From Oerskovia merdavium (lineage in GTDB: Bacteria > Actinomycetota > Actinomycetes > Actinomycetales > Cellulomonadaceae), in NCBI RefSeq assembly GCF_014836755.1, contig NZ_JACSQF010000009.1, positions 1 through 63,870 on the forward strand: DNA of 63,870 bases, read 5' to 3'. Both the position numbers and the translations under genes were made by a program. The notes beneath the pieces were generated by a model. It saw only the letters and a program-made list of their open reading frames with translations, did not search any database and was not told the DNA's origin. This document shows, piece by piece, positions 1 through 63,870 of the stretch. Numbering within the stretch: the first letter of the stretch is position 1; each line of letters starts with the position of its first letter.

Positions 1-76
1 CCATGATGCGGCCGGAGATGTGGGGCTCGAGTGCGCCGTAGTCGTACGACAGCTCGGGAAGGGTGTAGACAGCCAT
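1..76 (-). CDS. sodA: superoxide dismutase (Fe/Mn), N-terminal fragment
   Basis: Only the first 25 codons lie in the window; the gene runs off the left edge. The translation begins MAVYTLPELSYDYGALEP, the characteristic amino terminus of Fe/Mn superoxide dismutases, which convert superoxide to hydrogen peroxide and oxygen in the cytoplasm. A GGAGG ribosome binding site lies 9 bases before the ATG, which fixes the start. The metal ligands are outside the window, so the Fe or Mn preference cannot be read. It lies downstream of qcrB on the same strand but is separated from it by a strong hairpin terminator, so it is probably transcribed on its own. Confidence 0.85.
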   Translation of the reverse strand, partial: MAVYTLPELSYDYGALEPHISGRIM

Positions 77-133
77 GCCGGAATGCCTCCTGGATCGTGT
101 GCCGCGCCGGAGTAGAGCGACATCTTTGACGAA

Positions 134-166
134 CGCGTTCGAGAACGGCAAATGCGATCGAACGCG
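134..166. repeat. 9-bp inverted repeat upstream of sodA
   Basis: CGCGTTCGA (134-142) and TCGAACGCG (158-166) are perfect inverted arms separated by 15 bases, 58 bases or more upstream of the sodA start. The spacing suits a dimeric regulator or a weak hairpin. No regulator is assigned. Confidence 0.4.
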
Positions 167-181
167 ACACCGGTGGAACGT

Positions 182-234
182 AGAAGACCCGTGAGATTGT
201 TCCGGCCGAGGCCGAGCAGTCTCACGGGTCTTCT
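182..234 (-). terminator. hairpin terminator after qcrB
   Basis: A perfect 15-bp stem is formed by AGAAGACCCGTGAGA (182-196) and its complement (220-234) with a 23-base loop, starting 21 bases past the qcrB stop. There is no T-tract. It separates the respiratory operon from sodA. Confidence 0.8.
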
Positions 235-254
235 GGTGCTCCGCAAGGAGCGGG

Positions 255-1973
255 TCAGTGCTTGGTGCTGCCGGCCCCAGTGTCGTCAGGGCTGACGATG
301 TGGCTGCCGCCACCCACGGCCGACCCGGACTCGACGGCCTGCGTCGTGTCCGCGGTGCCCAGGGCGTCGTGCTCACCGTGCGAGTGCGATGCCGCGAGCT
401 CCGACGGGGTCACGGGCTCGACCCGGTCCTCGTAGAAGAACTGCGACAGACGCTGGAGTCGACGGTCCTTCTTGTAGCCCTTGCGGCGGACGCCGCGCGA
501 GTCGGTCGCCGGGTCGATCTCGAGCGGGGCGTGCGCCGTGTAGTTCACACGGAGCCAGCGCTCCTGCTCGTCGAGCGGACGGTGGACCTCGATGTACTCA
601 CCGTGCGCGAAGCGCACGATGCGGCCGGTCTCGTGGCCGTGCAGGACGAGCTCGCGGTCCTTGCGCTGGAGCCCGAGGCAGATGCGCTTGGTGATCCAGA
701 AGGCGATCACCGGACCGACGAAGAGGAGCACTCGGAACACCCACGTGATCGCGTTGATCGACAGGTGGAAGTGCGTCGCGATGAGGTCGTTCGAACCGGC
801 CAGGGCCAGGATGATGAACGCCGTCAGGAACGCGACACCGAGCCCGGTGCGGACCGGGACGTTGCGCGGGCGGTCGAGCACGTGGTGCTCGCGCTTGTCC
901 TTGGTCACCGCCGCCTCGAGGAACGGGTAGACCGCGAGGAACGTGAACAGCAGGCCCGGGATCACGACCGCCGGGATGAGGATGTTGAGCGAGAGCGTGT
1001 AGCCCGCGATCACGTACTCGGTCTGCCCGGGCATGAGTCGTAGCGAACCCTCGAGGAAGAGCATGTACCAGTCGGGCTGGGCGCCCGCCGACACGGGGGA
1101 GGGGTCGTACGGTCCGTAGTTCCACACGTTGTTGATGGCCATCGTGGCGCCCATGGCGGCGATGACGCCGAACACCACGAAGAAGAAGCCACCGGCCTTG
1201 GCGACGTACACGGGGAAGAGCGGGAAGCCCACGACGTTGCCGTTGGTGCGGCCGCCACCCGGGTACTGCGTGTGCTTGTGCAGCACCACGAAGAACAGGT
1301 GGAGCGCGACGAGCGCCAGGATGAGGCCCGGGACCACGAGGATGTGAAGCGTGAAGAGCCTCGGGATGATGTGCTCGCCAGGGAACTCGCCACCGAAGAT
1401 GAAGTACGACATGTACGACCCGATGACCGGGATCGACTTGACGACGCCGTCGGTGATGCGCAGGCCGTTGCCGGACAGGACGTCGTCCGGGAGCGAGTAG
1501 CCCGTGAAGCCCGCTGCGAGACCCATGATCATCAGGAGGAACCCGACCATCCAGTTGAGCTCACGGGGCTTGCGGAACGCGCCGGTGAAGAACACGCGCA
1601 TCATGTGGGTCACGATCGCTGCCATGAAGAGCAGCGCGGACCAGTGGTGGATCTGACGCATGAGCAGGCCGCCACGCACCTCGAACGAGGTGTGCAGCGT
1701 CGAGGCGAAGGCCTCGGACATGAGCACGCCGTTCATCGACGCCGGCTCACCGTGGTACGTGACCAGGCCCATGCTCGGCACGAAGAACATCGTCAGGAAG
1801 AATCCCGAGATGATCAGGACGACGAACGAGTAGAGGGCGATCTCGCCCAGGAGGAACGACCAGTGGTCGGGGAAGACCTTCCGGGCGAACTCCTTCACGG
1901 CTCCGGCGATGCCGGTGCGCTGGTCCAGGTAGTCTGCGGTCGCTTCAGCGGGTCCCGCGGTGCTGGTGCTCAC
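255..1973 (-). CDS. qcrB: cytochrome bc1 complex, cytochrome b subunit
   Basis: QcrB is the membrane cytochrome b of the menaquinol:cytochrome c oxidoreductase that forms a supercomplex with aa3 oxidase in actinobacteria. The 572-residue protein has multiple membrane segments. It shows the haem-ligand histidine helices: one around residues 105-125 with HHWS and THMM, and one around 210-235 with LHIL, ALHL and LHKH. Length is slightly above the roughly 550 usual for the family because of a polar, histidine- and serine-rich C-terminal tail. The GTG start overlaps the qcrA stop by 4 bases (GTGA), so translation is coupled. It is the last gene of ctaE-qcrC-qcrA-qcrB. Confidence 0.95.
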   Translation of the reverse strand: MSTSTAGPAEATADYLDQRTGIAGAVKEFARKVFPDHWSFLLGEIALYSFVVLIISGFFLTMFFVPSMGLVTYHGEPASMNGVLMSEAFASTLHTSFEVRGGLLMRQIHHWSALLFMAAIVTHMMRVFFTGAFRKPRELNWMVGFLLMIMGLAAGFTGYSLPDDVLSGNGLRITDGVVKSIPVIGSYMSYFIFGGEFPGEHIIPRLFTLHILVVPGLILALVALHLFFVVLHKHTQYPGGGRTNGNVVGFPLFPVYVAKAGGFFFVVFGVIAAMGATMAINNVWNYGPYDPSPVSAGAQPDWYMLFLEGSLRLMPGQTEYVIAGYTLSLNILIPAVVIPGLLFTFLAVYPFLEAAVTKDKREHHVLDRPRNVPVRTGLGVAFLTAFIILALAGSNDLIATHFHLSINAITWVFRVLLFVGPVIAFWITKRICLGLQRKDRELVLHGHETGRIVRFAHGEYIEVHRPLDEQERWLRVNYTAHAPLEIDPATDSRGVRRKGYKKDRRLQRLSQFFYEDRVEPVTPSELAASHSHGEHDALGTADTTQAVESGSAVGGGSHIVSPDDTGAGSTKH

Positions 1974-3001
1974 TTCAGGCGCTCCCAGTAGCTCGGTCCG
2001 ACGGGCTCGTGGAAGTCGCTCTGCGCAACCAGGTAGCCCTCGTCGTCAACGGTGATCGGCAGCTGCGGGAGCGGCCTCTTGGCCGGGCCGAAGACGACCT
2101 TGGCGCCGTCGGCGACGTCGAAGGTCGACTGGTGGCACGGGCACAGCAGGTGGTGCGTCTGCTGCTCGTAGAGCGCGACGGGGCAGCCGACGTGGGTGCA
2201 GACCTTGGAGTACGCGACGATGCCGTCGTACGACCAGTCCTTGCGGTCCGGGGCCTCCTTGAGGTCACGCGGGTCGAGGCGGACCATCAGGACGATCGCC
2301 TTGGCCTTCTCCGAGATCCACTCGTGGGAGTTGCGCACCTCCTCGGACACGTCCGGGATCACGTGGAAGGCGCTGCCGATCGTGACGTCCTCGGCCTTGA
2401 TCGGGCGGCCCGACGGGTCGAGCGCGAGGCGCATCTTGGGCTTCCAGAGGGTGTGACGGAACTTGCTGACGTTCCAGTCTCCACCCACCTCTGCCACGAG
2501 GGGAACAGCGATCGCGAGGGGGAACAGCGCGAGGGCCGTCACGACGGCACCCTTGAGCACGCCACGACGGGCGATGCCCGAGTCCTCTGCGCCCTCGGTG
2601 AGGGCCTGGACGGCCTCTGCGCGCACTGCGTCCGAGCTGCGCTGGGCGTGCCGCTCGTCGACGTGCTCGTGGTCCGACATGAGCGTCTTGGCCCAGTGGA
2701 CGGCCGCGAGACCGATGCCGAGCAGCGCGAACGCCAGGCCGAGCCCGATGATCAGGTTCGTGGTGCGGATGCCCGCGACGGACGTGTCGTCCGGGAGGGC
2801 GAAGAAGGCGACCAGCATGCCGATGGTGCCGATGATCGAGATCGTGAAGAGGATCACGACCTGCATCTCGGCACGCTTGGCGGCCTTGGGGTCACGGTCT
2901 GCCATCCGGCTCTTGTGAGCCGGGATGCCTGGATCCTGGAAGCGGTCGAGCTCCTGCCCGTCCTGCTTCGTCAGGTCCGTCGAGTTCTGGTTGTCGCTCA
3001 C
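1970..3001 (-). CDS. qcrA: cytochrome bc1 complex, Rieske iron-sulfur subunit
   Basis: QcrA carries the 2Fe-2S Rieske centre that takes an electron from menaquinol. The 343-residue protein has three predicted membrane helices in its first 190 residues, the actinobacterial arrangement. Its Rieske domain has the two cluster-binding loops CTHVGC (about 268-273) and CPCHQS (about 287-292). The GTG start at 3001 overlaps the qcrC stop by 4 bases and the gene overlaps qcrB likewise. An upstream extension of the open frame into qcrC was rejected because the GTGA overlap gives a family-sized protein. Confidence 0.95.
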   Translation of the reverse strand: MSDNQNSTDLTKQDGQELDRFQDPGIPAHKSRMADRDPKAAKRAEMQVVILFTISIIGTIGMLVAFFALPDDTSVAGIRTTNLIIGLGLAFALLGIGLAAVHWAKTLMSDHEHVDERHAQRSSDAVRAEAVQALTEGAEDSGIARRGVLKGAVVTALALFPLAIAVPLVAEVGGDWNVSKFRHTLWKPKMRLALDPSGRPIKAEDVTIGSAFHVIPDVSEEVRNSHEWISEKAKAIVLMVRLDPRDLKEAPDRKDWSYDGIVAYSKVCTHVGCPVALYEQQTHHLLCPCHQSTFDVADGAKVVFGPAKRPLPQLPITVDDEGYLVAQSDFHEPVGPSYWERLK

Positions 3002-3777
3002 GACGACTTCGCTCCGATCCACACAGCGGCGCCGATCAGCAGGCCGAGCCCGACGATCCACGCCCAGAGGCCCTCGCTGACGGGGCCGAGAGAGCCGAGG
3101 TCAAGTCCACCGGCAGAACCCTCACGCTGCTCGACGAGGTACGCGATGACGTCGCGCTTCTCGTCGGGCGTGATGTTCATGTCGTTGAAGACCGGCATGG
3201 ACTGCGGGCCGGTCAGCATGGCCTGGTAGATGTTCCGCTCGGAGGTGTCCCACAGCGCAGGGGCGAACTTGCCCTCCGAGAGAGCACCGCCCGCGCCGAC
3301 GGCGTTGTGGCACATCGCGCAGTTGGTGCGGAAGACGGCCGCGCCGTTGGCGGAGTCGCCGAGCGAGGCGTCGATCTGCTCGTCCGTCGGGATCGCCGGG
3401 CCGGCGCCCAGGGAGGCGATGTACGCAGCGAGCTGCGACGTCTGCTCCTCGTCGAACTGGCGCGGCTTCTGGATGGCCTGAGGGCCCTCCATCTGCATGG
3501 GCATACGACCGGTCGACACCTGGAAGTCGACAGCGGCCGCGCCGACGCCGACGAGGGACGGAACGGTGTCCGAGCCCTCCGCGTTCGGGCCGTGGCAGGT
3601 GGCGCAGTTCGCCTGGAAAAGCTTCTGGCCTGTCTCGATGTCCTCAGTGCTGGCGGTGTCAGCGCTGGCTGGACTCGGGGCAAAGGCGGCGTAGACGCCG
3701 CCGGTGACCAGCAGCGCCAGCAGCAGCAGCACGACCGGAGCGAAGCGGTGGTGTCTGCGGGCGGCGAGTGCCTTCAC
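2998..3777 (-). CDS. qcrC: cytochrome bc1 complex, diheme cytochrome c subunit
   Basis: QcrC passes electrons from the Rieske centre to cytochrome oxidase and replaces soluble cytochrome c in actinobacteria. Two haem motifs, CATCH (about residue 58) and CAMCH (about residue 153), show the diheme form. An N-terminal membrane segment and a C-terminal membrane helix (WAWIVGLGLLIGAAVWIG) anchor it. The GTG start at 3777 is preferred over a TTG seven codons upstream because a GAGGA ribosome site lies 7 bases before it. It is the second gene of the operon, about 80 bases after ctaE. Confidence 0.93.
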   Translation of the reverse strand: MKALAARRHHRFAPVVLLLLALLVTGGVYAAFAPSPASADTASTEDIETGQKLFQANCATCHGPNAEGSDTVPSLVGVGAAAVDFQVSTGRMPMQMEGPQAIQKPRQFDEEQTSQLAAYIASLGAGPAIPTDEQIDASLGDSANGAAVFRTNCAMCHNAVGAGGALSEGKFAPALWDTSERNIYQAMLTGPQSMPVFNDMNITPDEKRDVIAYLVEQREGSAGGLDLGSLGPVSEGLWAWIVGLGLLIGAAVWIGAKSS

Positions 3778-3858
3778 GAAATGATCCTCGTCTCGCAAGT
3801 GGGGGGTGCAGGGGGCAGGTGTGGTTGTCCGGGCATCGGTGCCGCGGGCGTCACCGCG

Positions 3859-4509
3859 TCAACGAAGGATGTAGATCACGAAGAACAGTGCGATCCACAC
3901 GACGTCGACGAAGTGCCAGTAGTAGGACGTCACGATGCCGGTCGTGGCCTCGTGGTGCCCGAAGTTCTTGGCGGAGAAGGACCGACCGAGAAGGAACAGG
4001 AAGGCGATCAGACCGCCGACGACGTGGATGCCGTGGAAGCCCGTGGCCATGAAGAAGACCGAGCCGTAGGGGTGCGACGAGATGGTGAGTCCCTCGTGCA
4101 CGAGCTCGGCGTACTCGTAGATCTGACCGCCGATGAAGATCGAGCCCATGATGTACGTGAGCGTGATCCACTCGTTCATCCCCCACCGGTTGACCTGGAA
4201 GATCGATCCGGTGCGGACGGGCTGGAAGCGCTCCGCCGCGAGGACTCCGAGCTGGCAGGTCACGGAGGACAGCACCAGCACCGTGGTGTTGACCACGGCG
4301 AAGGGGATGTTGAGCTTCTCGGTCTGAGAAGCCCACTCCTCCGCCGGGATCACCGAACGTGCGGTGAAGTACATAGCGAACAGTCCAGCGAAGAACATGA
4401 GCTCGCTGGCCAGCCACACGATCGTCCCGACCGAAACTGGGTTCGGTCGGTTGACGCTCACGTGCTGGTGGGCGTGGGGGGCAGCCGTTGCGGTCGACAC
4501 ATCAGCCAT
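3859..4509 (-). CDS. ctaE: cytochrome c oxidase subunit III
   Basis: This is the aa3-type oxidase subunit III, an integral membrane protein of 216 residues with the expected helices (for example [18 protein letters not shown] and [18 protein letters not shown]). It has the family TGFHGIHV and HFVDVVW signatures near the C-terminus. The ATG at 4509 gives the usual length; no clear ribosome site precedes it and an in-frame ATG lies 30 bases upstream, so the exact start is uncertain. It heads the operon with the bc1 genes, consistent with a bc1-aa3 supercomplex. The other oxidase subunits are not in the window. Confidence 0.93.
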
Positions 4510-5003
4510 TATGGCCGACGTCGGAGCGATTTGGACCATCGAACCAGGGGGTGGCGCGCGGCGAATCTCACAAACTCTCCAGATCTCCCTACCAAGCCCT
4601 GCACTTCGTGACGGATCGCGTTGAAGTGCCATGAAAGGGCGTCATTCCGGGCGTTGTGCGAAGAGTGCGGGCCTCGACATTTCCTGACGGTGCGCTGGGA
4701 ATTGCCATGAAATGACGACGACGGTCGGCGCCCGCGCCGCGCGCGAGCATCCCGGCGGTCACCTCGGGCGCTCGGCGCCACCGACCGCGGACGCCGCCCC
4801 TGTCCGGTGGGCGGACGCGCGACGGCCGTCACCGGTGCGGGGGGGTGCCGTGGCGCGACCCGACGTGCCAAGATGCCGGGGAGCGCTGCTCTCGTCGTAC
4901 AGGTGCCGGTCGATGACCGGGCACCGCGGGCAGCGCGCCACCAGACCAGACCCGGCCGGGACCGGTCGGGACCACGTGAGACCCGAACGAGATGGAGGCG
5001 ACG
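4510..5003. other. 494-base divergent intergenic region, ctaE / receiver gene
   Basis: No gene is supported here. It must hold the promoters of the respiratory operon (leftward) and of the receiver-trpD pair (rightward), but I cannot place convincing -35/-10 pairs. A 10-base direct repeat TGCCATGAAA occurs at 4627-4636 and 4703-4712. The rightward gene has a good GGAGG site at 4994-4998. Open frames in this stretch look like GC-rich shadows. Confidence 0.5.
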
Positions 5004-5477
5004 ATGACGTCGACCACGAGCGGCACGACGACCACGTCCACCGGCGGTGCGCTGTCGGTGCAGGGCACGGACGTCGAGCCGACCACGGCGCCCCGTGAGG
5101 CGCGCGCCCCCCGCATCCTGCTCTACAGCGACGACGCGACCGTCCGCGAGCAGGTACGGATGGCGGTCGGGCGTCGGGTCCGCGTCGGTGCTCCGGACAT
5201 CGTCTGGAAGGAGGTCGCGACCGCTGCCGCGGTCGTCGCCGCGGCCGACGCCGGCGGCTGGGACCTGCTCGTGCTCGACGGCGAGGCCGACAAGGCCGGG
5301 GGCATGGGACTGTCCCGCCAGCTCAAGAACGAGATCTACGAGTGCCCTCCCGTTCTGGTCCTCACGGGCAGGCCTCAGGACGGTTGGCTAGCATCGTGGT
5401 CGCTCGCCGACGATGCCGTTCCTCGGCCCTTCGACGCGATCGAGCTGCAGCGGGCGATCGTCTCGCTGATCGAATGA
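5004..5477 (+). CDS. degenerate response-regulator receiver protein
   Basis: The 157-residue protein has a Thr/Ser-rich tail (about 1-35) followed by a CheY-like receiver fold. An acidic pair (YSDD), a possible phospho-acceptor Asp in LLVLDGE and a conserved LTG strand are visible. The usual Lys of the KPF motif reads Arg (VPRPFD), and there is no DNA-binding output domain. The ATG at 5004 is chosen because GGAGG lies 5 bases upstream; an ATG four codons earlier overlaps that site. It is 20 bases before trpD and probably cotranscribed. Partner and function are unknown; no histidine kinase is nearby. Confidence 0.7.
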   Translation: MTSTTSGTTTTSTGGALSVQGTDVEPTTAPREARAPRILLYSDDATVREQVRMAVGRRVRVGAPDIVWKEVATAAAVVAAADAGGWDLLVLDGEADKAGGMGLSRQLKNEIYECPPVLVLTGRPQDGWLASWSLADDAVPRPFDAIELQRAIVSLIE

Positions 5478-5497
5478 CCTCATGAAGGGCAGGTCCT

Positions 5498-6619
5498 GTG
5501 ACCACGACCCCGGGCATCCCGGCACACGCTTCCTCCGACCCCGCGCCGACGGCCACCGTCCTGGTGTCCGAGCAGTCGGAGCCGACGTGGCCCGGGCTCC
5601 TCACGGAGCTCATCGCCGGCCATGACCTGAGCGCCGCGCAGACGGCCTGGGCCATGGACAAGGTCATGACGGGCGAGGTCAGCCCCGTCCGGCTCGCGGC
5701 GTTCCTGATCGCGCTGCGGTCCAAGGGCGAGACGGTCGGCGAGCTGCGCGGCCTCGCGGACTCGATGCTCGCGCACGCCACGCGCTTCCAGGTCGCCGGC
5801 CCCTCGGTCGACATCGTGGGGACGGGTGGGGACCGTGCGCACACGGTCAACGTCTCGACCATGGCTGCCGTGGTCATCGCCGGGACCGGGGTGCGCGTCG
5901 TCAAGCACGGCAACCGCGCCGCGTCGTCGTCCTCCGGGTCGGCCGACGTCCTCGAGGTCCTGGGCATCCGGCTGGACCAGTCGCCCGAGCGGGTGGCTCA
6001 GCTCGTCGACGAGGTCGGCATCACGTTCTGCTTCGCGCAGGTCTTCCACCCTTCGTTCCGGCACTCGGCGGTCGCGCGCAAGGAGCTCGGCGTGCCGACG
6101 GCCTTCAACTTCCTGGGCCCGCTGACCAACCCGGCGCAGCCTCGCGCGGCCGCGATCGGGGTCGCCGACGAGCGCATGGCCCCGCTCGTGGCGGGGGTCT
6201 TCGCTTCCCGCGGGGCGTCGGCGATCGTGTTCCGTGGTGACGACGGTCTCGACGAGCTGGCGGCGACGGGCACGTCGACCGTCTGGGAGGTGCGCGACGG
6301 CGAGGTGACCGTCCACTCGCTCGACGCGGCCCGCGACCTCGGTCTGCAGCGGATCACGGTCGAGGACCTGCGCGGCGCCGACGCGGCCTTCAACGCCGAG
6401 GTCGCGCGGCGCGTCTTCGCGGGGGACCCCGGGCCCGTGCGCGAGACCGTGCTGCTCAACGCTGCGGCCGCGCTCGTCGCGGACGGGAGCCTGCCGGGGA
6501 CCGCGGAAGGGACGCTCGTCGAGCGCCTCGCGGCGGGCATGCAGCACGGTGCGGCGAGCATCGACTCGGGCGCGGCCGCGGCCGCGCTCGCCCGCGGGGT
6601 CTCCGCGTCCTCGCGCTGA
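5498..6619 (+). CDS. trpD: anthranilate phosphoribosyltransferase
   Basis: TrpD joins anthranilate to PRPP in the second step of tryptophan synthesis. The 373-residue protein has the PRPP-binding GTGGD loop (108-112) and the KHGNRA motif (136-141) typical of the family; a Ser-rich stretch follows. The roughly 20 N-terminal residues are a low-complexity extension. The GTG start has AGGGCAGG just upstream. It stands apart from other trp genes, next to the cytochrome bc1/oxidase cluster, as I recall for M. tuberculosis Rv2192c. A strong hairpin follows. Confidence 0.95.
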
Positions 6620-6626
6620 CACCGGT

Positions 6627-6660
6627 CCGGTGGGGCGACCCGCGAAGGTCGCTCCACCGG
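6627..6660. terminator. bidirectional hairpin between trpD and Lrp-like gene
   Basis: The stem CCGGTGGGGCGACC (6627-6640) pairs with 6647-6660, 14 bp with one G-U pair, around a 6-base loop. It lies between convergent genes and lacks a T-tract. Confidence 0.8.
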
Positions 6661-6667
6661 GGCCGCG

Positions 6668-6949
6668 TCAGTCGTCGAGGCCGAGCGCGAACGCCTGCTC
6701 GAGGTCCACGTCGGAGTAGGCGCGGAACGCGATGAACGTCTCGGTGCGCAGCACACCCTGCACCTTGCTGATCTTGTCGGCGATCACGTCGGCGAGGTCG
6801 TCGTGCTCGTCGACACGCACCATCGCGACGAGGTCCGCCTTGCCGGTCACGGAGTAGACCTCGCTGACCCCTTTGAGCGAGGCGACGTGCGAGGCGACCT
6901 CCGGGATGAGGTTCGGTTCGGTGTCGATCAGCACGATCGCGGTCAGCAT
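6668..6949 (-). CDS. stand-alone Lrp/AsnC ligand-binding (RAM) domain protein
   Basis: This 93-residue protein consists only of the Lrp/AsnC effector-binding and oligomerisation domain (starts MLTAIVLIDTEP, with the strand-rich pattern VTGKADLVAMVRV). The helix-turn-helix domain of full Lrp proteins is absent. A GGAGGA site sits 3 bases before the ATG. The start overlaps the end of the DnaQ/GIY-YIG gene by 7 bases, so the two are translationally coupled. Such proteins may bind amino acids or pair with full Lrp regulators, but the ligand here is unknown. Confidence 0.85.
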   Translation of the reverse strand: MLTAIVLIDTEPNLIPEVASHVASLKGVSEVYSVTGKADLVAMVRVDEHDDLADVIADKISKVQGVLRTETFIAFRAYSDVDLEQAFALGLDD

Positions 6950-8820
6950 GGGTCCTCCGTCGGGTCCGTGGCACGCGGTTCGCCGGTCGGGGAACCGCTG
7001 CCCAATCTAGCCTTGCCGTGGTGGGCCACGCGCTGTGCGGTGCGGGTGCCGTCCGCGAAGGCTCGCGCCGAGCGGACGGGCCACGAGAGCGGGTGGCTCA
7101 CGTCGACGAGCCGGACCCCCGGTTGTTCGAGCCAACCCAGCACCAGGTCGGCCTCGTGGGGGTGGCACGCGGGCGCCGGGGCCACGGGGGCCGGCACGTC
7201 CTCGGCGGTCGCGACGAGCGCGTCGATCGTCGCCCAGGGGTCCGCACCGGCGGGCGAGAGGCCCGTGGCCGCGAGCCGTGCGTGCCGCACGACCACGATC
7301 TCCCAGCGGGCGCCCTCGACGGGGCGGGCGGCGACGAGCTGGGCGCACGCCGCGAGCGGTCGGAGCCGTTGCGCGCGCCCGGCGCCCAGGAGGAAGGCTT
7401 CGAGCCGGGCCGTGACCTCGGCGGCCTGCTCGTAGCGCTCGGTCGCGGCGAGCTCGGCGATGCGCGCGCTCAGGTGCTCGACGACGTCGCCCGGGTCCGC
7501 GAGCATGGTCGCCCGCGCGCGGCCCACCACGGCCGGGTAGTCCTGCGGTCGCTGCTCGGTGGTGCAGGGCGCGCCGCAGCGTCCCATCTCGGCGAGGGCG
7601 CACGCGCTCGCTCCCCGGGCGGGCAGGAGCGGGAGCCGCGGGCTGCACTGGCGCAGGGCGAGCGCGTCGTGCAGGGCGTCGATCGCGAGCTGAGCCTGCC
7701 GGCGCGACGAGTACGGTCCGATGTGCGCGGCGTCCGGCCGGACGTCCTGGACGATCGAGAGCCGAGGGTGGTGCTCGTTCGTCAGACGCACCCAGCTCAT
7801 GCGCTCGGGGAACTTGGAGCGACGGTTGTAGCGCGGTGAGTGCTCGGCGATCAGCCGGAGCTCGCGGACCTGGGCCTCGAGGACCGTGGCGCACTCGACC
7901 GGGGTGACGGCGTGGGCGATGCGGACCATCTCGGTCATGCGGCCACGCTTCTCCGCGGCCGTGAAGTAGCTGCGCACCCGGCGCCGGATCGACGTCGAGG
8001 TGCCGACGTAGAGCACCTCCTCGCCGGGACCGCGGAACATGTAGACCCCCGGGCCGTCGGGGAGGCCGTCGGCGAGCGTCCGCTTGCGCCGGACGTCGGC
8101 CGGGACCGGGTCGGTGGCGGTCGCGAGGTCCTCGAGGTGCGTGACCCCGAACGGTGCCACGCGCTCGAGCAGCGCGTGCAGCACGTCGACCGTGGCGCGC
8201 GCGTCGGCCAGCGCCCGGTGCTCGGGGGTCACGGTCGCGTGGAAGAGCGCGGCCAGGGTCGAGAGCTTGTGGTTGGGTGCCTCGTCGCGGGTCACGACGC
8301 GTCGCGCGAGCGGCACGGTGTCGAGGACCTGGTTGCCCGGCCACTCGTAGCCCGCGTCCTTGGCGGCGGCCTTGAGGAAGCCGATGTCGAAGGGCGCGTT
8401 GTGCGCGACGAGCACCGCGCCGCGGGAGAACTCCAGGAAGCTGGGCAGCACGGCCTCGATGCGTGGGGCGGTCGCGACCATCCCCGTGGTGATCCCCGTG
8501 AGGCGCGCGATGAACGCGGGGACCGGCGTACCCGGGTTGACGAGCGTCTGGAACTCGCCGAGCACCTCCCCGCCGCGGACCTTGACCGCGCCGATCTCCG
8601 TGATCCCGGCCGAGGCGGGCGAGCCGCCGGTCGTCTCGAGGTCCACGACCACGAAGGTCACGTCCTGCAGCGGGGTGCAGAGCTCGTCGAGGCCGAGCTG
8701 GACCGGCGTGCTTCCCTCGCCGGGCGCGGGGGTGAAGGCGCGGACCGAGAGCAACCGGGACCCGTCCGGGGCGGGCGTTCGGCGTGGTGCGTCCCGGGTG
8801 GGGACGGTCGTGGACGACAT
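6943..8820 (-). CDS. DEDDh exonuclease fused to GIY-YIG (UvrC-like) nuclease
   Basis: A 625-residue two-domain nuclease. The first half is a DnaQ-type 3'-5' exonuclease: DLE (D60, E62), HNAPFD (140-145) and the H201/D206 pair supply the DEDDh residues. The second part has a GIY-YIG domain (GVY at 258-260, YVG at 271-273) and a UvrC-like region with a Cys pattern around MGRCGAPC. It resembles the M. tuberculosis Rv2191 class and probably acts in DNA repair; the substrate is unknown. The ATG at 8820 has no ribosome site but TACCTT ends 6 bases upstream, fitting a leaderless mRNA. Confidence 0.9.
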   Translation of the reverse strand: MSSTTVPTRDAPRRTPAPDGSRLLSVRAFTPAPGEGSTPVQLGLDELCTPLQDVTFVVVDLETTGGSPASAGITEIGAVKVRGGEVLGEFQTLVNPGTPVPAFIARLTGITTGMVATAPRIEAVLPSFLEFSRGAVLVAHNAPFDIGFLKAAAKDAGYEWPGNQVLDTVPLARRVVTRDEAPNHKLSTLAALFHATVTPEHRALADARATVDVLHALLERVAPFGVTHLEDLATATDPVPADVRRKRTLADGLPDGPGVYMFRGPGEEVLYVGTSTSIRRRVRSYFTAAEKRGRMTEMVRIAHAVTPVECATVLEAQVRELRLIAEHSPRYNRRSKFPERMSWVRLTNEHHPRLSIVQDVRPDAAHIGPYSSRRQAQLAIDALHDALALRQCSPRLPLLPARGASACALAEMGRCGAPCTTEQRPQDYPAVVGRARATMLADPGDVVEHLSARIAELAATERYEQAAEVTARLEAFLLGAGRAQRLRPLAACAQLVAARPVEGARWEIVVVRHARLAATGLSPAGADPWATIDALVATAEDVPAPVAPAPACHPHEADLVLGWLEQPGVRLVDVSHPLSWPVRSARAFADGTRTAQRVAHHGKARLGSGSPTGEPRATDPTEDPC

Positions 8821-8892
8821 GGGGCGAAGGTAGCCTCGGGCACTGACACGTCCGTCCGCGCGGCCCGTGATCGCTGCCCGTAGTGTGGACCC
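8821..8892. promoter_or_regulatory. divergent leaderless promoters, dnaQ-like / NYN gene
   Basis: In 72 bases two facing -10 elements are seen. TACCTT (minus strand, 8832-8827) ends 6 bases before the ATG at 8820, and TAGTGT (8881-8886) ends 6 bases before the ATG at 8893. Neither gene has a Shine-Dalgarno sequence. Clear -35 boxes are not visible. Confidence 0.6.
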
Positions 8893-10458
8893 ATGGATGG
8901 GACGAGTCGGGACAAGAAGGACACACCGCATCGATCGGACGACGCGCCGCCCGACACGGTCGTCGTCCCGTCCGTCGTCCGCACCCAGCTGCTCGAGCTC
9001 TCCGCGCGCGTCCTGGGCGCCTGGGAGCCCTCGAGCGTCCCCGTGCCCCTCCGCAGGGTCCGCACGTTCGCGCCGCGCCGACGAGCGGTGTCGGGCGCCG
9101 TGCCCCTGTGGCAGGCCCTCGAGACCAGCGCCTCGTTCCGGCATGCGGTCGCGGCAGCCTGGAGCGCGGCTCGCCCCCGGGAGGCGCGCGCCCTCCGGCC
9201 CGACGGCGTCACGTCCACGGGCGGCGACGTCGCCACGGCGTCGGTCGCCCCTGGTGCCGACGAGAGCACCGAGACGGCGGGAGGCGCGGGTCCCGCCGGG
9301 GCGCCCGACACGCCGGACGACTCGCTCGACGAGGTGACCACGTCGGCAGGTGAGGTCCCGGTGCGGGACGAAGGCTCCGCCGTCGGGCAGGGCGAGGCCG
9401 AGGCCGAACGGGCCGCGAGCGGCCTCGTGGACCTGGCCGTCGGCGCGTTCCTGCTGCGACCCGACGGCTGGGAGGACCACCTGGCGCGCGCGGCCTCGGC
9501 CCTCGAGACGCAGGCCGAGGCGCAGCACCGCGCTCAGGAGGCCGAGCGTGCCGCGGGGGAGCGCGACCGGGCCGTCGCCGAGCTCGCCGCTGCCCAGGAG
9601 GCCGCGGCTGCCGACCGCGCTGCGCTCGACGAGGCCCGGGCCGAGATCGCGACGCTCAAGAAGCAGGAGCGCAAGCTCCGCTCGGACGCCGACCGCGCCC
9701 GGGCAGAGGCCCGGGCCGCGCTCGCCGAGGCCGCCGCACGCCCCGAGGCCGCCGAGGCGCTCGGGGCGCGGGCCGCCGACGAGCGCCGGGAGGCGTCGGT
9801 CGCGCTCGACCGCGCGCACGCCGCCCGGGACGAGGCGCGCACGCTCACGCACACCGGGGCCGAGCTCGCCAACGCGCGCGCCAGGCTCCTGCTGGAGACC
9901 GTCGTGGACGCAGCGGTCGGGCTCCGCCGCGAGCTCGGGATCCCCCCGACGACGCTCCGACCGGCCGACACCGTGGCCCCCGCGGACGGCGGAGGGGTGC
10001 CGGGCGCTCCCGACCGCACCCGGCCCGGGTCGCGCGGGCGGACCGGCGACGACCCGGCGCTGCTCGACGACGTCCTGGCCGTCCCCCAGATGCACCTCAT
10101 CGTCGACGGGTACAACGTGACCAAGACGGGCTTCGGCGCGCTGACCCTCGCGCAGCAGCGGCGGCGCCTCGTGGACGGGCTGGTGCGCGTCGCGTCGCGC
10201 ACCGGGGCCGAGGTCACGTGCTGCTTCGACGGGCAGGACCTGGGCCACCTGCCGCCCGCGAGCACCCGCGGGGTGCGTGTCCTGTTCACGTCGGGCGAGA
10301 TCGCCGACCACCTGATCCGCCGGCTCGTCGCGGCCGAGCCCGAGGGGCGGCCCGTCGCGGTCGTCACGAGCGACCGGGAGGTCGCCGACGACGTCCAGGC
10401 CATGGGCGCCGTGGCGATCGGGTCGCCGGCCCTCGTCGCGCGGCTCGCGAGGCTCTGA
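8893..10458 (+). CDS. NYN-domain (YacP-like) putative RNA-binding/nuclease protein
   Basis: The 521-residue protein ends in an NYN/YacP-type PIN-like domain with LIVDGYNVTKTGF (near residue 400) and TSDREVADD, acidic residues expected for metal-dependent RNA cleavage. Residues about 190-330 are an Ala/Glu/Arg-rich stretch of strong coiled-coil character, and the N-terminal third is unrecognised. It is probably cytoplasmic and RNA-related, but no substrate is known. The start follows TAGTGT by 6 bases without a ribosome site, suggesting a leaderless transcript. The neighbouring divergent gene encodes a DNA nuclease. Confidence 0.8.
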   Translation: MDGTSRDKKDTPHRSDDAPPDTVVVPSVVRTQLLELSARVLGAWEPSSVPVPLRRVRTFAPRRRAVSGAVPLWQALETSASFRHAVAAAWSAARPREARALRPDGVTSTGGDVATASVAPGADESTETAGGAGPAGAPDTPDDSLDEVTTSAGEVPVRDEGSAVGQGEAEAERAASGLVDLAVGAFLLRPDGWEDHLARAASALETQAEAQHRAQEAERAAGERDRAVAELAAAQEAAAADRAALDEARAEIATLKKQERKLRSDADRARAEARAALAEAAARPEAAEALGARAADERREASVALDRAHAARDEARTLTHTGAELANARARLLLETVVDAAVGLRRELGIPPTTLRPADTVAPADGGGVPGAPDRTRPGSRGRTGDDPALLDDVLAVPQMHLIVDGYNVTKTGFGALTLAQQRRRLVDGLVRVASRTGAEVTCCFDGQDLGHLPPASTRGVRVLFTSGEIADHLIRRLVAAEPEGRPVAVVTSDREVADDVQAMGAVAIGSPALVARLARL

Positions 10459-10475
10459 GGGCGGGGCCGCGGACA

Positions 10476-10514
10476 GCACGACGGCCGGCCCCTCCTGGGG
10501 ACCGGCCGTCGTGC
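10476..10514. terminator. bidirectional hairpin, NYN gene / acyl-CoA synthetase
   Basis: GCACGACGGCCGG plus CCCC (10476-10492) pairs with GGGG and CCGGCCGTCGTGC (10497-10514), with a single bulged A and a 4-base loop. It lies between two convergent genes. Confidence 0.85.
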
Positions 10515-10536
10515 GGAGCAGGCGTCTCCGTGCGGG

Positions 10537-12348
10537 TCAGTGGGCGGCAGCGCCCGCGTAGATCGCGTCGATCTCGACCGAGAAGTCCTGGAGGACGACG
10601 TTGCGCTTGACCTTGAGCGAAGGCGTCAGGTAGCCGTTCTCGACCGTGAAGTCCGTGGTCAGGATCGTGAACTTGCGGATCGACTCGGCGCGCGAGACGG
10701 CCTTGTTGGCGCGGTCCACGGCGGCGTCGAGGGCCGCGAGGACGTCGATGTCGAGAGCCGCGGCGTCGATGCTCATGGGCTCCTTGCCGTGCATCGCGAG
10801 CCACCCGGGCAGGCCCTCGGGGTCGATCGTCATGAGCGCGCCGATGAACGGCTGCCCGTCCCCGACGACGACGCACTGGCTGATCAGGGCGTGCGCGCGG
10901 ATGCGGTCCTCGAGCACGGCCGGGGCGACGTTCTTGCCTCCCGCGGTCACGATGATCTCCTTCTTGCGGCCCGTGATGCGCAGGAACCCGTCGGCGTCGA
11001 GCGAGCCCAGGTCGCCCGTGCGGAACCAGCCGTCGACGAACGCGTCCTGCGTGGCCTGCGGGTTGTTGTGGTACCCGCGGAACACGTGGTGGCCCTTGAG
11101 CAGGATCTCGCCGTCCTCGGCGATCTTGGCGCCGCAGCCCGGGAGCTGGGGCCCCACGGTCCCGATCTTGGTCGCGGTCGGCCGGTTGACCGACGTCGGT
11201 GCGGTCGTCTCGGTCAGGCCGTAGCCCTCGAGGATGCGCACGCCGATGCCGCGGTAGAAGTGCCCGAGCCGCTCACCGAGCGGGGCGCCGCCCGAGACGG
11301 CCCACTTGGTCTGCCCGCCGAGCGCCGCACGCAGCTTCTTGTAGACGAGCGCGTCGGCGACCTTGTGCTGGAGCTTGAGGCCGATGCCCGGGCCCTTGGG
11401 GTCGTCCAGGGCGCGGGAGTAGGCGATCGCGGTCGCCGCGGCCCAGTGGAAGATCTTGACCTTTCCGCCCGCGGCGGCCTTCTGCTCCGAGGAGTTGTAG
11501 ACCTTCTCGAAGACACGGGGGACCGAGAGGATGTAGGTCGGCTTGAACTCGCCGAGGTCCTCGAGGAGCGTCTTGGTGTCCGGGGTGTGCCCCAGGACCG
11601 TCCCGCCCGCCACGACGAGCACGCCGATGAAGCGCGCGAACACGTGCGCCAGGGGCATGAACAGCAGCGTGCGACCGTTGGCCTCGGCGAAGACCTCGGG
11701 CAGCGCCTTCACGGCGTTGACGGTCAGCGAGTAGAAGTTCTCGTGCGTGAGCTCGGCGCCCTTGGGGCGTCCCGTGGTGCCCGAGGTGTAGATGATGGTC
11801 GCGACGTCCGCGAGATTCGCGAGGCCGCGGCGGCGGGCGATCTCGTCGTCGCTGACGTCCTTGCCCGCCTCCTTGAGCGCGGCGATCCCACCGTCGTCGA
11901 TCACGAACACCTGGCCGAGCTCGGGCGCCTGTGCCCGGACCTCCTCGACCGTGGCGGCGTGCGCGGGCGACTCGACCACGAGCAGCCTGACCCCGGCGTC
12001 CGAGAGGATCCACTGGACCTGCTCGGCGCTCGAGGTCTCGTACAGGGGCACGGGGACCGCGCCCGCGGCCCAGGTGGCCCAGTCGAGCAGGGTCCACTCG
12101 TAGCGGGTGCGGGACATGATGCCCACGTGCTCGCCGGGCTGGATGCCCAGGGCCACGAGGCCCTTGGCGACCGAGACGACGTCGGCGTCGACCTCGCGTG
12201 CGGTCAGTGTCTTCCAGGGGGCGCCCGGCCCGCTCTTGACCTCGACCATCGGCTGGTCGGGCCCGGCCGCGACACGGCTGGCGAAGAGGTCGTTGAGGTT
12301 GTCGAGGGGATCGACATCGATGATGCGCGGTGCGCTGAACTCGTCCAT
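10537..12348 (-). CDS. fadD15: long-chain fatty acid--CoA ligase
   Basis: This AMP-forming synthetase activates long-chain fatty acids to acyl-CoA for lipid synthesis or degradation. The 603-residue protein shows the P-loop-like YTSGTTGRPKGAELTH, the adenylate motif GYGLTETTAP and the C-terminal hinge motif WFRTGDLG followed by GRKKEII. The ATG at 12348 is chosen because GGAG lies 6-7 bases before it and homologues begin near MDEFSAPRI. The position near plsC, trpD and the bc1 genes parallels M. tuberculosis fadD15 (Rv2187), which is the basis of the symbol. Chain-length preference cannot be read. Confidence 0.88.
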   Translation of the reverse strand: MDEFSAPRIIDVDPLDNLNDLFASRVAAGPDQPMVEVKSGPGAPWKTLTAREVDADVVSVAKGLVALGIQPGEHVGIMSRTRYEWTLLDWATWAAGAVPVPLYETSSAEQVQWILSDAGVRLLVVESPAHAATVEEVRAQAPELGQVFVIDDGGIAALKEAGKDVSDDEIARRRGLANLADVATIIYTSGTTGRPKGAELTHENFYSLTVNAVKALPEVFAEANGRTLLFMPLAHVFARFIGVLVVAGGTVLGHTPDTKTLLEDLGEFKPTYILSVPRVFEKVYNSSEQKAAAGGKVKIFHWAAATAIAYSRALDDPKGPGIGLKLQHKVADALVYKKLRAALGGQTKWAVSGGAPLGERLGHFYRGIGVRILEGYGLTETTAPTSVNRPTATKIGTVGPQLPGCGAKIAEDGEILLKGHHVFRGYHNNPQATQDAFVDGWFRTGDLGSLDADGFLRITGRKKEIIVTAGGKNVAPAVLEDRIRAHALISQCVVVGDGQPFIGALMTIDPEGLPGWLAMHGKEPMSIDAAALDIDVLAALDAAVDRANKAVSRAESIRKFTILTTDFTVENGYLTPSLKVKRNVVLQDFSVEIDAIYAGAAAH

Positions 12349-12611
12349 GCTGGCTCCAGTGGCAGAAGTCGACGGTGTGAGAACACTACCCACAGGACGG
12401 AAGTGTCGTTGACCGCCTCCGAGTCGGTACTCTTCATGGTGCTGTGCGCTGTTGCGCAAGATTTCAGGCCGTACCTGGGCGAACACCGGGAGCGACCGAC
12501 GATCGGAGCCGACGGACGTACGCAGAACCGATGCCGAGGCGGTGCACAACCGTTACCGGCGGGCGTTCCCATCCTGTGAGTTCCAGACCGCTACGTGAGT
12601 GAGGACCTGAC

Positions 12612-13559
12612 ATGCATGCCATCGGAGTCGACATCGGCGGAACGAAGATCGCCGCGGGTGTGGTCGACGAGAACGGCAAGATCCTTGCGCAGACGCGTCG
12701 CGACACCGAGCCCGACGACGTCGCGAGCATCGACGCAGCCGTCGCGGACGTGTACGCCGAGCTGTCCAAGGAGTTCGAGGTCGAGGCCATGGGCCTGGCC
12801 GCAGCCGGCTTCGTGAGCCCCGACCGCACCTCGGTCCTCTTCGCTCCCAACATCGCCTGGCGCGAGTACCCGCTGGCCGCCAAGGTCCGCGCGCTGATCG
12901 GCGACGACGACGTCAAGATCGTCGTCGAGAACGACGCCAACGCGGCGGGCTGGGCCGAGTTCCAGTTCGGCGCGGGCCGCGACGCCTCGGACATGCTCAT
13001 GCTCACGGTCGGCACGGGGCTGGGCGGCGCGATCATCGTCGACCGCAAGCTCGTGCGCGGTCGCTGGGGCGTGGCGGCCGAGGTCGGGCACATGCGCGTC
13101 GTGCCCGGCGGACACTACTGCGGTTGCGGACACGAGGGCTGCTGGGAGCAGTACGCGTCGGGCAGCGCGCTCGTGCGCGACGGCCAGGCCGCGCTCATCG
13201 CGCAGCCGGACCGTGCGACGGCGCTGCTCGAGCTCGCGGGCGGCGACGCCTCGAAGCTCAACGGCCCGCAGATCACGCAGGCCGCGCAGGACGGCGACGA
13301 GCTCGCGATCGAGCTGCTCGCGACGCTCGGTCGGTGGATCGGCGAGGGGGCTGCCTCGGTCACGGCGCTGCTCGACCCCGAGCTGATCGTGATCGGTGGC
13401 GGTGTCGGTGCTGCCGGCGACCTGCTGCTCCAGCCCGTCCGCAAGGCGTTCGCGGACCAGCTCTCGGCGCGCGGGCACCGTCCCGAGGCGCAGATCGACC
13501 TCGCTCAGCAGGGCAACGAGGCCGGCATCGTCGGTGCGGCGGACCTCGCCCGCAGCTAG
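12612..13559 (+). CDS. glkA: ROK-family glucokinase
   Basis: Phosphorylates glucose to glucose 6-phosphate. The 315-residue protein has the ROK phosphate loop DIGGTK (7-12), the catalytic motif ENDANA (106-111, Asp108), GTGLGG (134-139) and the ROK zinc site formed by H160 and C170/C172/C177 in CGCGHEGC. There is no helix-turn-helix, so it is an enzyme rather than a ROK repressor. GAGG lies 7 bases before the ATG. It is divergent from the acyl-CoA synthetase over a 263-base gap and ends at a clear hairpin. Confidence 0.92.
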   Translation: MHAIGVDIGGTKIAAGVVDENGKILAQTRRDTEPDDVASIDAAVADVYAELSKEFEVEAMGLAAAGFVSPDRTSVLFAPNIAWREYPLAAKVRALIGDDDVKIVVENDANAAGWAEFQFGAGRDASDMLMLTVGTGLGGAIIVDRKLVRGRWGVAAEVGHMRVVPGGHYCGCGHEGCWEQYASGSALVRDGQAALIAQPDRATALLELAGGDASKLNGPQITQAAQDGDELAIELLATLGRWIGEGAASVTALLDPELIVIGGGVGAAGDLLLQPVRKAFADQLSARGHRPEAQIDLAQQGNEAGIVGAADLARS

Positions 13560-13617
13560 TCGAGGTCGTCGGCGTCACGGGTCACCGAGGCGGTGGCCGG
13601 CACGGCCTGCGTCGACG

Positions 13618-13656
13618 GGACGGCCCGCGCCCGCCCCCCCGGGTCGCGGGCCGTCC
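13618..13656 (+). terminator. hairpin terminator after glkA
   Basis: GGACGGCCCGCG (13618-13629) pairs perfectly with 13645-13656 around a 15-base C-rich loop, 58 bases past the glkA stop. The rest of the 221-base gap to the next gene shows no coding sequence. Confidence 0.75.
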
Positions 13657-13780
13657 TGCTGCGCGGTCCGACGTCCCGCCCGGGGCGCGACGCACGCCGA
13701 GGGGCGTGGCGCCGTCGGGCACGGGAAGCCGTCCCACGGTGCCGCCCGGACGCCCCAGGACGGGCACCGGACGGCGACCG

Positions 13781-14350
13781 TCAGACGACGGCGCCCGGCC
13801 CCGCGTGGTCGTCCTCGCGGCGGTGGGGCATGCGCCACACGAGCACCGCGAGCCCGACCAGGAACAGGCCGCCTGCGACCTGGGCCGCGATCGTCGGGAA
13901 CGGACGGAGCACGACCATCCCGACGAGCAGCAGGATCGGGATGCCCGCGACCAGGCCCCAGGCCATGGTCAGCAGCGGGTCCCGGCCCATGCCGATGTCC
14001 GGGTCCGGGGGAGTGAAGTGGCTCTCGGCCTCCTCGAGGTCCTCGACCTCGGGCGTGGTCGGCCAGTCCCGGGGGCCGGGCCCCTGCACCCAGGGCGCGA
14101 CCGGGAAGGTCTCGTGGAGGTCGCGGGGCGCCGCGGGGCGGGCGTCGGGCGCGGACGGGCCGGGTCCCGCCTCCGCGACGGCCGACTCCGCAGCGGCCGA
14201 GACGTCCGAGAGGTCGGCCACGATGTCGGCCCAGCGGGCCTCGACGTCGGGGAGGTCGTCCTGCGGCGTGGTCGGCTGGTCGTCGGTCGGCTCGATCGCG
14301 TCGTCCTTCCCGTCGTTCTCGTCCTGCGGTCCTGCATTCGGTGCGGCCAT
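13781..14350 (-). CDS. two-TM membrane protein of unknown function
   Basis: I do not recognise a named family. The 189-residue protein has a long acidic, proline-rich cytoplasmic N-terminal part (about 1-125) and two adjacent membrane helices (AWGLVAGIPILLLVGMVVL and a second one rich in Ala/Gly/Leu), ending in a charged tail. The start at 14350 has no ribosome site, but TAGAGT ends 7 bases before it, suggesting a leaderless message. It is divergent from plsC across 60 bases; a role in the envelope is only an inference. Confidence 0.7.
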   Translation of the reverse strand: MAAPNAGPQDENDGKDDAIEPTDDQPTTPQDDLPDVEARWADIVADLSDVSAAAESAVAEAGPGPSAPDARPAAPRDLHETFPVAPWVQGPGPRDWPTTPEVEDLEEAESHFTPPDPDIGMGRDPLLTMAWGLVAGIPILLLVGMVVLRPFPTIAAQVAGGLFLVGLAVLVWRMPHRREDDHAGPGAVV

Positions 14351-14357
14351 GGGGTTC

Positions 14358-14363
14358 ACTCTA
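14358..14363 (-). promoter_or_regulatory. -10 element for leaderless mRNA
   Basis: TAGAGT on the minus strand ends 7 bases before the ATG at 14350; no ribosome site is present. Confidence 0.5.
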
Positions 14364-14410
14364 GAGTCGGAACCGCAGCCCGTGTTCGCGGGGTGCTCCA
14401 AGGAGGAACG

Positions 14411-15202
14411 TTGTTCTACTGGTTCATGAAGCAGGTGTTGGTCGGCCCCCTGCTCCGGCTGCTGTACCGTCCGTGGACGCGCGGCGTCGACAACGTCCCC
14501 GACGAGGGCGGAGCGATCCTCGCGAGCAACCACCTCGCGGTCATCGACTCCTTCATCCTGCCCCTCGTGCTGAACCGCAAGGTCCAGTTCCTCGGCAAGT
14601 CCGACTACTTCACGGGCAAGGGAATCAAAGGGCGCCTGACGGCCGGGTTCATGCGCGGCGTGGGCACCATCCCCGTCGACCGTGCGGGCGGAAAGGCCAG
14701 CGAGGCCGCGCTCACCACGGGACTGCGGGTCCTGGGTGACGGCGAGCTGTTCGGCATCTACCCCGAGGGCACGCGCAGCCCCGACGGGCGCCTCTACCGC
14801 GGCAAGACCGGCGTGGCCCGCCTCGCTCTCGAGTCCGGCGCGCCCGTGGTCCCCGTCGCGATGATCGGCACCAACATCGCCCAGCCCATCGGCAAGGTCA
14901 TCCCCAAGCCCATGCGGATCGGGATCGTGATCGGCGAGCCGCTCGACTTCAGCCGCTACAAGGGCATGGAGAACGACCGCTTCATCCTGCGCGCCGTCGC
15001 GGACGAGATCATGTACGCGATCATGAGCCTCTCGGGCCAGGAGTACGTGGACATCTACGCCGCGACGGCCAAGGCGCGCCTCGCGGCCGGACCCGCCGCT
15101 ACCACACCTCCCGCCTCGCCCGCGGCCCCGGGCGGAAGGCCGGTCCCGGACGTCCAGGTTCCGGAACCGCCGCAGGAGGACCCCGCGCCGTCAGTAGACT
15201 GA
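14411..15202 (+). CDS. plsC: 1-acyl-sn-glycerol-3-phosphate acyltransferase
   Basis: Transfers a second acyl chain to lysophosphatidic acid, making phosphatidic acid. The 263-residue protein has the acyltransferase block I (SNHLAVIDS, the NHX4D motif) and block III (YPEGTRSPDG), and a hydrophobic N-terminus for membrane contact. The last 40 residues are a Pro/Ala-rich tail. The TTG at 14411 is taken as the start because AGGAGG lies 4 bases before it; the first in-frame ATG is 15 bases further and too far from that site. fadD-plsC proximity matches the mycobacterial order. Confidence 0.9.
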   Translation: MFYWFMKQVLVGPLLRLLYRPWTRGVDNVPDEGGAILASNHLAVIDSFILPLVLNRKVQFLGKSDYFTGKGIKGRLTAGFMRGVGTIPVDRAGGKASEAALTTGLRVLGDGELFGIYPEGTRSPDGRLYRGKTGVARLALESGAPVVPVAMIGTNIAQPIGKVIPKPMRIGIVIGEPLDFSRYKGMENDRFILRAVADEIMYAIMSLSGQEYVDIYAATAKARLAAGPAATTPPASPAAPGGRPVPDVQVPEPPQEDPAPSVD

Positions 15203-15224
15203 GGGAGCAGGCCGTCCCGCTGCC

Positions 15225-15252
15225 CCGGGGGATCCCCGGCGTCGATCGACGC
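15225..15252. promoter_or_regulatory. palindromes in the pfk leader region
   Basis: CCGGGG-GAT-CCCCGG (15225-15239) is followed by the perfect 14-base palindrome GCGTCGATCGACGC (15239-15252), 38 bases before the pfk start. The first may act as a weak plsC terminator; the second could be an operator. No regulator is identified. Confidence 0.35.
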
Positions 15253-15290
15253 AGGCACGGCGGCATCCTTCAACGAGAGGCTCCTTTGCT

Positions 15291-16529
15291 ATGTCTGATC
15301 GTCGGCAGGTTCGTCGCGTCGCTCTCCTGACGGCCGGTGGTTTCGCCCCGTGCCTGTCCTCCGCCGTGGGCGGTCTGATCGAGCGCTACACCGAGCTCGC
15401 CCCCGAGGTCGAGATCATCGCCTACCAGCACGGCTACCACGGCCTGCTGACCGGCAACAAGATCGTCGTCGACGAGGAGACCCGCAAGAACGCGGGCATC
15501 CTGCACCGCTTCGGCGGCTCGCCGATCGGCAACTCGCGCGTCAAGCTCACGAACGCGAAGGACTGCGTCAAGCGCGGTCTGGTCCAGGAGGGCCAGGACC
15601 CGCTGCAGGTCGCCGCGGAGCAGCTCAAGGCCGACGGCGTCGACGTCCTGCACACCATCGGTGGCGACGACACCAACACGACCGCGGCGGACCTCGCGGC
15701 CTACCTGCACGAGAACGACTACGAGCTGACGGTCGTGGGCCTGCCCAAGACGATCGACAACGACGTGATCCCGATCCGTCAGTCGCTCGGCGCCTGGACC
15801 GCCGCCGAGGAGGCTGCGGGCTTCGCGCGCAACATCATCGGCGAGCACCGCTCGGGCCCGCGCATGCTGATCGTGCACGAGGTCATGGGGCGTCACTGCG
15901 GCTGGCTGACCGCCGCCTCGGCCGCCGAGTACCGCAAGTGGCTCGACACGCAGGAGTGGGTCCCGGGCATCGGCCTGACCAAGGAGCGGTGGGACATCCA
16001 CGCGGTGTTCGTCCCCGAGCTCGCGCTCGACATCGAGGCCGAGGCAGCGCGCCTGCGCACCGTCATGGACGAGGTCGGCAACGTCAACATCTTCCTGTCC
16101 GAGGGCGCGGGCATGAACGAGATCGTCGCGCAGCTCGAGGCGTCGGGCGAGACGGTCGAGCGCGACCCCTTCGGCCACGTCAAGCTCGACACGATCAACC
16201 CGGGTGCCTGGTTCGCCAAGCAGTTCGCGGAGAAGCTCGGCGCCGAGAAGACCATGGTCCAGAAGTCGGGCTACTACTCGCGCGCCGCGGCCGCGAACGC
16301 CGAGGACCTGCGCCTCATCAAGTCCATGACGGACCTCGCCGTGGACTGCGCGTTCAGGGGCGAGTCGGGCGTGATCGGTCACGACGAGGAGAACGGCGAC
16401 CGCCTGCGCGCGATCGAGTTCCCGCGCATCGCGGGCGGCAAGGCGTTCGACGTCTCGCAGCCGTGGTTCGGCGACCTGCTGGGCGAGATCGGCCAGCCGC
16501 TCGTCCCCGCCGCCCCGACGGCGCACTGA
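15291..16529 (+). CDS. pfp: pyrophosphate-dependent 6-phosphofructokinase
   Basis: Converts fructose 6-phosphate and PPi reversibly to fructose 1,6-bisphosphate. In the 412-residue protein the motif GGDD (124-127) has Asp where ATP-dependent enzymes have Gly, and PKTIDND (152-158) has the Lys typical of PPi enzymes; together these indicate PPi as phosphate donor. The ATG is preceded by GAGAGG about 10 bases upstream. aroG begins 7 bases after the stop, so the two genes form an operon linking the sugar phosphate pool to aromatic synthesis. Confidence 0.92.
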   Translation: MSDRRQVRRVALLTAGGFAPCLSSAVGGLIERYTELAPEVEIIAYQHGYHGLLTGNKIVVDEETRKNAGILHRFGGSPIGNSRVKLTNAKDCVKRGLVQEGQDPLQVAAEQLKADGVDVLHTIGGDDTNTTAADLAAYLHENDYELTVVGLPKTIDNDVIPIRQSLGAWTAAEEAAGFARNIIGEHRSGPRMLIVHEVMGRHCGWLTAASAAEYRKWLDTQEWVPGIGLTKERWDIHAVFVPELALDIEAEAARLRTVMDEVGNVNIFLSEGAGMNEIVAQLEASGETVERDPFGHVKLDTINPGAWFAKQFAEKLGAEKTMVQKSGYYSRAAAANAEDLRLIKSMTDLAVDCAFRGESGVIGHDEENGDRLRAIEFPRIAGGKAFDVSQPWFGDLLGEIGQPLVPAAPTAH

Positions 16530-16536
16530 CCCGCTG

Positions 16537-17889
16537 ATGGCGACCACGACCGGCGCGGAGATCACCCAGGGGCTGGACGCGTTCCGTTCCCTCGTCGCGC
16601 AGCAGCAACCCACGTGGCCCGACGCCGCGGCCCTCGCGGACGTGTCCGCGCGGCTCGCGGCCTCCGCGCCGCTCGTGGTCCCCTCGGAAGCCGACACCCT
16701 GCGCTCGCGGCTCGCCGCCGCGGGCCGGGGCGAGGCCTTCCTCCTGCAGGGCGGTGACTGCGCCGAGACGTTCGCGGACGCGAACGCCCTGCGCATCCGC
16801 AACAAGGTCCGCACCATCCTGCAGATGGCCGTGATCCTGACGCACGGCGCGAGCATGCCCATCGTGAAGATGGGCCGGCTCGCGGGGCAGTACGCCAAGC
16901 CGCGCAGCTCGAACGACGAGACGCGCGAGGGCGTCACGCTGCCCGCGTACCGCGGCGACATGGTCAACGGGCACGCCTTCACGCCCGAGGACCGCGTCCC
17001 GGACCCCGAGCGGCTCATGCAGGCGTACCGGATCTCGTCGGCGACGCTCAACGTGGTCCGGGCCTTCACGGGCGGCGGGTTCGCGGACCTGCGCCAGGTG
17101 CACGAGTGGAACCGCGGTTTCATGCGCAACCCCGCGTACGCGCGCTACGAGAGCACGGCCGCGGAGATCGACCGCGCGATCCGTTTCATGAAGGCGTGCG
17201 GGGTCGACTTCGACGCGCTGCGCACCGTGGAGTTCTTCGTGAGCCACGAGGCGCTCATCCTCGACTACGAGCGGTCGCTCACGCGCATCGACTCGCGCTC
17301 GGGCAACGCCTACGACACCTCGGGGCACTTCCTGTGGATCGGTGAGCGCACGCGCCAGCTCGACGGCGCGCACGTCGACTTCCTGTCGCGCGTGGCGAAC
17401 CCGATCGGCGTCAAGCTCGGCCCGACCACGGCCCCCGACGACGCGCTGCGCCTGATCGACAAGCTCAACCCGGACGCGATCCCGGGCCGCCTGACGTTCA
17501 TCACGCGCATGGGAGCGGGACGGATCCGCGACGCGCTGCCAGCGCTCGTCGAGGCCGTGCGCGAGTCCGGCGCCCCCGTCACGTGGGTCACGGACCCCAT
17601 GCACGGGAACACCATCACCTCGGACAGCGGGTACAAGACCCGTCGCCTCGAGGACGTCCTGGACGAGGTCCGTGGCTTCTTCGAGGTCCACCGTGCGCTC
17701 GGCACGGTGCCTGGTGGCCTGCACGTCGAGCTCACGGGCGACGACGTGACCGAGGTGCTGGGCGGCAGCGAGGAGATCGACGACGCCGGCCTGGCCCTGC
17801 GCTACGAGACGCTCGTGGACCCGCGCCTGAACCACCAGCAGTCGCTCGAGATGGCCTTCCAGGTCGCGGAGATGCTCCAGGCCCGCTGA
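16537..17889 (+). CDS. aroG: class II DAHP synthase (3-deoxy-7-phosphoheptulonate synthase)
   Basis: Catalyses the first shikimate pathway step, joining PEP and erythrose 4-phosphate. The 450-residue length and motifs (LLQGGDCAETF, RMAGQYAKPRS-like block GRLAGQYAKPRSS, WVTDPMHGNT) are those of the plant/actinobacterial type II family, not the E. coli type I family. It follows the phosphofructokinase by 7 bases and has no separate ribosome site of note, so coupled translation is likely. A very strong hairpin ends the operon. The gene lies near the kinase gene as in M. tuberculosis (Rv2178c-Rv2176). Confidence 0.95.
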   Translation: MATTTGAEITQGLDAFRSLVAQQQPTWPDAAALADVSARLAASAPLVVPSEADTLRSRLAAAGRGEAFLLQGGDCAETFADANALRIRNKVRTILQMAVILTHGASMPIVKMGRLAGQYAKPRSSNDETREGVTLPAYRGDMVNGHAFTPEDRVPDPERLMQAYRISSATLNVVRAFTGGGFADLRQVHEWNRGFMRNPAYARYESTAAEIDRAIRFMKACGVDFDALRTVEFFVSHEALILDYERSLTRIDSRSGNAYDTSGHFLWIGERTRQLDGAHVDFLSRVANPIGVKLGPTTAPDDALRLIDKLNPDAIPGRLTFITRMGAGRIRDALPALVEAVRESGAPVTWVTDPMHGNTITSDSGYKTRRLEDVLDEVRGFFEVHRALGTVPGGLHVELTGDDVTEVLGGSEEIDDAGLALRYETLVDPRLNHQQSLEMAFQVAEMLQAR

Positions 17890-17937
17890 GCCTGCGGCCA
17901 CGGCCTCACGGCCGGGCCCGTGGCCCGGGAAGACCCC

Positions 17938-17987
17938 ACGCAGCCCGACGGCGGCACACCCGCGGGTGCGCCGCCGTCGGGCTGCGT
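17938..17987 (+). terminator. hairpin terminator after aroG
   Basis: An 18-bp perfect stem, ACGCAGCCCGACGGCGGC (17938-17955) with 17970-17987, closes on a 14-base loop that can itself pair (CACCC/GGGTG). The 169 bases from here to the kinase stop hold no recognisable feature. Confidence 0.85.
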
Positions 17988-18156
17988 CGTGCTCGGGGGA
18001 GTGGGGCGTGCGCGAGGTCGAGGGGCTCGATGCGACGGAGGTGACCGCGAGGTGGAGGAGGACCGTCGAGAACGAGGCGTGCGTCCCTCTGCCTCGACGC
18101 AAGCCCTCTGTCTCGCGAGCCGCCAGGTGGCCGATCAGGTCAGAAGACCGAGCGCG

Positions 18157-20271
18157 TCAGAAGACGTTGACGACGACCGTCGACCCCTTGGGCGCGGTCT
18201 TCCCGGCCCCGCCCTCGGGCGACTGGGCGTAGACGATGTTGAGCGGGCTGATGCCCTGCGGGTGGCGCACCTCGACCACGAACCCCGCGTCCTTGAGCAT
18301 CTTCTCGGCCTCGGTGACGTTGCGCCCGTAGGTGCTGGGGATCTCGACGAGCGGCGGGCCGAGCGAGATCACGAGCGCGACCTTGTCGCCGCGGTGCCCC
18401 TCTTTGCCGCTCTCGGGCGTCTGGCTGATGACCAGACCTGCGGCGACCGTCTCGGAGTAGTCGTCGGTCGAGCTCGGGTCGAGGCCGAGGTCGGTGAGAG
18501 CCGTCAGGGCGGCGTCCTTCTCAAGCCCCACGACCTGCGGGATCGTGACCGGAGCCGGTCCCTGGGAGACGGTCAGCTGGACGACGGTGCTGTGGGGCTG
18601 CGAGCTGCCCTCGGGCACGGAGACGGCGAGCACGTCGCCCGCGGGCATGTTGTCGCTGTAGTCGCCGACGGGGTCGCCGACCTCGAAGCCCGCGTCCTCG
18701 AGCGCAGCGGTCGCGGCCTCGGCGCTGGTGCCGACGAGGCCCGTCGGGACGTCGAGCATCTTGACCCCGAGCGAGACCAGCAGGTTCACGGCACCGTCCT
18801 TGCGGACCTTGCCGCCCGCAGGAGGATCGGTCGAGATCACGGTGCCGGCCGGGAAGCTGTCGTCGTAGGCCTCCTTGACGGTGCTGCGCAGGTCGACGGC
18901 CCGGAGCGTCGTCTCGGCCTCGGCCTGCGTCGCGCCCACGAGGTTCCCGGGGACAGCCGTGTAGGCGCCCGGGCCGCTGAGGAACCACCACGAGGCGCCG
19001 ACCGCGGCTCCGGCGAGGAGCAGGACGACCAGGAACCACCACCAGCCGGCGCGTCGCCGGCGGCGTCGGGGCGAGGGGACGCCGTCGTCGTGGCCGTCGG
19101 CCGCCAGGTCGCCGCGCGACATCGCGAGCGTGTGCTGCACGCCCTGACCCTGGGCCGAGGTCGTGACCAGGTGAGCGGTCGACGCGGGGCCGATGCCCGT
19201 GAGGACGGTCGTGGGGGTCGAGTCGGGCTGGGCGGCCGAGGGGGAGCCCGGGCGGCCGGTCTGCGGGTCCCCGGCGGTGCGGGAGGCGCCGGCCGTCGAG
19301 GCACCCGCCGCGGCGACCCCGGCGAGAACCGCGGTCGCTCCCGAGTCCGGTCCCTTGGCGTTCGAACTGGTCGGGCCGCTGCTCGCGGGGACCGACCGGC
19401 GTCCGAGCACCGCAGGGTCGAGCGCGGCGCGGGTCTGGCGCACCAGGGTCAGCGCGGCCGCGGCGTCGACCGGACGGTCGTCGGGGGTGCGAGCCGCGAG
19501 GGCGCACACGAGGACGTCGAGCTCGGCGGGGAGCCACGGTTCGACGTCGGAGGGCGCAGGCACGTCCGAGTTGACGTGCTGGAAGGCGACCTGCAGCGGG
19601 GTCTCGCCCGTGTAGGGGAGGCGGCCCGTGAGCATCTCGTACGCCATGACGCCGACGGCGTAGACGTCCGTCCGTGCGTCGCAGCGACCCGAGGTGATGA
19701 GCTCGGGGCCGAGGTAGGCGACCGTGCCGAGGATGGTGCTCGTCGCGGTCGAGGCGGCCTCGGTCACGGCACGCGCGAGGCCGAAGTCCGCGACCTTGAC
19801 GTGGCCCGACGCGTCGATCAGGACGTTCTCCGGCTTGACGTCGCGGTGGACCAGGCCCTTGCGGTGGGCCGCGGCCAGGGCGTCCAGGATCTCCTCGAGC
19901 AGCTCGAGGGTGCGGCCCACGCTCAGCGCGTGCTCGTCCTGCAGGACGTGGCGGAGCGTCGTGCCCGGCACGTACTCCATGGTCAGGTAGCTGGTCTCGC
20001 CGTCGATCCCCTGGTCGTAGACGGCGACCACGCCCGCGTGGGTCAGCCCCGCCGCGGCCCGCGCCTCGCGCCGGAAGCGCGAGACGAACTCCGCACCGTC
20101 CGAGCCCTCGGCCAGGTGGGGGTGCATGACCTTGAGCGCGACCTCGCGGTCGAGTCGTCGGTCCAGCGCCAGGTACACCGTGGCCATGCCGCCACGGGCG
20201 ATCTTGGACACGACCTCGTACCGCCCGTCGACCAGGCGGCCGACGAACGGATCAGTCGTCACAGTTGCCAC
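18157..20271 (-). CDS. pknL: PASTA-domain Ser/Thr protein kinase (PknL/PknB type)
   Basis: A 704-residue membrane kinase. The N-terminal kinase domain has Lys47, HRDVKPEN (142-149) and DFG (162-164). A Thr/Ala/Ser-rich linker leads to an Arg-rich stop and one membrane helix (WWWFLVVLLLAGAAVGASWW, near residue 420). Four extracytoplasmic PASTA repeats follow, which in this family sense peptidoglycan fragments or lipid II. The GTG at 20271 lacks a ribosome site; TAGACT ends 6 bases before it. The divergent neighbour is an Rv2175c-like protein; in M. tuberculosis PknL phosphorylates Rv2175c, so a kinase-substrate pair is likely. Confidence 0.92.
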   Translation of the reverse strand: MATVTTDPFVGRLVDGRYEVVSKIARGGMATVYLALDRRLDREVALKVMHPHLAEGSDGAEFVSRFRREARAAAGLTHAGVVAVYDQGIDGETSYLTMEYVPGTTLRHVLQDEHALSVGRTLELLEEILDALAAAHRKGLVHRDVKPENVLIDASGHVKVADFGLARAVTEAASTATSTILGTVAYLGPELITSGRCDARTDVYAVGVMAYEMLTGRLPYTGETPLQVAFQHVNSDVPAPSDVEPWLPAELDVLVCALAARTPDDRPVDAAAALTLVRQTRAALDPAVLGRRSVPASSGPTSSNAKGPDSGATAVLAGVAAAGASTAGASRTAGDPQTGRPGSPSAAQPDSTPTTVLTGIGPASTAHLVTTSAQGQGVQHTLAMSRGDLAADGHDDGVPSPRRRRRRAGWWWFLVVLLLAGAAVGASWWFLSGPGAYTAVPGNLVGATQAEAETTLRAVDLRSTVKEAYDDSFPAGTVISTDPPAGGKVRKDGAVNLLVSLGVKMLDVPTGLVGTSAEAATAALEDAGFEVGDPVGDYSDNMPAGDVLAVSVPEGSSQPHSTVVQLTVSQGPAPVTIPQVVGLEKDAALTALTDLGLDPSSTDDYSETVAAGLVISQTPESGKEGHRGDKVALVISLGPPLVEIPSTYGRNVTEAEKMLKDAGFVVEVRHPQGISPLNIVYAQSPEGGAGKTAPKGSTVVVNVF

Positions 20272-20399
20272 GTCGGAAGTCTAGGCGTCCCGGGACGTGG
20301 AACCGGTGAGGCGCCGCATGGTGGTGGTGGGGGTCGTGAGGACGGATCGTGAGCGACGGGTGGGCGGGCGCCGGTCCCGGAGCCACGTACGCTGGTGCC
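20272..20399. promoter_or_regulatory. divergent leaderless promoters, pknL / Rv2175c-like
   Basis: TAGACT (minus strand, 20283-20278) ends 6 bases before the pknL GTG, and TACGCT (20388-20393) ends 6 bases before the opposite GTG at 20400. Neither start has a ribosome site. Confidence 0.6.
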
Positions 20400-20819
20400 G
20401 TGACTGATGTGACTGACCTCGAGCAGCTCGTTCCCGAGTGGCTGACCCTTCCCCAACTCGCCGAGGTGCTCGGCACGACCGTGACGCAGGCCCGCAGCAT
20501 CGTCCAGGACCGTCGCGTCGTCGGCGTCAAGCGCGGTGAGCGCACCTCGTTCCAGATCCCCGCGGCCTTCGTGGTCCCGGCGCACCGTGCCAACCCGGCC
20601 AACGTCGCGCCGGCCCCGGAGAACCCCGAGGACGGGCGCCACGTGGTGCTCATGTCCGTGCAGGGCACGGTCGCGGTCCTCACCGACTTCGGCTTCACCG
20701 ACGCCGAGATCATCGAGTGGCTCTTCAGCCCCGACGAGGCGCTGGGGACCACGCCCATGGAGGCGCTGCTCGCCGGCCGCAAGGCCGAGGTGCGACGGGT
20801 CGCCCAGGCGCTGCTCTGA
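20400..20819 (+). CDS. Rv2175c-family DNA-binding protein
   Basis: The 139-residue protein begins with a winged/HTH-like segment (LTLPQLAEVLGTTVTQARSI, then KRGERTSFQIP) followed by a C-terminal domain containing LTDFGFTDAEIIEWLF. This matches the actinobacterial Rv2175c family, DNA-binding proteins regulated by phosphorylation from the adjacent PknL kinase in mycobacteria. The GTG start is the one placed 6 bases after TACGCT; upstream in-frame codons are rejected for lack of a ribosome site. Its DNA targets are not known. Confidence 0.85.
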   Translation: MTDVTDLEQLVPEWLTLPQLAEVLGTTVTQARSIVQDRRVVGVKRGERTSFQIPAAFVVPAHRANPANVAPAPENPEDGRHVVLMSVQGTVAVLTDFGFTDAEIIEWLFSPDEALGTTPMEALLAGRKAEVRRVAQALL

Positions 20820-20827
20820 CGCACTGA

Positions 20828-20862
20828 CCCCGGCGCCGGACGTCCTGCGTCCGGCGCCGGGG
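20828..20862. terminator. bidirectional hairpin, Rv2175c-like / polyprenyl synthase
   Basis: CCCCGGCGCCGGACG (20828-20842) pairs perfectly with 20848-20862 around a 5-base loop, 8 bases past one stop and 9 from the other. Confidence 0.88.
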
Positions 20863-20871
20863 TGTCGAATT

Positions 20872-21993
20872 TCAGGCCGTGCGCTGCACCGCGGCGCGCG
20901 CGAGCTCGGCGACCACCTCTGCGCCCGGTGACGCGAGATCGGCCGCGTCGAGCGCCGCGAAGGCCTGCTCGCTCAGCTCGTCGATGAGTCCCTCGACCGC
21001 GGCGACCGCGCCGGTCTCGATCAGCAGCCCACGCAGTGTGTCGACCGTGTCGAGGTCCAGCCCGGGGTCGCCCAGAGCGCCCAGCAGCAGCTCACGCTGG
21101 GCGGGCGTCGCGGTCCGCAGAGCCCGCGAGACCAGCACGGTCCGCTTGCCCTCGCGCAGGTCGTCCCCGGCGGGCTTGCCCGTCGTGGACGGGTCGCCGA
21201 ACACACCCAGCAGGTCGTCGCGGAGCTGGAACGCCTCACCGATCGGCAGGCCGTAGGTGGGGACCGCCGCGAGACGGTCGGCGGAGGCGCCGGCGAGGGC
21301 CGCCCCCAGCGCGAGCGGGTGCTCGACCGAGTAGCGGGCCGACTTCGAGCGGATCACCGCGCGCGCCCTGGCCTCGTCGGCGTCGAGGTCCTCGCCCCAC
21401 GGCACGGCCTGTGCGAGCACGTCGAGGTACTGCCCGACCGTGACCTCGGTCTGCATGTCGTCGAAGAGCGTCCGGGTCCGCAGCGCGACGTCCTCGGGGA
21501 GCCCGACGAGCGCCCCACGGATCTCCGCCTGGCTCCCGATGAGGCACAGGTCGCCGAGCAGGATCGCGGCCGACGAGCCGTACTGGACGTCGCTGCCCGA
21601 CCAGGCCGCGTCGCGGTGCCGGGCCGCGAACGCACGGTGCGCCGCAGGGCGGCCGCGGCGGGTGTCGGAGTTGTCCATGACGTCGTCGTGGAACAGGGCG
21701 GCCGCCTGGAAGAGCTCGAGCGCCGCGCCCGTCCGGACGGCCGCGCGCCGGCGTCCGTCGTCGACCTGGCCTCCGTGCGCGCGCCAGGACCAGTAGCAGA
21801 AGGCTGCGCGCAGGCGCTTGCCGCCCGTGAGCAGGTCGGCCGTGGCCTGGGCGAGGGGGGCGGCGTCCTCGCCGATCGTGGCGAGCTGGGCCCGCTGGGC
21901 GTCGAGGAAGGCGCTGAGGGCCGCGTCGACGTCGGGGCGGAGGTGCTCGCGGTCGACGGGCAGGGAGGCGGGCGCAGGGGCGTCAGCAGGCAT
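20872..21993 (-). CDS. polyprenyl diphosphate synthase (IdsA-like)
   Basis: A trans-isoprenyl diphosphate synthase that condenses IPP with allylic diphosphates. The 373-residue protein has the first aspartate-rich motif DDVMD followed by NSDTRRGRPA, and the second, RDDLLGVFGD. Large residues ahead of the first motif that set chain length (ALFHDD) suggest a short to medium product (C15-C20), which cannot be settled here. The ATG has TAGGCT ending 6 bases upstream, located just past the lipoprotein stop, so it may have its own leaderless promoter. The position beside pknL and Rv2175c parallels M. tuberculosis idsA2 (Rv2173). Confidence 0.9.
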   Translation of the reverse strand: MPADAPAPASLPVDREHLRPDVDAALSAFLDAQRAQLATIGEDAAPLAQATADLLTGGKRLRAAFCYWSWRAHGGQVDDGRRRAAVRTGAALELFQAAALFHDDVMDNSDTRRGRPAAHRAFAARHRDAAWSGSDVQYGSSAAILLGDLCLIGSQAEIRGALVGLPEDVALRTRTLFDDMQTEVTVGQYLDVLAQAVPWGEDLDADEARARAVIRSKSARYSVEHPLALGAALAGASADRLAAVPTYGLPIGEAFQLRDDLLGVFGDPSTTGKPAGDDLREGKRTVLVSRALRTATPAQRELLLGALGDPGLDLDTVDTLRGLLIETGAVAAVEGLIDELSEQAFAALDAADLASPGAEVVAELARAAVQRTA

Positions 21994-21999
21994 GACCGC

Positions 22000-22005
22000 A
22001 GCCTA
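22000..22005 (-). promoter_or_regulatory. -10 element for leaderless polyprenyl synthase mRNA
   Basis: TAGGCT (minus strand) ends 6 bases before the ATG at 21993 and starts 3 bases after the lipoprotein stop codon. Confidence 0.5.
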
Positions 22006-22007
22006 GG

Positions 22008-22574
22008 TCACGCGGGAGGTGCGACCTGCCCGCTGACCGTCACGAGCCGGGCGTCCTCCGTGTCGAGGACGCCCACGAACAGGGTCTCGGTCGCACCCTC
22101 GGGCGTCGCGCGGTTGAACGCGACCTGGCCGCTCAGACCGCCTGTCGAGGAACCCTCGACCGTGCTGAAGCCCGTCGCCGCCATCGTCTGCGCGTAGAAG
22201 TCGAGGAGCTCCTGGACCGAGGCGGTCGACGAGAGGTTGAGCGTGACCTGGCGCAGGGACTGGCCCTCGACGTCGGCCGCGGAGCTCGCGAGGACCTGCG
22301 CCTCGGGCGGGACGGGGACGACGTCGGCCGGGAAGCCGTCCACGAGCGAGCCCGCCACGGAGCTCACGTCGAACGAGGGCATGTCGGTCGCGGGGGACAG
22401 CGCCTCGGGGGCGGGGACGTCGCCCGACGGCGCCACGTCCGTTCCGCGGTCGGGTCCGGTCGGGGAGTCGGCGGGGGCCGAGCAGCCCGTGAGCAGACCG
22501 AGCGCGAGGCAGGCCGCGGCGACGGTCGCTCCCACGGTCCGGGGGCGATCGATCGAGTCAGGTGGACGGCGCAC
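22008..22574 (-). CDS. putative lipoprotein
   Basis: The 188-residue protein has a basic N-terminus, a hydrophobic segment and the lipobox LLTGC near residue 30, so it should be lipid-anchored outside the membrane. The mature part begins with a Pro/Asp/Ser-rich linker and ends in a domain with FYAQTMAATGFSTVEG and GQVAFNRATPEG that I do not recognise. GTG at 22574 is favoured because TACGGT ends 6 bases before it; earlier in-frame codons would put charged residues before the signal. It lies 14 bases before the polyprenyl synthase. Function unknown. Confidence 0.75.
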   Translation of the reverse strand: MRRPPDSIDRPRTVGATVAAACLALGLLTGCSAPADSPTGPDRGTDVAPSGDVPAPEALSPATDMPSFDVSSVAGSLVDGFPADVVPVPPEAQVLASSAADVEGQSLRQVTLNLSSTASVQELLDFYAQTMAATGFSTVEGSSTGGLSGQVAFNRATPEGATETLFVGVLDTEDARLVTVSGQVAPPA

Positions 22575-22580
22575 CCCCAC

Positions 22581-22586
22581 ACCGTA
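22581..22586 (-). promoter_or_regulatory. -10 element for leaderless lipoprotein mRNA
   Basis: TACGGT on the minus strand ends 6 bases before the GTG at 22574; no ribosome site is seen. Confidence 0.5.
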
Positions 22587-22696
22587 GTCATTGCACGGCA
22601 CGTGCCTCGACCACAGCCCACGCATGCCTGAGCATGCTGTCCACAGTCACGCGTGCGGCCGCTCCGAGGCGCCGTCCGTGCGCTGGGATGTGCGTC

Positions 22697-23869
22697 ATGA
22701 CGACAACGATCCGGGCCCGCGGGCCCCGCGAGCTCCTCGCCTACGTCCCCTTCCGGCTCGGATACCGGCCCGACGACAGCGCTGTCCTGATCAGCCTCCG
22801 CGCCCCGCGCGGCCGGGTGGGCCTGGTCGCCCGTGCGGACCTGGCCGACCTCGCGGACCTCGAGCACGGCCCGCAGGTCGCACGCACGCTCGTGTCTCAC
22901 CTGTGTGCCGACGGCGCACGGCGCGCAGTGCTCGTCGTGTACACCGACGTGGACCTGCGCGCGGGCGACGCCTCGGCGGCCCGCGAGCGTGCTGCGGTCG
23001 AGCACTGCCGGGAAGCCGCCGAGGACTTCCTCGGCGACCTGGAGGTCTGGGTCGTGGGCCCCCGGGGCTACGCCTCGCTCGACTGCCTCGACGAGGCGTG
23101 CTGCCCCGCTGTGGGCAGGCCCCTCACCGACCTCGAGTCCACCCAGGTCGGCGCGCACATGGTTCTCGCGGGGGAAGCCGTCGCGCCCTCCCGGGCCCAC
23201 TCCTTCGCCATCCCGGTGCTCGAGCCCGCGCTGCGCCGTCGGGCTGCGTGGGAGCTCCTCCCACGGCCCGACGGCGCCGCTCGCCCGGGCACGCGAACGC
23301 CCGCCCGGGTGTGCGCGTGCCAGAAGACTCAGAGCAGCTCGTCGAGCCCACGCTCGCGCACCGCGTCGACCATCGACTTGACCTGCTGCGCGCGCGCCCG
23401 CGTCGTGACCAGGAGCGCGTCGGGCGTGTCGACCACCACGACGTCGTCGAGACCCAGGACCGTCACGACGCGATCGCTCGCCGGGACCACGACCGAGCCC
23501 GCGCTCTCGAGCCGGACGACCCGACCGGCGTCACCCAGGACCTTGGAACCGGACTCGTCGGCCGCAGGCAGCAGCGCGGCGAGCGAGTTGAAGTCGCCCA
23601 CGTCGTCCCAGCCGAAGTTCCCCGGGACCACCGCGACGCCGCCCACGGCCGCGACGGGCTCTGCGACGGCATGGTCGATCGCGATCTTCTCGAGCCCCGG
23701 CCACTCGTCCGCGAGCACCTGGTCGCGCTCGGGGGTGTCCCAGGCCGCGGCGATCCGCCGCAGCCCGTCGTGGAGCTCGGGGCGCTGGTCGGCCAGGTGC
23801 CCGAGCAGGACCGAGGTCCGCGTGATGAACATGCCCGCGTTCCAGCGGTACTCCCCCGAGCGCACGTAG
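22697..23869 (+). CDS. DUF4192 protein, apparently 3'-truncated
   Basis: Residues about 1-195 match the DUF4192 pattern of actinobacteria: LLAYVPFRLGYRPDDSAVLI near the start, VVYTDVD, a DEACCP block and AGEAVAPSR. After about position 23290 the frame leaves family-like sequence and runs antisense through the 3' half of manC as Ser/Thr/Arg-rich shadow sequence until 23869. The true product is therefore probably about 200 residues plus a spurious tail, that is, a gene that has lost its 3' part. No ribosome site is clear at the ATG. Function of the family is unknown. Confidence 0.55.
   Translation: MTTTIRARGPRELLAYVPFRLGYRPDDSAVLISLRAPRGRVGLVARADLADLADLEHGPQVARTLVSHLCADGARRAVLVVYTDVDLRAGDASAARERAAVEHCREAAEDFLGDLEVWVVGPRGYASLDCLDEACCPAVGRPLTDLESTQVGAHMVLAGEAVAPSRAHSFAIPVLEPALRRRAAWELLPRPDGAARPGTRTPARVCACQKTQSSSSSPRSRTASTIDLTCCARARVVTRSASGVSTTTTSSRPRTVTTRSLAGTTTEPALSSRTTRPASPRTLEPDSSAAGSSAASELKSPTSSQPKFPGTTATPPTAATGSATAWSIAIFSSPGHSSASTWSRSGVSQAAAIRRSPSWSSGRWSARCPSRTEVRVMNMPAFQRYSPERT
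23288..23321 (-). terminator. weak hairpin after manC
   Basis: GGCACGCG (23288-23295) pairs with CGCGTGCC (23314-23321), with a few inner C-G pairs, 7 bases past the manC stop. It also overlaps the end of recognisable DUF4192 homology. Confidence 0.45.
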
Positions 23870-24498
23870 CGCTGGGCCGTCAGCGCGTCGGGCTTCTCGG
23901 TGAAGCCCTCGGCGTGGAGACCCGTCGGTGCTCCCTCGAGACCGAGCGGCGCCCCGCTGCGGACGTAGCCGAAGGCGGTCGACGGTCGCGACGCCGCGAT
24001 GCCGATCGTGACGACGTACCCGGCCCGGGCGGCCTCCACGCCCTCCCGCACGGCCTGCTCGAACGCCGCCTGGCCCGTGATGACCTGGTCTGCCGCGAAC
24101 GAGCCGATCACCACGTCCCCGTGCCGCTGCTCGAGGACCGCGGCGGCCAGCCCGATGGCCGCCATCGAGTCCCGGGGCGACGGCTCGGCGAGCACCGAGT
24201 CCTGGTCGAGCCCGGGCAGCTGCGTCCTGGCCGAGGCCACGTGCTGACGCCCCGTGACCAGGACGATTCCCGCCTCGCCGGTCAGGGGCACCAGGCGGTC
24301 CACCGTCGCCTGGAGCAGCGAGCGCCCGGTGCCCGCGAGGTCGAGCAGGAACTTGGGGTTGCCGCGCCGCGACAGCGGCCAGAGCCGTGTCCCCGCCCCG
24401 CCCGCGGGGATCACGGCGTAGAAACCAGGGACGGCCCGGTCGTCGGTGGACGACTCACCGGGAGCAGGAGCAGGAGCAGGCACAGGAGTGGTCGACAT
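23329..24498 (-). CDS. manC: mannose-1-phosphate guanylyltransferase
   Basis: Makes GDP-mannose from mannose 1-phosphate and GTP for mannosylated wall polymers and lipids. The 389-residue protein has the pyrophosphorylase signature GGAGTRLWPLSR (about residue 33), FTEKP near the middle and WNAGMF. There is no C-terminal isomerase domain, so it is the single-function type. TATGCT ends 6 bases before the ATG and no ribosome site is present, fitting a leaderless message. GDP-mannose could feed the PIG-V-like mannosyltransferase at 38031, though most such enzymes use polyprenyl carriers. Confidence 0.92.
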   Translation of the reverse strand: MSTTPVPAPAPAPGESSTDDRAVPGFYAVIPAGGAGTRLWPLSRRGNPKFLLDLAGTGRSLLQATVDRLVPLTGEAGIVLVTGRQHVASARTQLPGLDQDSVLAEPSPRDSMAAIGLAAAVLEQRHGDVVIGSFAADQVITGQAAFEQAVREGVEAARAGYVVTIGIAASRPSTAFGYVRSGAPLGLEGAPTGLHAEGFTEKPDALTAQRYVRSGEYRWNAGMFITRTSVLLGHLADQRPELHDGLRRIAAAWDTPERDQVLADEWPGLEKIAIDHAVAEPVAAVGGVAVVPGNFGWDDVGDFNSLAALLPAADESGSKVLGDAGRVVRLESAGSVVVPASDRVVTVLGLDDVVVVDTPDALLVTTRARAQQVKSMVDAVRERGLDELL

Positions 24499-24504
24499 GC
24501 TCGA

Positions 24505-24510
24505 AGCATA
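24505..24510 (-). promoter_or_regulatory. -10 element for leaderless manC mRNA
   Basis: TATGCT on the minus strand ends 6 bases before the ATG at 24498. Confidence 0.55.
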
Positions 24511-24577
24511 GTGACCACGGGTCGAGACGCCGCCCGGGACGTCCGCGAGACCGGCCCCCGACAGTTCCCCGGCGCCC

Positions 24578-24593
24578 TGTGGAATGAGTCACA
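24578..24593. promoter_or_regulatory. CRP/GlxR-like site upstream of sdhC
   Basis: TGTGG-AATGAG-TCACA differs at one position from the CRP-family consensus TGTGA-N6-TCACA. It is centred about 69 bases upstream of the candidate sdh -10. GlxR, the CRP homologue of Corynebacterium, is known to bind upstream of sdh genes. Confidence 0.5.
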
Positions 24594-24610
24594 ATCCGGG
24601 GTGGGCGGGG

Positions 24611-24628
24611 CGCCTGGGAGCCCAGGCG
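24611..24628. promoter_or_regulatory. palindrome upstream of sdh promoter
   Basis: CGCCTGGG-AG-CCCAGGCG is a perfect 8-bp inverted repeat with a 2-base centre, between the CRP-like site and the candidate -10; a possible operator with no assigned regulator. Confidence 0.35.
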
Positions 24629-24653
24629 GTCCGCAACCTGACGCCGATGTCAC

Positions 24654-24659
24654 TATGGT
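24654..24659 (+). promoter_or_regulatory. candidate sdhCDAB -10 element
   Basis: TATGGT fits the TA-N3-T pattern; the -35 region is not convincing. It would give a leader of about 155 bases before the sdhC GTG. Confidence 0.35.
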
Positions 24660-24822
24660 GGAACCCCAGAGACGGATATCGACGGACTCCGGCGAGCCCT
24701 GGATCTGCCGCTCCTCCCGACTCCTCGGAGCCTCGAGACGGAGCGGTCGTGAACGGCCACCGGCGGACGACGTCGTCCAGCTCGATATCTCACCCCTGAA
24801 CTCGCCACAGGAGGCCCCTAAA

Positions 24823-25206
24823 GTGCCCAGTGCACCTGCTGGCACGCTGTACCGCGGCCGTGAAGGCATGTGGTCGTGGGTCGCGCATCGCGTGACCGGC
24901 GTGCTCATCTTCTTCTTCCTCCTCGTGCACGTGCTGGACACAGCGCTGGTACGAGTCTCGCCCGAGGCGTACGACGCCGTGATCGGCACGTACAAGACCG
25001 TGATCATGGGACTCGGTGAGGCCGGCCTGGTCGCCGCCATCGTGTTCCACGCCTTCAACGGTGTCCGGATCATCCTCGTGGACTTCTGGGCCAAGGGCCC
25101 CAAGTACCAGCGCACCATGCTGTGGGTCGTCGTCGGTCTGTTCGTCGTGACCATGGCGGGCTTCCTGCCCCGCCACCTCATGAACGTCTTCGGAGGTGGG
25201 CACTGA
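24823..25206 (+). CDS. sdhC: succinate dehydrogenase cytochrome b556 subunit
   Basis: A 127-residue membrane anchor that holds haem and the quinone site of complex II. It has three hydrophobic helices (for example TGVLIFFFLLVHVLDTALV), the SdhC-type start W-S-W-V-A-H-R-V-T-G, and a likely haem-ligand His in FHAFNGVRIIL. GTG at 24823 is chosen because AGGAGG ends 8 bases before it and the length fits the family. First gene of sdhCDAB; its stop overlaps the sdhD start by one base. Confidence 0.92.
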   Translation: MPSAPAGTLYRGREGMWSWVAHRVTGVLIFFFLLVHVLDTALVRVSPEAYDAVIGTYKTVIMGLGEAGLVAAIVFHAFNGVRIILVDFWAKGPKYQRTMLWVVVGLFVVTMAGFLPRHLMNVFGGGH

Positions 25207-25667
25207 TGGGCACCACGACCACCAGCTCTCCGCTCGCGGCCCCCCGCGACCCGTACAAGCGCCAGAAGACGACGCGCTCGAACTACGAGCTGTACAGCTG
25301 GGTCTTCATGCGCGCCTCGGGCGTCGTGCTGATCGTCCTGATCTTCGGGCACCTCTTCGTGAACCTCATGGTCGGCGAGGGCGTCCACGCGATCGACTTC
25401 GGCTTCGTCGCCGGCAAGTGGGCCTCGCCGTTCTGGCAGGTCTGGGACCTCCTGATGCTCTGGCTCGCGATGATCCACGGCACCAACGGCGTCCGCACCA
25501 TCATCAACGACTACGCCCAGCGCGACGGCACCCGCATGGTGCTCAAGTGGGCCCTGTACCTGGCCTTCGTGATCGTCACCGTGCTCGGCACCCTCGTGGT
25601 CTTCACGTTCGACCCGTGCCCGCCGAACGCGCTGGACTACCAGCTCCCGTCGTTCTGCTCCGCCTGA
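25206..25667 (+). CDS. sdhD: succinate dehydrogenase membrane anchor subunit
   Basis: The second membrane subunit of complex II, 153 residues with three helices (ASGVVLIVLIFGHLFVNLMV, then LLMLWLAMIHGTNGVRTII, then ALYLAFVIVTVLGTLVVFTF). The His in MIHGTNG is a probable haem ligand. The ATG overlaps the sdhC stop by one base (TGATG), so expression is coupled. An 84-base gap with its own AGGAGG separates it from sdhA. Confidence 0.9.
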   Translation: MGTTTTSSPLAAPRDPYKRQKTTRSNYELYSWVFMRASGVVLIVLIFGHLFVNLMVGEGVHAIDFGFVAGKWASPFWQVWDLLMLWLAMIHGTNGVRTIINDYAQRDGTRMVLKWALYLAFVIVTVLGTLVVFTFDPCPPNALDYQLPSFCSA

Positions 25668-25751
25668 CGGACCTGCCGGTCGACGTTCCCCCAGACGCCG
25701 CCTGACAGCCCCCGTCCCCCTTCCCACTCGTCACAGGAGGCATCGACACCG

Positions 25752-27584
25752 ATGCAAACCCATCAGTACGACGTCGTCATCGTCGGAGCAGGCGGCGCCG
25801 GCATGCGCGCGGCGCTGGAGTCGTCCGGCAAGGTCCGCACGGCGGTCATCTCGAAGCTCTACCCCACGCGGTCCCACACCGGCGCGGCGCAGGGCGGCAT
25901 GTGCGCCGCCCTCGCGAACGTCGAGGAGGACAACTGGGAGTGGCACACGTTCGACACGGTCAAGGGCGGCGACTACCTCGTCGACCAGGACGCCGCGGAG
26001 ATCATGGCCAAGGAGGCCATCGACGCGGTCCTCGACCTCGAGCGCATGGGCCTGCCGTTCAACCGCACGCCCGAGGGCAAGATCGACCAGCGACGCTTCG
26101 GCGGCCACACGCGCAACCACGGCGAGGCCGCGGTGCGCCGCTCCTGCTACGCCGCGGACCGCACGGGTCACATGATCCTCCAGACGCTCTACCAGAACTG
26201 CGTCAAGCAGGACGTCGAGTTCTTCAACGAGTTCTACGTCCTGGACCTCATCACGGACCACGACCTCGCGGCAGAGGACGTGCCGGACGGCGAGACGGTC
26301 AACGCGACCGGCGTCGTCGCGTACGACCTGGCGACCGGCGAGATCCACGTCTTCCAGGCCAAGGCGATCATCTTCGCCACGGGCGGCGCCGGCAAGATCT
26401 TCAAGACGACGTCGAACGCGCACACGCTCACCGGTGACGGCATGGCCCTGGCCTACCGTCGCGGCCTGCCGCTCGAGGACATGGAGTTCTTCCAGTTCCA
26501 CCCGACAGGTCTCGCCGGGCTCGGCATCCTCCTCTCGGAGGCTGCCCGCGGTGAGGGCGGCATCCTGCGCAACGGCGAGGGCGAGCGCTTCATGGAGCGC
26601 TACGCCCCGACCATCAAGGACCTCGCGCCGCGCGACATCGTCGCGCGGTCGATGGCCAACGAGGTCCGCGAGGGACGCGGCGCAGGGCCGGACAAGGACT
26701 ACGTCCTGCTCGACCTGACGCACCTCGAGCCCGCGCACATCGACGCCAAGCTCCCGGACATCACGGAGTTCGCGCGCACGTACCTCGGGATCGAGCCCTA
26801 CACCGAGCCCGTGCCCGTCTACCCCACGGCGCACTACGCCATGGGCGGCATCCCGACCAACGTCGGTGGCGAGGTCCTGCGTGACGGGCACAACGTCGTC
26901 CGCGGCCTGTACGCGGCCGGAGAGGTCGCGTGCGTCTCGGTCCACGGCTCGAACCGCCTCGGGACCAACTCGCTCCTGGACATCAACGTGTTCGGCAAGC
27001 GCGCGGGCCGTCAGGCCGCCGCGTACGCCGCGACCGCCGAGTACCGCGAGCTGCCGGAGAACCCCGCCGCCGCGGTGATCGCCCAGCTCGACGAGATGCG
27101 CAACCGTCCCGACGGCGAGCGCGTGGCGGACGTCCGCAAGGCGCTCCAGGAGACCATGGACGCCAACGCCCAGGTGTTCCGCACGGGCGAGTCGCTCAAC
27201 CAGGCGCTCTCGGACATCCGCACCCTCCAGGACCGCTACCGCAAGGTCTCGGTCCAGGACAAGGGACGCCTGTTCAACACCGACCTGCTCGAGGCCATCG
27301 AGCTCGGCTTCCTCCTCGACATCGCCGAGGTCACGGTCATCGCGGCCATCAACCGCAAGGAGTCGCGCGGCGGTCACTACCGCGAGGACTTCCCGGACCG
27401 CGACGACGCCAACTACATGCTCCACACGATGGCCTACCGTCGCCCCACGGCCGCCGGCGACACCGCCGACGGGCACGTGGAGGGATACTTCGACCACGTC
27501 GAGGAGTTCGATTCCTACAAGATCGTGCTGGGTTCCAAGCCCGTCACCCAGACCCGGTACGAGCCCATGGAGCGTAAGTACTGA
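25752..27584 (+). CDS. sdhA: succinate dehydrogenase flavoprotein subunit
   Basis: Oxidises succinate to fumarate. The 610-residue protein has the FAD dinucleotide loop [11 protein letters not shown], the covalent-flavin histidine in [10 protein letters not shown] (His42), the substrate-site block [16 protein letters not shown], and [19 protein letters not shown] lies 11 bases before the ATG. Third gene of the sdhCDAB operon; its stop overlaps the sdhB start by one base. Confidence 0.96.
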
Positions 27585-28357
27585 TGACTGCCACACTCGA
27601 AGCCCCTGCCGGTTCGGAGAAGACCGAGGTCGGCGCCGTGCCCTCCTTCGAGGTCACGATCAAGCTCCGCCGCTACAACCCCGAGTCCGAGCACGGCGAG
27701 GACGCGTACTGGGAGGAGTACACGGTCCTGGCCCACGGCACGGACCGCGTGCTCGACGCGCTGCACAAGATCAAGTGGGAGCACGACGGCTCGCTGACCT
27801 TCCGTCGCTCGTGCGCCCACGGGATCTGCGGCTCGGACGCGATGCGCATCAACGGCCGTAACCGTCTGGCGTGCAAGACGCTCCTCAAGGACGTCAACCC
27901 GGACAAGCCGATCACCGTCGAGCCCATCAAGGGCCTGCCGGTCATCAAGGACCTGGTCGTCGACATGGAGCCGTTCTTCGCCTCCTACCGCGAGATCATG
28001 CCGTTCCTCATCACGTCGGGGAACGAGCCGAGCAAGGAGCGCCTGCAGTCGGCCGAGCAGCGCGAGCGCTTCGACGACACGACCAAGTGCATCCTGTGCG
28101 CGGCGTGCACGTCCTCGTGCCCCGTGTTCTGGACCGACGGCCAGTACTTCGGTCCGGCCGCGATCGTCAACGCGCACCGGTTCATCTTCGACTCGCGCGA
28201 CGACGGTGCGACGCAGCGCCTGGAGATCCTCAACGACAAGGAGGGCGTGTGGCGCTGCCGCACGACCTTCAACTGCACCGAGGCGTGCCCTCGTGGCATC
28301 GAGATCACCAAGGCGATCCAGGAGGTCAAGCGCGCGATGATCACCCGCGCGTTCTGA
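27584..28357 (+). CDS. sdhB: succinate dehydrogenase iron-sulfur subunit
   Basis: Carries electrons from FAD to quinone through three clusters. In 257 residues it shows the 2Fe-2S loop CAHGICGSD with Cys77, Cys82, an Asp in the third ligand place and Cys97 (Asp at this place also occurs in E. coli SdhB), the 4Fe-4S motif CILCAACTSSCP, and CTEACP for the 3Fe-4S centre. About 20 N-terminal residues are extra. The ATG overlaps the sdhA stop by one base; a hairpin follows. Confidence 0.96.
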   Translation: MTATLEAPAGSEKTEVGAVPSFEVTIKLRRYNPESEHGEDAYWEEYTVLAHGTDRVLDALHKIKWEHDGSLTFRRSCAHGICGSDAMRINGRNRLACKTLLKDVNPDKPITVEPIKGLPVIKDLVVDMEPFFASYREIMPFLITSGNEPSKERLQSAEQRERFDDTTKCILCAACTSSCPVFWTDGQYFGPAAIVNAHRFIFDSRDDGATQRLEILNDKEGVWRCRTTFNCTEACPRGIEITKAIQEVKRAMITRAF

Positions 28358-28374
28358 CGTTCCTCCCGCACTGC

Positions 28375-28415
28375 CCGACGGCGGTCCCCGGCTCCGGCCG
28401 GCGGGCCGCCGTCGG
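28375..28415. terminator. bidirectional hairpin, sdhB / yihY
   Basis: CCGACGGCGG (28375-28384) pairs with 28406-28415; the 21-base loop can form an inner CCGGC/GCCGG stem. It lies between convergent genes. Confidence 0.75.
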
Positions 28416-28426
28416 AGTCTGGCGGC

Positions 28427-29488
28427 TCAGATCTTGACGGACACCCGCGGCTCGCGGCCGCGCCGCACCCCGCGCACCACGGGACTCCAGGGGTACCCGT
28501 AGCCGGCCCCGCGTCGGACCTCCGCCTCGAGCCGCTCCTCCTGCTCGGCCTCGGCCTGCGCACGCAGCTCGTCCGCGGTCGGTTGCGCGGGCGGGTCCGC
28601 GATCCAGGCCGCGACCATGAGCAGGATCCGGGTCACGAAGTTCGCGAGGAGCAGGATCGTGACGAACGTGGCGAACGAGCCCAGCAGCGCGTTGCGGGAC
28701 GAGCTGCCGACGATCACGCTCGTCCCGAGGTAGCGCAGGACCCCGAAGGCTGCCGCGGCCGTCAGGGCACCGATGTACAGGTCCTTGCGGGGCGGGCGTA
28801 CTCCCGCGACGAAGCGGATGATGAGCAGGACCACGACGGCGTCGAAGAAGAGCCCGACGAAGATGCCGACCACGGGCACCAGGACCGATGCCAGGACACC
28901 ATGGCCGAAGAGCGTCGCCCCGAGCGTCTGGACCACGACCGTCGCGGCCGCGGAGATGACGACGCTGATACCCAGCACGGCGAACCCGCCGAGCTCGCGC
29001 AGCTTGGACAGGACCGGGTTCTGCCCCACGTTCGTGAGCGAGAACATCGCGCGGGTCGAGGTGCGCAGCGCGGCCATGAAGGAGATCGCGCTGAAGAGCA
29101 GCACGAACACCGCGATGATGCTCGACAGGTCGAAGCCACGGTCGAGGATCAGGTCCTCGGGCGAGATGATCCCGTTGCTGCCGTCCCCGGTGTCGATCAG
29201 CCCCGGGATCGCCTTGTCGATCTGTGCGAAGATCTCGTCCCGCAGCTCCTCACGGTTGCCCAGGAAGGCCATGAAGGCCGTGTAGAAGATCGTCAGGCCG
29301 GCGAACAGCGAGAACAGGGCCGAGTAGGCCATGCCGCCGCACAGGAGCGCCCCCCGCTGGACCCCGTACTGCGCGAGGGCCCGAGCGGGCCGGGTCGTGT
29401 TCCACCAGGCCTGCACCGCCTTGGCCCGGGTCGTGAGCCGGGCCACCAGGCCAGGAGCCTCGTCGTCGGGCGTCGTGGGAGAGGTCAT
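28427..29488 (-). CDS. YihY/virulence factor BrkB family membrane protein
   Basis: The 353-residue protein has about six membrane helices and the YihY-family pattern: ALAQYGVQRGALLCGGMAYS before the first helices, a loop with DEIFAQIDKAIPG, and GALTAAAAFGVLRYLGT later. A polar C-terminal tail follows. The family was once called tRNA-processing ribonuclease BN in error; the real role, perhaps in envelope or export, is unknown. TAGGCT ends 6 bases before the ATG and no ribosome site is present. Confidence 0.88.
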   Translation of the reverse strand: MTSPTTPDDEAPGLVARLTTRAKAVQAWWNTTRPARALAQYGVQRGALLCGGMAYSALFSLFAGLTIFYTAFMAFLGNREELRDEIFAQIDKAIPGLIDTGDGSNGIISPEDLILDRGFDLSSIIAVFVLLFSAISFMAALRTSTRAMFSLTNVGQNPVLSKLRELGGFAVLGISVVISAAATVVVQTLGATLFGHGVLASVLVPVVGIFVGLFFDAVVVLLIIRFVAGVRPPRKDLYIGALTAAAAFGVLRYLGTSVIVGSSSRNALLGSFATFVTILLLANFVTRILLMVAAWIADPPAQPTADELRAQAEAEQEERLEAEVRRGAGYGYPWSPVVRGVRRGREPRVSVKI

Positions 29489-29494
29489 CGCCCG

Positions 29495-29500
29495 AGCCTA
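29495..29500 (-). promoter_or_regulatory. -10 element for leaderless yihY mRNA
   Basis: TAGGCT on the minus strand ends 6 bases before the ATG at 29488. Confidence 0.5.
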
Positions 29501-29517
29501 GGAGAGGAACCCCCGGC

Positions 29518-30068
29518 TCACCCGTCCGACAGACCGGAGAGCTCGAACCGGCGGGCCGGACGCCAGACCCCGTCGTCGCCGTGCTCGTAGAGATGGATGC
29601 CCGTGACGTCGAACGCGGCCTCGAACCCCGCCATCTCCTCGAACGCCAGGTCCAGCGCCTCGTCGTCGACCTCGTGGGCGACCGTGACGTGCGGGTGGTA
29701 GTTGAACCGGAGCTCCTGGTCGAGCACGCCCGAGCGCACCGCGCCCTCGAGCTCCTCGCACTCCGCGATGCCCTGCGCGACGATCACGAAGACCACGGGC
29801 GACACGGGCCGGAACGTCCCGCTGCCGCGCAGGATGACCCGGAAAGGCGCAGCCTGCGCGGTCACGCGCTCGAGGTGCGCGTACACCTCGTCGAGGGCCG
29901 ACTCGTCCACGACCGTCGGGCCGAGCAACGTGATGTGCGGGGGGATGTCCCCGGCGAACGGGTCGCCGAACGCGGCACGAGCCTCCTGGAGCGCGGGGCC
30001 GAACGGCTCGGGGATCTCGATCGCGATGCCGATCCGCACCTGCGACGGACCGCGCTCGGGCAGGTTCA

Positions 30069-30069
<1 letters not shown>
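29518..30069 (-). CDS. 2H phosphoesterase (2'-5' RNA ligase family)
   Basis: A 183-residue protein with the paired HxT motifs of the 2H superfamily, PHITLLG (about residue 45) and HPHVTVAH (about residue 125), which act on cyclic phosphate or 2'-5' bonds in RNA or nucleotides. The ATG overlaps the trpS stop by one base (TGATG), so it is translated from the trpS message. The real substrate is not known; many members show cyclic phosphodiesterase activity rather than ligation. Confidence 0.85.
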
Positions 30070-31551
<1,482 letters not shown>

Positions 31552-31557
31552 GCGGTC

Positions 31558-31563
31558 AGACTA
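31558..31563 (-). promoter_or_regulatory. possible internal -10 before tatB
   Basis: TAGTCT on the minus strand overlaps the htrA TAG stop and ends 6 bases before the tatB GTG, the same geometry as other leaderless starts in the window. Coincidence is possible. Confidence 0.4.
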
Positions 31564-33426
31564 CTCGCTCGTGGCTTCGTCGAGCACCACGCGGACGTCG
31601 CGCTCGTCGTCGCCGGTGCGCACGCGCAGCGTCACGGTGTCCCCGGGGGCCTTCGCGCGGATCGCGACGATGAGCTCGTCGCTCAGGCTCACGGGCCTCC
31701 CGTCGATCGCGAGGATGACGTCCCCGGCCTGGATCCCGGCAGCGTCCGCGGGACCGCCCGCGGTCACGGGCGACTGCCCGCCCTGCGGCTCGGTCGTGAC
31801 CTGGACGCCCTCGCCCTGGTAGCGCGAGTCGAGCAGGACCCCGATCACCGGGTAGGTGGCCGTGCCCTTCTCGATCAGCTCCTCTGCGGTGCGCCGAGCC
31901 TGGTCGGAGGGGATCGCGAAGCCGAGGCCGATGCTGCCCGTCGCGCCGCCCGTGCCGGGCGGCTGCGCGATCGCGGAGTTCACGCCCACGACCTCGCCCG
32001 CACCGTTGACCAGCGGTCCGCCCGAGTTCCCCGGGTTGATGGCCGCGTCCGTCTGGATCGCGTTGATGAACGCGGTCTCGGCAGAGTCGCCTGCCGCGAC
32101 GGGGCGGTTCAGCGCGCTGACGATCCCCGTCGTGACGGTCCCGTTGAGCCCGAGCGGGGCACCGATCGCGACGACGGGGTCACCGACGACCACGGCGTCC
32201 GAGTCGCCCAGCACGAGCGGGGTCAGGCCCGCCTCGTCGACCTTGACGACCGCGAGGTCGTAGTCCGCGGTCCGACCGACGATCGTGGCCGGACGCTCGC
32301 TCCCGTCCGCGAAGAGCACCGTGACCTTGCCGCCGTCCGCGCCACCGGCGACCACGTGGTTGTTGGTGAGGATGTAGCCGTCCTCGCGGATCACGAAGCC
32401 GGAGCCCGTCGAGATCCCGTCTGCGCCCTCGACCTGCAGGGACACGACGCTCGGGAGCACGGTCGCGGCGATCGCGGCGACCGATCCCTCGGGGCGCTCG
32501 GCCTCAGGACTCGTCCCTGCGAGCGGGAGCGACGCGCTGACCGGACGGCGCTGGGTGCCGTCGGCGATCCGGTCGGCGGCGATGCCACCGACCGCGCCCG
32601 CCACGAGGGCGAGCGCGGCGATACCTGCCACGGCACCGGCGCCGATCCGGCGACGGGGCTTCTGCGCCGGCGGCGGGGGCGGGGCACCCCAGGGCTCGGC
32701 AGGCGTCGTGGGGCCCTGCGGGTCGGGTTCGCCGGGCAGGCCGGCCGCTCCCGGATACCCCGGCTGCGGCGGGGTGGCTCCGTGCTGCGCGGGACCGCCC
32801 GGTGTAGCCGTGGGGTGCTGGTACGCGGCGTACGGGGGTCGGCCGGCCGGCCCCTGCGGGGCGTATCCCGGCAGGCCCGGGCGGGCGACGGGCAGCGCGC
32901 CCAGGGGCGCTCCGTACGGGCGGGTGTCGTGCGGACCGGGCGGCGGCACGGGGCCGGGAGCCGCGTGGCTCGCCCCGGGTGCACCCGGGGACAGGGGGGC
33001 GGTCGGGGTGGACCGGAACGCCGACGGCGGAGCGAAGGGGTTCGGAGCGGCCGGGGGCAGCGCGGGGGCCGGGAGAGGCACGGGCACCTCCTCGGTGCGC
33101 TGCTCTCCCCCGGGCGTCGGCGTCCGCTCCGCCGGAGCGCTCGGCGACGGGGCCGTGGGCTCGCCGTCGAGCACGCCGGCCGGTGCAGGAGCGTCCGGCG
33201 CCACGACTGTCGGCGACGCCTCGCCCGACGATGCGACCAGCACCTCGAGGGCGTCCGCCTGCGGGGGCGACGCCTGCGGGGTCGACGCCTGCTCGGGCGA
33301 CGACTGCACGTCCTCGGACGGTCCCGATCCGCTCGTCGACACGGGCGTGTGCTCGGGCGAACGCTCGTGAGGCGGCGCAACGGGCTGTGGCTCGGCGGGG
33401 TCCAGCGCTGAGTCGTGTGCGGTCAT
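31561..33426 (-). CDS. htrA: HtrA/DegP-like membrane serine protease with PDZ domain
   Basis: An envelope stress protease of 621 residues. Residues 1-257 form a long cytoplasmic Pro/Ala/Gly-rich tail, then RRR and a membrane helix (about 259-282). The extracytoplasmic protease domain has His357 (ILTNNHVV), Asp390 (DYDLAVV) and Ser468 (NPGNSGGPL), followed by a PDZ domain (about 528-615). The ATG overlaps the rseA stop by 4 bases (ATGA). Cotranscription with sigE and its anti-sigma factor implies induction by envelope stress. Confidence 0.93.
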   Translation of the reverse strand: MTAHDSALDPAEPQPVAPPHERSPEHTPVSTSGSGPSEDVQSSPEQASTPQASPPQADALEVLVASSGEASPTVVAPDAPAPAGVLDGEPTAPSPSAPAERTPTPGGEQRTEEVPVPLPAPALPPAAPNPFAPPSAFRSTPTAPLSPGAPGASHAAPGPVPPPGPHDTRPYGAPLGALPVARPGLPGYAPQGPAGRPPYAAYQHPTATPGGPAQHGATPPQPGYPGAAGLPGEPDPQGPTTPAEPWGAPPPPPAQKPRRRIGAGAVAGIAALALVAGAVGGIAADRIADGTQRRPVSASLPLAGTSPEAERPEGSVAAIAATVLPSVVSLQVEGADGISTGSGFVIREDGYILTNNHVVAGGADGGKVTVLFADGSERPATIVGRTADYDLAVVKVDEAGLTPLVLGDSDAVVVGDPVVAIGAPLGLNGTVTTGIVSALNRPVAAGDSAETAFINAIQTDAAINPGNSGGPLVNGAGEVVGVNSAIAQPPGTGGATGSIGLGFAIPSDQARRTAEELIEKGTATYPVIGVLLDSRYQGEGVQVTTEPQGGQSPVTAGGPADAAGIQAGDVILAIDGRPVSLSDELIVAIRAKAPGDTVTLRVRTGDDERDVRVVLDEATSE

Positions 33427-34409
33427 GGGGTGCCCAAGGCTCCTGTCATGGTCGTCCATCCCCGGGAGATGCGGGCCGGGACCCCCGCGTCGAAGTCGTG
33501 CGCGGGGAACGTCGCCACGAACGAGGCGAGGACGTCCTTGCTCACCTCTGCCACGACGTCGATCACCGTGTCCCCAGCCTGCCACACCAGGTGGGGCGGC
33601 TCGTCGGACAGGACGTAGACGGCGCGCCCCTCGAAGCCCTCCGAGCGCGAGAGGCTCGACGTGTCCAGCCGGCCGACCTGCTCGCGCACCACGATGGTCC
33701 CCTCGGGGCCGGCGAGGTCCACGCGGAGCACGTCCCCCTCGGGTCCGACGAGCCGGACCGACGTGACGTCGAACCCGTCGAGGATCCCCGACGGGCTCGT
33801 CCACCCGTTCTCCGCCATCCACGCGAGCGCGGTCGAGTCCGCGAGGTCCACGCCACCGGCCCCACCGTCCTCGGAGATCTCCGGCAGGACGGGGACGAGT
33901 GCCACCTCGGTGGCTCCCGCCGCCGTGGCACCGCCGGCCTCGGCCAGCACGGTCAGGGGCGACGCGACGTGCCGGTCCGGCACCACGACGGGCCGGTCAC
34001 CGAGCGTGAAGAGCGCGACGGCCAGCACCGCGACCCCGCTCGATGCGGCGACGAGCACGCGACGCGAGCGGCGTCGTCGGGCATGGGCGGCGATGTCCCC
34101 CGTGAGCGCGCAGCTCAGCGCCCCCGCCTCAGGAGGGGGCGCCCACGGGTCGCGCACAGCCGGCCCCTGGCGCAGCGGGTCGCCCTCGACCTCGGGGATC
34201 TGGGCGGAGAGGGCAAGGAGCCGCGAGGTCAGGTCGTTCGTCGGCAGGACGTCGCGCGCGCACGAGAGGCGCTTGCGGACCGCGCGCGCCACCGCGAGCT
34301 CGGCCGCGCACTGGTCGCACCCTGCGACGTGCGTCAGCGCGCGCTCGCGCGTCGCGGGCGAGAGCTGGTCGTCGGCCAGCGCGCTGATGAGGGTCCCGAG
34401 GTGCGTCAT
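33423..34409 (-). CDS. rseA: zinc-containing anti-sigma factor (RseA type)
   Basis: Likely holds SigE inactive. The 328-residue protein begins with a ZAS domain with the H-X3-C-X2-C motif HVAGCDQC (about 27-34), then a linker, one membrane helix (about residues 118-138, after ARRRRSRR), and a large outer domain in which a MucB/RseB-like fold is possible ([32 protein letters not shown]). It overlaps sigE and htrA by 4 bases each (ATGA), the usual sign of a coupled sigma/anti-sigma pair. Release may be by proteolysis or phosphorylation; the sequence does not decide. Confidence 0.88.
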
Positions 34410-35044
34410 GGTCCCCCCGGTGCGGTGCGGACCGCCAGAGCCGTCAGCTGGTCGACCGCAGCGTCCTCGGACGGCGTACCGTCCGTGGCCGCGCGCTCGG
34501 ACGGGTCACGGTGCGGCAGCGCCGCACGCAGCTGCGAGCGCGCGCGGTGGATGCGCGAACGCACCGTGCCGAGCTTGATGCCCAGCGTGACCGCGATCTC
34601 CTCGTAGCTCAGCCCCTCGATGTCGCACAGCACGACCGCCGCCCGGTACTCGGGCGAGAGGGCGTCGAGCGCGCGCTGGACGTCGTGGTCGAGGTTCGTG
34701 TGCTCGTACCCGCGTTCCGGGTGCGTCATCTCCCCCGTGGCCGCGTACTGGGCCGAGTCCTCGCCCATGGCCTCCATGCGGATGCGCTGCTTGCGCCGCA
34801 CCTGGTCCAGGAAGAGGTTCGTGGTGATGCGGTGCAGCCACCCCTCGAAGGTCCCCGGGGTGTAGCTCGACAACGACCGGAAGACGCGGATGAACGTCTC
34901 CTGGGTCAGGTCCTCGGCGTCGTGCTGGTTCCCGGTCAGGCGGTACGCCAGCCGGTACACGCGCGCGGAGTGCTCCCGCACGATCTGGTCCCACGAGGGG
35001 GGCGTCCAGGGCTGGGCACTCACGTCACTGCTCACACGGTCCAT
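34406..35044 (-). CDS. sigE: ECF RNA polymerase sigma factor SigE
   Basis: A 212-residue group IV sigma factor. Region 2 ([20 protein letters not shown], then [19 protein letters not shown]) and region 4 ([20 protein letters not shown], then [11 protein letters not shown]) closely follow M. tuberculosis SigE. ATG at 35044 is used; a GTG three codons later is possible. A GGGAAC/CGTT promoter signature lies just upstream, which implies that SigE activates its own gene and, by overlap, rseA and htrA. Confidence 0.93.
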
Positions 35045-35055
35045 TGTCCCCGTAC

Positions 35056-35082
35056 AACGCCGTGCGTCGCGCATCCGTTCCC
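35056..35082 (-). promoter_or_regulatory. SigE-type autoregulatory promoter
   Basis: On the minus strand GGGAAC (35082-35077) and CGTT (35059-35056) are 17 bases apart, close to the GGGAAC...CGTT signature of SigE-type ECF promoters in actinobacteria. Transcription would start within a few bases of the ATG at 35044. Confidence 0.65.
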
Positions 35083-35262
35083 GGCGTCGCGCGGACGTGC
35101 GCACCACGTCCACGAAACCTCCCCCGGACGGGGGCTCATCCAGCGCCACGGAGCCCGCGGGCCGGTACGATCGCCTCACCTGCACCGCGCAGGACGGCAG
35201 CACCGCAGCAGTCCGTCCGGGGTTCCCCGGAGACGCGCGGTGCCCGAGACCAGGAGGGCCCT

Positions 35263-35913
35263 ATCACCACCGACATCGGCCGGACGAACGCCAAGGCGTC
35301 GAGCTGGACCTACTGCGAGGAGTTCGTGCCGGAGGACGACGTCCTCCTGCGCGCTCGCGAGCGTGCCGCCGAGCTGGGCTGCCCCGCAGTCCTGCCCGGC
35401 GTGGGCGCCGTGCTCCAGGCTCTCGCGGCCGCGCTGGGCGCCCGCTCGGTCGTCGAGATCGGCACGGGCACGGGTGTCGCGTCGCTCTGGCTCCTGCGCG
35501 GGATGCCCGAGGACGGCGTCCTGACGACCATCGACGTCGAGGTCGAGCACCAGCGTGCCGCCAAGGACGCCTTCGCCGAGGCCGGGATCCGCGCCACCAG
35601 GACCCGGACCATCCCCGGTCGTGCGAGCGACGTCCTGCCCCGGCTCACCGACGGCGCGTACGACCTGGTCCTGGTCGGGGCCGACCGTCACAGCTACCCC
35701 GAGTACGTCGAGCAGGCGCTGCGTCTCCTGCGCCCGGGCGGCATCGTCGCGGTCGACGGTGCGCTCGTCGGCGACCGCGTCGCAGACCCCGCCCGGCGCG
35801 ACGAGATCACCACGATCGTGCGCGAGGTGGGACGCTCGCTGCGCGCCGACGACCGTGTCCTGCCCGCACTGATCCCGAGCGGCGACGGGCTGCTCCTCGG
35901 CGTGCGCCGGTAG
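35263..35913 (+). CDS. O-methyltransferase family protein (apparent ATC start)
   Basis: A 216-residue SAM-dependent methyltransferase with VVEIGTGTGVASLWLL (motif I), LTTIDVE, and the acidic region YDLVLVGADRHSYPEYV. It matches the Rv1220c family found next to sigE; the methyl acceptor is unknown. AGGAGG (35252-35257) lies 5 bases before ATC at 35263, and no ATG, GTG or TTG is in frame upstream. The first in-frame canonical codon is GTG at 35326, only 3 bases after a GAGGAG and inside conserved sequence. An ATC start, or a base difference at this codon, is the best reading. Confidence 0.8.
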   Translation: MTTDIGRTNAKASSWTYCEEFVPEDDVLLRARERAAELGCPAVLPGVGAVLQALAAALGARSVVEIGTGTGVASLWLLRGMPEDGVLTTIDVEVEHQRAAKDAFAEAGIRATRTRTIPGRASDVLPRLTDGAYDLVLVGADRHSYPEYVEQALRLLRPGGIVAVDGALVGDRVADPARRDEITTIVREVGRSLRADDRVLPALIPSGDGLLLGVRR

Positions 35914-35994
35914 CCCAGGGACGTCCGGGCAGCAGAGCGCACCGGCCGACCACCGCACGCGTCGTTCCGCGCAGCCGGCGCGAGCGTGAGACAG

Positions 35995-36037
35995 GACGAG
36001 GGCCCCTCACCCGCCGAACGGGTGAGGGGCCCTCGTC
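35995..36037. terminator. bidirectional hairpin, methyltransferase / pepA
   Basis: GACGAGGGCCCCTCACCC (35995-36012) pairs perfectly with 36020-36037: an 18-bp stem with a 7-base loop between convergent genes. Confidence 0.9.
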
Positions 36038-36066
36038 GTGCACCCGGCAGATCGCCGGGCGTGACC

Positions 36067-37695
36067 TCAGCGCAGGTCGGCGAGGTACCGGAGCAGGAGG
36101 CGCGCCCCGTAGCCCGTCGCCCCCTCGGTGACCTCGTGCCGCGAAGCCGTGGCCCGTGCCGGCCCGGCGATGTCGAGGTGGACCCAGGGCAGCCCTCCCG
36201 TGAACTCCCGCAGGAAGAGGGCGGCCGTGATGGACCCTCCGCCGCCTCCGGCCTCGAGCGGCACGTGCCGCAGGTCCGCGACGGTCGAGCGCAGCGCGGA
36301 CGTGTAGTCCTCGACGAGGGGCATGTGCCAGACGCGTTCGCCCGTCGCGTCGGCAGCGGCCTCGAGGCCTGCCACCAGCTCGGGAGCGGTCGCGTAGAGG
36401 GCCGCATGGCCCCGTCCGAGGCCGACGCTCGCGGCGCCGGTCAGGGTCGCGACGTCGATCAGCAGGTCCGGCGCGAGCTCGGAGACCGCATAGCCGAGCG
36501 CGTCCGCGAGGACCAGGCGACCCTCGGCGTCGGTGTTCGCGACCTCGACCGTGCGTCCCGAGTAGGTGCGCAGCACGTCCCCGGGACGGTACGAGTCCGC
36601 ACCGAAGTGGTTCTCGGCGAGCGGGAGGACCGCGGTGACCTGGTGCCGGACGCCGGCCTCCGCGGCACCGAGGACCACGGCCAGCGCGACGGCGGCCCCG
36701 GCCATGTCGGTCTTCATGGGCACCATGGCCTCACGGGGCTTGATCGAGAGCCCGCCGGTGTCATAGGTGATGCCCTTGCCGACGAGGACGACGTGCTGGT
36801 CGGCGTCCTCCGGCACGTACGTGATCGTCACGAGCCGGGGCGGGCTCGCCGAGGCCGCACCCACGGCCAGCAGGGCTCCGAACCCCTTCGCCGCGAGCTC
36901 GCGCGGGCCGAGGACCTGGGTCTCGAGGCCTCCGGCCTCGGCGAGATCCGTCGCCTGCTGGGCGAACCAGGCCGGGTCCTTGATGTTGGACGGCGTGTTC
37001 GACAGGTCGCGCACGAGCCAGGTCGCGCTCGCCGCGATCCGTGCAGCGATGATCTGCTGCTCGGCTCCCTCGCCGAGGAGGACGAGCTGTTCCGCGGCCG
37101 CACGCGGGTCCGGGGCGGGCCCACGCACCTTGCGGCTCGGGGCGCCTCCGCCGAAGCGTGGCGTGCGGTAGGCCGCGAGCAGGTACCCCTCGACGAACGC
37201 CGTCACGCCGCTGGGGGTGGCGTCGGCCGTCGCTGCGCTCACGACGCGCTCGAGACCGCGCGTCGCCCCGGCCAGCGCGGCTCCCGCGCGTCGGAGCTCG
37301 AGGTCGGAGCCTGCACCGATCCCGAGCAGCACGATCGTGGACGGGAGCCCCGCCCAGGGCAGCGGGTTGGCCGCGCCCGCGTGCGTGCGCGGCAGGTCGA
37401 CGGTCGTGACCTCGCCGGCCGCGCCCCGGAAGCCAGAGCCTCCGGAGCGGTCGGCCAGTTCCGCGAGGTCGATCCCGTAGCGCGCAGCCGCGTCCACGGT
37501 CCCCGCGCGCGGCTGCAGTCCGTCCTCCTCCTCGAGCGGAGGAGCGACGGCCACCACGAGGGCGGAGACCGCGTCGTCCGTCAGGAACGGGCAGTCCAGG
37601 ACGGTCCCCGGTGTCTCGACCACCTCGGGGAGGTGGCGAGGGGCTCCTCCGACGGGAGGTAGGTCCAGGAGCGGTTGTGCGTCGCGCGCGGTCAA
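36067..37695 (-). CDS. pepA: leucyl aminopeptidase (M17)
   Basis: Removes N-terminal residues from peptides using two metal ions. The 542-residue protein has the M17 signature NTDAEGR (in VEVANTDAEGRLVLADAL), GKGITYDTGGLSIKP and DMAGAAVA with the expected metal ligands. The N-terminal part is the more variable macrodomain-like region. The start is a TTG at 37695, 6 bases after the stop of the DUF3117 gene; no better start with a ribosome site is visible, so the exact N-terminus is uncertain. It is cotranscribed with the small upstream gene. Confidence 0.92.
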   Translation of the reverse strand: MTARDAQPLLDLPPVGGAPRHLPEVVETPGTVLDCPFLTDDAVSALVVAVAPPLEEEDGLQPRAGTVDAAARYGIDLAELADRSGGSGFRGAAGEVTTVDLPRTHAGAANPLPWAGLPSTIVLLGIGAGSDLELRRAGAALAGATRGLERVVSAATADATPSGVTAFVEGYLLAAYRTPRFGGGAPSRKVRGPAPDPRAAAEQLVLLGEGAEQQIIAARIAASATWLVRDLSNTPSNIKDPAWFAQQATDLAEAGGLETQVLGPRELAAKGFGALLAVGAASASPPRLVTITYVPEDADQHVVLVGKGITYDTGGLSIKPREAMVPMKTDMAGAAVALAVVLGAAEAGVRHQVTAVLPLAENHFGADSYRPGDVLRTYSGRTVEVANTDAEGRLVLADALGYAVSELAPDLLIDVATLTGAASVGLGRGHAALYATAPELVAGLEAAADATGERVWHMPLVEDYTSALRSTVADLRHVPLEAGGGGGSITAALFLREFTGGLPWVHLDIAGPARATASRHEVTEGATGYGARLLLRYLADLR

Positions 37696-37701
37696 GGCGT
37701 C

Positions 37702-37869
37702 TCAGCCCACGACGGCTTGGAGCGCCTCGCCCAGCTCGCTGGCCTCGGTCGCGTTGAGCTCCACCACGAGTCGACCGCCACCCTCGAGCGGGACACGCAT
37801 GACGATGCCGCGGCCCTCCTTGGTGACCTCGAGCGGGCCATCCCCCGTACGCGGCTTCATCGCAGCCAT
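37702..37869 (-). CDS. DUF3117 small protein
   Basis: A 55-residue protein beginning MAAMKPRTGDGPLEVTKEGR and ending in an alternating strand-helix pattern (RLVVELNATEASELGEAL). It matches the short, highly conserved actinobacterial DUF3117 family (M. tuberculosis Rv1211). GGAG lies 9 bases before the ATG. It is 6 bases upstream of pepA and probably on the same message, but the family's function is unknown. Confidence 0.85.
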   Translation of the reverse strand: MAAMKPRTGDGPLEVTKEGRGIVMRVPLEGGGRLVVELNATEASELGEALQAVVG

Positions 37870-37968
37870 TGTGGGCTCTCCATTCCGTAGTCCAGTACTG
37901 CTGTGGTCGGCGTCCCGGCAGGGTGGCAGCACGTCGCCGCGCCGACCGCCCGAGGACGCCCGTGCACC

Positions 37969-37974
37969 ATTCTA
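37969..37974 (-). promoter_or_regulatory. candidate -10 for the DUF3117-pepA operon
   Basis: TAGAAT on the minus strand matches TATAAT at 5 of 6 places, about 100 bases before the DUF3117 ATG. A good -35 at normal spacing is not seen. The rest of the 161-base gap shows no gene. Confidence 0.4.
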
Positions 37975-38030
37975 GTTCACCCGTGCGACACGCCGTCGCG
38001 GCAAATGCGCAGATCGTGAACCGGTCGCCG

Positions 38031-39380
38031 CTATGGCGGCCATCCGCTCGGCGGGGTGAGCCTCCACAGGCCCCAGACCCACCAGGCCTGCCCCGCGACG
38101 CACGCCACGACGCACCCCCAGAACCACCACCGCGACCGGGTCCATCCGAGGGTCACGGCTCCCAACGGGAAGGCGAGCAGGAGGAACCGGACCAGGCTCG
38201 TCCAGGGCTCGATCACGGCGACGAGGTATCCCAGGTAGGCGAGCGGCCACGCCTGGAGCTCAGGGCCGAGCCTGCGCGCGACGGGACTCAGCCCCACCGC
38301 GGCCACGGCGGCCAGGACCGCCAGCAGGACCCAGGGGCCGGCGCCGCCGAAGAGCATCTGCGAGACCTGGACCCAGGGCACGAACGGGACGACCGGTCCC
38401 GTTCCCCGCCAGGCCTCCTGGGTCAGGAAGTAGGCGTCGGGCCGACCGGTCACGAGGCCGCACAGGACCTGCCACACGAGCCCGCTGAGCACCGTGACGA
38501 CGAGGAGCCCCCCGATGCGGGCGACGTCACGCCAGGGGACCGTCACAGAACCACCGCCCGGCTCGTGCCCGACCACGCGCCTGGCGCGCCACCACGCACG
38601 TCCACGGACCGCCGCGTGCCACGCCACGACCAGTGCGAGCGGGAGGGCGACGGCGCGGCTGAAGCCGAGCAGCACGACCACGAGCCCCGCCCACTCGTAG
38701 CGACGCGCCCACACCAGGTACAGCGCCCCGGCGATCAACAGGAGCGCGAGCGCCTCGGTGTAGGCGACCTGGAGCACGACCGACGAAGGGAAGACGCTCA
38801 CGAGCGCGACCGTGGCGAGCGGAAGGCCCGGACGGCGCGCCACGGCGAGGCGACCGGCGCACTCGACCAGGCGATGGATCACCAGCATCGCCCCTGCGCC
38901 GCACAGCAGCGCCGTGGTCGGGGCGACGACGTCCCAGCCCAGGCCGGTGACCTGCTGCACGGCCCGCACCAGGAAGGGGAAGAGCGGGTAGAAGGCCCAG
39001 ACGTTCTGCTGCACCTGCCCGTCGGCCCCCACGGGCAGCTCGGCCGGGTAGCCGTGCTCGGCGATCTGCTGGTACCACGAGGCGTCCCACATCCGCCCCG
39101 TCCAGGCGGCGTACGACGGCGCCGCGTCGGTCCAGAGGTTGGACTCCTGCGAGCGCGCGACGACCAGGAGTATCGCGGCGGTGACGAGCCGGGCCGCGGC
39201 GTAGACCGCGAGCACCTGCACCCACCACGGCCACCGCACGGGTGCCCGGAGGGCCGTCACGAGCGAGGAGGCTCGCCCGGGCCGCGCGGCATCGGTCCCG
39301 CCGGGCGGGGCCGTCTCCCGGGCCCGCGACCGGGCCGCCTGCTCGTCGCCCGGCCCGCGCACCGCGGCCGGCTCGCTCAC
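38031..39380 (-). CDS. PIG-V-like membrane mannosyltransferase
   Basis: A 449-residue protein with about ten membrane helices. After a polar N-terminus it has the pattern WDASWYQQIAEHGYP with acidic and aromatic residues on the outer face, YPLFPFLVRAV, and FPSSVVLQVAYTEALALLL. These resemble the PIG-V / Mannosyl_trans2 glycosyltransferases, which use polyprenyl-phosphate mannose. A role in mannosylating a wall glycan, lipid or protein is inferred; the acceptor is unknown. The GTG start overlaps the folP2 stop by 4 bases (GTGA). Confidence 0.75.
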   Translation of the reverse strand: MSEPAAVRGPGDEQAARSRARETAPPGGTDAARPGRASSLVTALRAPVRWPWWVQVLAVYAAARLVTAAILLVVARSQESNLWTDAAPSYAAWTGRMWDASWYQQIAEHGYPAELPVGADGQVQQNVWAFYPLFPFLVRAVQQVTGLGWDVVAPTTALLCGAGAMLVIHRLVECAGRLAVARRPGLPLATVALVSVFPSSVVLQVAYTEALALLLIAGALYLVWARRYEWAGLVVVLLGFSRAVALPLALVVAWHAAVRGRAWWRARRVVGHEPGGGSVTVPWRDVARIGGLLVVTVLSGLVWQVLCGLVTGRPDAYFLTQEAWRGTGPVVPFVPWVQVSQMLFGGAGPWVLLAVLAAVAAVGLSPVARRLGPELQAWPLAYLGYLVAVIEPWTSLVRFLLLAFPLGAVTLGWTRSRWWFWGCVVACVAGQAWWVWGLWRLTPPSGWPP

Positions 39381-40399
39381 GCGAGACCGCGCAGCGCGAC
39401 GGCCGGGGGTGCGTCGCCCCGGATCGCGGCCACGGTGTCCAGCGTCCGTCGAGTGGCCGCGACGTCGTGGGCGCGGAAGACCCGGGCGCCGAGCCACGCG
39501 GCGACCGCCGTCGCGGCGAGCGTCCCCTCGAGCCGTTCGTCGGCCGGGAGGTCGAGCGTCTCGCCCACGAAGTCCTTGCGGGACAGCGCCATGAGCAGCG
39601 GGAAGCCGAGGCCCGCGAGCGCCTGGGTCCGGCGCACGAGGTGCAGCGAGTGCCAGGTGTTCTTGCCGAAGTCGTGCGTCGGGTCGACGAGCACCGAGGC
39701 CGCCGGTACGCCGCACGCGACCGCGCGCGCGGCGGCCGCCGTGAGCGTCGCGACGACGTCCTGCACGACGGCGTCGCGAGGGTCGGTCCGCCGGCTCGCC
39801 GAGCCGTCGAGCCCCTCGGGCGGGTAGGCGACCCGGAACGGGTCGGTCCGTGGCGTGGCGCCTCCCGTGTGGGAGCACACGACGCCGACGCCGAGCTCGC
39901 CCGCGACCTCGACCAGGCGCGGGTCGTGCCCGGCCCAGGTGTCGTTGACGAGGTCCGCGCCGGCCAGGGCCGCCTCGCGGGCGACCTCGGCTCGCCAGGT
40001 GTCGACGCTCACGAGGAGGTCGGGGAAGTCGGCCCGCACCCGTTCGACGAAGGGCACGACCCGACGGATCTCCTCGGCCGGTGTGACCTCGGGCCCCGTC
40101 CCCGCGCGCACTCCCCCGACGTCGACGATCGCCGCACCCTCGGACCAGGCCCGCGCGACCGCCTCGAGCGCCGCCCCGTCGTCGAGCTGACGTGCGGGCG
40201 CGTAGAACGAGTCCGTCGTCCGGTTGACGATCGCCATGACCACGGGGCGCACGGGGCGACCGGGGGCGTTCTCGTCGACCCCCACCTCCCGCCCTCGCAG
40301 GACGAGCGGAGCGCACTGCGGAGGGACCAGGGGCACGGTCGACGCCGGGTCGGCGCCGACCGCCCGGCCCCCGGGCTCCGGGGTCGCGGCGCCCGTCAC
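39377..40399 (-). CDS. folP2: dihydropteroate synthase paralogue (FolP2 type)
   Basis: A 340-residue TIM-barrel protein of the pterin-binding family. The usual NVTPDSF motif reads NRTTDSF, and the downstream block is VSVDTWRAEV then ADLVNDTWAG instead of the normal ND(V/I)SGG. This is the FolP2 pattern; mycobacterial FolP2 (Rv1207) is reported to lack dihydropteroate synthase activity. About 50 residues before the barrel are extra. GTG at 40399 overlaps the stop of the LOG gene by 4 bases. Its true substrate is unknown. Confidence 0.85.
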   Translation of the reverse strand: MTGAATPEPGGRAVGADPASTVPLVPPQCAPLVLRGREVGVDENAPGRPVRPVVMAIVNRTTDSFYAPARQLDDGAALEAVARAWSEGAAIVDVGGVRAGTGPEVTPAEEIRRVVPFVERVRADFPDLLVSVDTWRAEVAREAALAGADLVNDTWAGHDPRLVEVAGELGVGVVCSHTGGATPRTDPFRVAYPPEGLDGSASRRTDPRDAVVQDVVATLTAAAARAVACGVPAASVLVDPTHDFGKNTWHSLHLVRRTQALAGLGFPLLMALSRKDFVGETLDLPADERLEGTLAATAVAAWLGARVFRAHDVAATRRTLDTVAAIRGDAPPAVALRGLA

Positions 40400-41214
40400 C
40401 GGTCGCCGGCAGCCCGCTGCTGAGCGGCTGCCGTGTCGGCCACCGACTCGAGCTCTTCGGCACGCAGCTGTTCGCCGCGCTCGCACACGTACTCGACCGC
40501 CTCGGCCGGGTCGTCGCACAGGTACAGCAGGTCGAGGTCGTGCGCACTGATCATGCCGCGCCCCGCGACGGTCGTACGGGCCCACTCGAGCAGGCCCGAC
40601 CAGTAGCCGCTGTCCACGAGGGCGATGGGGAACTCGGTGACCTTGTGCGTCTGGACCAGGGTCAACGCCTCGAAGAGCTCGTCGAACGTGCCGAACCCGC
40701 CCGGAAGGACCACGAACCCCTGCGCGTACTTGACGAACATGGTCTTGCGGGCGAAGAAGTACCGGAAGTTCACGCCCAGGTTCACGTACTTGTTCATGCC
40801 CTGCTCGAACGGCAGCTCGATCCCCAGGCCGATCGAGAGGCCCCCGGCCTCGGTGGCCCCCTTGTTCGCGGCCTCCATGATGCCCGGCCCGCCACCCGTG
40901 ATCACCGCGAGGTCGCGCTCGGCGAGCAGCCGGCCCACCTCTTCCGCCAGCGCGTAGTCCGGGTGGTCGGGGCTCGTGCGCGCCGAACCGAAGACCGACA
41001 CCGCCGGGCCGACCTCGGCAAGAGCTCCGAAGCCCTCGACGAACTCGCTCTGGATCCTCATGACCCGCCACGGGTCGCTGTGCACCCAGTCGGCGCTGCC
41101 CGCGGTGTCGAGCAGCCGCTGGTCGGTCGTCTGCTGGGGGATCTGCTCTCCCCGCAGCAGCACCGGACCCTTGCGGTAGCCGGTGCCTGCCTGGGGAACT
41201 CCGTCGTCGCTCAT
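40396..41214 (-). CDS. LOG-family protein (TIGR00730 type)
   Basis: The 272-residue protein has the LOG-family motifs GGGPGIMEAANKGA and PGGFGTFDELFE. In characterised members these cleave cytokinin or other nucleoside monophosphates to base and ribose 5-phosphate; lysine decarboxylase is an old misnomer. Typical core length is about 190-200 residues, with an extra N-terminal 70 here (ending in TSSFEVF-like lead-in QSEFVEGF). TAGGCT ends 7 bases before the ATG, without a ribosome site. It heads an operon with folP2 and the mannosyltransferase, as in Rv1205-Rv1207. Confidence 0.87.
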   Translation of the reverse strand: MSDDGVPQAGTGYRKGPVLLRGEQIPQQTTDQRLLDTAGSADWVHSDPWRVMRIQSEFVEGFGALAEVGPAVSVFGSARTSPDHPDYALAEEVGRLLAERDLAVITGGGPGIMEAANKGATEAGGLSIGLGIELPFEQGMNKYVNLGVNFRYFFARKTMFVKYAQGFVVLPGGFGTFDELFEALTLVQTHKVTEFPIALVDSGYWSGLLEWARTTVAGRGMISAHDLDLLYLCDDPAEAVEYVCERGEQLRAEELESVADTAAAQQRAAGDR

Positions 41215-41221
41215 GCTCTCG

Positions 41222-41227
41222 AGCCTA
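41222..41227 (-). promoter_or_regulatory. -10 element for leaderless LOG-operon mRNA
   Basis: TAGGCT on the minus strand ends 7 bases before the ATG at 41214. Confidence 0.5.
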
Positions 41228-41256
41228 AGCGTTTCCGGGGCCCGTGGCGGGGACGA

Positions 41257-42414
41257 TCAGCGGGTGAGCCACGCGCGCAGCGCGTCGTGGCACAGCGCGA
41301 GGTGGCCGACCGGGCACCGCTCGTCGTCCTTGTGCGCGAGCAACGGGTCGCCGGGGCCGAAGTTCACGGCCGGGATCCCCAGCTCGGCGAAGCGCGCGAC
41401 GTCGGTCCAGCCGTACTTGGGCGCCGGGCGGCCGCCGGTGAGGCTCAGCACCGTCTCGGCGAAGTCGGCCGCGATCGGGTCGTCGAGCCCGGGCCGGGCC
41501 CCCGGGGCGGCGTCCGTGACGACCACCTCGAAACCCGAGAAGAGGTCGCGGACGTGCGCCTCGGCGTCGGGCAGCGAACGGGAGGGCGCGAAGCGGTAGT
41601 TGACCGTGACCACGCACTCGTCCGGGACGACGTTCCCCGCGATGCCGCCGCGGATGCCGACCGCGTTCATGCCCTCGCGGTAGACGAGGCCCTCGACCTC
41701 GATCGACGCGGGCTCGTAGGCCGCCAGGCGGTCGAGCACGACCGAGGCCGAGTGGATCGCGTTGGAGCCCATCCACGCACGCGCCGAGTGCGCCGTGACC
41801 CCGGGGACACGGACCTCGACCCGCAGGGTCCCGTTGCAGCCGCCCTCGATCCCCGCGGCCGTGGGCTCGCCGAGGATCGCGAAGTCGCCCTGCAGGAGCT
41901 CGGGGCGGTTGCGGGCCAGCCGCCCCAGGCCGTTGAGGTCGGACGCGACCTCCTCGAGGTCGTAGAAGACCCACGTGACGTCCTGGTCCGGGGCCGTGAG
42001 CGAGGACGCGAGCGCGAGCTGGATCGCGACGCCGCCCTTCATGTCGACCGTGCCGCGCCCCCAGACCTCGGCCTGGGCCCCCTCGCCGACCACACGGGTG
42101 GGCAGGTTCGGCGGGCTGGTCAACGGGACCGTGTCGATGTGCCCGGCGATCACGACGCGACGCGAACGCCCGAGGTGCGTGCGAGCGACGACCGCGTTGC
42201 CGTCACGGACGACCTCGAGGTGCGCGAGCGGGCGCAGCGCGGCCTCGATCGCGTCGGCCAGGGCCTTCTCGTCCCCGCTCACGGACGGCACGTCGCACAC
42301 CGCGCGGAAGAGCGCGGTGAGGTCGCCGTCGAGGTCGAGCCGGACCGTCGGAGCCGCCGACGCAGGCGGCGCGGTCTGGTCGGAGGTCTGGTCGAGAGTC
42401 TCGTCGCTGGTCAC
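41257..42414 (-). CDS. dapE: succinyl-diaminopimelate desuccinylase
   Basis: Releases succinate from N-succinyl-LL-diaminopimelate in the lysine and peptidoglycan pathway. The 385-residue M20 metallopeptidase-like enzyme has GHIDTVP, the bridging Asp in GRGTVDMKGG, the general-base pair in YDLEEVA and ILGEPTA. The first 25 residues are a Thr/Gln-rich extra tail. GTG at 42414 has TAGGGT ending 6 bases upstream and no ribosome site. It is divergent from dapD across only 59 bases. Confidence 0.93.
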   Translation of the reverse strand: MTSDETLDQTSDQTAPPASAAPTVRLDLDGDLTALFRAVCDVPSVSGDEKALADAIEAALRPLAHLEVVRDGNAVVARTHLGRSRRVVIAGHIDTVPLTSPPNLPTRVVGEGAQAEVWGRGTVDMKGGVAIQLALASSLTAPDQDVTWVFYDLEEVASDLNGLGRLARNRPELLQGDFAILGEPTAAGIEGGCNGTLRVEVRVPGVTAHSARAWMGSNAIHSASVVLDRLAAYEPASIEVEGLVYREGMNAVGIRGGIAGNVVPDECVVTVNYRFAPSRSLPDAEAHVRDLFSGFEVVVTDAAPGARPGLDDPIAADFAETVLSLTGGRPAPKYGWTDVARFAELGIPAVNFGPGDPLLAHKDDERCPVGHLALCHDALRAWLTR

Positions 42415-42473
42415 ACGCAGACCCTACCCGGACAGTTCACCGTCCGGCCCGGAGTGACGGATAGGGTGAAGGT
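42415..42473. promoter_or_regulatory. divergent leaderless promoters, dapE / dapD
   Basis: The same hexamer TAGGGT faces both ways: minus strand 42426-42421 ends 6 bases before the dapE GTG, and 42462-42467 ends 6 bases before the dapD ATG. Matching elements imply joint control of the two pathway genes. Confidence 0.65.
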
Positions 42474-43457
42474 ATGACTTCAGCGACTCCCACCGGCGCC
42501 GCAACGGGCCCCCGCACCGCCTGGGGCTTCGGCCTCGCCACCGTGACCGACGAGGGCACCGTCCTCGACGTCTGGTACCCGTCCCCCGCGCTCGGGGAGG
42601 CCCCCTCGGACGAGACCGTCCCCGCGTCGCTCGACGCGCTGACCGAGCACGACGAGGCGCGGCGCGTGGACGTCGTGGTCGTGCGCACCGTGATCGACCT
42701 CGACGCCGCACCGTCGGGAGCCGCGGACGCCTACCTGCGCCTGCACCTGCTCTCGCACCGCCTCGTGGCCCCCCACGGCCTCTCCCTCGACGGCGTGTTC
42801 GGCGCTCTCGCCAACGTCGTCTGGACCAACCACGGCCCGTGCGCGGTCGAGGGCTTCGAGGAGACGCGCCTGCGCCTGCGCGCGGCGACCGGCCAGCCGG
42901 TCCAGGTCCTCGGGGTCGACAAGTTCCCCCGCATGGTCGACTACGTGGTCCCCCCGGGTGTGCGCATCGCCGACGCGGACCGCGTCCGGCTGGGAGCGCA
43001 CCTCGCTGCAGGGACGACCGTCATGCACGAGGGCTTCGTGAACTTCAACGCCGGCACCCTCGGCACCTCGATGGTCGAGGGCCGCATCTCGGCCGGCGTG
43101 GTCGTGGGCGACGGGTCGGACATCGGCGGCGGGGCGTCCATCATGGGCACGCTCTCCGGCGGCGGCCGCGAGATCATCTCGATCGGCCAGCGCTCGCTGC
43201 TCGGCGCCAACGCCGGGCTGGGCATCCCGCTCGGCGACGACTGCGTCGTCGAGTCCGGGCTCTACGTCACCGCGGGCACCAAGGTCACCCTCGTGGGACG
43301 CAGCGGTCCCGACGGCGGCCCCGTGGTCGTCAAGGCACGCGACCTGTCCGGCCAGGACAACCTCCTCTTCCGCCGCAACTCGCTCACGGGCGGCGTCGAG
43401 GCGGTCTCGCGCACGGGCGTCGGGATCGAGCTCAACGCCGCGCTGCACGCGAACTGA
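42474..43457 (+). CDS. dapD: 2,3,4,5-tetrahydropyridine-2,6-dicarboxylate N-succinyltransferase
   Basis: Uses succinyl-CoA to acylate tetrahydrodipicolinate. The 327-residue protein has the left-handed beta-helix hexapeptide region from about residue 160 ([20 protein letters not shown], then [20 protein letters not shown]) and an actinobacterial N-terminal domain. Length fits the M. tuberculosis DapD (Rv1201c) type rather than the shorter proteobacterial form. It is paired divergently with dapE, as in mycobacteria, and starts without a ribosome site. Confidence 0.94.
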
Positions 43458-43458
43458 C

Positions 43459-44469
43459 ATGTCCTCCGTCTTCGGCGCCCCGGGGCACCAGGGGGCCCCG
43501 TCCGCTCCTGGGCAGGGGGGCACGAGCCCCCGCGCCCAGGGGCACGGCGTCCGTCGACGCCGGCACCGCCCCCTGCGGATCGCCGTCACGGTCGTGACCG
43601 TCCTCGCGGTCGCGAGCGCGGGGGTCGTCATCGCGCTCAACCGTCTGACGGACCACACCCCCGTGGCCGAGCGCTGCTCGGCCGAGGCGGACGGGCAGGC
43701 CTGGCACCTCTCCCCCGCCCAGGCGGACAACGCGGCCCTGATCGCCGTCACGACGGTGCGCCGCGGCATGCCCGCCCGCGCCGCGACCATCGGCCTGGCG
43801 ACCGCGCTGCAGGAGTCGCGCCTGCTCAACATCGACTACGGCGACCGCGACTCGATCGGGCTCTTCCAGCAGCGTCCGTCCCAGGGCTGGGGCACGGTCG
43901 AGCAGATCATGGACCCCGTCTTCTCGACCACGGCGTTCTACGACGGCCTCGACAAGGTGGACGGTTACGAAGACCTCCCGGTGACGGTCGCGGCCCAGGC
44001 GGTGCAGCGTTCCGGCTTCCCCGACGCCTACGCGCAGCACGAGTCCAGGTCACGCGCATGGGCCTCGGCCCTGACGGGGAACTCCGAGGGCACGCTCTCG
44101 TGCGAGCTCGTCGCGGTCGACCCGACCACGCTCGTGAGCGTGGTCGACTCGAACGAGACCCTGAGGGCACGCCTCGTGCGCGACCTCGGGGACCTGCCTC
44201 TCACGGTCGAGGGCGCGAGCACCGTGGTGGACACCGTGCCGCTCACGGGCGTCGCGTCGGAGGCGCGCCGGACCGGGTGGGCCGTCGGTCAGTGGGCCGT
44301 GGCCAGCGCCGACGAGACCGACGTCGTGCGGGTGGACGTCGGCGACAGCACCTGGACCCGCGAGGACCCGGTGTGGACGCCGTCGGGCGACCTGGCTCCG
44401 GAGGAGGTCTCCGCACCCCTCCCGGTCGGCCAGGTGCGGATCACGGTCGCGACGGCCGACGAGGGGTGA
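43459..44469 (+). CDS. membrane-anchored lysozyme-fold-like protein of unknown function
   Basis: The 336-residue protein has a basic, Gly/Pro-rich start (about 1-38), one membrane helix (IAVTVVTVLAVASAGVVIAL), and an outer domain with ATALQESRLLNIDYGDRDS, IGLFQQRPSQGWG and VTVAAQAVQRSGFPDAYAQH. These resemble the core of soluble lytic transglycosylase-like domains, including a Glu in QES. A C-terminal region of unknown type follows. The ATG lies one base past the dapD stop, so the two are cotranscribed. Muramidase activity is not shown. Confidence 0.75.
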   Translation: MSSVFGAPGHQGAPSAPGQGGTSPRAQGHGVRRRRHRPLRIAVTVVTVLAVASAGVVIALNRLTDHTPVAERCSAEADGQAWHLSPAQADNAALIAVTTVRRGMPARAATIGLATALQESRLLNIDYGDRDSIGLFQQRPSQGWGTVEQIMDPVFSTTAFYDGLDKVDGYEDLPVTVAAQAVQRSGFPDAYAQHESRSRAWASALTGNSEGTLSCELVAVDPTTLVSVVDSNETLRARLVRDLGDLPLTVEGASTVVDTVPLTGVASEARRTGWAVGQWAVASADETDVVRVDVGDSTWTREDPVWTPSGDLAPEEVSAPLPVGQVRITVATADEG

Positions 44470-44497
44470 ACCGCTCGCTCCGACGCCTTCCCTGCAC

Positions 44498-44543
44498 GTG
44501 ACGACGGCGCCCCGCGCGCAAAGGTGCGGGGCGCCGTCGTCAC
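44498..44543. terminator. bidirectional hairpin before gltA end
   Basis: GTGACGACGGCGCCCCGC (44498-44515) pairs perfectly with 44526-44543 (18 bp, 10-base loop). It separates the convergent dapD operon and gltA. Confidence 0.88.
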
Positions 44544-44562
44544 ATGCAGGTGATCGGGGAGG

Positions 44563-45861
<1,299 letters not shown>

Positions 45862-45994
45862 GTCTTCCTTCCTTGCGCGCTGCCGCTCCCCCTGCGGGTG
45901 GCTGCGCGTGTCTTCCGTGGTGTCGCCGCGAGATCGCCACCTGTCCGGCCGAGCCGTCGGTGGCCGAAGTGTCGGACAGCGTTGGCCTGGGTCG

Positions 45995-46023
45995 ACGGTA
46001 CTCGCTTCACCCACACGTGACCA
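45995..46023 (-). promoter_or_regulatory. candidate gltA promoter
   Basis: TGGTCA (46023-46018, -35) and TACCGT (46000-45995, -10) on the minus strand are 17 bases apart, giving a leader of about 125 bases. GC-rich elements make this tentative. Confidence 0.35.
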
Positions 46024-46050
46024 ATCTGGAACGGTCACAAAACCGTCACC

Positions 46051-46074
46051 CGCCTGTGATGCGGATCACAGGCG
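46051..46074. promoter_or_regulatory. CRP/GlxR-type palindrome upstream of gltA
   Basis: Ten-base perfect arms CGCCTGTGAT and ATCACAGGCG flank GCGG. The core TGTGA (46055-46059) N6 TCACA (46066-46070) is an exact CRP-family consensus. It lies about 74 bases upstream of the likely gltA start site and 39 bases past the dapC stop. GlxR is known to control gltA in Corynebacterium. The hairpin could also help end dapC transcription. Confidence 0.65.
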
Positions 46075-46112
46075 AGAACGAGGCGCAATTCGCCCAACAA
46101 TCGACAGGTGGC

Positions 46113-47249
46113 TCACACCACGGTCAGCCGGGCCGCGGCCTCGTGCACCCGCTCGTCGCTCGCGGTGAGCGCGACACGGACGTGGCCGGCCGCCGTCGGG
46201 CCGTAGAAGGCCCCGGGACCCACGAGGATCCCGAGGTCCGCAAGGGCGCCCACGGTCTCCCAGCAGTCGTGCTCATCCGCCGTCTCGCCCGCCGGGCGCG
46301 ACCACAGGTAGAGACCGGCCTGCGACCCGTCGACCTGGAGTCCGGCCTGCCCCAGCGCAGGAAGGAGCACGTCCCGACGCCGCCGGTAGACCTCGCGCTG
46401 GGCTGCGACGTGCGCGTCGTCCGTGAGAGCCGCGACCATGGCCGCCTGGACCGGGGCCGGCACGATCATGCCCAGGTGCTTGCGCGTCGTGAGCAGGTCG
46501 GCGACGACCCCGGGGTCTCCCGCGACGAACGCGGCCCGGTACCCCGCGAGGTTCGACTGCTTGGACAGCGAGTACGCGGCGAGCAGGCCTTCGTTCGAAC
46601 CACCGCTCACGCGCGGGTCGAGGATGCTCGGCACACCGGAGGTGGCGAACGGCTCCTCCCACGCGAGCTCGGCATAGCACTCGTCGCTCACGACGACCGC
46701 ACCGATCTCCCGTGCAGCGGCGACCACCCGCGCGAGCTGCTCGACCCCGAGGACCTCCCCCGTCGGGTTGCCCGGGGAGTTGACCCAGACCAGGCGCACG
46801 TCTTCTCGCCCCGCCCAGTCCTCGACCCGGTCGGTCGCGAGCGGGGTCGCGCCGGCGAGCCGGGCCCCCACGTCGTAGGTCGGGTACGCGGTGGCCGGGT
46901 GGACGACGACGTCCCCCGGACCGAGCCGCAGCAGCGACGGCAGCAGGCCCACGAGCTCCTTGGAACCGACCGTGGGCAGGACCGCGTCCGGGTCCAGCCC
47001 GGGCACGCCACGACGCCGCGCGAACCAGTCGACGACAGCCTCGCGCAGCACGGGCGTGCCGTGCGTGGTCGGGTACCCGTGCGCGTCCCCGGCGGCGGCG
47101 AGCGCGTCCCGCACGACGGCGGGGGTCGGGTCGACCGGCGTGCCGATCGAGAGGTCCACGATCCCGCGCGGGTGCTGTCGGGCGCGCTCGGCGAACGGCG
47201 TGAGCGAGTCCCACGGGTAGGCGAGGCCACCCAGGCTGGCGAATCCCAT
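46113..47249 (-). CDS. dapC: succinyldiaminopimelate transaminase
   Basis: A 378-residue class I PLP aminotransferase of the lysine pathway. It has the PLP-site block SPGNPTGEV, SDECYAE and the lysine motif AYSLSKQSNLAGYR. It follows the 7Fe ferredoxin gene by 21 bases, the arrangement recalled for M. tuberculosis Rv1177-Rv1178, which supports DapC over other aminotransferases. The ATG lies 12 bases after GGAGG. With dapD and dapE in the window, three succinylase-branch steps are present. Confidence 0.9.
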   Translation of the reverse strand: MGFASLGGLAYPWDSLTPFAERARQHPRGIVDLSIGTPVDPTPAVVRDALAAAGDAHGYPTTHGTPVLREAVVDWFARRRGVPGLDPDAVLPTVGSKELVGLLPSLLRLGPGDVVVHPATAYPTYDVGARLAGATPLATDRVEDWAGREDVRLVWVNSPGNPTGEVLGVEQLARVVAAAREIGAVVVSDECYAELAWEEPFATSGVPSILDPRVSGGSNEGLLAAYSLSKQSNLAGYRAAFVAGDPGVVADLLTTRKHLGMIVPAPVQAAMVAALTDDAHVAAQREVYRRRRDVLLPALGQAGLQVDGSQAGLYLWSRPAGETADEHDCWETVGALADLGILVGPGAFYGPTAAGHVRVALTASDERVHEAAARLTVV

Positions 47250-47270
47250 GGTGTTGTCCGGCCTCCGGGC

Positions 47271-47588
47271 TCAGGCCTGCGGGGCCAGGGCGGCGATCAT
47301 CGGGTCGTCCTTCTCGATCATGCCCATCTTCGCCGCACCACCCGGCGACCCCAGGTCGTCGAAGAACTCCACGTTCGCCCGGTAGTAGTCGCTCCACTCC
47401 GAGGGCACGTCGTCCTCGTAGTAGATCGCCTCCACCGGACACACCGGCTCGCACGCACCACAGTCCACGCACTCGTCAGGATGGATGTACAACGACCGCT
47501 TGCCCTCGTAGATGCAGTCCACCGGACACTCCTCGATGCACGCCTTGTCCTTCACGTCCACACAAGGCTGAGCAATCACGTACGTCAC
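47271..47588 (-). CDS. fdxA: 7Fe ferredoxin
   Basis: A 105-residue ferredoxin that binds one 3Fe-4S and one 4Fe-4S cluster. Visible motifs are CVDVKDKACIEECPVDC and CVDCGACEPVCPVEAI, plus the family tail with WSDYYRANVEFFDDLG. GTG at 47588 is chosen because AAGGA lies about 8 bases before it and the length is standard; a longer frame upstream is rejected. It heads an operon with dapC and is divergent from the SH3-like gene. Confidence 0.95.
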   Translation of the reverse strand: MTYVIAQPCVDVKDKACIEECPVDCIYEGKRSLYIHPDECVDCGACEPVCPVEAIYYEDDVPSEWSDYYRANVEFFDDLGSPGGAAKMGMIEKDDPMIAALAPQA

Positions 47589-47672
47589 GTCGGAGGTCCT
47601 TCCACCTTCTGCACAGGGCACTTCCCCCTAGTATCTCTCAGGAGACGGACATCCCGGCCACCCGCCGACCAA

Positions 47673-48014
47673 GTGAGCGTGACGACTGCTGTGAACCCCC
47701 CGCACCGCTTCCCCGCCGTCGACCCCGACTGGGCCTCCTGGCCCGCGGGCACGCGCGTCGTGCTCCGTCGCCGCCTGACCGACGCCGAGTCGCTCGCGAC
47801 GCGCGACCCGGCGAGCGGCGAGCCCGCGAAGACCGTGACCGACGTCATCGGGATCGTCCTGTCGACCGCGCCCGGGGAGTCCGTGACCGTCCGCACCGAC
47901 GCGGGCGGCTCGCGCGACGCGGTCGAGGTGACGATCCCGGCCGAACAGCTCGTCGCGGCCAAGCGCATCCCCCCGAGGCCGCCGCGACGGCTGCCCCGCC
48001 AGCCGGTCGACTGA
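47673..48014 (+). CDS. stand-alone SH3-like domain protein (Rv0428c N-terminal type)
   Basis: A 113-residue protein with a beta-rich domain: WPAGTRVVLRRRL, then TVTDVIGIVLS, SVTVRTDAGG and QLVAAKRIPPRPPRR. This is the pattern found at the N-terminus of actinobacterial Rv0428c-like GNAT acetyltransferases, but no acetyltransferase domain follows. The GTG at 47673 is the first of three close GTG codons; which is used is uncertain. Function unknown. It lies 85 bases from fdxA, divergently. Confidence 0.65.
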   Translation: MSVTTAVNPPHRFPAVDPDWASWPAGTRVVLRRRLTDAESLATRDPASGEPAKTVTDVIGIVLSTAPGESVTVRTDAGGSRDAVEVTIPAEQLVAAKRIPPRPPRRLPRQPVD

Positions 48015-48061
48015 GCCCGGCGAACGGCCGAGCCCGGCGTCCGGGTCCCGGCCCGGTCCGC

Positions 48062-48463
48062 TCAGCCAGGCACGACCGCGGCGATCGCGCTCACCTCGAT
48101 CAGGGCTCCGGGCACCCCGAGCCCCACGACCCGCGCCGCAGTCACGAGGGGCGGCGCCCCGGCGGTCGCCAGTCGCGGCGCGATCGCACCGTACGCCGCG
48201 CCGAGGTCCGCGTCGGCCGCGAGGAGGACCGTCCACTGCACGACGTCGGCGAGCGAGGCCCCCGCCGCCTCGAGCGCGATGCTGACGTTGTCGATGGTCC
48301 GGACCGACTGCTCGGCGACGTCGTCCGAGACGACCGCGCCCGTGTCGTCGACGCCGTTCTGGCCGCCCACGTAGATGGTCGCGGCCCCCGCGGGGACGAT
48401 CGCGACATGACTGAACGCCGGGCTCACCACGAGCCCGGCCGGCTGCATCCGTGTGATCTCCAT
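48062..48463 (-). CDS. RidA/YjgF-family protein
   Basis: A 133-residue protein with the family core YVGGQNGVDDTGAVV, SIALEAAGASLADVV and ALIEVSAIA. The Arg that marks imine-deaminating RidA (in the P-x-R-S block) is not evident: the matching stretch reads PPLVTAARVV, so it is probably a Rid subfamily without the standard activity. ATG at 48463 fits the family length; a longer frame is rejected. Single gene downstream of tyrA on the same strand, with a gap of about 120 bases between. Confidence 0.82.
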   Translation of the reverse strand: MEITRMQPAGLVVSPAFSHVAIVPAGAATIYVGGQNGVDDTGAVVSDDVAEQSVRTIDNVSIALEAAGASLADVVQWTVLLAADADLGAAYGAIAPRLATAGAPPLVTAARVVGLGVPGALIEVSAIAAVVPG

Positions 48464-48583
48464 GACCCCCACGGTTCCACGGCCCCCTGACACCGGCAGC
48501 ACGAGCGGCACGGCGAGCGCACGGGCCCGAGGACCGGGGTGGAGGGACCCGGCCCGCGGTGGCGCGTTCGCGCGGCGACCGGC

Positions 48584-49600
48584 CTAGCGGTGCAGTCCGA
48601 CGAGCGAGCCCTGCACCGAGACGACGGCCCAGCCCGCGAGGCAGAGTTCGACGAGCTCCCCTGCACCGTCCGGTTCCGCGAGGTCGACCGTCAGCCGTTC
48701 GCCCGACCCGTCCTGCACCGGCGACCCGGACGAGACCGACGACGGCCCGTCGACGCCCCGAGGCTGCCAGCCGGCCCGGACGTCGTCGGCACGGTCGAAG
48801 AACTCCGCCGCCGAGGCGTTCGCCTCGAGCGCCGTCGCGAGCGCCTCCAGGTCCCGTGCGGCGAGGCGCAGGGCGGGAGCGACCCACCCCGCGTTCTCGG
48901 TGAGCATGGCCTCGGTCCGGCGCGGGTCGGTCCGGCCCACCCGGGTCCCGTCGCGGAAGCTGCCCGCCGCGAGCGCCAGCGCGACGTCACGGACCGGGGC
49001 CGCCGAGACCAGGTTCAGCAGCTCGATCGCGAACGCGTGCGGGACGTGGCTGATGAGCGCGGCGGCCTCGTCGTGCACCTCGTCCGTCAGGACGTAGGCG
49101 CTCCCACCCGCGGGGCCCGTCACGAGCGCGAGCAGCGTCACGAGCAGGTCCGCCCGTGTGCGCTCGGTGACCGTGACGGCCCACCGTGCGCCGTCGAGCA
49201 GCGACTCCGAGGAGGCCGCGAATCCCGAGTGCTCGGTCCCCGCCATGGGGTGCGCACCGACGTACTGCTGCCCCAGACCGCACGCGTCGAGGACGTCGCG
49301 CACGGGCCCCTTGACCGACCCGACGTCCGTGACGAGCGTGGTCGCCGGCAGGTGGCGCGCGACCTCGGTGGCCACGGGACGCATGGCCCGCAACGGCACC
49401 GCGAGGACCAGGACGTCAGGCGCCGCGGTGCACAGCGCCTCGATGTCCGACGTGACGAGGATCCCGGCCGTCGCTGCCTCGGCGCGCGTCGCGGCCGAGG
49501 AGTCGTGGCCCGTGACCTCGATCCCCTGCGCCGCCAGTCTCCGGGCCAGCGACCCACCGATGAGCCCGAGGCCCAGGACCGCGACGGTCGGCGACGTCAT
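48584..49600 (-). CDS. tyrA: prephenate dehydrogenase
   Basis: Makes 4-hydroxyphenylpyruvate (or arogenate-derived product) for tyrosine. The 338-residue protein begins with a Rossmann loop VAVLGLGLIGGSLARRL and has TDVGSVKGPV and GAHPMAGTEHSGF. No ACT domain is plain at the C-terminus, which is a less conserved Ser/Glu-rich extension. ATG overlaps the pheA stop by 4 bases (ATGA). Third gene of the pseudo-pheA - pheA - tyrA operon. Confidence 0.9.
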   Translation of the reverse strand: MTSPTVAVLGLGLIGGSLARRLAAQGIEVTGHDSSAATRAEAATAGILVTSDIEALCTAAPDVLVLAVPLRAMRPVATEVARHLPATTLVTDVGSVKGPVRDVLDACGLGQQYVGAHPMAGTEHSGFAASSESLLDGARWAVTVTERTRADLLVTLLALVTGPAGGSAYVLTDEVHDEAAALISHVPHAFAIELLNLVSAAPVRDVALALAAGSFRDGTRVGRTDPRRTEAMLTENAGWVAPALRLAARDLEALATALEANASAAEFFDRADDVRAGWQPRGVDGPSSVSSGSPVQDGSGERLTVDLAEPDGAGELVELCLAGWAVVSVQGSLVGLHR

Positions 49601-50598
49601 GCCCACAGCAGCCCCCGGTCCAGCTCGTCGGCGCTCGCGCCGGCCCCGACCGAGCCCACCGGCACGTGGTCGCTCGAGAGCGCCTCGTCGAGCTCGCCCC
49701 GGGCCGGGAAGACACCGAGCGTCTTGACCGAGTCGCCCGCGGCGAGCAGGCCCTCGAGCACCTTCCGCACGGCCGGTTCCCACGGCGCCGCGTCGGCCGT
49801 CAGGACGAACACGTACTTGCCCTCGAGCGCCTTGAGCGGACGCGTGATGAGACTCGACAGGTTGACCCCGCCCGCCCCGAACGCCTGCGTGATCCGTGCC
49901 AGGACCCCCGGGCCCGTCACGAGAGGCGTGAGCGCGAGCATGGTGCGCCACTGTGCGGGACCGTCGGTCCGCGCCGCCGCGAGGGCGTCCCTCGCGCGGT
50001 CCCGCCGGACGATCGTGAGGAACCGGGTCCGTGCGCCGTGGAAGTCCTCGACGCCGGCCTCGAGCAGGTCGAGACCGTAGAGCTCGCCGCAGATGCTCGG
50101 CCCCAGCGCCACCTGGTGCGCGGTCGCGTCCCGGCACGCCGACGCGTTGGACGCGGCCGGCACCGGCAGCGCCCCCGAGCGCGTCACGAACTCCTGGCAC
50201 TGCGCCAGGCCGTGCGGGTGCGCGGTCACCTCGGTCAGCTCGCCGTGGCCCGGTCGGACGAACGCGTCGAACGTGATCTCGAGGACCACCTCGTCGATCG
50301 CGACGACGTCCTCGCTGCCCACGATCGCATCGAGCGACGGGACCACGTACCCCTCGACCGAGTTCTCGATCGCGACGATGCCCTGGTCGAAGGCCCCCGA
50401 GGCGACCCCGGCGTAGACGTCCGTCACGGTCGCGGCCGGCACCAGCTCGACGGGCGCCTCGACCGGACCCACGGCACGGCCCGAGGTGGTGCCGGACGCC
50501 TCCGGGGCCTCAGCGGGCTGTCCCTGGGACCGGACCCACTGCACGGCCGCCTGGTGCGTGAACGTGCCCTCGGGCCCGAGGTAGGCGACCCGGCTCAC
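49597..50598 (-). CDS. pheA: prephenate dehydratase
   Basis: Converts prephenate to phenylpyruvate. The 333-residue protein has the PDT block VAYLGPEGTFTHQAA, GIVAIENSVEGYV, and the TRF motif (ARTRFLTIV), followed by an ACT regulatory domain (GVLARITQAFGAGGVNLSSL). A Pro/Glu insertion of about 30 residues follows the first block. GTG at 50598 overlaps the preceding gene by 4 bases (GTGA). The ACT domain predicts feedback by phenylalanine. Confidence 0.93.
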   Translation of the reverse strand: MSRVAYLGPEGTFTHQAAVQWVRSQGQPAEAPEASGTTSGRAVGPVEAPVELVPAATVTDVYAGVASGAFDQGIVAIENSVEGYVVPSLDAIVGSEDVVAIDEVVLEITFDAFVRPGHGELTEVTAHPHGLAQCQEFVTRSGALPVPAASNASACRDATAHQVALGPSICGELYGLDLLEAGVEDFHGARTRFLTIVRRDRARDALAAARTDGPAQWRTMLALTPLVTGPGVLARITQAFGAGGVNLSSLITRPLKALEGKYVFVLTADAAPWEPAVRKVLEGLLAAGDSVKTLGVFPARGELDEALSSDHVPVGSVGAGASADELDRGLLWA

Positions 50599-51482
50599 GA
50601 GCCCACGTGCTCCGGCGCCCACTGCGGCACCAACGCGTCCGGGCCGGGCAGGAAGTCACGTCCCGGGAGCACCGCGAGGACGCGGTGCGCCACGTCGCGC
50701 GCCGCGAGCTCGCTCACGAGCGACGACAGCACCGCTGCGTCGGGGCACGAGAACGACGAGAAGAAGATGTGCGGCCCCGCGAGCGAGCGGTGGCTGCGCA
50801 GGTGCTGCATGTCGATCCCGCTCTCCGCGATGACCGACAGGGTCTGCTGGAGCGAACCGCGGTGGTCGTCGCGCGGACCGAACGCGAACCACACCTGCGC
50901 CTCGCCCTCGACGACGGGCGCGGGACGCCGGGCCTCGACGAGCCCGTACCAGATGGGGGCCCCCGCGCTCAGCTGTTCGCTGCCCGGGATCTCGGCCCAC
51001 CCCGCGGGGATCTCCGAGCGCTCGACGACCAGGGTGCCGTCCCGGCCCGAGAGTGCGATGCGCTCGTCGAGCGCCGTCCGGGAGGGGACCAGACGCGGGT
51101 TCGCGCCCAGGGTCCGCAGGACGTGACGGCAGTCGCGCATCCCGGCCTCGTCGACCACGACGCTGCCCGTGGCCTGGCCAGGCCGACCGACCCACACCCA
51201 CTGGGCGGGGACCGCGACGGCCGCGGTCACGACCAAGGACGGCGACGCCGCCAGGAGCGCCCGCTCGAGGTCGTGCGACGGCTGCGCGGGGTGCCCGATG
51301 TGCATGACGGCTGCGAGGTCGTCGATGCTCGCGACCGTCGCCAGGGTCGACGACGTGGATCCCAGGTCCAGCAGGTCGTCGGCGCCGGTCCCCGCGGGCA
51401 GACCGTCCGCGCCGTGCCACTTCGCGATCTGCGCCGCGAGCCGCGCGTGGGCCCCCGACTCGCGTTCACTACGTCCGAGCAT
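50595..51482 (-). CDS. PheA-like pseudoenzyme with ACT domain
   Basis: A 295-residue protein that aligns along its length with the pheA product next to it, but without the active-site motifs. The block equal to AIENSVEGY reads MHIGHPAQPSH, the TRF block reads WYGLVEA, and GPEGTFT has no counterpart. Later segments match well (VWVGRPGQ versus AFVRPGHG), and the C-terminal part is a PheA-type ACT domain (GSLQQTLSVIAESGIDMQHL). Residues 1-60 are unrelated. It overlaps pheA by 4 bases. It may be an amino-acid-binding regulatory partner; this is inference. Confidence 0.72.
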   Translation of the reverse strand: MLGRSERESGAHARLAAQIAKWHGADGLPAGTGADDLLDLGSTSSTLATVASIDDLAAVMHIGHPAQPSHDLERALLAASPSLVVTAAVAVPAQWVWVGRPGQATGSVVVDEAGMRDCRHVLRTLGANPRLVPSRTALDERIALSGRDGTLVVERSEIPAGWAEIPGSEQLSAGAPIWYGLVEARRPAPVVEGEAQVWFAFGPRDDHRGSLQQTLSVIAESGIDMQHLRSHRSLAGPHIFFSSFSCPDAAVLSSLVSELAARDVAHRVLAVLPGRDFLPGPDALVPQWAPEHVGS

Positions 51483-51660
51483 CGAGTGTCTCTGCCTTGC
51501 CTCGAGGGGTGGCTGCGCGAGCGCAGCGCGGGTCAGCGTCCGCCGAGCAGTCTAGCCGCGAGGGCACGTCCCGGCCGCGGGCGCAGGGCTCCGTGAGACG
51601 TCCCGGGCCACCGGTGACGCCCCGACCTTCCAGGCAGCGGCGAGTGCCGCGCCGAGCGCG

Positions 51661-51700
51661 ACGGAGCGGGCCGCGACCTTCCGGTCACGACCCGCTCCGT
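51661..51700 (-). terminator. hairpin after the VanW-domain gene
   Basis: ACGGAGCGGG (51661-51670) pairs with CCCGCTCCGT (51691-51700); the loop forms an inner GACC/GGTC stem. It lies about 76 bases past the stop at 51776. The rest of the 293-base gap to the pseudo-pheA start shows no gene. Confidence 0.65.
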
Positions 51701-51775
51701 GGTACTACCGGGCGCCTCGCCGACGCCCGACGCCGACCTGCTGGCTCCTGGTCGGAGGAACAGCTGGTCAGCAGG

Positions 51776-54649
51776 TCACGGCGCGCACACGACCTGGTTG
51801 TCCGGCTTGTACGTCCACGTGTTCTTCTCGTCCTTGACGACCTTGCCGTCGAGCAGGACCTTGCGGGGCGTCGTGATCGTGAACCCGGGGTTGCCCTTGG
51901 GCTGCGGCACGCAGTCGGCGCCCGAGTGCGTCACGGTCGTCGGCTGGACGACGTTGCGCTTCTCGCCCTCGCTCGTCTGCACCTCGTAGTACTTGGTGCT
52001 CCAGATCGCGACGTGCAGCTCACCGCCGCCGACCCAGGACTGCATGAGGACGCCGTAGGGGGTGTCGTTCTTGAACTTCATGTCGATCGAGCCGACGAAG
52101 ATGGTCGCCTCGCGCCCCGCCGGGTAGCGGCTGAACCAGTAGCTGTGCTGACGGTGCTCGACGTCGTCGAGGCCCGCGAAGAACCCGGCGTTGTACGTCG
52201 TGGTGGCCATCTGCGACAGACCGCCTCCGATCCCGTCGACGTGCTTGCCGTCCTGGACGATGCCGGCCGAGAAGTAGCCCCCGGCCTTGGTGATCGGCGA
52301 CAGCGTCTCCGTCAGCGAGAACGTCTCGCCCGGCAGCACGAGAGTCCCGTTGACCTTGCTCGCCCCGACGCGCAGGTTCTCGGTGCGCTGGGCGTCGTTG
52401 GTCAGGGGCGTCGAGAACTCGGAGACCTTCTCCTTGACGCCGAGCGCCTCGAGCGCGGCGACCGACTGGGCCGGGTCCGACTCGACGAGCTCGACGGTCG
52501 CCGTCCGCTCCGTCCCCGTCCCCGCAGTGGCGACCGCGGCGCTGAGGGCCGCGGGGTCGATCGTCGTGCCGGGCGCCCCGCCCTCGATCACCGGGGCGCC
52601 GTTGACGAAGACGAACTTGGCGTCGGCCGCCGCGTTGAGCAGGTCGTCCGTGCCGTCGACGACCGCCTCGAGGAGCGTCGCACCGTCGAGCGTGAGCTGG
52701 AGCGAGCCGTCCGCCGCGTTGAACGCCGCAGCCTCTGCCAGCACGTCCGGGCTCAGCTCGGCACGCTGGCCCCCGACCTCGACCGTGACCGGCGCCGAGA
52801 CCAGCGTCGTGGCCTGCGCGAGCGCCGCGTCCGTCTCCGCCTGGGTGATGGCCGGAGCGATCGGGTCGGTCGGCAGGTCGAGCGGCTGCGCGGCAGTGAG
52901 CCACGACGACTCGATGATCGTGGTGGCCTCGTCTGCGACGACCTCGGCGCCGTCGAGCGCCGGCGTGGCGGTGGGCTGCCCGTCGGTGAACACGACCGAA
53001 CCGTCGACGGGCTCGACGTTGAGGCTCGCCTCGACCTCCGCGACCTGGGCTGCGAGCTTGGTCTTGTCGACCGTCGTGACGGGCAGCTCCTCCTCGCCGC
53101 CGAAGAGCTGCTTCCACAGCTGGACGGGGCTCATGGAGAAGGACGTCAGCTCGTCGGCCGTGGCCTGGGCGTCGAACGCGAGGCCTGCGGCCGCGGGGTC
53201 GAGGGTCGTGGTCGCCTCACCGGCCTGGAGCGTGATCGGCTCCTTCGCGCGTCCCCCGAGCCCCTTCTCGAGCGCCGACACGGCCGAGGTCCGGTCGAGG
53301 CCGCCGACCTCGACCCCCGCCACCGTGGTCTCGGGCGGCACCTTGTCCGAGTAGAACCACTGGGCTCCCGTGTAGAGGCCGGCGAGCACGACGACGCCGA
53401 TGCCCGCCCACAGGGCGACCTTGGGCAGTCGGCTCGGTGCCTTGTCACCGGACAGGCCCGCGAGGGGCGAGTCGTCGGCCGGCGGCTCCGCTCCCGCGGG
53501 GGCCGAAACCCCCACGGGCGTGAACGCCGAGGTGACAGAGGTTCGCGCGGGAGCGGCGGGTGCGGGGGTCGCCGCAGCGCCCGACGTCGCCGCGCTCGTC
53601 CACGCAGACGTCGCCGGGGCGAAGGGGGAAGCGGGCGCCGCGGAGGCCGCGACCGGGGTTGCGGGAACCTCGGGGGCGCCCGGCAGGGGCGCGAGAACCT
53701 GGGTCGCCTGGGCGTCCGGGACCGGGAGGGCCTCCACGGGCGGCAGGACCTCGGTCACGGCGTTGGTCGGGACCTCGGTGGGAGCCGGCTCGACGGGAGC
53801 CGGCTCGGCCGCCACCGGACCTGCGGGCTCAGCGCGCGCGGGCTCGACCAGAACGGGCTCGACGGGAGCAGGCTCGGCCGCCACCGGACGTGCGGGCTCA
53901 GCGGGAGCGGGCTCGACGGGAGCCGGCTCGGCGGGAGCGTCCGCCTGCTCGAACGCGAAGACCCGAGGAGAGTAGGGCACGTCGTCGTCATCGTCGAACG
54001 ACGGGCCGTGAGCAGCTGCCGCGGGCTCGGTGTCCGCGACGGGAGCGGCAGTCGGCGCGGGTGCGCTCACCGGCTCGACCGCAACAGGGGCGTGCTCGAC
54101 CGGCGCCGCTTCGACAGGAGCGGGGAGCTCGGCATCGGCCACGGTCTCTGCCGACTCGACTGATGCAGGCTCGACCGGTGCCGGGGCCTCTCCCGAAGGA
54201 GCATCTGCGGCTGCGGGCGCGGTCGCCTCGGCGACCGGCGCGGGCTCGGCAGGTACAGCCGGTGCCGTCGCGGGGGTGACCACCGCGTCCGAGTCGACCG
54301 GCAGAACGTCCGCGCCGGACTCGACCGTGACGTCCTCTGTGCCGAGCGTCTCGGCGGGCGGCTCAGGCGATGACACCGTGTCCGCGGCGGGCACTGCCGC
54401 ATCCTCGGCAGGCGTCGGCACGGGCTGCGTGTCCAGAGACCCGCCCTCGACCGGAGCCGACTCCTCCGCAGGCTCGACGACCTCCTGGTCAGAGACGGCG
54501 CGCCCGGCCTCGGCGGCTGGGCTCGTCGGGGCGTCGGCCGCGGCGGGCACTGCCGCTGCGGCGGCCGGGGTGCCTGGCTCCACAGGAGTCGCAGTCCCGT
54601 CGCTCAGGCTCGGGTCGGGCGCGTTCTCACGCTCGGTCGGGTGTCCCAT
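51776..54649 (-). CDS. large membrane protein with peptidoglycan-binding and VanW domains
   Basis: A 957-residue protein. Residues 1-405 are a long cytoplasmic Pro/Ala/Glu/Val-rich tract with EPAPVEPAPAEPA-type repeats, then one membrane helix (about 410-430, VALWAGIGVVVLAGLYTGA). The outer part has putative peptidoglycan-binding repeats (PPETTVAGVEVGGLDRTSAV and later ones), then a VanW domain (GETFSLTETLSPITKAGGYF, GIGGGLSQMATTTYNA). VanW proteins occur in vancomycin-resistance loci but their role is unknown. ATG at 54649 has GGAG 7 bases upstream; a longer frame is rejected. Confidence 0.85.
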   Translation of the reverse strand: MGHPTERENAPDPSLSDGTATPVEPGTPAAAAAVPAAADAPTSPAAEAGRAVSDQEVVEPAEESAPVEGGSLDTQPVPTPAEDAAVPAADTVSSPEPPAETLGTEDVTVESGADVLPVDSDAVVTPATAPAVPAEPAPVAEATAPAAADAPSGEAPAPVEPASVESAETVADAELPAPVEAAPVEHAPVAVEPVSAPAPTAAPVADTEPAAAAHGPSFDDDDDVPYSPRVFAFEQADAPAEPAPVEPAPAEPARPVAAEPAPVEPVLVEPARAEPAGPVAAEPAPVEPAPTEVPTNAVTEVLPPVEALPVPDAQATQVLAPLPGAPEVPATPVAASAAPASPFAPATSAWTSAATSGAAATPAPAAPARTSVTSAFTPVGVSAPAGAEPPADDSPLAGLSGDKAPSRLPKVALWAGIGVVVLAGLYTGAQWFYSDKVPPETTVAGVEVGGLDRTSAVSALEKGLGGRAKEPITLQAGEATTTLDPAAAGLAFDAQATADELTSFSMSPVQLWKQLFGGEEELPVTTVDKTKLAAQVAEVEASLNVEPVDGSVVFTDGQPTATPALDGAEVVADEATTIIESSWLTAAQPLDLPTDPIAPAITQAETDAALAQATTLVSAPVTVEVGGQRAELSPDVLAEAAAFNAADGSLQLTLDGATLLEAVVDGTDDLLNAAADAKFVFVNGAPVIEGGAPGTTIDPAALSAAVATAGTGTERTATVELVESDPAQSVAALEALGVKEKVSEFSTPLTNDAQRTENLRVGASKVNGTLVLPGETFSLTETLSPITKAGGYFSAGIVQDGKHVDGIGGGLSQMATTTYNAGFFAGLDDVEHRQHSYWFSRYPAGREATIFVGSIDMKFKNDTPYGVLMQSWVGGGELHVAIWSTKYYEVQTSEGEKRNVVQPTTVTHSGADCVPQPKGNPGFTITTPRKVLLDGKVVKDEKNTWTYKPDNQVVCAP
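53791..53903. repeat. 69-base direct repeat in the VanW-protein gene
   Basis: Two nearly identical 44-base blocks at 53791-53834 and 53860-53903 (offset 69 bases, 23 codons) encode successive Glu-Pro-Ala units of the cytoplasmic tract. They lie in frame, so copy number could vary by slippage without frameshift. Confidence 0.7.
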
Positions 54650-54732
54650 CGACTGTCTCCGTGATGATGTGGGTGCGCGGTCGAGCCGCGACGAAAGAGT
54701 GGGGGATGCGGGCAGCCCGCACGGGGGCAATT

Positions 54733-55203
54733 CTATGCGTCTGTACCGAAGTGTCCGGTGGGTGTTCCGGGTGAAGATCCGGTGGCGATCTGCGGCTGCG
54801 GCGACTCGTCGCTCGTGCGGGCGACAGCACGCACGGGTCGGTCGCTGAACCAGGACGCGGGGAGGAAGGCCGCGGCCGCTACGAGCAGCATCCCGCCGTA
54901 GACCCACACGAGCCCGACGGTCTGGTTGGGTACGAGCAGGTCACCACCTGGCCCGCGCATCGACAGGACCTGGACGGCGACGACCCATCCGATCGCGAAC
55001 CCGACGACCCCGGCGTACCCGGCCCAGGCCCGCGCGAGCGTCCCCGCGGCGAGCACCGCGAGCAGCGCGACGACGACCCCCACGGGAAGGAGGTGGTCCG
55101 TCACCACGACACGGTGCATGACCGTGCCGACGACGCCCACGACGAGGCCGAGCAGCACGCACAGCAGCGCGTGCGTCAGGCGACGGGTTCCGGTCTTCTT
55201 CAC
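54733..55203 (-). CDS. four-TM membrane protein downstream of mshB
   Basis: A 156-residue protein with four hydrophobic helices (ALLCVLLGLVVGVVGTV; LLPVGVVVALLAVLAAGT; YAGVVGFAIGWVVAV; VWVYGGMLLVAAAAFL) and a polar Thr/Pro-rich tail. It resembles the small membrane proteins found after mshB in actinobacteria (DUF6113-like); function unknown. The GTG at 55203 overlaps the mshB stop by 4 bases (GTGA), so it is translated with mshB. A GTG three codons upstream is possible. Confidence 0.75.
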   Translation of the reverse strand: MKKTGTRRLTHALLCVLLGLVVGVVGTVMHRVVVTDHLLPVGVVVALLAVLAAGTLARAWAGYAGVVGFAIGWVVAVQVLSMRGPGGDLLVPNQTVGLVWVYGGMLLVAAAAFLPASWFSDRPVRAVARTSDESPQPQIATGSSPGTPTGHFGTDA

Positions 55204-56321
55204 GACGTCCACGCTACTGGTCCTGTCTGATCATTTCCCGTGAACGTGCGAGAGGCTCCCGCAGACTCCGAGGTCACCGTGTAGAACTCGCGTGAAGGAA
55301 GGGCAGCGAGGACGTCGTTGCTCAGCGCGTACCACCCGAGGACCTCACCCGCAGCGCTCTGACCCCGCTCCCCCGCCGGGGCTCCGTCGCCGTGCCGCAC
55401 CGCGACGCCGACGTGCTGCACCTGGGTCGCGTGCGCACGCAGTGCGCCGACCACGGCACCGAGCACCGGCTCGACCTCGACCACGACGACCTCCTCGAGA
55501 CCGTTCTTGGCCACGGGGGGCAGCGGCTCCTCGGGGTCGGTCAGCGTGAGCTCGGGATGCTCGGCGCGCAGCGCCGCGACCCCCGGCAGGACGGCCAGCT
55601 CACGTCGAGCTGCTCGCGCGACCTCGGCGGGCACCACGGACTGCCACAGCGCGGGCTCGTGACCCGCCGACGGGTCTCCTGCGCGCGCACCGCCCAGCCG
55701 GACGACCTCGGGGTCCGGGGCTCCGCCGTCGGGCAGCGCGGAACCCTGCTCCCGGGCGAGCTCGATCGCGCGGACCGTGATCTCGTGCGCCCGCACGTGG
55801 TCCGGATGGCCGTAGCCGCCCGACGGCTCGTACGTCACCACGACGCGCGGGCGCCGCTCGCGCAGCACGCGCGCGAGGCGGCGCGCCGCCTCGTCGAGCG
55901 GGACGCCGACGAGCGCTCCCTCGGGGAGGTCCGCCTCGGCCGCGGCCCGGGCGATGCCCGGCGCGGCCCACGCCATGCCCGAGTCGCGGAAGGAACGCTC
56001 ACCGACCTGGCCCGGCGAGCGGCCAGGCTCGCCGTCCTCGACCTGGTCGAGGAACACGTGGTCGGACACGCCCAGGCTCGCCAGCGCCGCGGCCAGCTCA
56101 CCCTCGCGGTGCGCCGCGAGAGCCGGGCCGTCGCCCTCGAGGTGCGCCAGCTCCGCGCCGATGACCTCGCCCTGCTCGCCGCGCGTGCACGTCACGAGCG
56201 TCACCGGCTCGCCCGCCGCCGCCCACGTCGCCAGCAGCGCGCCGGTCGCGAGGGTCTCGTCGTCGGGGTGCGCGTGCACGGCGAGCAGCCCACCACGGGG
56301 CTGGACCGGCTCGAGCCTCAT
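55200..56321 (-). CDS. mshB: mycothiol deacetylase (GlcNAc-Ins deacetylase)
   Basis: Removes acetate from GlcNAc-inositol in mycothiol synthesis. The 373-residue zinc enzyme has the LmbE motif HAHPDDE (residues 16-22) and the second metal His in GYGHPDHVRAH. The N-terminal half fits MshB; a longer Glu/Pro-rich C-terminus includes PVLGAVVGALRAHATQVQHV. GGAGG lies 4 bases before the ATG. It marks the organism as a mycothiol producer. The four-TM gene overlaps its stop. Confidence 0.9.
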   Translation of the reverse strand: MRLEPVQPRGGLLAVHAHPDDETLATGALLATWAAAGEPVTLVTCTRGEQGEVIGAELAHLEGDGPALAAHREGELAAALASLGVSDHVFLDQVEDGEPGRSPGQVGERSFRDSGMAWAAPGIARAAAEADLPEGALVGVPLDEAARRLARVLRERRPRVVVTYEPSGGYGHPDHVRAHEITVRAIELAREQGSALPDGGAPDPEVVRLGGARAGDPSAGHEPALWQSVVPAEVARAARRELAVLPGVAALRAEHPELTLTDPEEPLPPVAKNGLEEVVVVEVEPVLGAVVGALRAHATQVQHVGVAVRHGDGAPAGERGQSAAGEVLGWYALSNDVLAALPSREFYTVTSESAGASRTFTGNDQTGPVAWTS

Positions 56322-56407
56322 TCGTCCTCCAGAGGTGCAGGTAGAGCGGAGCCCGCACCGCCGGTCACGAGGACCAGCGGCACGGGCTGCGTGCTCAGCG
56401 GTTGTGC

Positions 56408-56428
56408 AGTCCTGACGAGATCAGGACT
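56408..56428 (-). terminator. short hairpin over the typA stop
   Basis: AGTCCTGA (56408-56415) pairs with TCAGGACT (56421-56428), 5-base loop; the right arm includes the typA stop codon. Short and without T-tract, so only a weak terminator. Confidence 0.45.
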
Positions 56429-58331
56429 TCTTGGCGCGGGAGAACGCGCGGGCGCGCTCGGTCTGGTCGAGGATGACCTTGCGGATGCGCACGACCTCGG
56501 GGGTGACCTCGACGCACTCGTCCTCGCGGGCGAACTCGAGCGACTCCTCGAGCGTCAGGTGCTTCGGAGGGGTGAGGTTCTCGAACGTGTCGCTCGACGC
56601 GGCACGCATGTTCGTGAGCTTCTTCTCCTTGGTGATGTTGACGTCCATGTCCTCGTTGCGCGAGTTCTCACCGACGATCATGCCCTCGTAGACCTCCTGC
56701 GTGGGGTCGACGAAGAAGGAGCCGCGCTCCTGCAGGTTGATCATCGCGAACGGCGTCACGACGCCCGCACGGTCAGCGACGAGCGAACCGTTCACACGGG
56801 TCTCGATGGGGCCCGCCCACGGCTCGTAGCCCTCGGCGATCGAGGACGCGATGCCCGTGCCGCGCGTGTCCGTGAGGAAGCGCGTACGGAAGCCGATGAG
56901 CCCGCGAGCCGGGACGACGAACTCCATGCGGACCCAGCCCGTGCCGTGGTTCGACATGGTCTCCATGCGGCCCTTGCGCTGCGCGAGGAGCTGCGTGACG
57001 TTGCCCAGGTACTCCTCGGGCACGTCGATCGTCATGCGCTCCATGGGCTCGTGGCGCTTGCCGTCGATCTGCTTGGTGACGACCTGCGGCTTGCCGACGG
57101 TCAGCTCGAAGCCCTCGCGGCGCATCTGCTCGACCAGGATGGCGAGCGCGAGCTCTCCACGGCCCTGGACCTCCCAGGCGTCCGGACGCTCGGTCGGCAG
57201 GACGCGCAGCGACACGTTGCCGATGAGCTCCTTGTCGAGACGGTCCTTGACCTGGCGGGCCGTGACCTTGTGGCCCTTGCCGCCCTTGCCCGCGAGCGGG
57301 GACGTGTTGATACCGATCGTCATCGAGATCGCCGGGTCGTCGACCGTGATGAGCGGCAGCGGACGCGGGTCCTCGGGGTCCGTGAGGGTCTCACCGATGG
57401 TGATCTCCTCGATGCCGGCGACGGCCACGATCTCGCCCGGGCCCGCCGAGTCCGTGGGCACGCGGGTGAGTGCCTTGGTCTCGAGGAGCTCGGTGATCTT
57501 GACGTTCTGCATGCTGCCGTCGGCACGGGCCCACGCCACGGTCTGGCCCTTGTGGATGGTGCCGTTGAAGATGCGCAGCAGCGCGAGGCGACCGAGGAAC
57601 GGCGACGCGTCGAGGTTGGTGACGTGCGCCTGGAGCGGCGCACCCTCCTCGTACGTGGGGGCCGGGATCTTGTCGAGGATGACCTTGAACAGAGGCTCGA
57701 GGTCCTCGCTGTCCGGGACCGAGCCGTCAGCCGGCTGGACCGTCGAGGCGCGTCCGACCTTGGCCGCGGCGTAGACCACGGGCATGTCGAGGATCGCGTC
57801 GAGGTCGAGGTCGGGGACCTCGTCCGCGAGGTCGCTCGCGAGACCGAGCAGCAGGTCGGTCGCCTCGGCGACGACCTCCTCGATGCGCGAGTCGGGGCGG
57901 TCGGTCTTGTTGACCACGAGGATCACGGGGAGCTTGGCGACGAGCGCCTTGCGGAGCACGAAGCGCGTCTGGGGCAGCGGGCCCTCCGACGCGTCGACCA
58001 GGAGCACGACACCGTCGACCATGGACAGGCCGCGCTCGACCTCACCACCGAAGTCGGCGTGGCCCGGGGTGTCGATCACGTTGATCGTGATGCCGTCGGG
58101 CTGACCGGCGGCGATCGCTGCAGGACCGGCATAGTGCACGGCGGTGTTCTTCGCGAGGATCGTGATGCCCTTCTCGCGCTCCAGGTCACCGGAGTCCATG
58201 GCCCGCTCGTCGACGTGCGCGTGAGCGCCGAAGGCGCCGGACTGGTGCAGCATCGCGTCGACCAGGGTCGTCTTGCCGTGGTCGACGTGGGCGACGATCG
58301 CCACGTTGCGCAGGTCAGAGCGCACAGACAT
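56421..58331 (-). CDS. typA: translational GTPase TypA/BipA
   Basis: A ribosome-binding GTPase of 636 residues. G motifs are G1 AHVDHGKTTLVDAML, G3 DTPGHADFGGEVERG and G4 NKTDRPDSR, followed by the BipA domains (YEGMIVGENSRNEDMDVN, and a C-terminal region ending ERARAFSRAKKS). Length fits the family. ATG at 58331 is the start seen in homologues (MSVRSDLRN); no clear ribosome site. A TAAGAT element lies about 115 bases upstream. Its place before mshB follows the mycobacterial Rv1165 region. Confidence 0.94.
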   Translation of the reverse strand: MSVRSDLRNVAIVAHVDHGKTTLVDAMLHQSGAFGAHAHVDERAMDSGDLEREKGITILAKNTAVHYAGPAAIAAGQPDGITINVIDTPGHADFGGEVERGLSMVDGVVLLVDASEGPLPQTRFVLRKALVAKLPVILVVNKTDRPDSRIEEVVAEATDLLLGLASDLADEVPDLDLDAILDMPVVYAAAKVGRASTVQPADGSVPDSEDLEPLFKVILDKIPAPTYEEGAPLQAHVTNLDASPFLGRLALLRIFNGTIHKGQTVAWARADGSMQNVKITELLETKALTRVPTDSAGPGEIVAVAGIEEITIGETLTDPEDPRPLPLITVDDPAISMTIGINTSPLAGKGGKGHKVTARQVKDRLDKELIGNVSLRVLPTERPDAWEVQGRGELALAILVEQMRREGFELTVGKPQVVTKQIDGKRHEPMERMTIDVPEEYLGNVTQLLAQRKGRMETMSNHGTGWVRMEFVVPARGLIGFRTRFLTDTRGTGIASSIAEGYEPWAGPIETRVNGSLVADRAGVVTPFAMINLQERGSFFVDPTQEVYEGMIVGENSRNEDMDVNITKEKKLTNMRAASSDTFENLTPPKHLTLEESLEFAREDECVEVTPEVVRIRKVILDQTERARAFSRAKKS

Positions 58332-58446
58332 ACAGAACTCATTTCGGGAGAGGAGCAAGCGACGGAGGTTTCCGCCCCGGAGTTGGTGGCCAGCAGACGG
58401 GCGCCGCCCGCGCAGAGCACGCGCGCGCCGTCGTCCGGGCACGGCT

Positions 58447-58452
58447 ATCTTA
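58447..58452 (-). promoter_or_regulatory. candidate typA -10 element
   Basis: TAAGAT on the minus strand fits TA-N3-T; it would give a leader of about 110 bases. A good -35 is not seen. Confidence 0.35.
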
Positions 58453-58516
58453 CCGGGTGCAGGCCAGTGCGTGGAGGGGGTGCTCCGTCACACCCCGCTC
58501 CCCTGCCCGCAGACGC

Positions 58517-58556
58517 GAGATGCCCGACGACGGCGCGTGCCGTCGTCGGGCATCTC
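58517..58556. terminator. hairpin terminator of the peptide ABC operon
   Basis: GAGATGCCCGACGACGGC (58517-58534) pairs perfectly with 58539-58556 (18 bp, 4-base loop), 24 bases past the ATPase stop. Confidence 0.88.
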
Positions 58557-58579
58557 ACCCGTGCTGTGCGCGAGACCGG

Positions 58580-60403
<1,824 letters not shown>

Positions 60404-60474
60404 GGTGATCAGTGTCCTTCCAGCAGGTGGGAGACCTGGCGCTCGTGGCGCCGCATCTCTGGGAACATGGGGCC

Positions 60475-61059
60475 ATGGGTCCCACGAAGGTCTTCTTCTC
60501 GATGTACGGCCGAGTGCTCACCGTGGCGGTGGGCGTGGTCGGTGTCATGCTCTGCGCCGCGCTCTGGACGACGGACGGCGCGGCCGCAGGCCTGCGCACC
60601 GTGCCCGGAGCGGCGCTGGTGACCTGGGCGGTCGCCATGCTGTTCTGGCTGCCCCGCGTCGAGGTCTCCGACGGCGGGATCGACGTCCACAACGTGGTGC
60701 GCAGCGTGCACGTCCCGTGGCCCGCGTTCGAGGGCGCCGAGACGCGCTGGTCGCTCGAGGTCAGGTACCACGGCGGCTCGGTGACCGCATGGGCCGCGCC
60801 ACGGTCGAGCGGCAGCGCACGCTGGCTGCGCACCCGCCGCGACGGTACCCAGCGCGGCAGCGGCGGCACGGCTGCCGCGACGGCCGAGACCGTCGCAGCA
60901 GCCGTGACCGAGCGCCACGCGACCCTGCTCGCGGCGGGCTACCTCGATGCCCGCCGCGACGACGCGCCCGGCGCCAGCACCCGCTGGAACGTCCGCCAGC
61001 TCGCCGTGCTCGGCGCCCTGGTGGTCGCGACGATCGTGGTCACGACCGTCGGAGGGTGA
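60475..61059 (+). CDS. PH-domain membrane protein on the opposite strand
   Basis: A 194-residue protein: two N-terminal helices (VLTVAVGVVGVMLCAALW and VPGAALVTWAVAMLFWL), a bacterial PH-like domain (VEVSDGGIDVHNVVRSVHVP then SLEVRYHGGSVTAWA), and a C-terminal helix (LAVLGALVVATIVVTTVGG). It sits on the plus strand in the gap between the oppC and ATPase genes, which are read on the minus strand. The ATG has no ribosome site; GAACAT ends 6 bases before it. Function unknown. Confidence 0.8.
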   Translation: MGPTKVFFSMYGRVLTVAVGVVGVMLCAALWTTDGAAAGLRTVPGAALVTWAVAMLFWLPRVEVSDGGIDVHNVVRSVHVPWPAFEGAETRWSLEVRYHGGSVTAWAAPRSSGSARWLRTRRDGTQRGSGGTAAATAETVAAAVTERHATLLAAGYLDARRDDAPGASTRWNVRQLAVLGALVVATIVVTTVGG

Positions 61060-61082
61060 CCCGACGCGCCGTGGCGCGCAGG

Positions 61083-62138
61083 TCACGGGGTGCTCGGTTC
61101 CGCAGCGGCACCCGTGCCGTCGGTCGGGCGCGTCGAGGGCAGCGGACGCTCGATGCGGCGCGCACGCGCCATCTTGCGCACCGAGGGGATCCGCTTCTGA
61201 CGCGGGTCGAACGCGTCGCGCAGACCGTCACCGATGAAGTTCACGCACAGCGCGATCGACACGATGAAGGCACCCGGCCACCAGAAGAGCCAGGGGCGTG
61301 AGGCGAACGCCTGCTGGTAGTCGTTGATGAGCAGCCCGAGCGAGATGGACGGCGACTTGATGCCCACCCCGAGGTAGCTGAGCGACGTCTCCAGCAGGAT
61401 CGCCGAGCTGAGCAGCAGCGTCGTGTTGACGATGATGACGCCGACCGCGTTCGGCAGCATGTGCTTGAAGATGATGCGTGTGTTGCTCGCACCCGCGACA
61501 CGTGCGGCGTCGACGAACTCCCGCTCGCGCAGCGAGAGGAACTCGCCGCGCACCAGGCGGGCCAGCGGCGGCCAGAGGATCAGGCCGAGGAACGCCCCGA
61601 ACAGTGCGGCGTTGTTACCGCCGGACATCAGGCCGAGGACGGCACCCAGGACGATCACGGGCATCGTGATGATGAGGTCCGTGAAACGCATCAGGAGCGA
61701 GTCCGCCGCACCTCGGAAGAAGCCCGAGAGCGCTCCGACGACGATGCCCACCACGGTCGCGATGAGACCGACGGAGAACATGATGATGAGCGACGTCTGC
61801 GTGCCGCGCATCACGCGGGCGAAGATGTCACGACCGGCCTCGTCCTGACCGAAGGGGTGCACCGAGCTCGGGGCGCCGCCGTTGATCAGAGGGTTGGTCG
61901 CGCCCTGGCCGGACGGGACGAACTTCCACCAGCCGGTCCATGAACCGAAGCCGACCGAGGTCACCGCGAGGATCGTGATCAGGACCAGGACGACGACCGA
62001 GATGACCGCGCCCTTGTGCTGCAGGAAGCGTCGACGGACGATCTGGTTCTGTGAGAGCCCCTCGACCTCCTTGAGCTCGATCTGGTTCTCGACGTTCGGG
62101 TCGAACGTGGAATCTTGAGGAGAAATGGCGTTGCTCAT
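61083..62138 (-). CDS. oppC: peptide ABC transporter permease (OppC/DppC)
   Basis: A 351-residue inner-membrane permease with about six helices, the OppC N-terminal domain, and the cytoplasmic EAA loop EFVDAARVAGASNTRIIFKH. The start ATG overlaps the oppB stop by 4 bases (ATGA). A Pro/Ser/Thr-rich tail of about 40 residues is extra. Its ATPase partner lies beyond the antisense PH-domain gene. Peptide specificity is unknown because no binding protein is in the window. Confidence 0.93.
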   Translation of the reverse strand: MSNAISPQDSTFDPNVENQIELKEVEGLSQNQIVRRRFLQHKGAVISVVVLVLITILAVTSVGFGSWTGWWKFVPSGQGATNPLINGGAPSSVHPFGQDEAGRDIFARVMRGTQTSLIIMFSVGLIATVVGIVVGALSGFFRGAADSLLMRFTDLIITMPVIVLGAVLGLMSGGNNAALFGAFLGLILWPPLARLVRGEFLSLREREFVDAARVAGASNTRIIFKHMLPNAVGVIIVNTTLLLSSAILLETSLSYLGVGIKSPSISLGLLINDYQQAFASRPWLFWWPGAFIVSIALCVNFIGDGLRDAFDPRQKRIPSVRKMARARRIERPLPSTRPTDGTGAAAEPSTP

Positions 62139-63661
62139 GCGTTCACCCGGATCCGCGGGTCGAGGGCTGCGTAGATCAGATCAGCCACGATGTTGGCGAT
62201 GATGGCCAGGGCCGCCACGATGACGAGGTACGCCATCACAGGATCGACCTCGGCGTGCTGCAGAGAGTCGATGAACAGCGTGCCCATGCCCGGACGGGCG
62301 AAGACCTTCTCGGTGATGATGGCGCCACCGAGGAGCGTGATGACGTCGATCGGGACGATCGTCGCGAGCGGGATCAGCGTGTTGCGGAACCCGTGTCGCA
62401 TGATGACGGTCCGCTCCGGCAGGCCCTTGGCGCGCGCGGTGCGGATGTAGTCCTGGTTCATGACCTCGAGCATGCTCGACCGCGAGTAGCGGGTGTACCC
62501 GGCGAACTGGATGAGGACCAGGGCGATCGTCGGCAGGAGCAGGTGCGTGAAGCTGTCCAGCGTCCCGACCCAGAAGTTCCCTCCGAGGTTCGGGGTCGCG
62601 TCCCCGATGGTCGCGAGCGGCCGACCGTTGATCGCCGGCGCCTTGAGGTAGGCGGGCCAGATCGACATGACCTTGTCCACGAAGATCATGGACGCCACGA
62701 GGAAGGCCGTGATCGCAGCGCTGCGCGCAGAGACTCCCCGGTCCGGTCCGCCCCAGAGGTAGCCGATGCCGATGCCGACAGCGATCGTCAGGACCGCGAG
62801 GCCACCGACGAGCAGCCAGCTGTCGACCTCACGCAGGACGGGCTTCAAGGGGTAGTAGAGAGCGAGCCCCAACGCCACGGTGGACAGTGCAGCGCCCAGG
62901 GCGCGGCGGTTCTGCAGTCCGGCAGTGAGCGCTGTGATCGCGAAGGCGAGCGCCGTACCCGTGATGAGGATGATGACGGGGCCGAGGTTCGGCTGCAGCC
63001 ACCAGTTGGAGAGCTGGAGGTAGAAGAGCGCGCCGACGGTCACCAGGAAGGCGCTGCCGAACGTGATGAGCCGCTTGCGGGCTGTCCCGCCGAAGGCGAG
63101 CATCCAGGCCGTACCTGCCAGCGCGCCGGCGACGGCGATGACGAGCGGGCTCAGCGATGGATCCTTGAGGAAGTCGTTGAAGCCGATCGCCCCCCACTGC
63201 TTGAGCAGCACGGCGACCCAGAAGGCCGGGAGGGAGTACAGGACGAAGGAGAGGAAGATCGTGATGTAGTCGAACGAGCTGTACTGGCGCAGCGCGCTGA
63301 CGATGCCGATCATGACGCCGAGGATGATCGCGATGACCGTCGCCGCGGCGACGAGCTGGATCGTGGAGGCGACGGCTCCCTGGAGCAGGCTCGTGACGGG
63401 CTGACCCGACCGCCACCCGACACCGAGGTCGCCGGTCACGAAGTTGCCGAGCCACTTGAAGTACCGGATGACCGGGTTCGTGTTGAGATCGAGGATCTCG
63501 ATGCGCTCGGCGATCCTCTGAGCCTTGATGGCGCCGTCCGTCAGCGACTCGAGGTCTTCGAAGGGCCTGATCGACTTGCTCACGAGCAGGTACATGGCGA
63601 ACGTCGAGACGAGCAGGGTTCCCAACCCTGCCAGCAGACGCCGCGAGATGAAAGAGAACAT
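62135..63661 (-). CDS. oppB: peptide ABC transporter permease (OppB), enlarged
   Basis: A 508-residue permease; ordinary OppB/DppB proteins have 300-340. The first part (ISRRLLAGLGTLLVSTFAMY; TSLLQGAVASTIQLVAAATV; YSLPAFWVAVLL) and the last part (LLLPTIALVLIQFAGYTRYS; EAA loop DYIRTARAKGLPERTVI) are standard. Between them (about 175-345) there are roughly 170 extra residues with several added helices. The ATG at 63661 is used; GAGG lies 11 bases upstream. A small ORF ends 22 bases before it. Confidence 0.93.
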   Translation of the reverse strand: MFSFISRRLLAGLGTLLVSTFAMYLLVSKSIRPFEDLESLTDGAIKAQRIAERIEILDLNTNPVIRYFKWLGNFVTGDLGVGWRSGQPVTSLLQGAVASTIQLVAAATVIAIILGVMIGIVSALRQYSSFDYITIFLSFVLYSLPAFWVAVLLKQWGAIGFNDFLKDPSLSPLVIAVAGALAGTAWMLAFGGTARKRLITFGSAFLVTVGALFYLQLSNWWLQPNLGPVIILITGTALAFAITALTAGLQNRRALGAALSTVALGLALYYPLKPVLREVDSWLLVGGLAVLTIAVGIGIGYLWGGPDRGVSARSAAITAFLVASMIFVDKVMSIWPAYLKAPAINGRPLATIGDATPNLGGNFWVGTLDSFTHLLLPTIALVLIQFAGYTRYSRSSMLEVMNQDYIRTARAKGLPERTVIMRHGFRNTLIPLATIVPIDVITLLGGAIITEKVFARPGMGTLFIDSLQHAEVDPVMAYLVIVAALAIIANIVADLIYAALDPRIRVNA

Positions 63662-63683
63662 TGGAGGGCATACCTCGCTGAAA

Positions 63684-63764
63684 CTAGGGACCCAGGTTAG
63701 GGCCGGGCAAGTCTACGCGCGGGTAGCGCGAGGAGACGTTCAGCCGGCGCGAGGTGAGGGTCAT
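63684..63764 (-). CDS. 26-codon upstream ORF (possible leader peptide)
   Basis: ATG at 63764 with AGGAG 6 bases before it encodes a 26-residue peptide starting MTLTSRRLNVSSRYPRV, rich in Arg and Ser, then TAG at 63684. It ends 22 bases before the oppB ATG, just downstream of a hairpin. The strong ribosome site and the position suggest a translated leader that could regulate the transporter operon. Not otherwise recognised. Confidence 0.5.
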   Translation of the reverse strand: MTLTSRRLNVSSRYPRVDLPGPNLGP

Positions 63765-63786
63765 GGTGGACTCCTGCCGCACAACC

Positions 63787-63832
63787 CACGACGAGGACAC
63801 CGGTGATCGAATCGACCGGTGCCCTCGTCGTG
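63787..63832 (-). terminator. hairpin upstream of the opp leader ORF
   Basis: CACGACGAGG and CACCGGT (63787-63804) pair with 63815-63832 with one A-C mismatch and a 10-base loop. It probably ends, or partly attenuates, an upstream minus-strand gene outside the window, possibly the transporter's binding protein. Confidence 0.7.
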
Positions 63833-63870
63833 CGACGCGCCGAGCACGGGCCGGCACCAGGCGTGGGCCT

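Follow-up and report, generated by a model that had tools for sequence, protein, structure and literature searches.

The window analysed here, a stretch of 63,870 nucleotides from Oerskovia merdavium, carries a three-gene pheA-tyrA cluster on the minus strand. The first gene (50595..51482, minus strand, ATG start) encodes a 295-residue protein, the candidate prephenate dehydratase (PDT)-fold pseudoenzyme. It is followed by pheA (49597..50598, minus strand), encoding a PDT of a divergent subfamily with intact IENSVEGY and TRF motifs and 3luy as its nearest solved relative, and by tyrA (48584..49600, minus strand), encoding a prephenate dehydrogenase that gave no Pfam ACT match at E ≤ 1. The pseudoenzyme stop codon (50595-50597) and the GTG start of pheA (50596-50598) form the 4-base overlap GTGA (50595..50598, minus strand), and pheA ends at 49597 with the tyrA ATG at 49600, so that the two 4-base overlaps claimed in an earlier sequence-only reading of this DNA are correct by stop and start coordinates. 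Upstream of the cluster, separated from it by some 290 bases, lies a gene (51776-54907) for a VanW-domain and PG_binding_4 protein, the N-terminal half of which contains a long Pro/Ala/Glu-rich stretch. No Rfam match was found within 45500-56500 of the window, and no promoter-like or terminator-like site within 48400-51900. Chorismate mutase, PheA and TyrA are all present in the genome, where no protein other than the neighbouring PheA matches PF00800 at E ≤ 0.001.

A scan of genome contigs returned 44 loci, all from actinobacteria and including one (L009) that runs off its contig; the closest relative among the named genomes scanned is that of Oerskovia enterophila, 98% identical. These 44 named loci were inspected one by one, and in every one of them the pseudoenzyme gene lies upstream of pheA on the same strand, with the PheA start motif downstream. 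In 35 of the 44, a start codon stands at precisely the spacing that gives the 4-base overlap. The family alignment comprises 43 sequences, the window protein and those of 42 loci, leaving out a near copy (L002) and a frameshifted sequence (L040). The pseudoenzyme frame of L040 stops prematurely and the pheA frame of L007 is interrupted; both may be sequencing errors. The aligned start codon of the pseudoenzyme gene is ATG in 41 of the 44 loci, GTG in two and CTG in one. Since this codon is conserved and the codons upstream of it are unlike one another, the protein truly begins at the LG that matches YLGPEGTF. The GPEGTFT start had been described as missing, which holds for the altered stretch after LG and not for the LG itself.

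The sequence-only reading held that the protein aligns with the neighbouring PDT over much of its length, and this was not borne out: BLASTP found no similarity between the two proteins (best E 0.79), and a profile comparison aligned the ACT domain alone (E 0.0014). Single-sequence Pfam, NCBIfam and PDB searches with the pseudoenzyme protein gave weak ACT-like matches only, and none of the 43 family members matched PF00800 at E ≤ 0.01, the window protein also failing the PF00800 cut-off. The longer PDT relationship is visible in the predicted fold and in a comparison with a profile built from mostly canonical actinobacterial PheA (25 PDTs scoring below 200 bits with the neighbouring-PheA profile), to which hhalign aligned residues 77-275 with an E-value of 9.4e-7 and a score of 52.6; the controls reached at most 23.2 over 100 column shuffles and 10.6 for the reversed alignment. 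The pseudoenzyme is collinear with the PDT family in the alignment. The N-terminal domain by itself scored 21.9 in hhalign against 26.8 for the best of 100 shuffles, which is not significant, and its assignment therefore rests on two fold predictions and on its collinearity with the ACT domain.

The first of these predictions, an AlphaFold model of the whole protein, reached a pLDDT of 87.1 and a pTM of 0.85. A Foldseek search with this model gave PDT-family chains, headed by 3luy and 3mwb, for all of the best 15 PDB matches (E 2.0e-12 to 1.1e-6). The N-terminal PDT-like (periplasmic-binding-like) domain, residues 1-188 (50919..51482, minus strand), was also modelled without the ACT domain, with a pLDDT of 89.8 and a pTM of 0.85. 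Its Foldseek ranks 1 to 7 were PDTs or the PDT homologue GqqA (E 1.2e-7 to 1.5e-5), and among the lower matches are further periplasmic-binding-like domains as well as ATP phosphoribosyltransferases. A PDT-like fold in this part of the protein, on which the pseudoenzyme proposal had been made to depend, is thus what the models predict. The predicted fold is that of a PDT domain followed by an ACT domain, and it is stronger evidence of PDT likeness than the sequence.

The catalytic motif sites were compared in an alignment of 18 pseudoenzymes, drawn from the 43 family members, with 54 PDT-type sequences. Among the latter, the glutamate of IENSxEG is present in 53 of 54 sequences, and its glycine, the histidine and glutamine of HPxxxxQC, and the threonine and phenylalanine of TRF in 54 of 54. 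At the IENSxEG site the window protein has HIGHPAQP (residues 61-68; 51279..51302, minus strand), with H64, P65 and P68 invariant in 43/43 family members; in all 18 pseudoenzymes the glutamate is replaced by glycine, alanine or aspartate and the glycine by proline. The HPxxxxQC site is occupied by DEAGMRDC (residues 111-118; 51129..51152, minus strand), all eight residues of which are invariant in 43/43; here both the histidine and the glutamine have become aspartate and the neighbouring cysteine is kept, each in 18/18. At the TRF site, IWYG in the window protein (residues 177-180; 50943..50954, minus strand), the threonine is leucine, isoleucine or valine in 18/18 and the phenylalanine is tyrosine in 17/18, being retained in one. 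The loss of the catalytic blocks noticed at the outset, with AIENSVEGY replaced and TRF absent, is confirmed in the 18 pseudoenzymes aligned, E, G, H, Q and T being replaced in all of them and F in 17. For comparison, PMC8192741 ascribes substrate binding in E. coli PheA to E159 and E232. From these replacements we infer that PDT activity has been lost, and the predicted models support the reading of the protein as a PheA-like pseudoenzyme. The motif sites also carry new invariant residues (H, D, E, R and D in the 43 sequences), and because several of the replaced positions have become invariant the site gives the impression of having been rebuilt, not eroded; to judge by these residues, it could serve a ligand or a reaction of its own.

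The C-terminal ACT domain (residues 195-273; 50664..50900, minus strand) scored 14 bits (E 0.046) in a single-sequence scan of the window protein, against a curated cut-off of 27 bits for PF01842, and single-sequence scans matched it at E ≤ 0.01 in 13 of the 43 family members. The neighbouring PheA, which retains an ACT domain of its own, also falls under this cut-off with 19.1 bits. The relation is found by profile, with an hmmsearch match to 4lub at E 0.001 and an hhalign E-value of 9.8e-6 when the ACT part is compared with mostly canonical PheA, and the secondary structure of the predicted model agrees with an ACT fold. The ESRP-type motif is altered to LRSHxS. The statement that a PheA-type ACT domain remains was consequently right as to fold and profile relation, but the single-sequence score is weak and the ESRP-type motif is changed. 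PMC10845154 assigns ESRP and GALV a role in ligand binding and TRF one in catalysis.

The gene is under purifying selection. In 10 Oerskovia pairs its dN/dS was 0.02-0.14, compared with 0.18-0.23 for pheA, a value that takes in a variable linker, and 45 more pairs from the Promicromonospora group gave 0.03-0.23. The 43-sequence alignment has 60 invariant columns, those of DEAGMRDC included.

In an order-wide sample the pseudoenzyme was found in 18 of 396 genomes, all of them from the window's family; within that family 103 of 221 genomes, spread over 18 of the 25 genera, carry it. The divergent PheA was matched in 102 of the 103 bearing genomes, four of these matches being partial (G519, G541, G561 and G577), versus none of the 118 others, which scored at most 148.2 bits with the divergent-PheA profile, two of them without any match. 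This co-occurrence probably reflects one lineage event; the bearing genera may form a single lineage, which makes it weak as repeated evidence. The pseudoenzyme is thus encoded and inherited with its presumed catalytic partner, as a HisZ-type subunit is, with the exception of one genome, G555, described below. Class-wide, the profile matched 10 of 394 genomes outside the family at E ≤ 0.01. Inspection covered seven of them (G672, G584, G676, G094, G780, G928 and G802), the remainder of the ten being G645, G611 and G660; four of the seven are PDTs in which the ACT domain was matched, and the other three matches, over residues 76-151 and with no PDT score, look like chance.

The divergent PheA subfamily also occurs in 29 sampled genomes of another family, f4, which is taken to be Bifidobacteriaceae because the solved 3luy, from Bifidobacterium adolescentis, is of this PheA type. 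A search of the sampled f4 genomes with the pseudoenzyme profile found no partner, and the divergent PheA is the only PF00800 protein in all 10 f4 genomes tested. As the same subfamily exists there without the partner, a PheA of this type seems not to need one. The PheA proteins of f4 (L100-L111, 3luy type) have TEF or TDF at the TRF site in 12/12 aligned rows and so lack the TRF arginine, yet each is the sole PF00800 protein where this was tested. The 3luy entry was deposited as a probable chorismate mutase and matches the neighbouring-PheA profile at E 5.7e-99; PMC8192741 treats it as a PDT.

The exceptional genome, G555 (a closed, one-contig genome of the Promicromonospora-like group; L115 and L121), shows an in-frame internal loss of pheA and keeps an open pseudoenzyme gene beside tyrA. 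In this pseudoenzyme P129, one of the 60 otherwise invariant residues, is replaced by leucine, and the dN/dS is in the usual range. Elsewhere the genome has another, divergent PDT with TQF for TRF, adjoining a prephenate-dehydrogenase-like gene.

Concerning its origin, the pseudoenzyme profile came nearest to mostly canonical PheA (E 9.4e-7), followed by bifidobacterial-type PheA (E 9.1e-5) and the neighbouring PheA (E 0.0014). A likeness to the divergent PheA shows, however, in the GM/GL pair at the DEAGMRDC motif. Maximum likelihood unites the pseudoenzymes in one clade (100/100), placed between the canonical and divergent PheA groups; its branch is very long and was flagged by the program as unsafe. 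AU tests of two narrower groupings reject neither the one with the neighbouring PheA group (p 0.352) nor the one with the family's own canonical PheA (p 0.213).

The most economical explanation of these observations is a non-catalytic subunit made together with PheA. A diverged PDT homologue that has lost its dehydratase chemistry would serve as this subunit: its synthesis would directly precede that of PheA, probably with translation of the two coupled, and it would use the PDT/ACT dimer surfaces to pair with PheA and, on binding a small molecule, tune PheA activity or feedback, the ligand site presumably being the hybrid ACT interface, the altered cleft or both. We consider such a PDT-derived subunit tuning PheA the best explanation, at slightly less than even likelihood. 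A regulatory, HisZ-like subunit of PheA is plausible on the strength of gene order, overlap and lineage co-occurrence, together with the analogy to HisZ/HisGS. The more specific picture, in which one Actinomycetes lineage has a co-translated PDT-fold subunit that would form a hetero-oligomer with the divergent PheA and sense an aromatic metabolite through its altered cleft and a hybrid ACT interface, we hold with greater reserve, as possible rather than probable. Against a tight partnership with PheA stand the f4 genomes without a partner, the survival of the partner after the internal loss of pheA in G555, the ACT domain that PheA has of its own, and the invariant charged residues at the motif sites.

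The main rival is that the rebuilt site catalyses something new. The PDT scaffold would then hold a new active site for a different reaction tied to aromatic metabolism, with H64, D111, E112, R116, D117, C118, R141 and E154 as candidate residues, which we consider unlikely, though the likeliest of the alternatives. Eight consecutive invariant residues in DEAGMRDC and a dN/dS below that of pheA in the Oerskovia pairs would fit such an enzyme, and a precedent is offered by GqqA of Komagataeibacter europaeus, which shares the PDT fold and ACT domain, was matched in both fold searches and, according to PMC8192741, both rescues an E. coli pheA mutant by complementation and has a second reported activity, as an AHL acylase. 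Unlike GqqA, the pseudoenzyme adjoins an intact pheA; moreover, no missing step is apparent, with chorismate mutase, PheA and TyrA all present, and 118 of 221 family genomes, like the sampled f4 genomes, give no match.

A pseudoenzyme that regulates TyrA, or the balance between the PheA and TyrA branches, rather than PheA alone is improbable. In its favour are the lack of an ACT match in the clustered TyrA and the place that the pseudoenzyme keeps beside tyrA in G555; but G555 is a single genome, tyrA follows the divergent PheA in the f4 loci L100-L102 without any partner, and a PDT-like protein has a more natural dimer partner in PheA than in TyrA. Still more doubtful is that the protein dehydrates prephenate or arogenate with an active site of an unusual kind: the predicted PDT fold and the TEF/TDF of the f4 PDTs would allow it, but all 18 aligned pseudoenzymes have other residues at five positions on which 53 or all 54 of the PDT-type sequences agree, and an intact PheA is encoded next door. 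That the gene is a decaying relic of an older PheA is hardly tenable and largely refuted by the selection data, since the split of the match in two in 5 of the 103 bearing genomes (G502, G528, G570, G573 and G577) and the frameshift of L040, which may all be sequencing errors, are set against a gene kept in 103 of the family's 221 genomes, 60 columns without variation across 43 sequences and a dN/dS of 0.02-0.23 in all 55 pairs.

The pseudoenzyme can be compared with several known systems. With the PDT family (PF00800 plus ACT; 3mwb, 3luy, 2qmw and 6vh5) the pseudoenzyme shares the domain order, the predicted full-length fold and a collinear alignment, and it differs in its replaced hallmark residues, the lack of a PF00800 match in 43 members and the altered ACT motif. 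The small subunit of AHAS is an ACT-domain regulatory subunit working with a separate enzyme, whereas the ACT domain of the pseudoenzyme is attached to a whole PDT-like domain. HisZ of the short-form ATP phosphoribosyltransferase resembles histidyl-tRNA synthetase and not its partner, while the pseudoenzyme shares the fold of its presumed partner PheA. The likeness to HisZ, which is one of analogy only, is that of a non-catalytic protein controlling the catalytic subunit of an amino-acid pathway; as to the absence of a catalysis of its own, the pseudoenzyme has lost the PDT residues, yet has new invariants at the same sites. That HisZ works with HisGS as a regulatory subunit is stated in PMC9734150.

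Going by titles and abstract openings in the open-access literature, most subscription journals being outside its scope, we found no description of a PDT pseudoenzyme or of a same-fold regulatory partner. PDT is usually regarded as a self-contained enzyme with feedback through its own ACT domain. If the proposed role in tuning PheA is true, a dead enzyme of the same fold would act as a second control layer on phenylalanine synthesis, and a textbook pathway would gain a regulatory subunit in the form of a conserved, tightly selected partner without the chemistry. The occurrence of the same PheA subfamily without the partner in another family provides a natural comparison, which makes the function directly testable.

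The surroundings of pheA in the two families were also compared. In the f4 loci L100-L102 a membrane-protein-like ORF precedes pheA, and ahead of it comes an ORF resembling typA, which in L101 was confirmed as TypA. The membrane proteins between typA and pheA are a DUF6113 protein in the window and proteins with no Pfam match in L101 and L102. In the window typA (56421-58442) likewise lies a few genes before pheA, and its position (within 54736-58442), taken with that in L101, hints at a common gene order.
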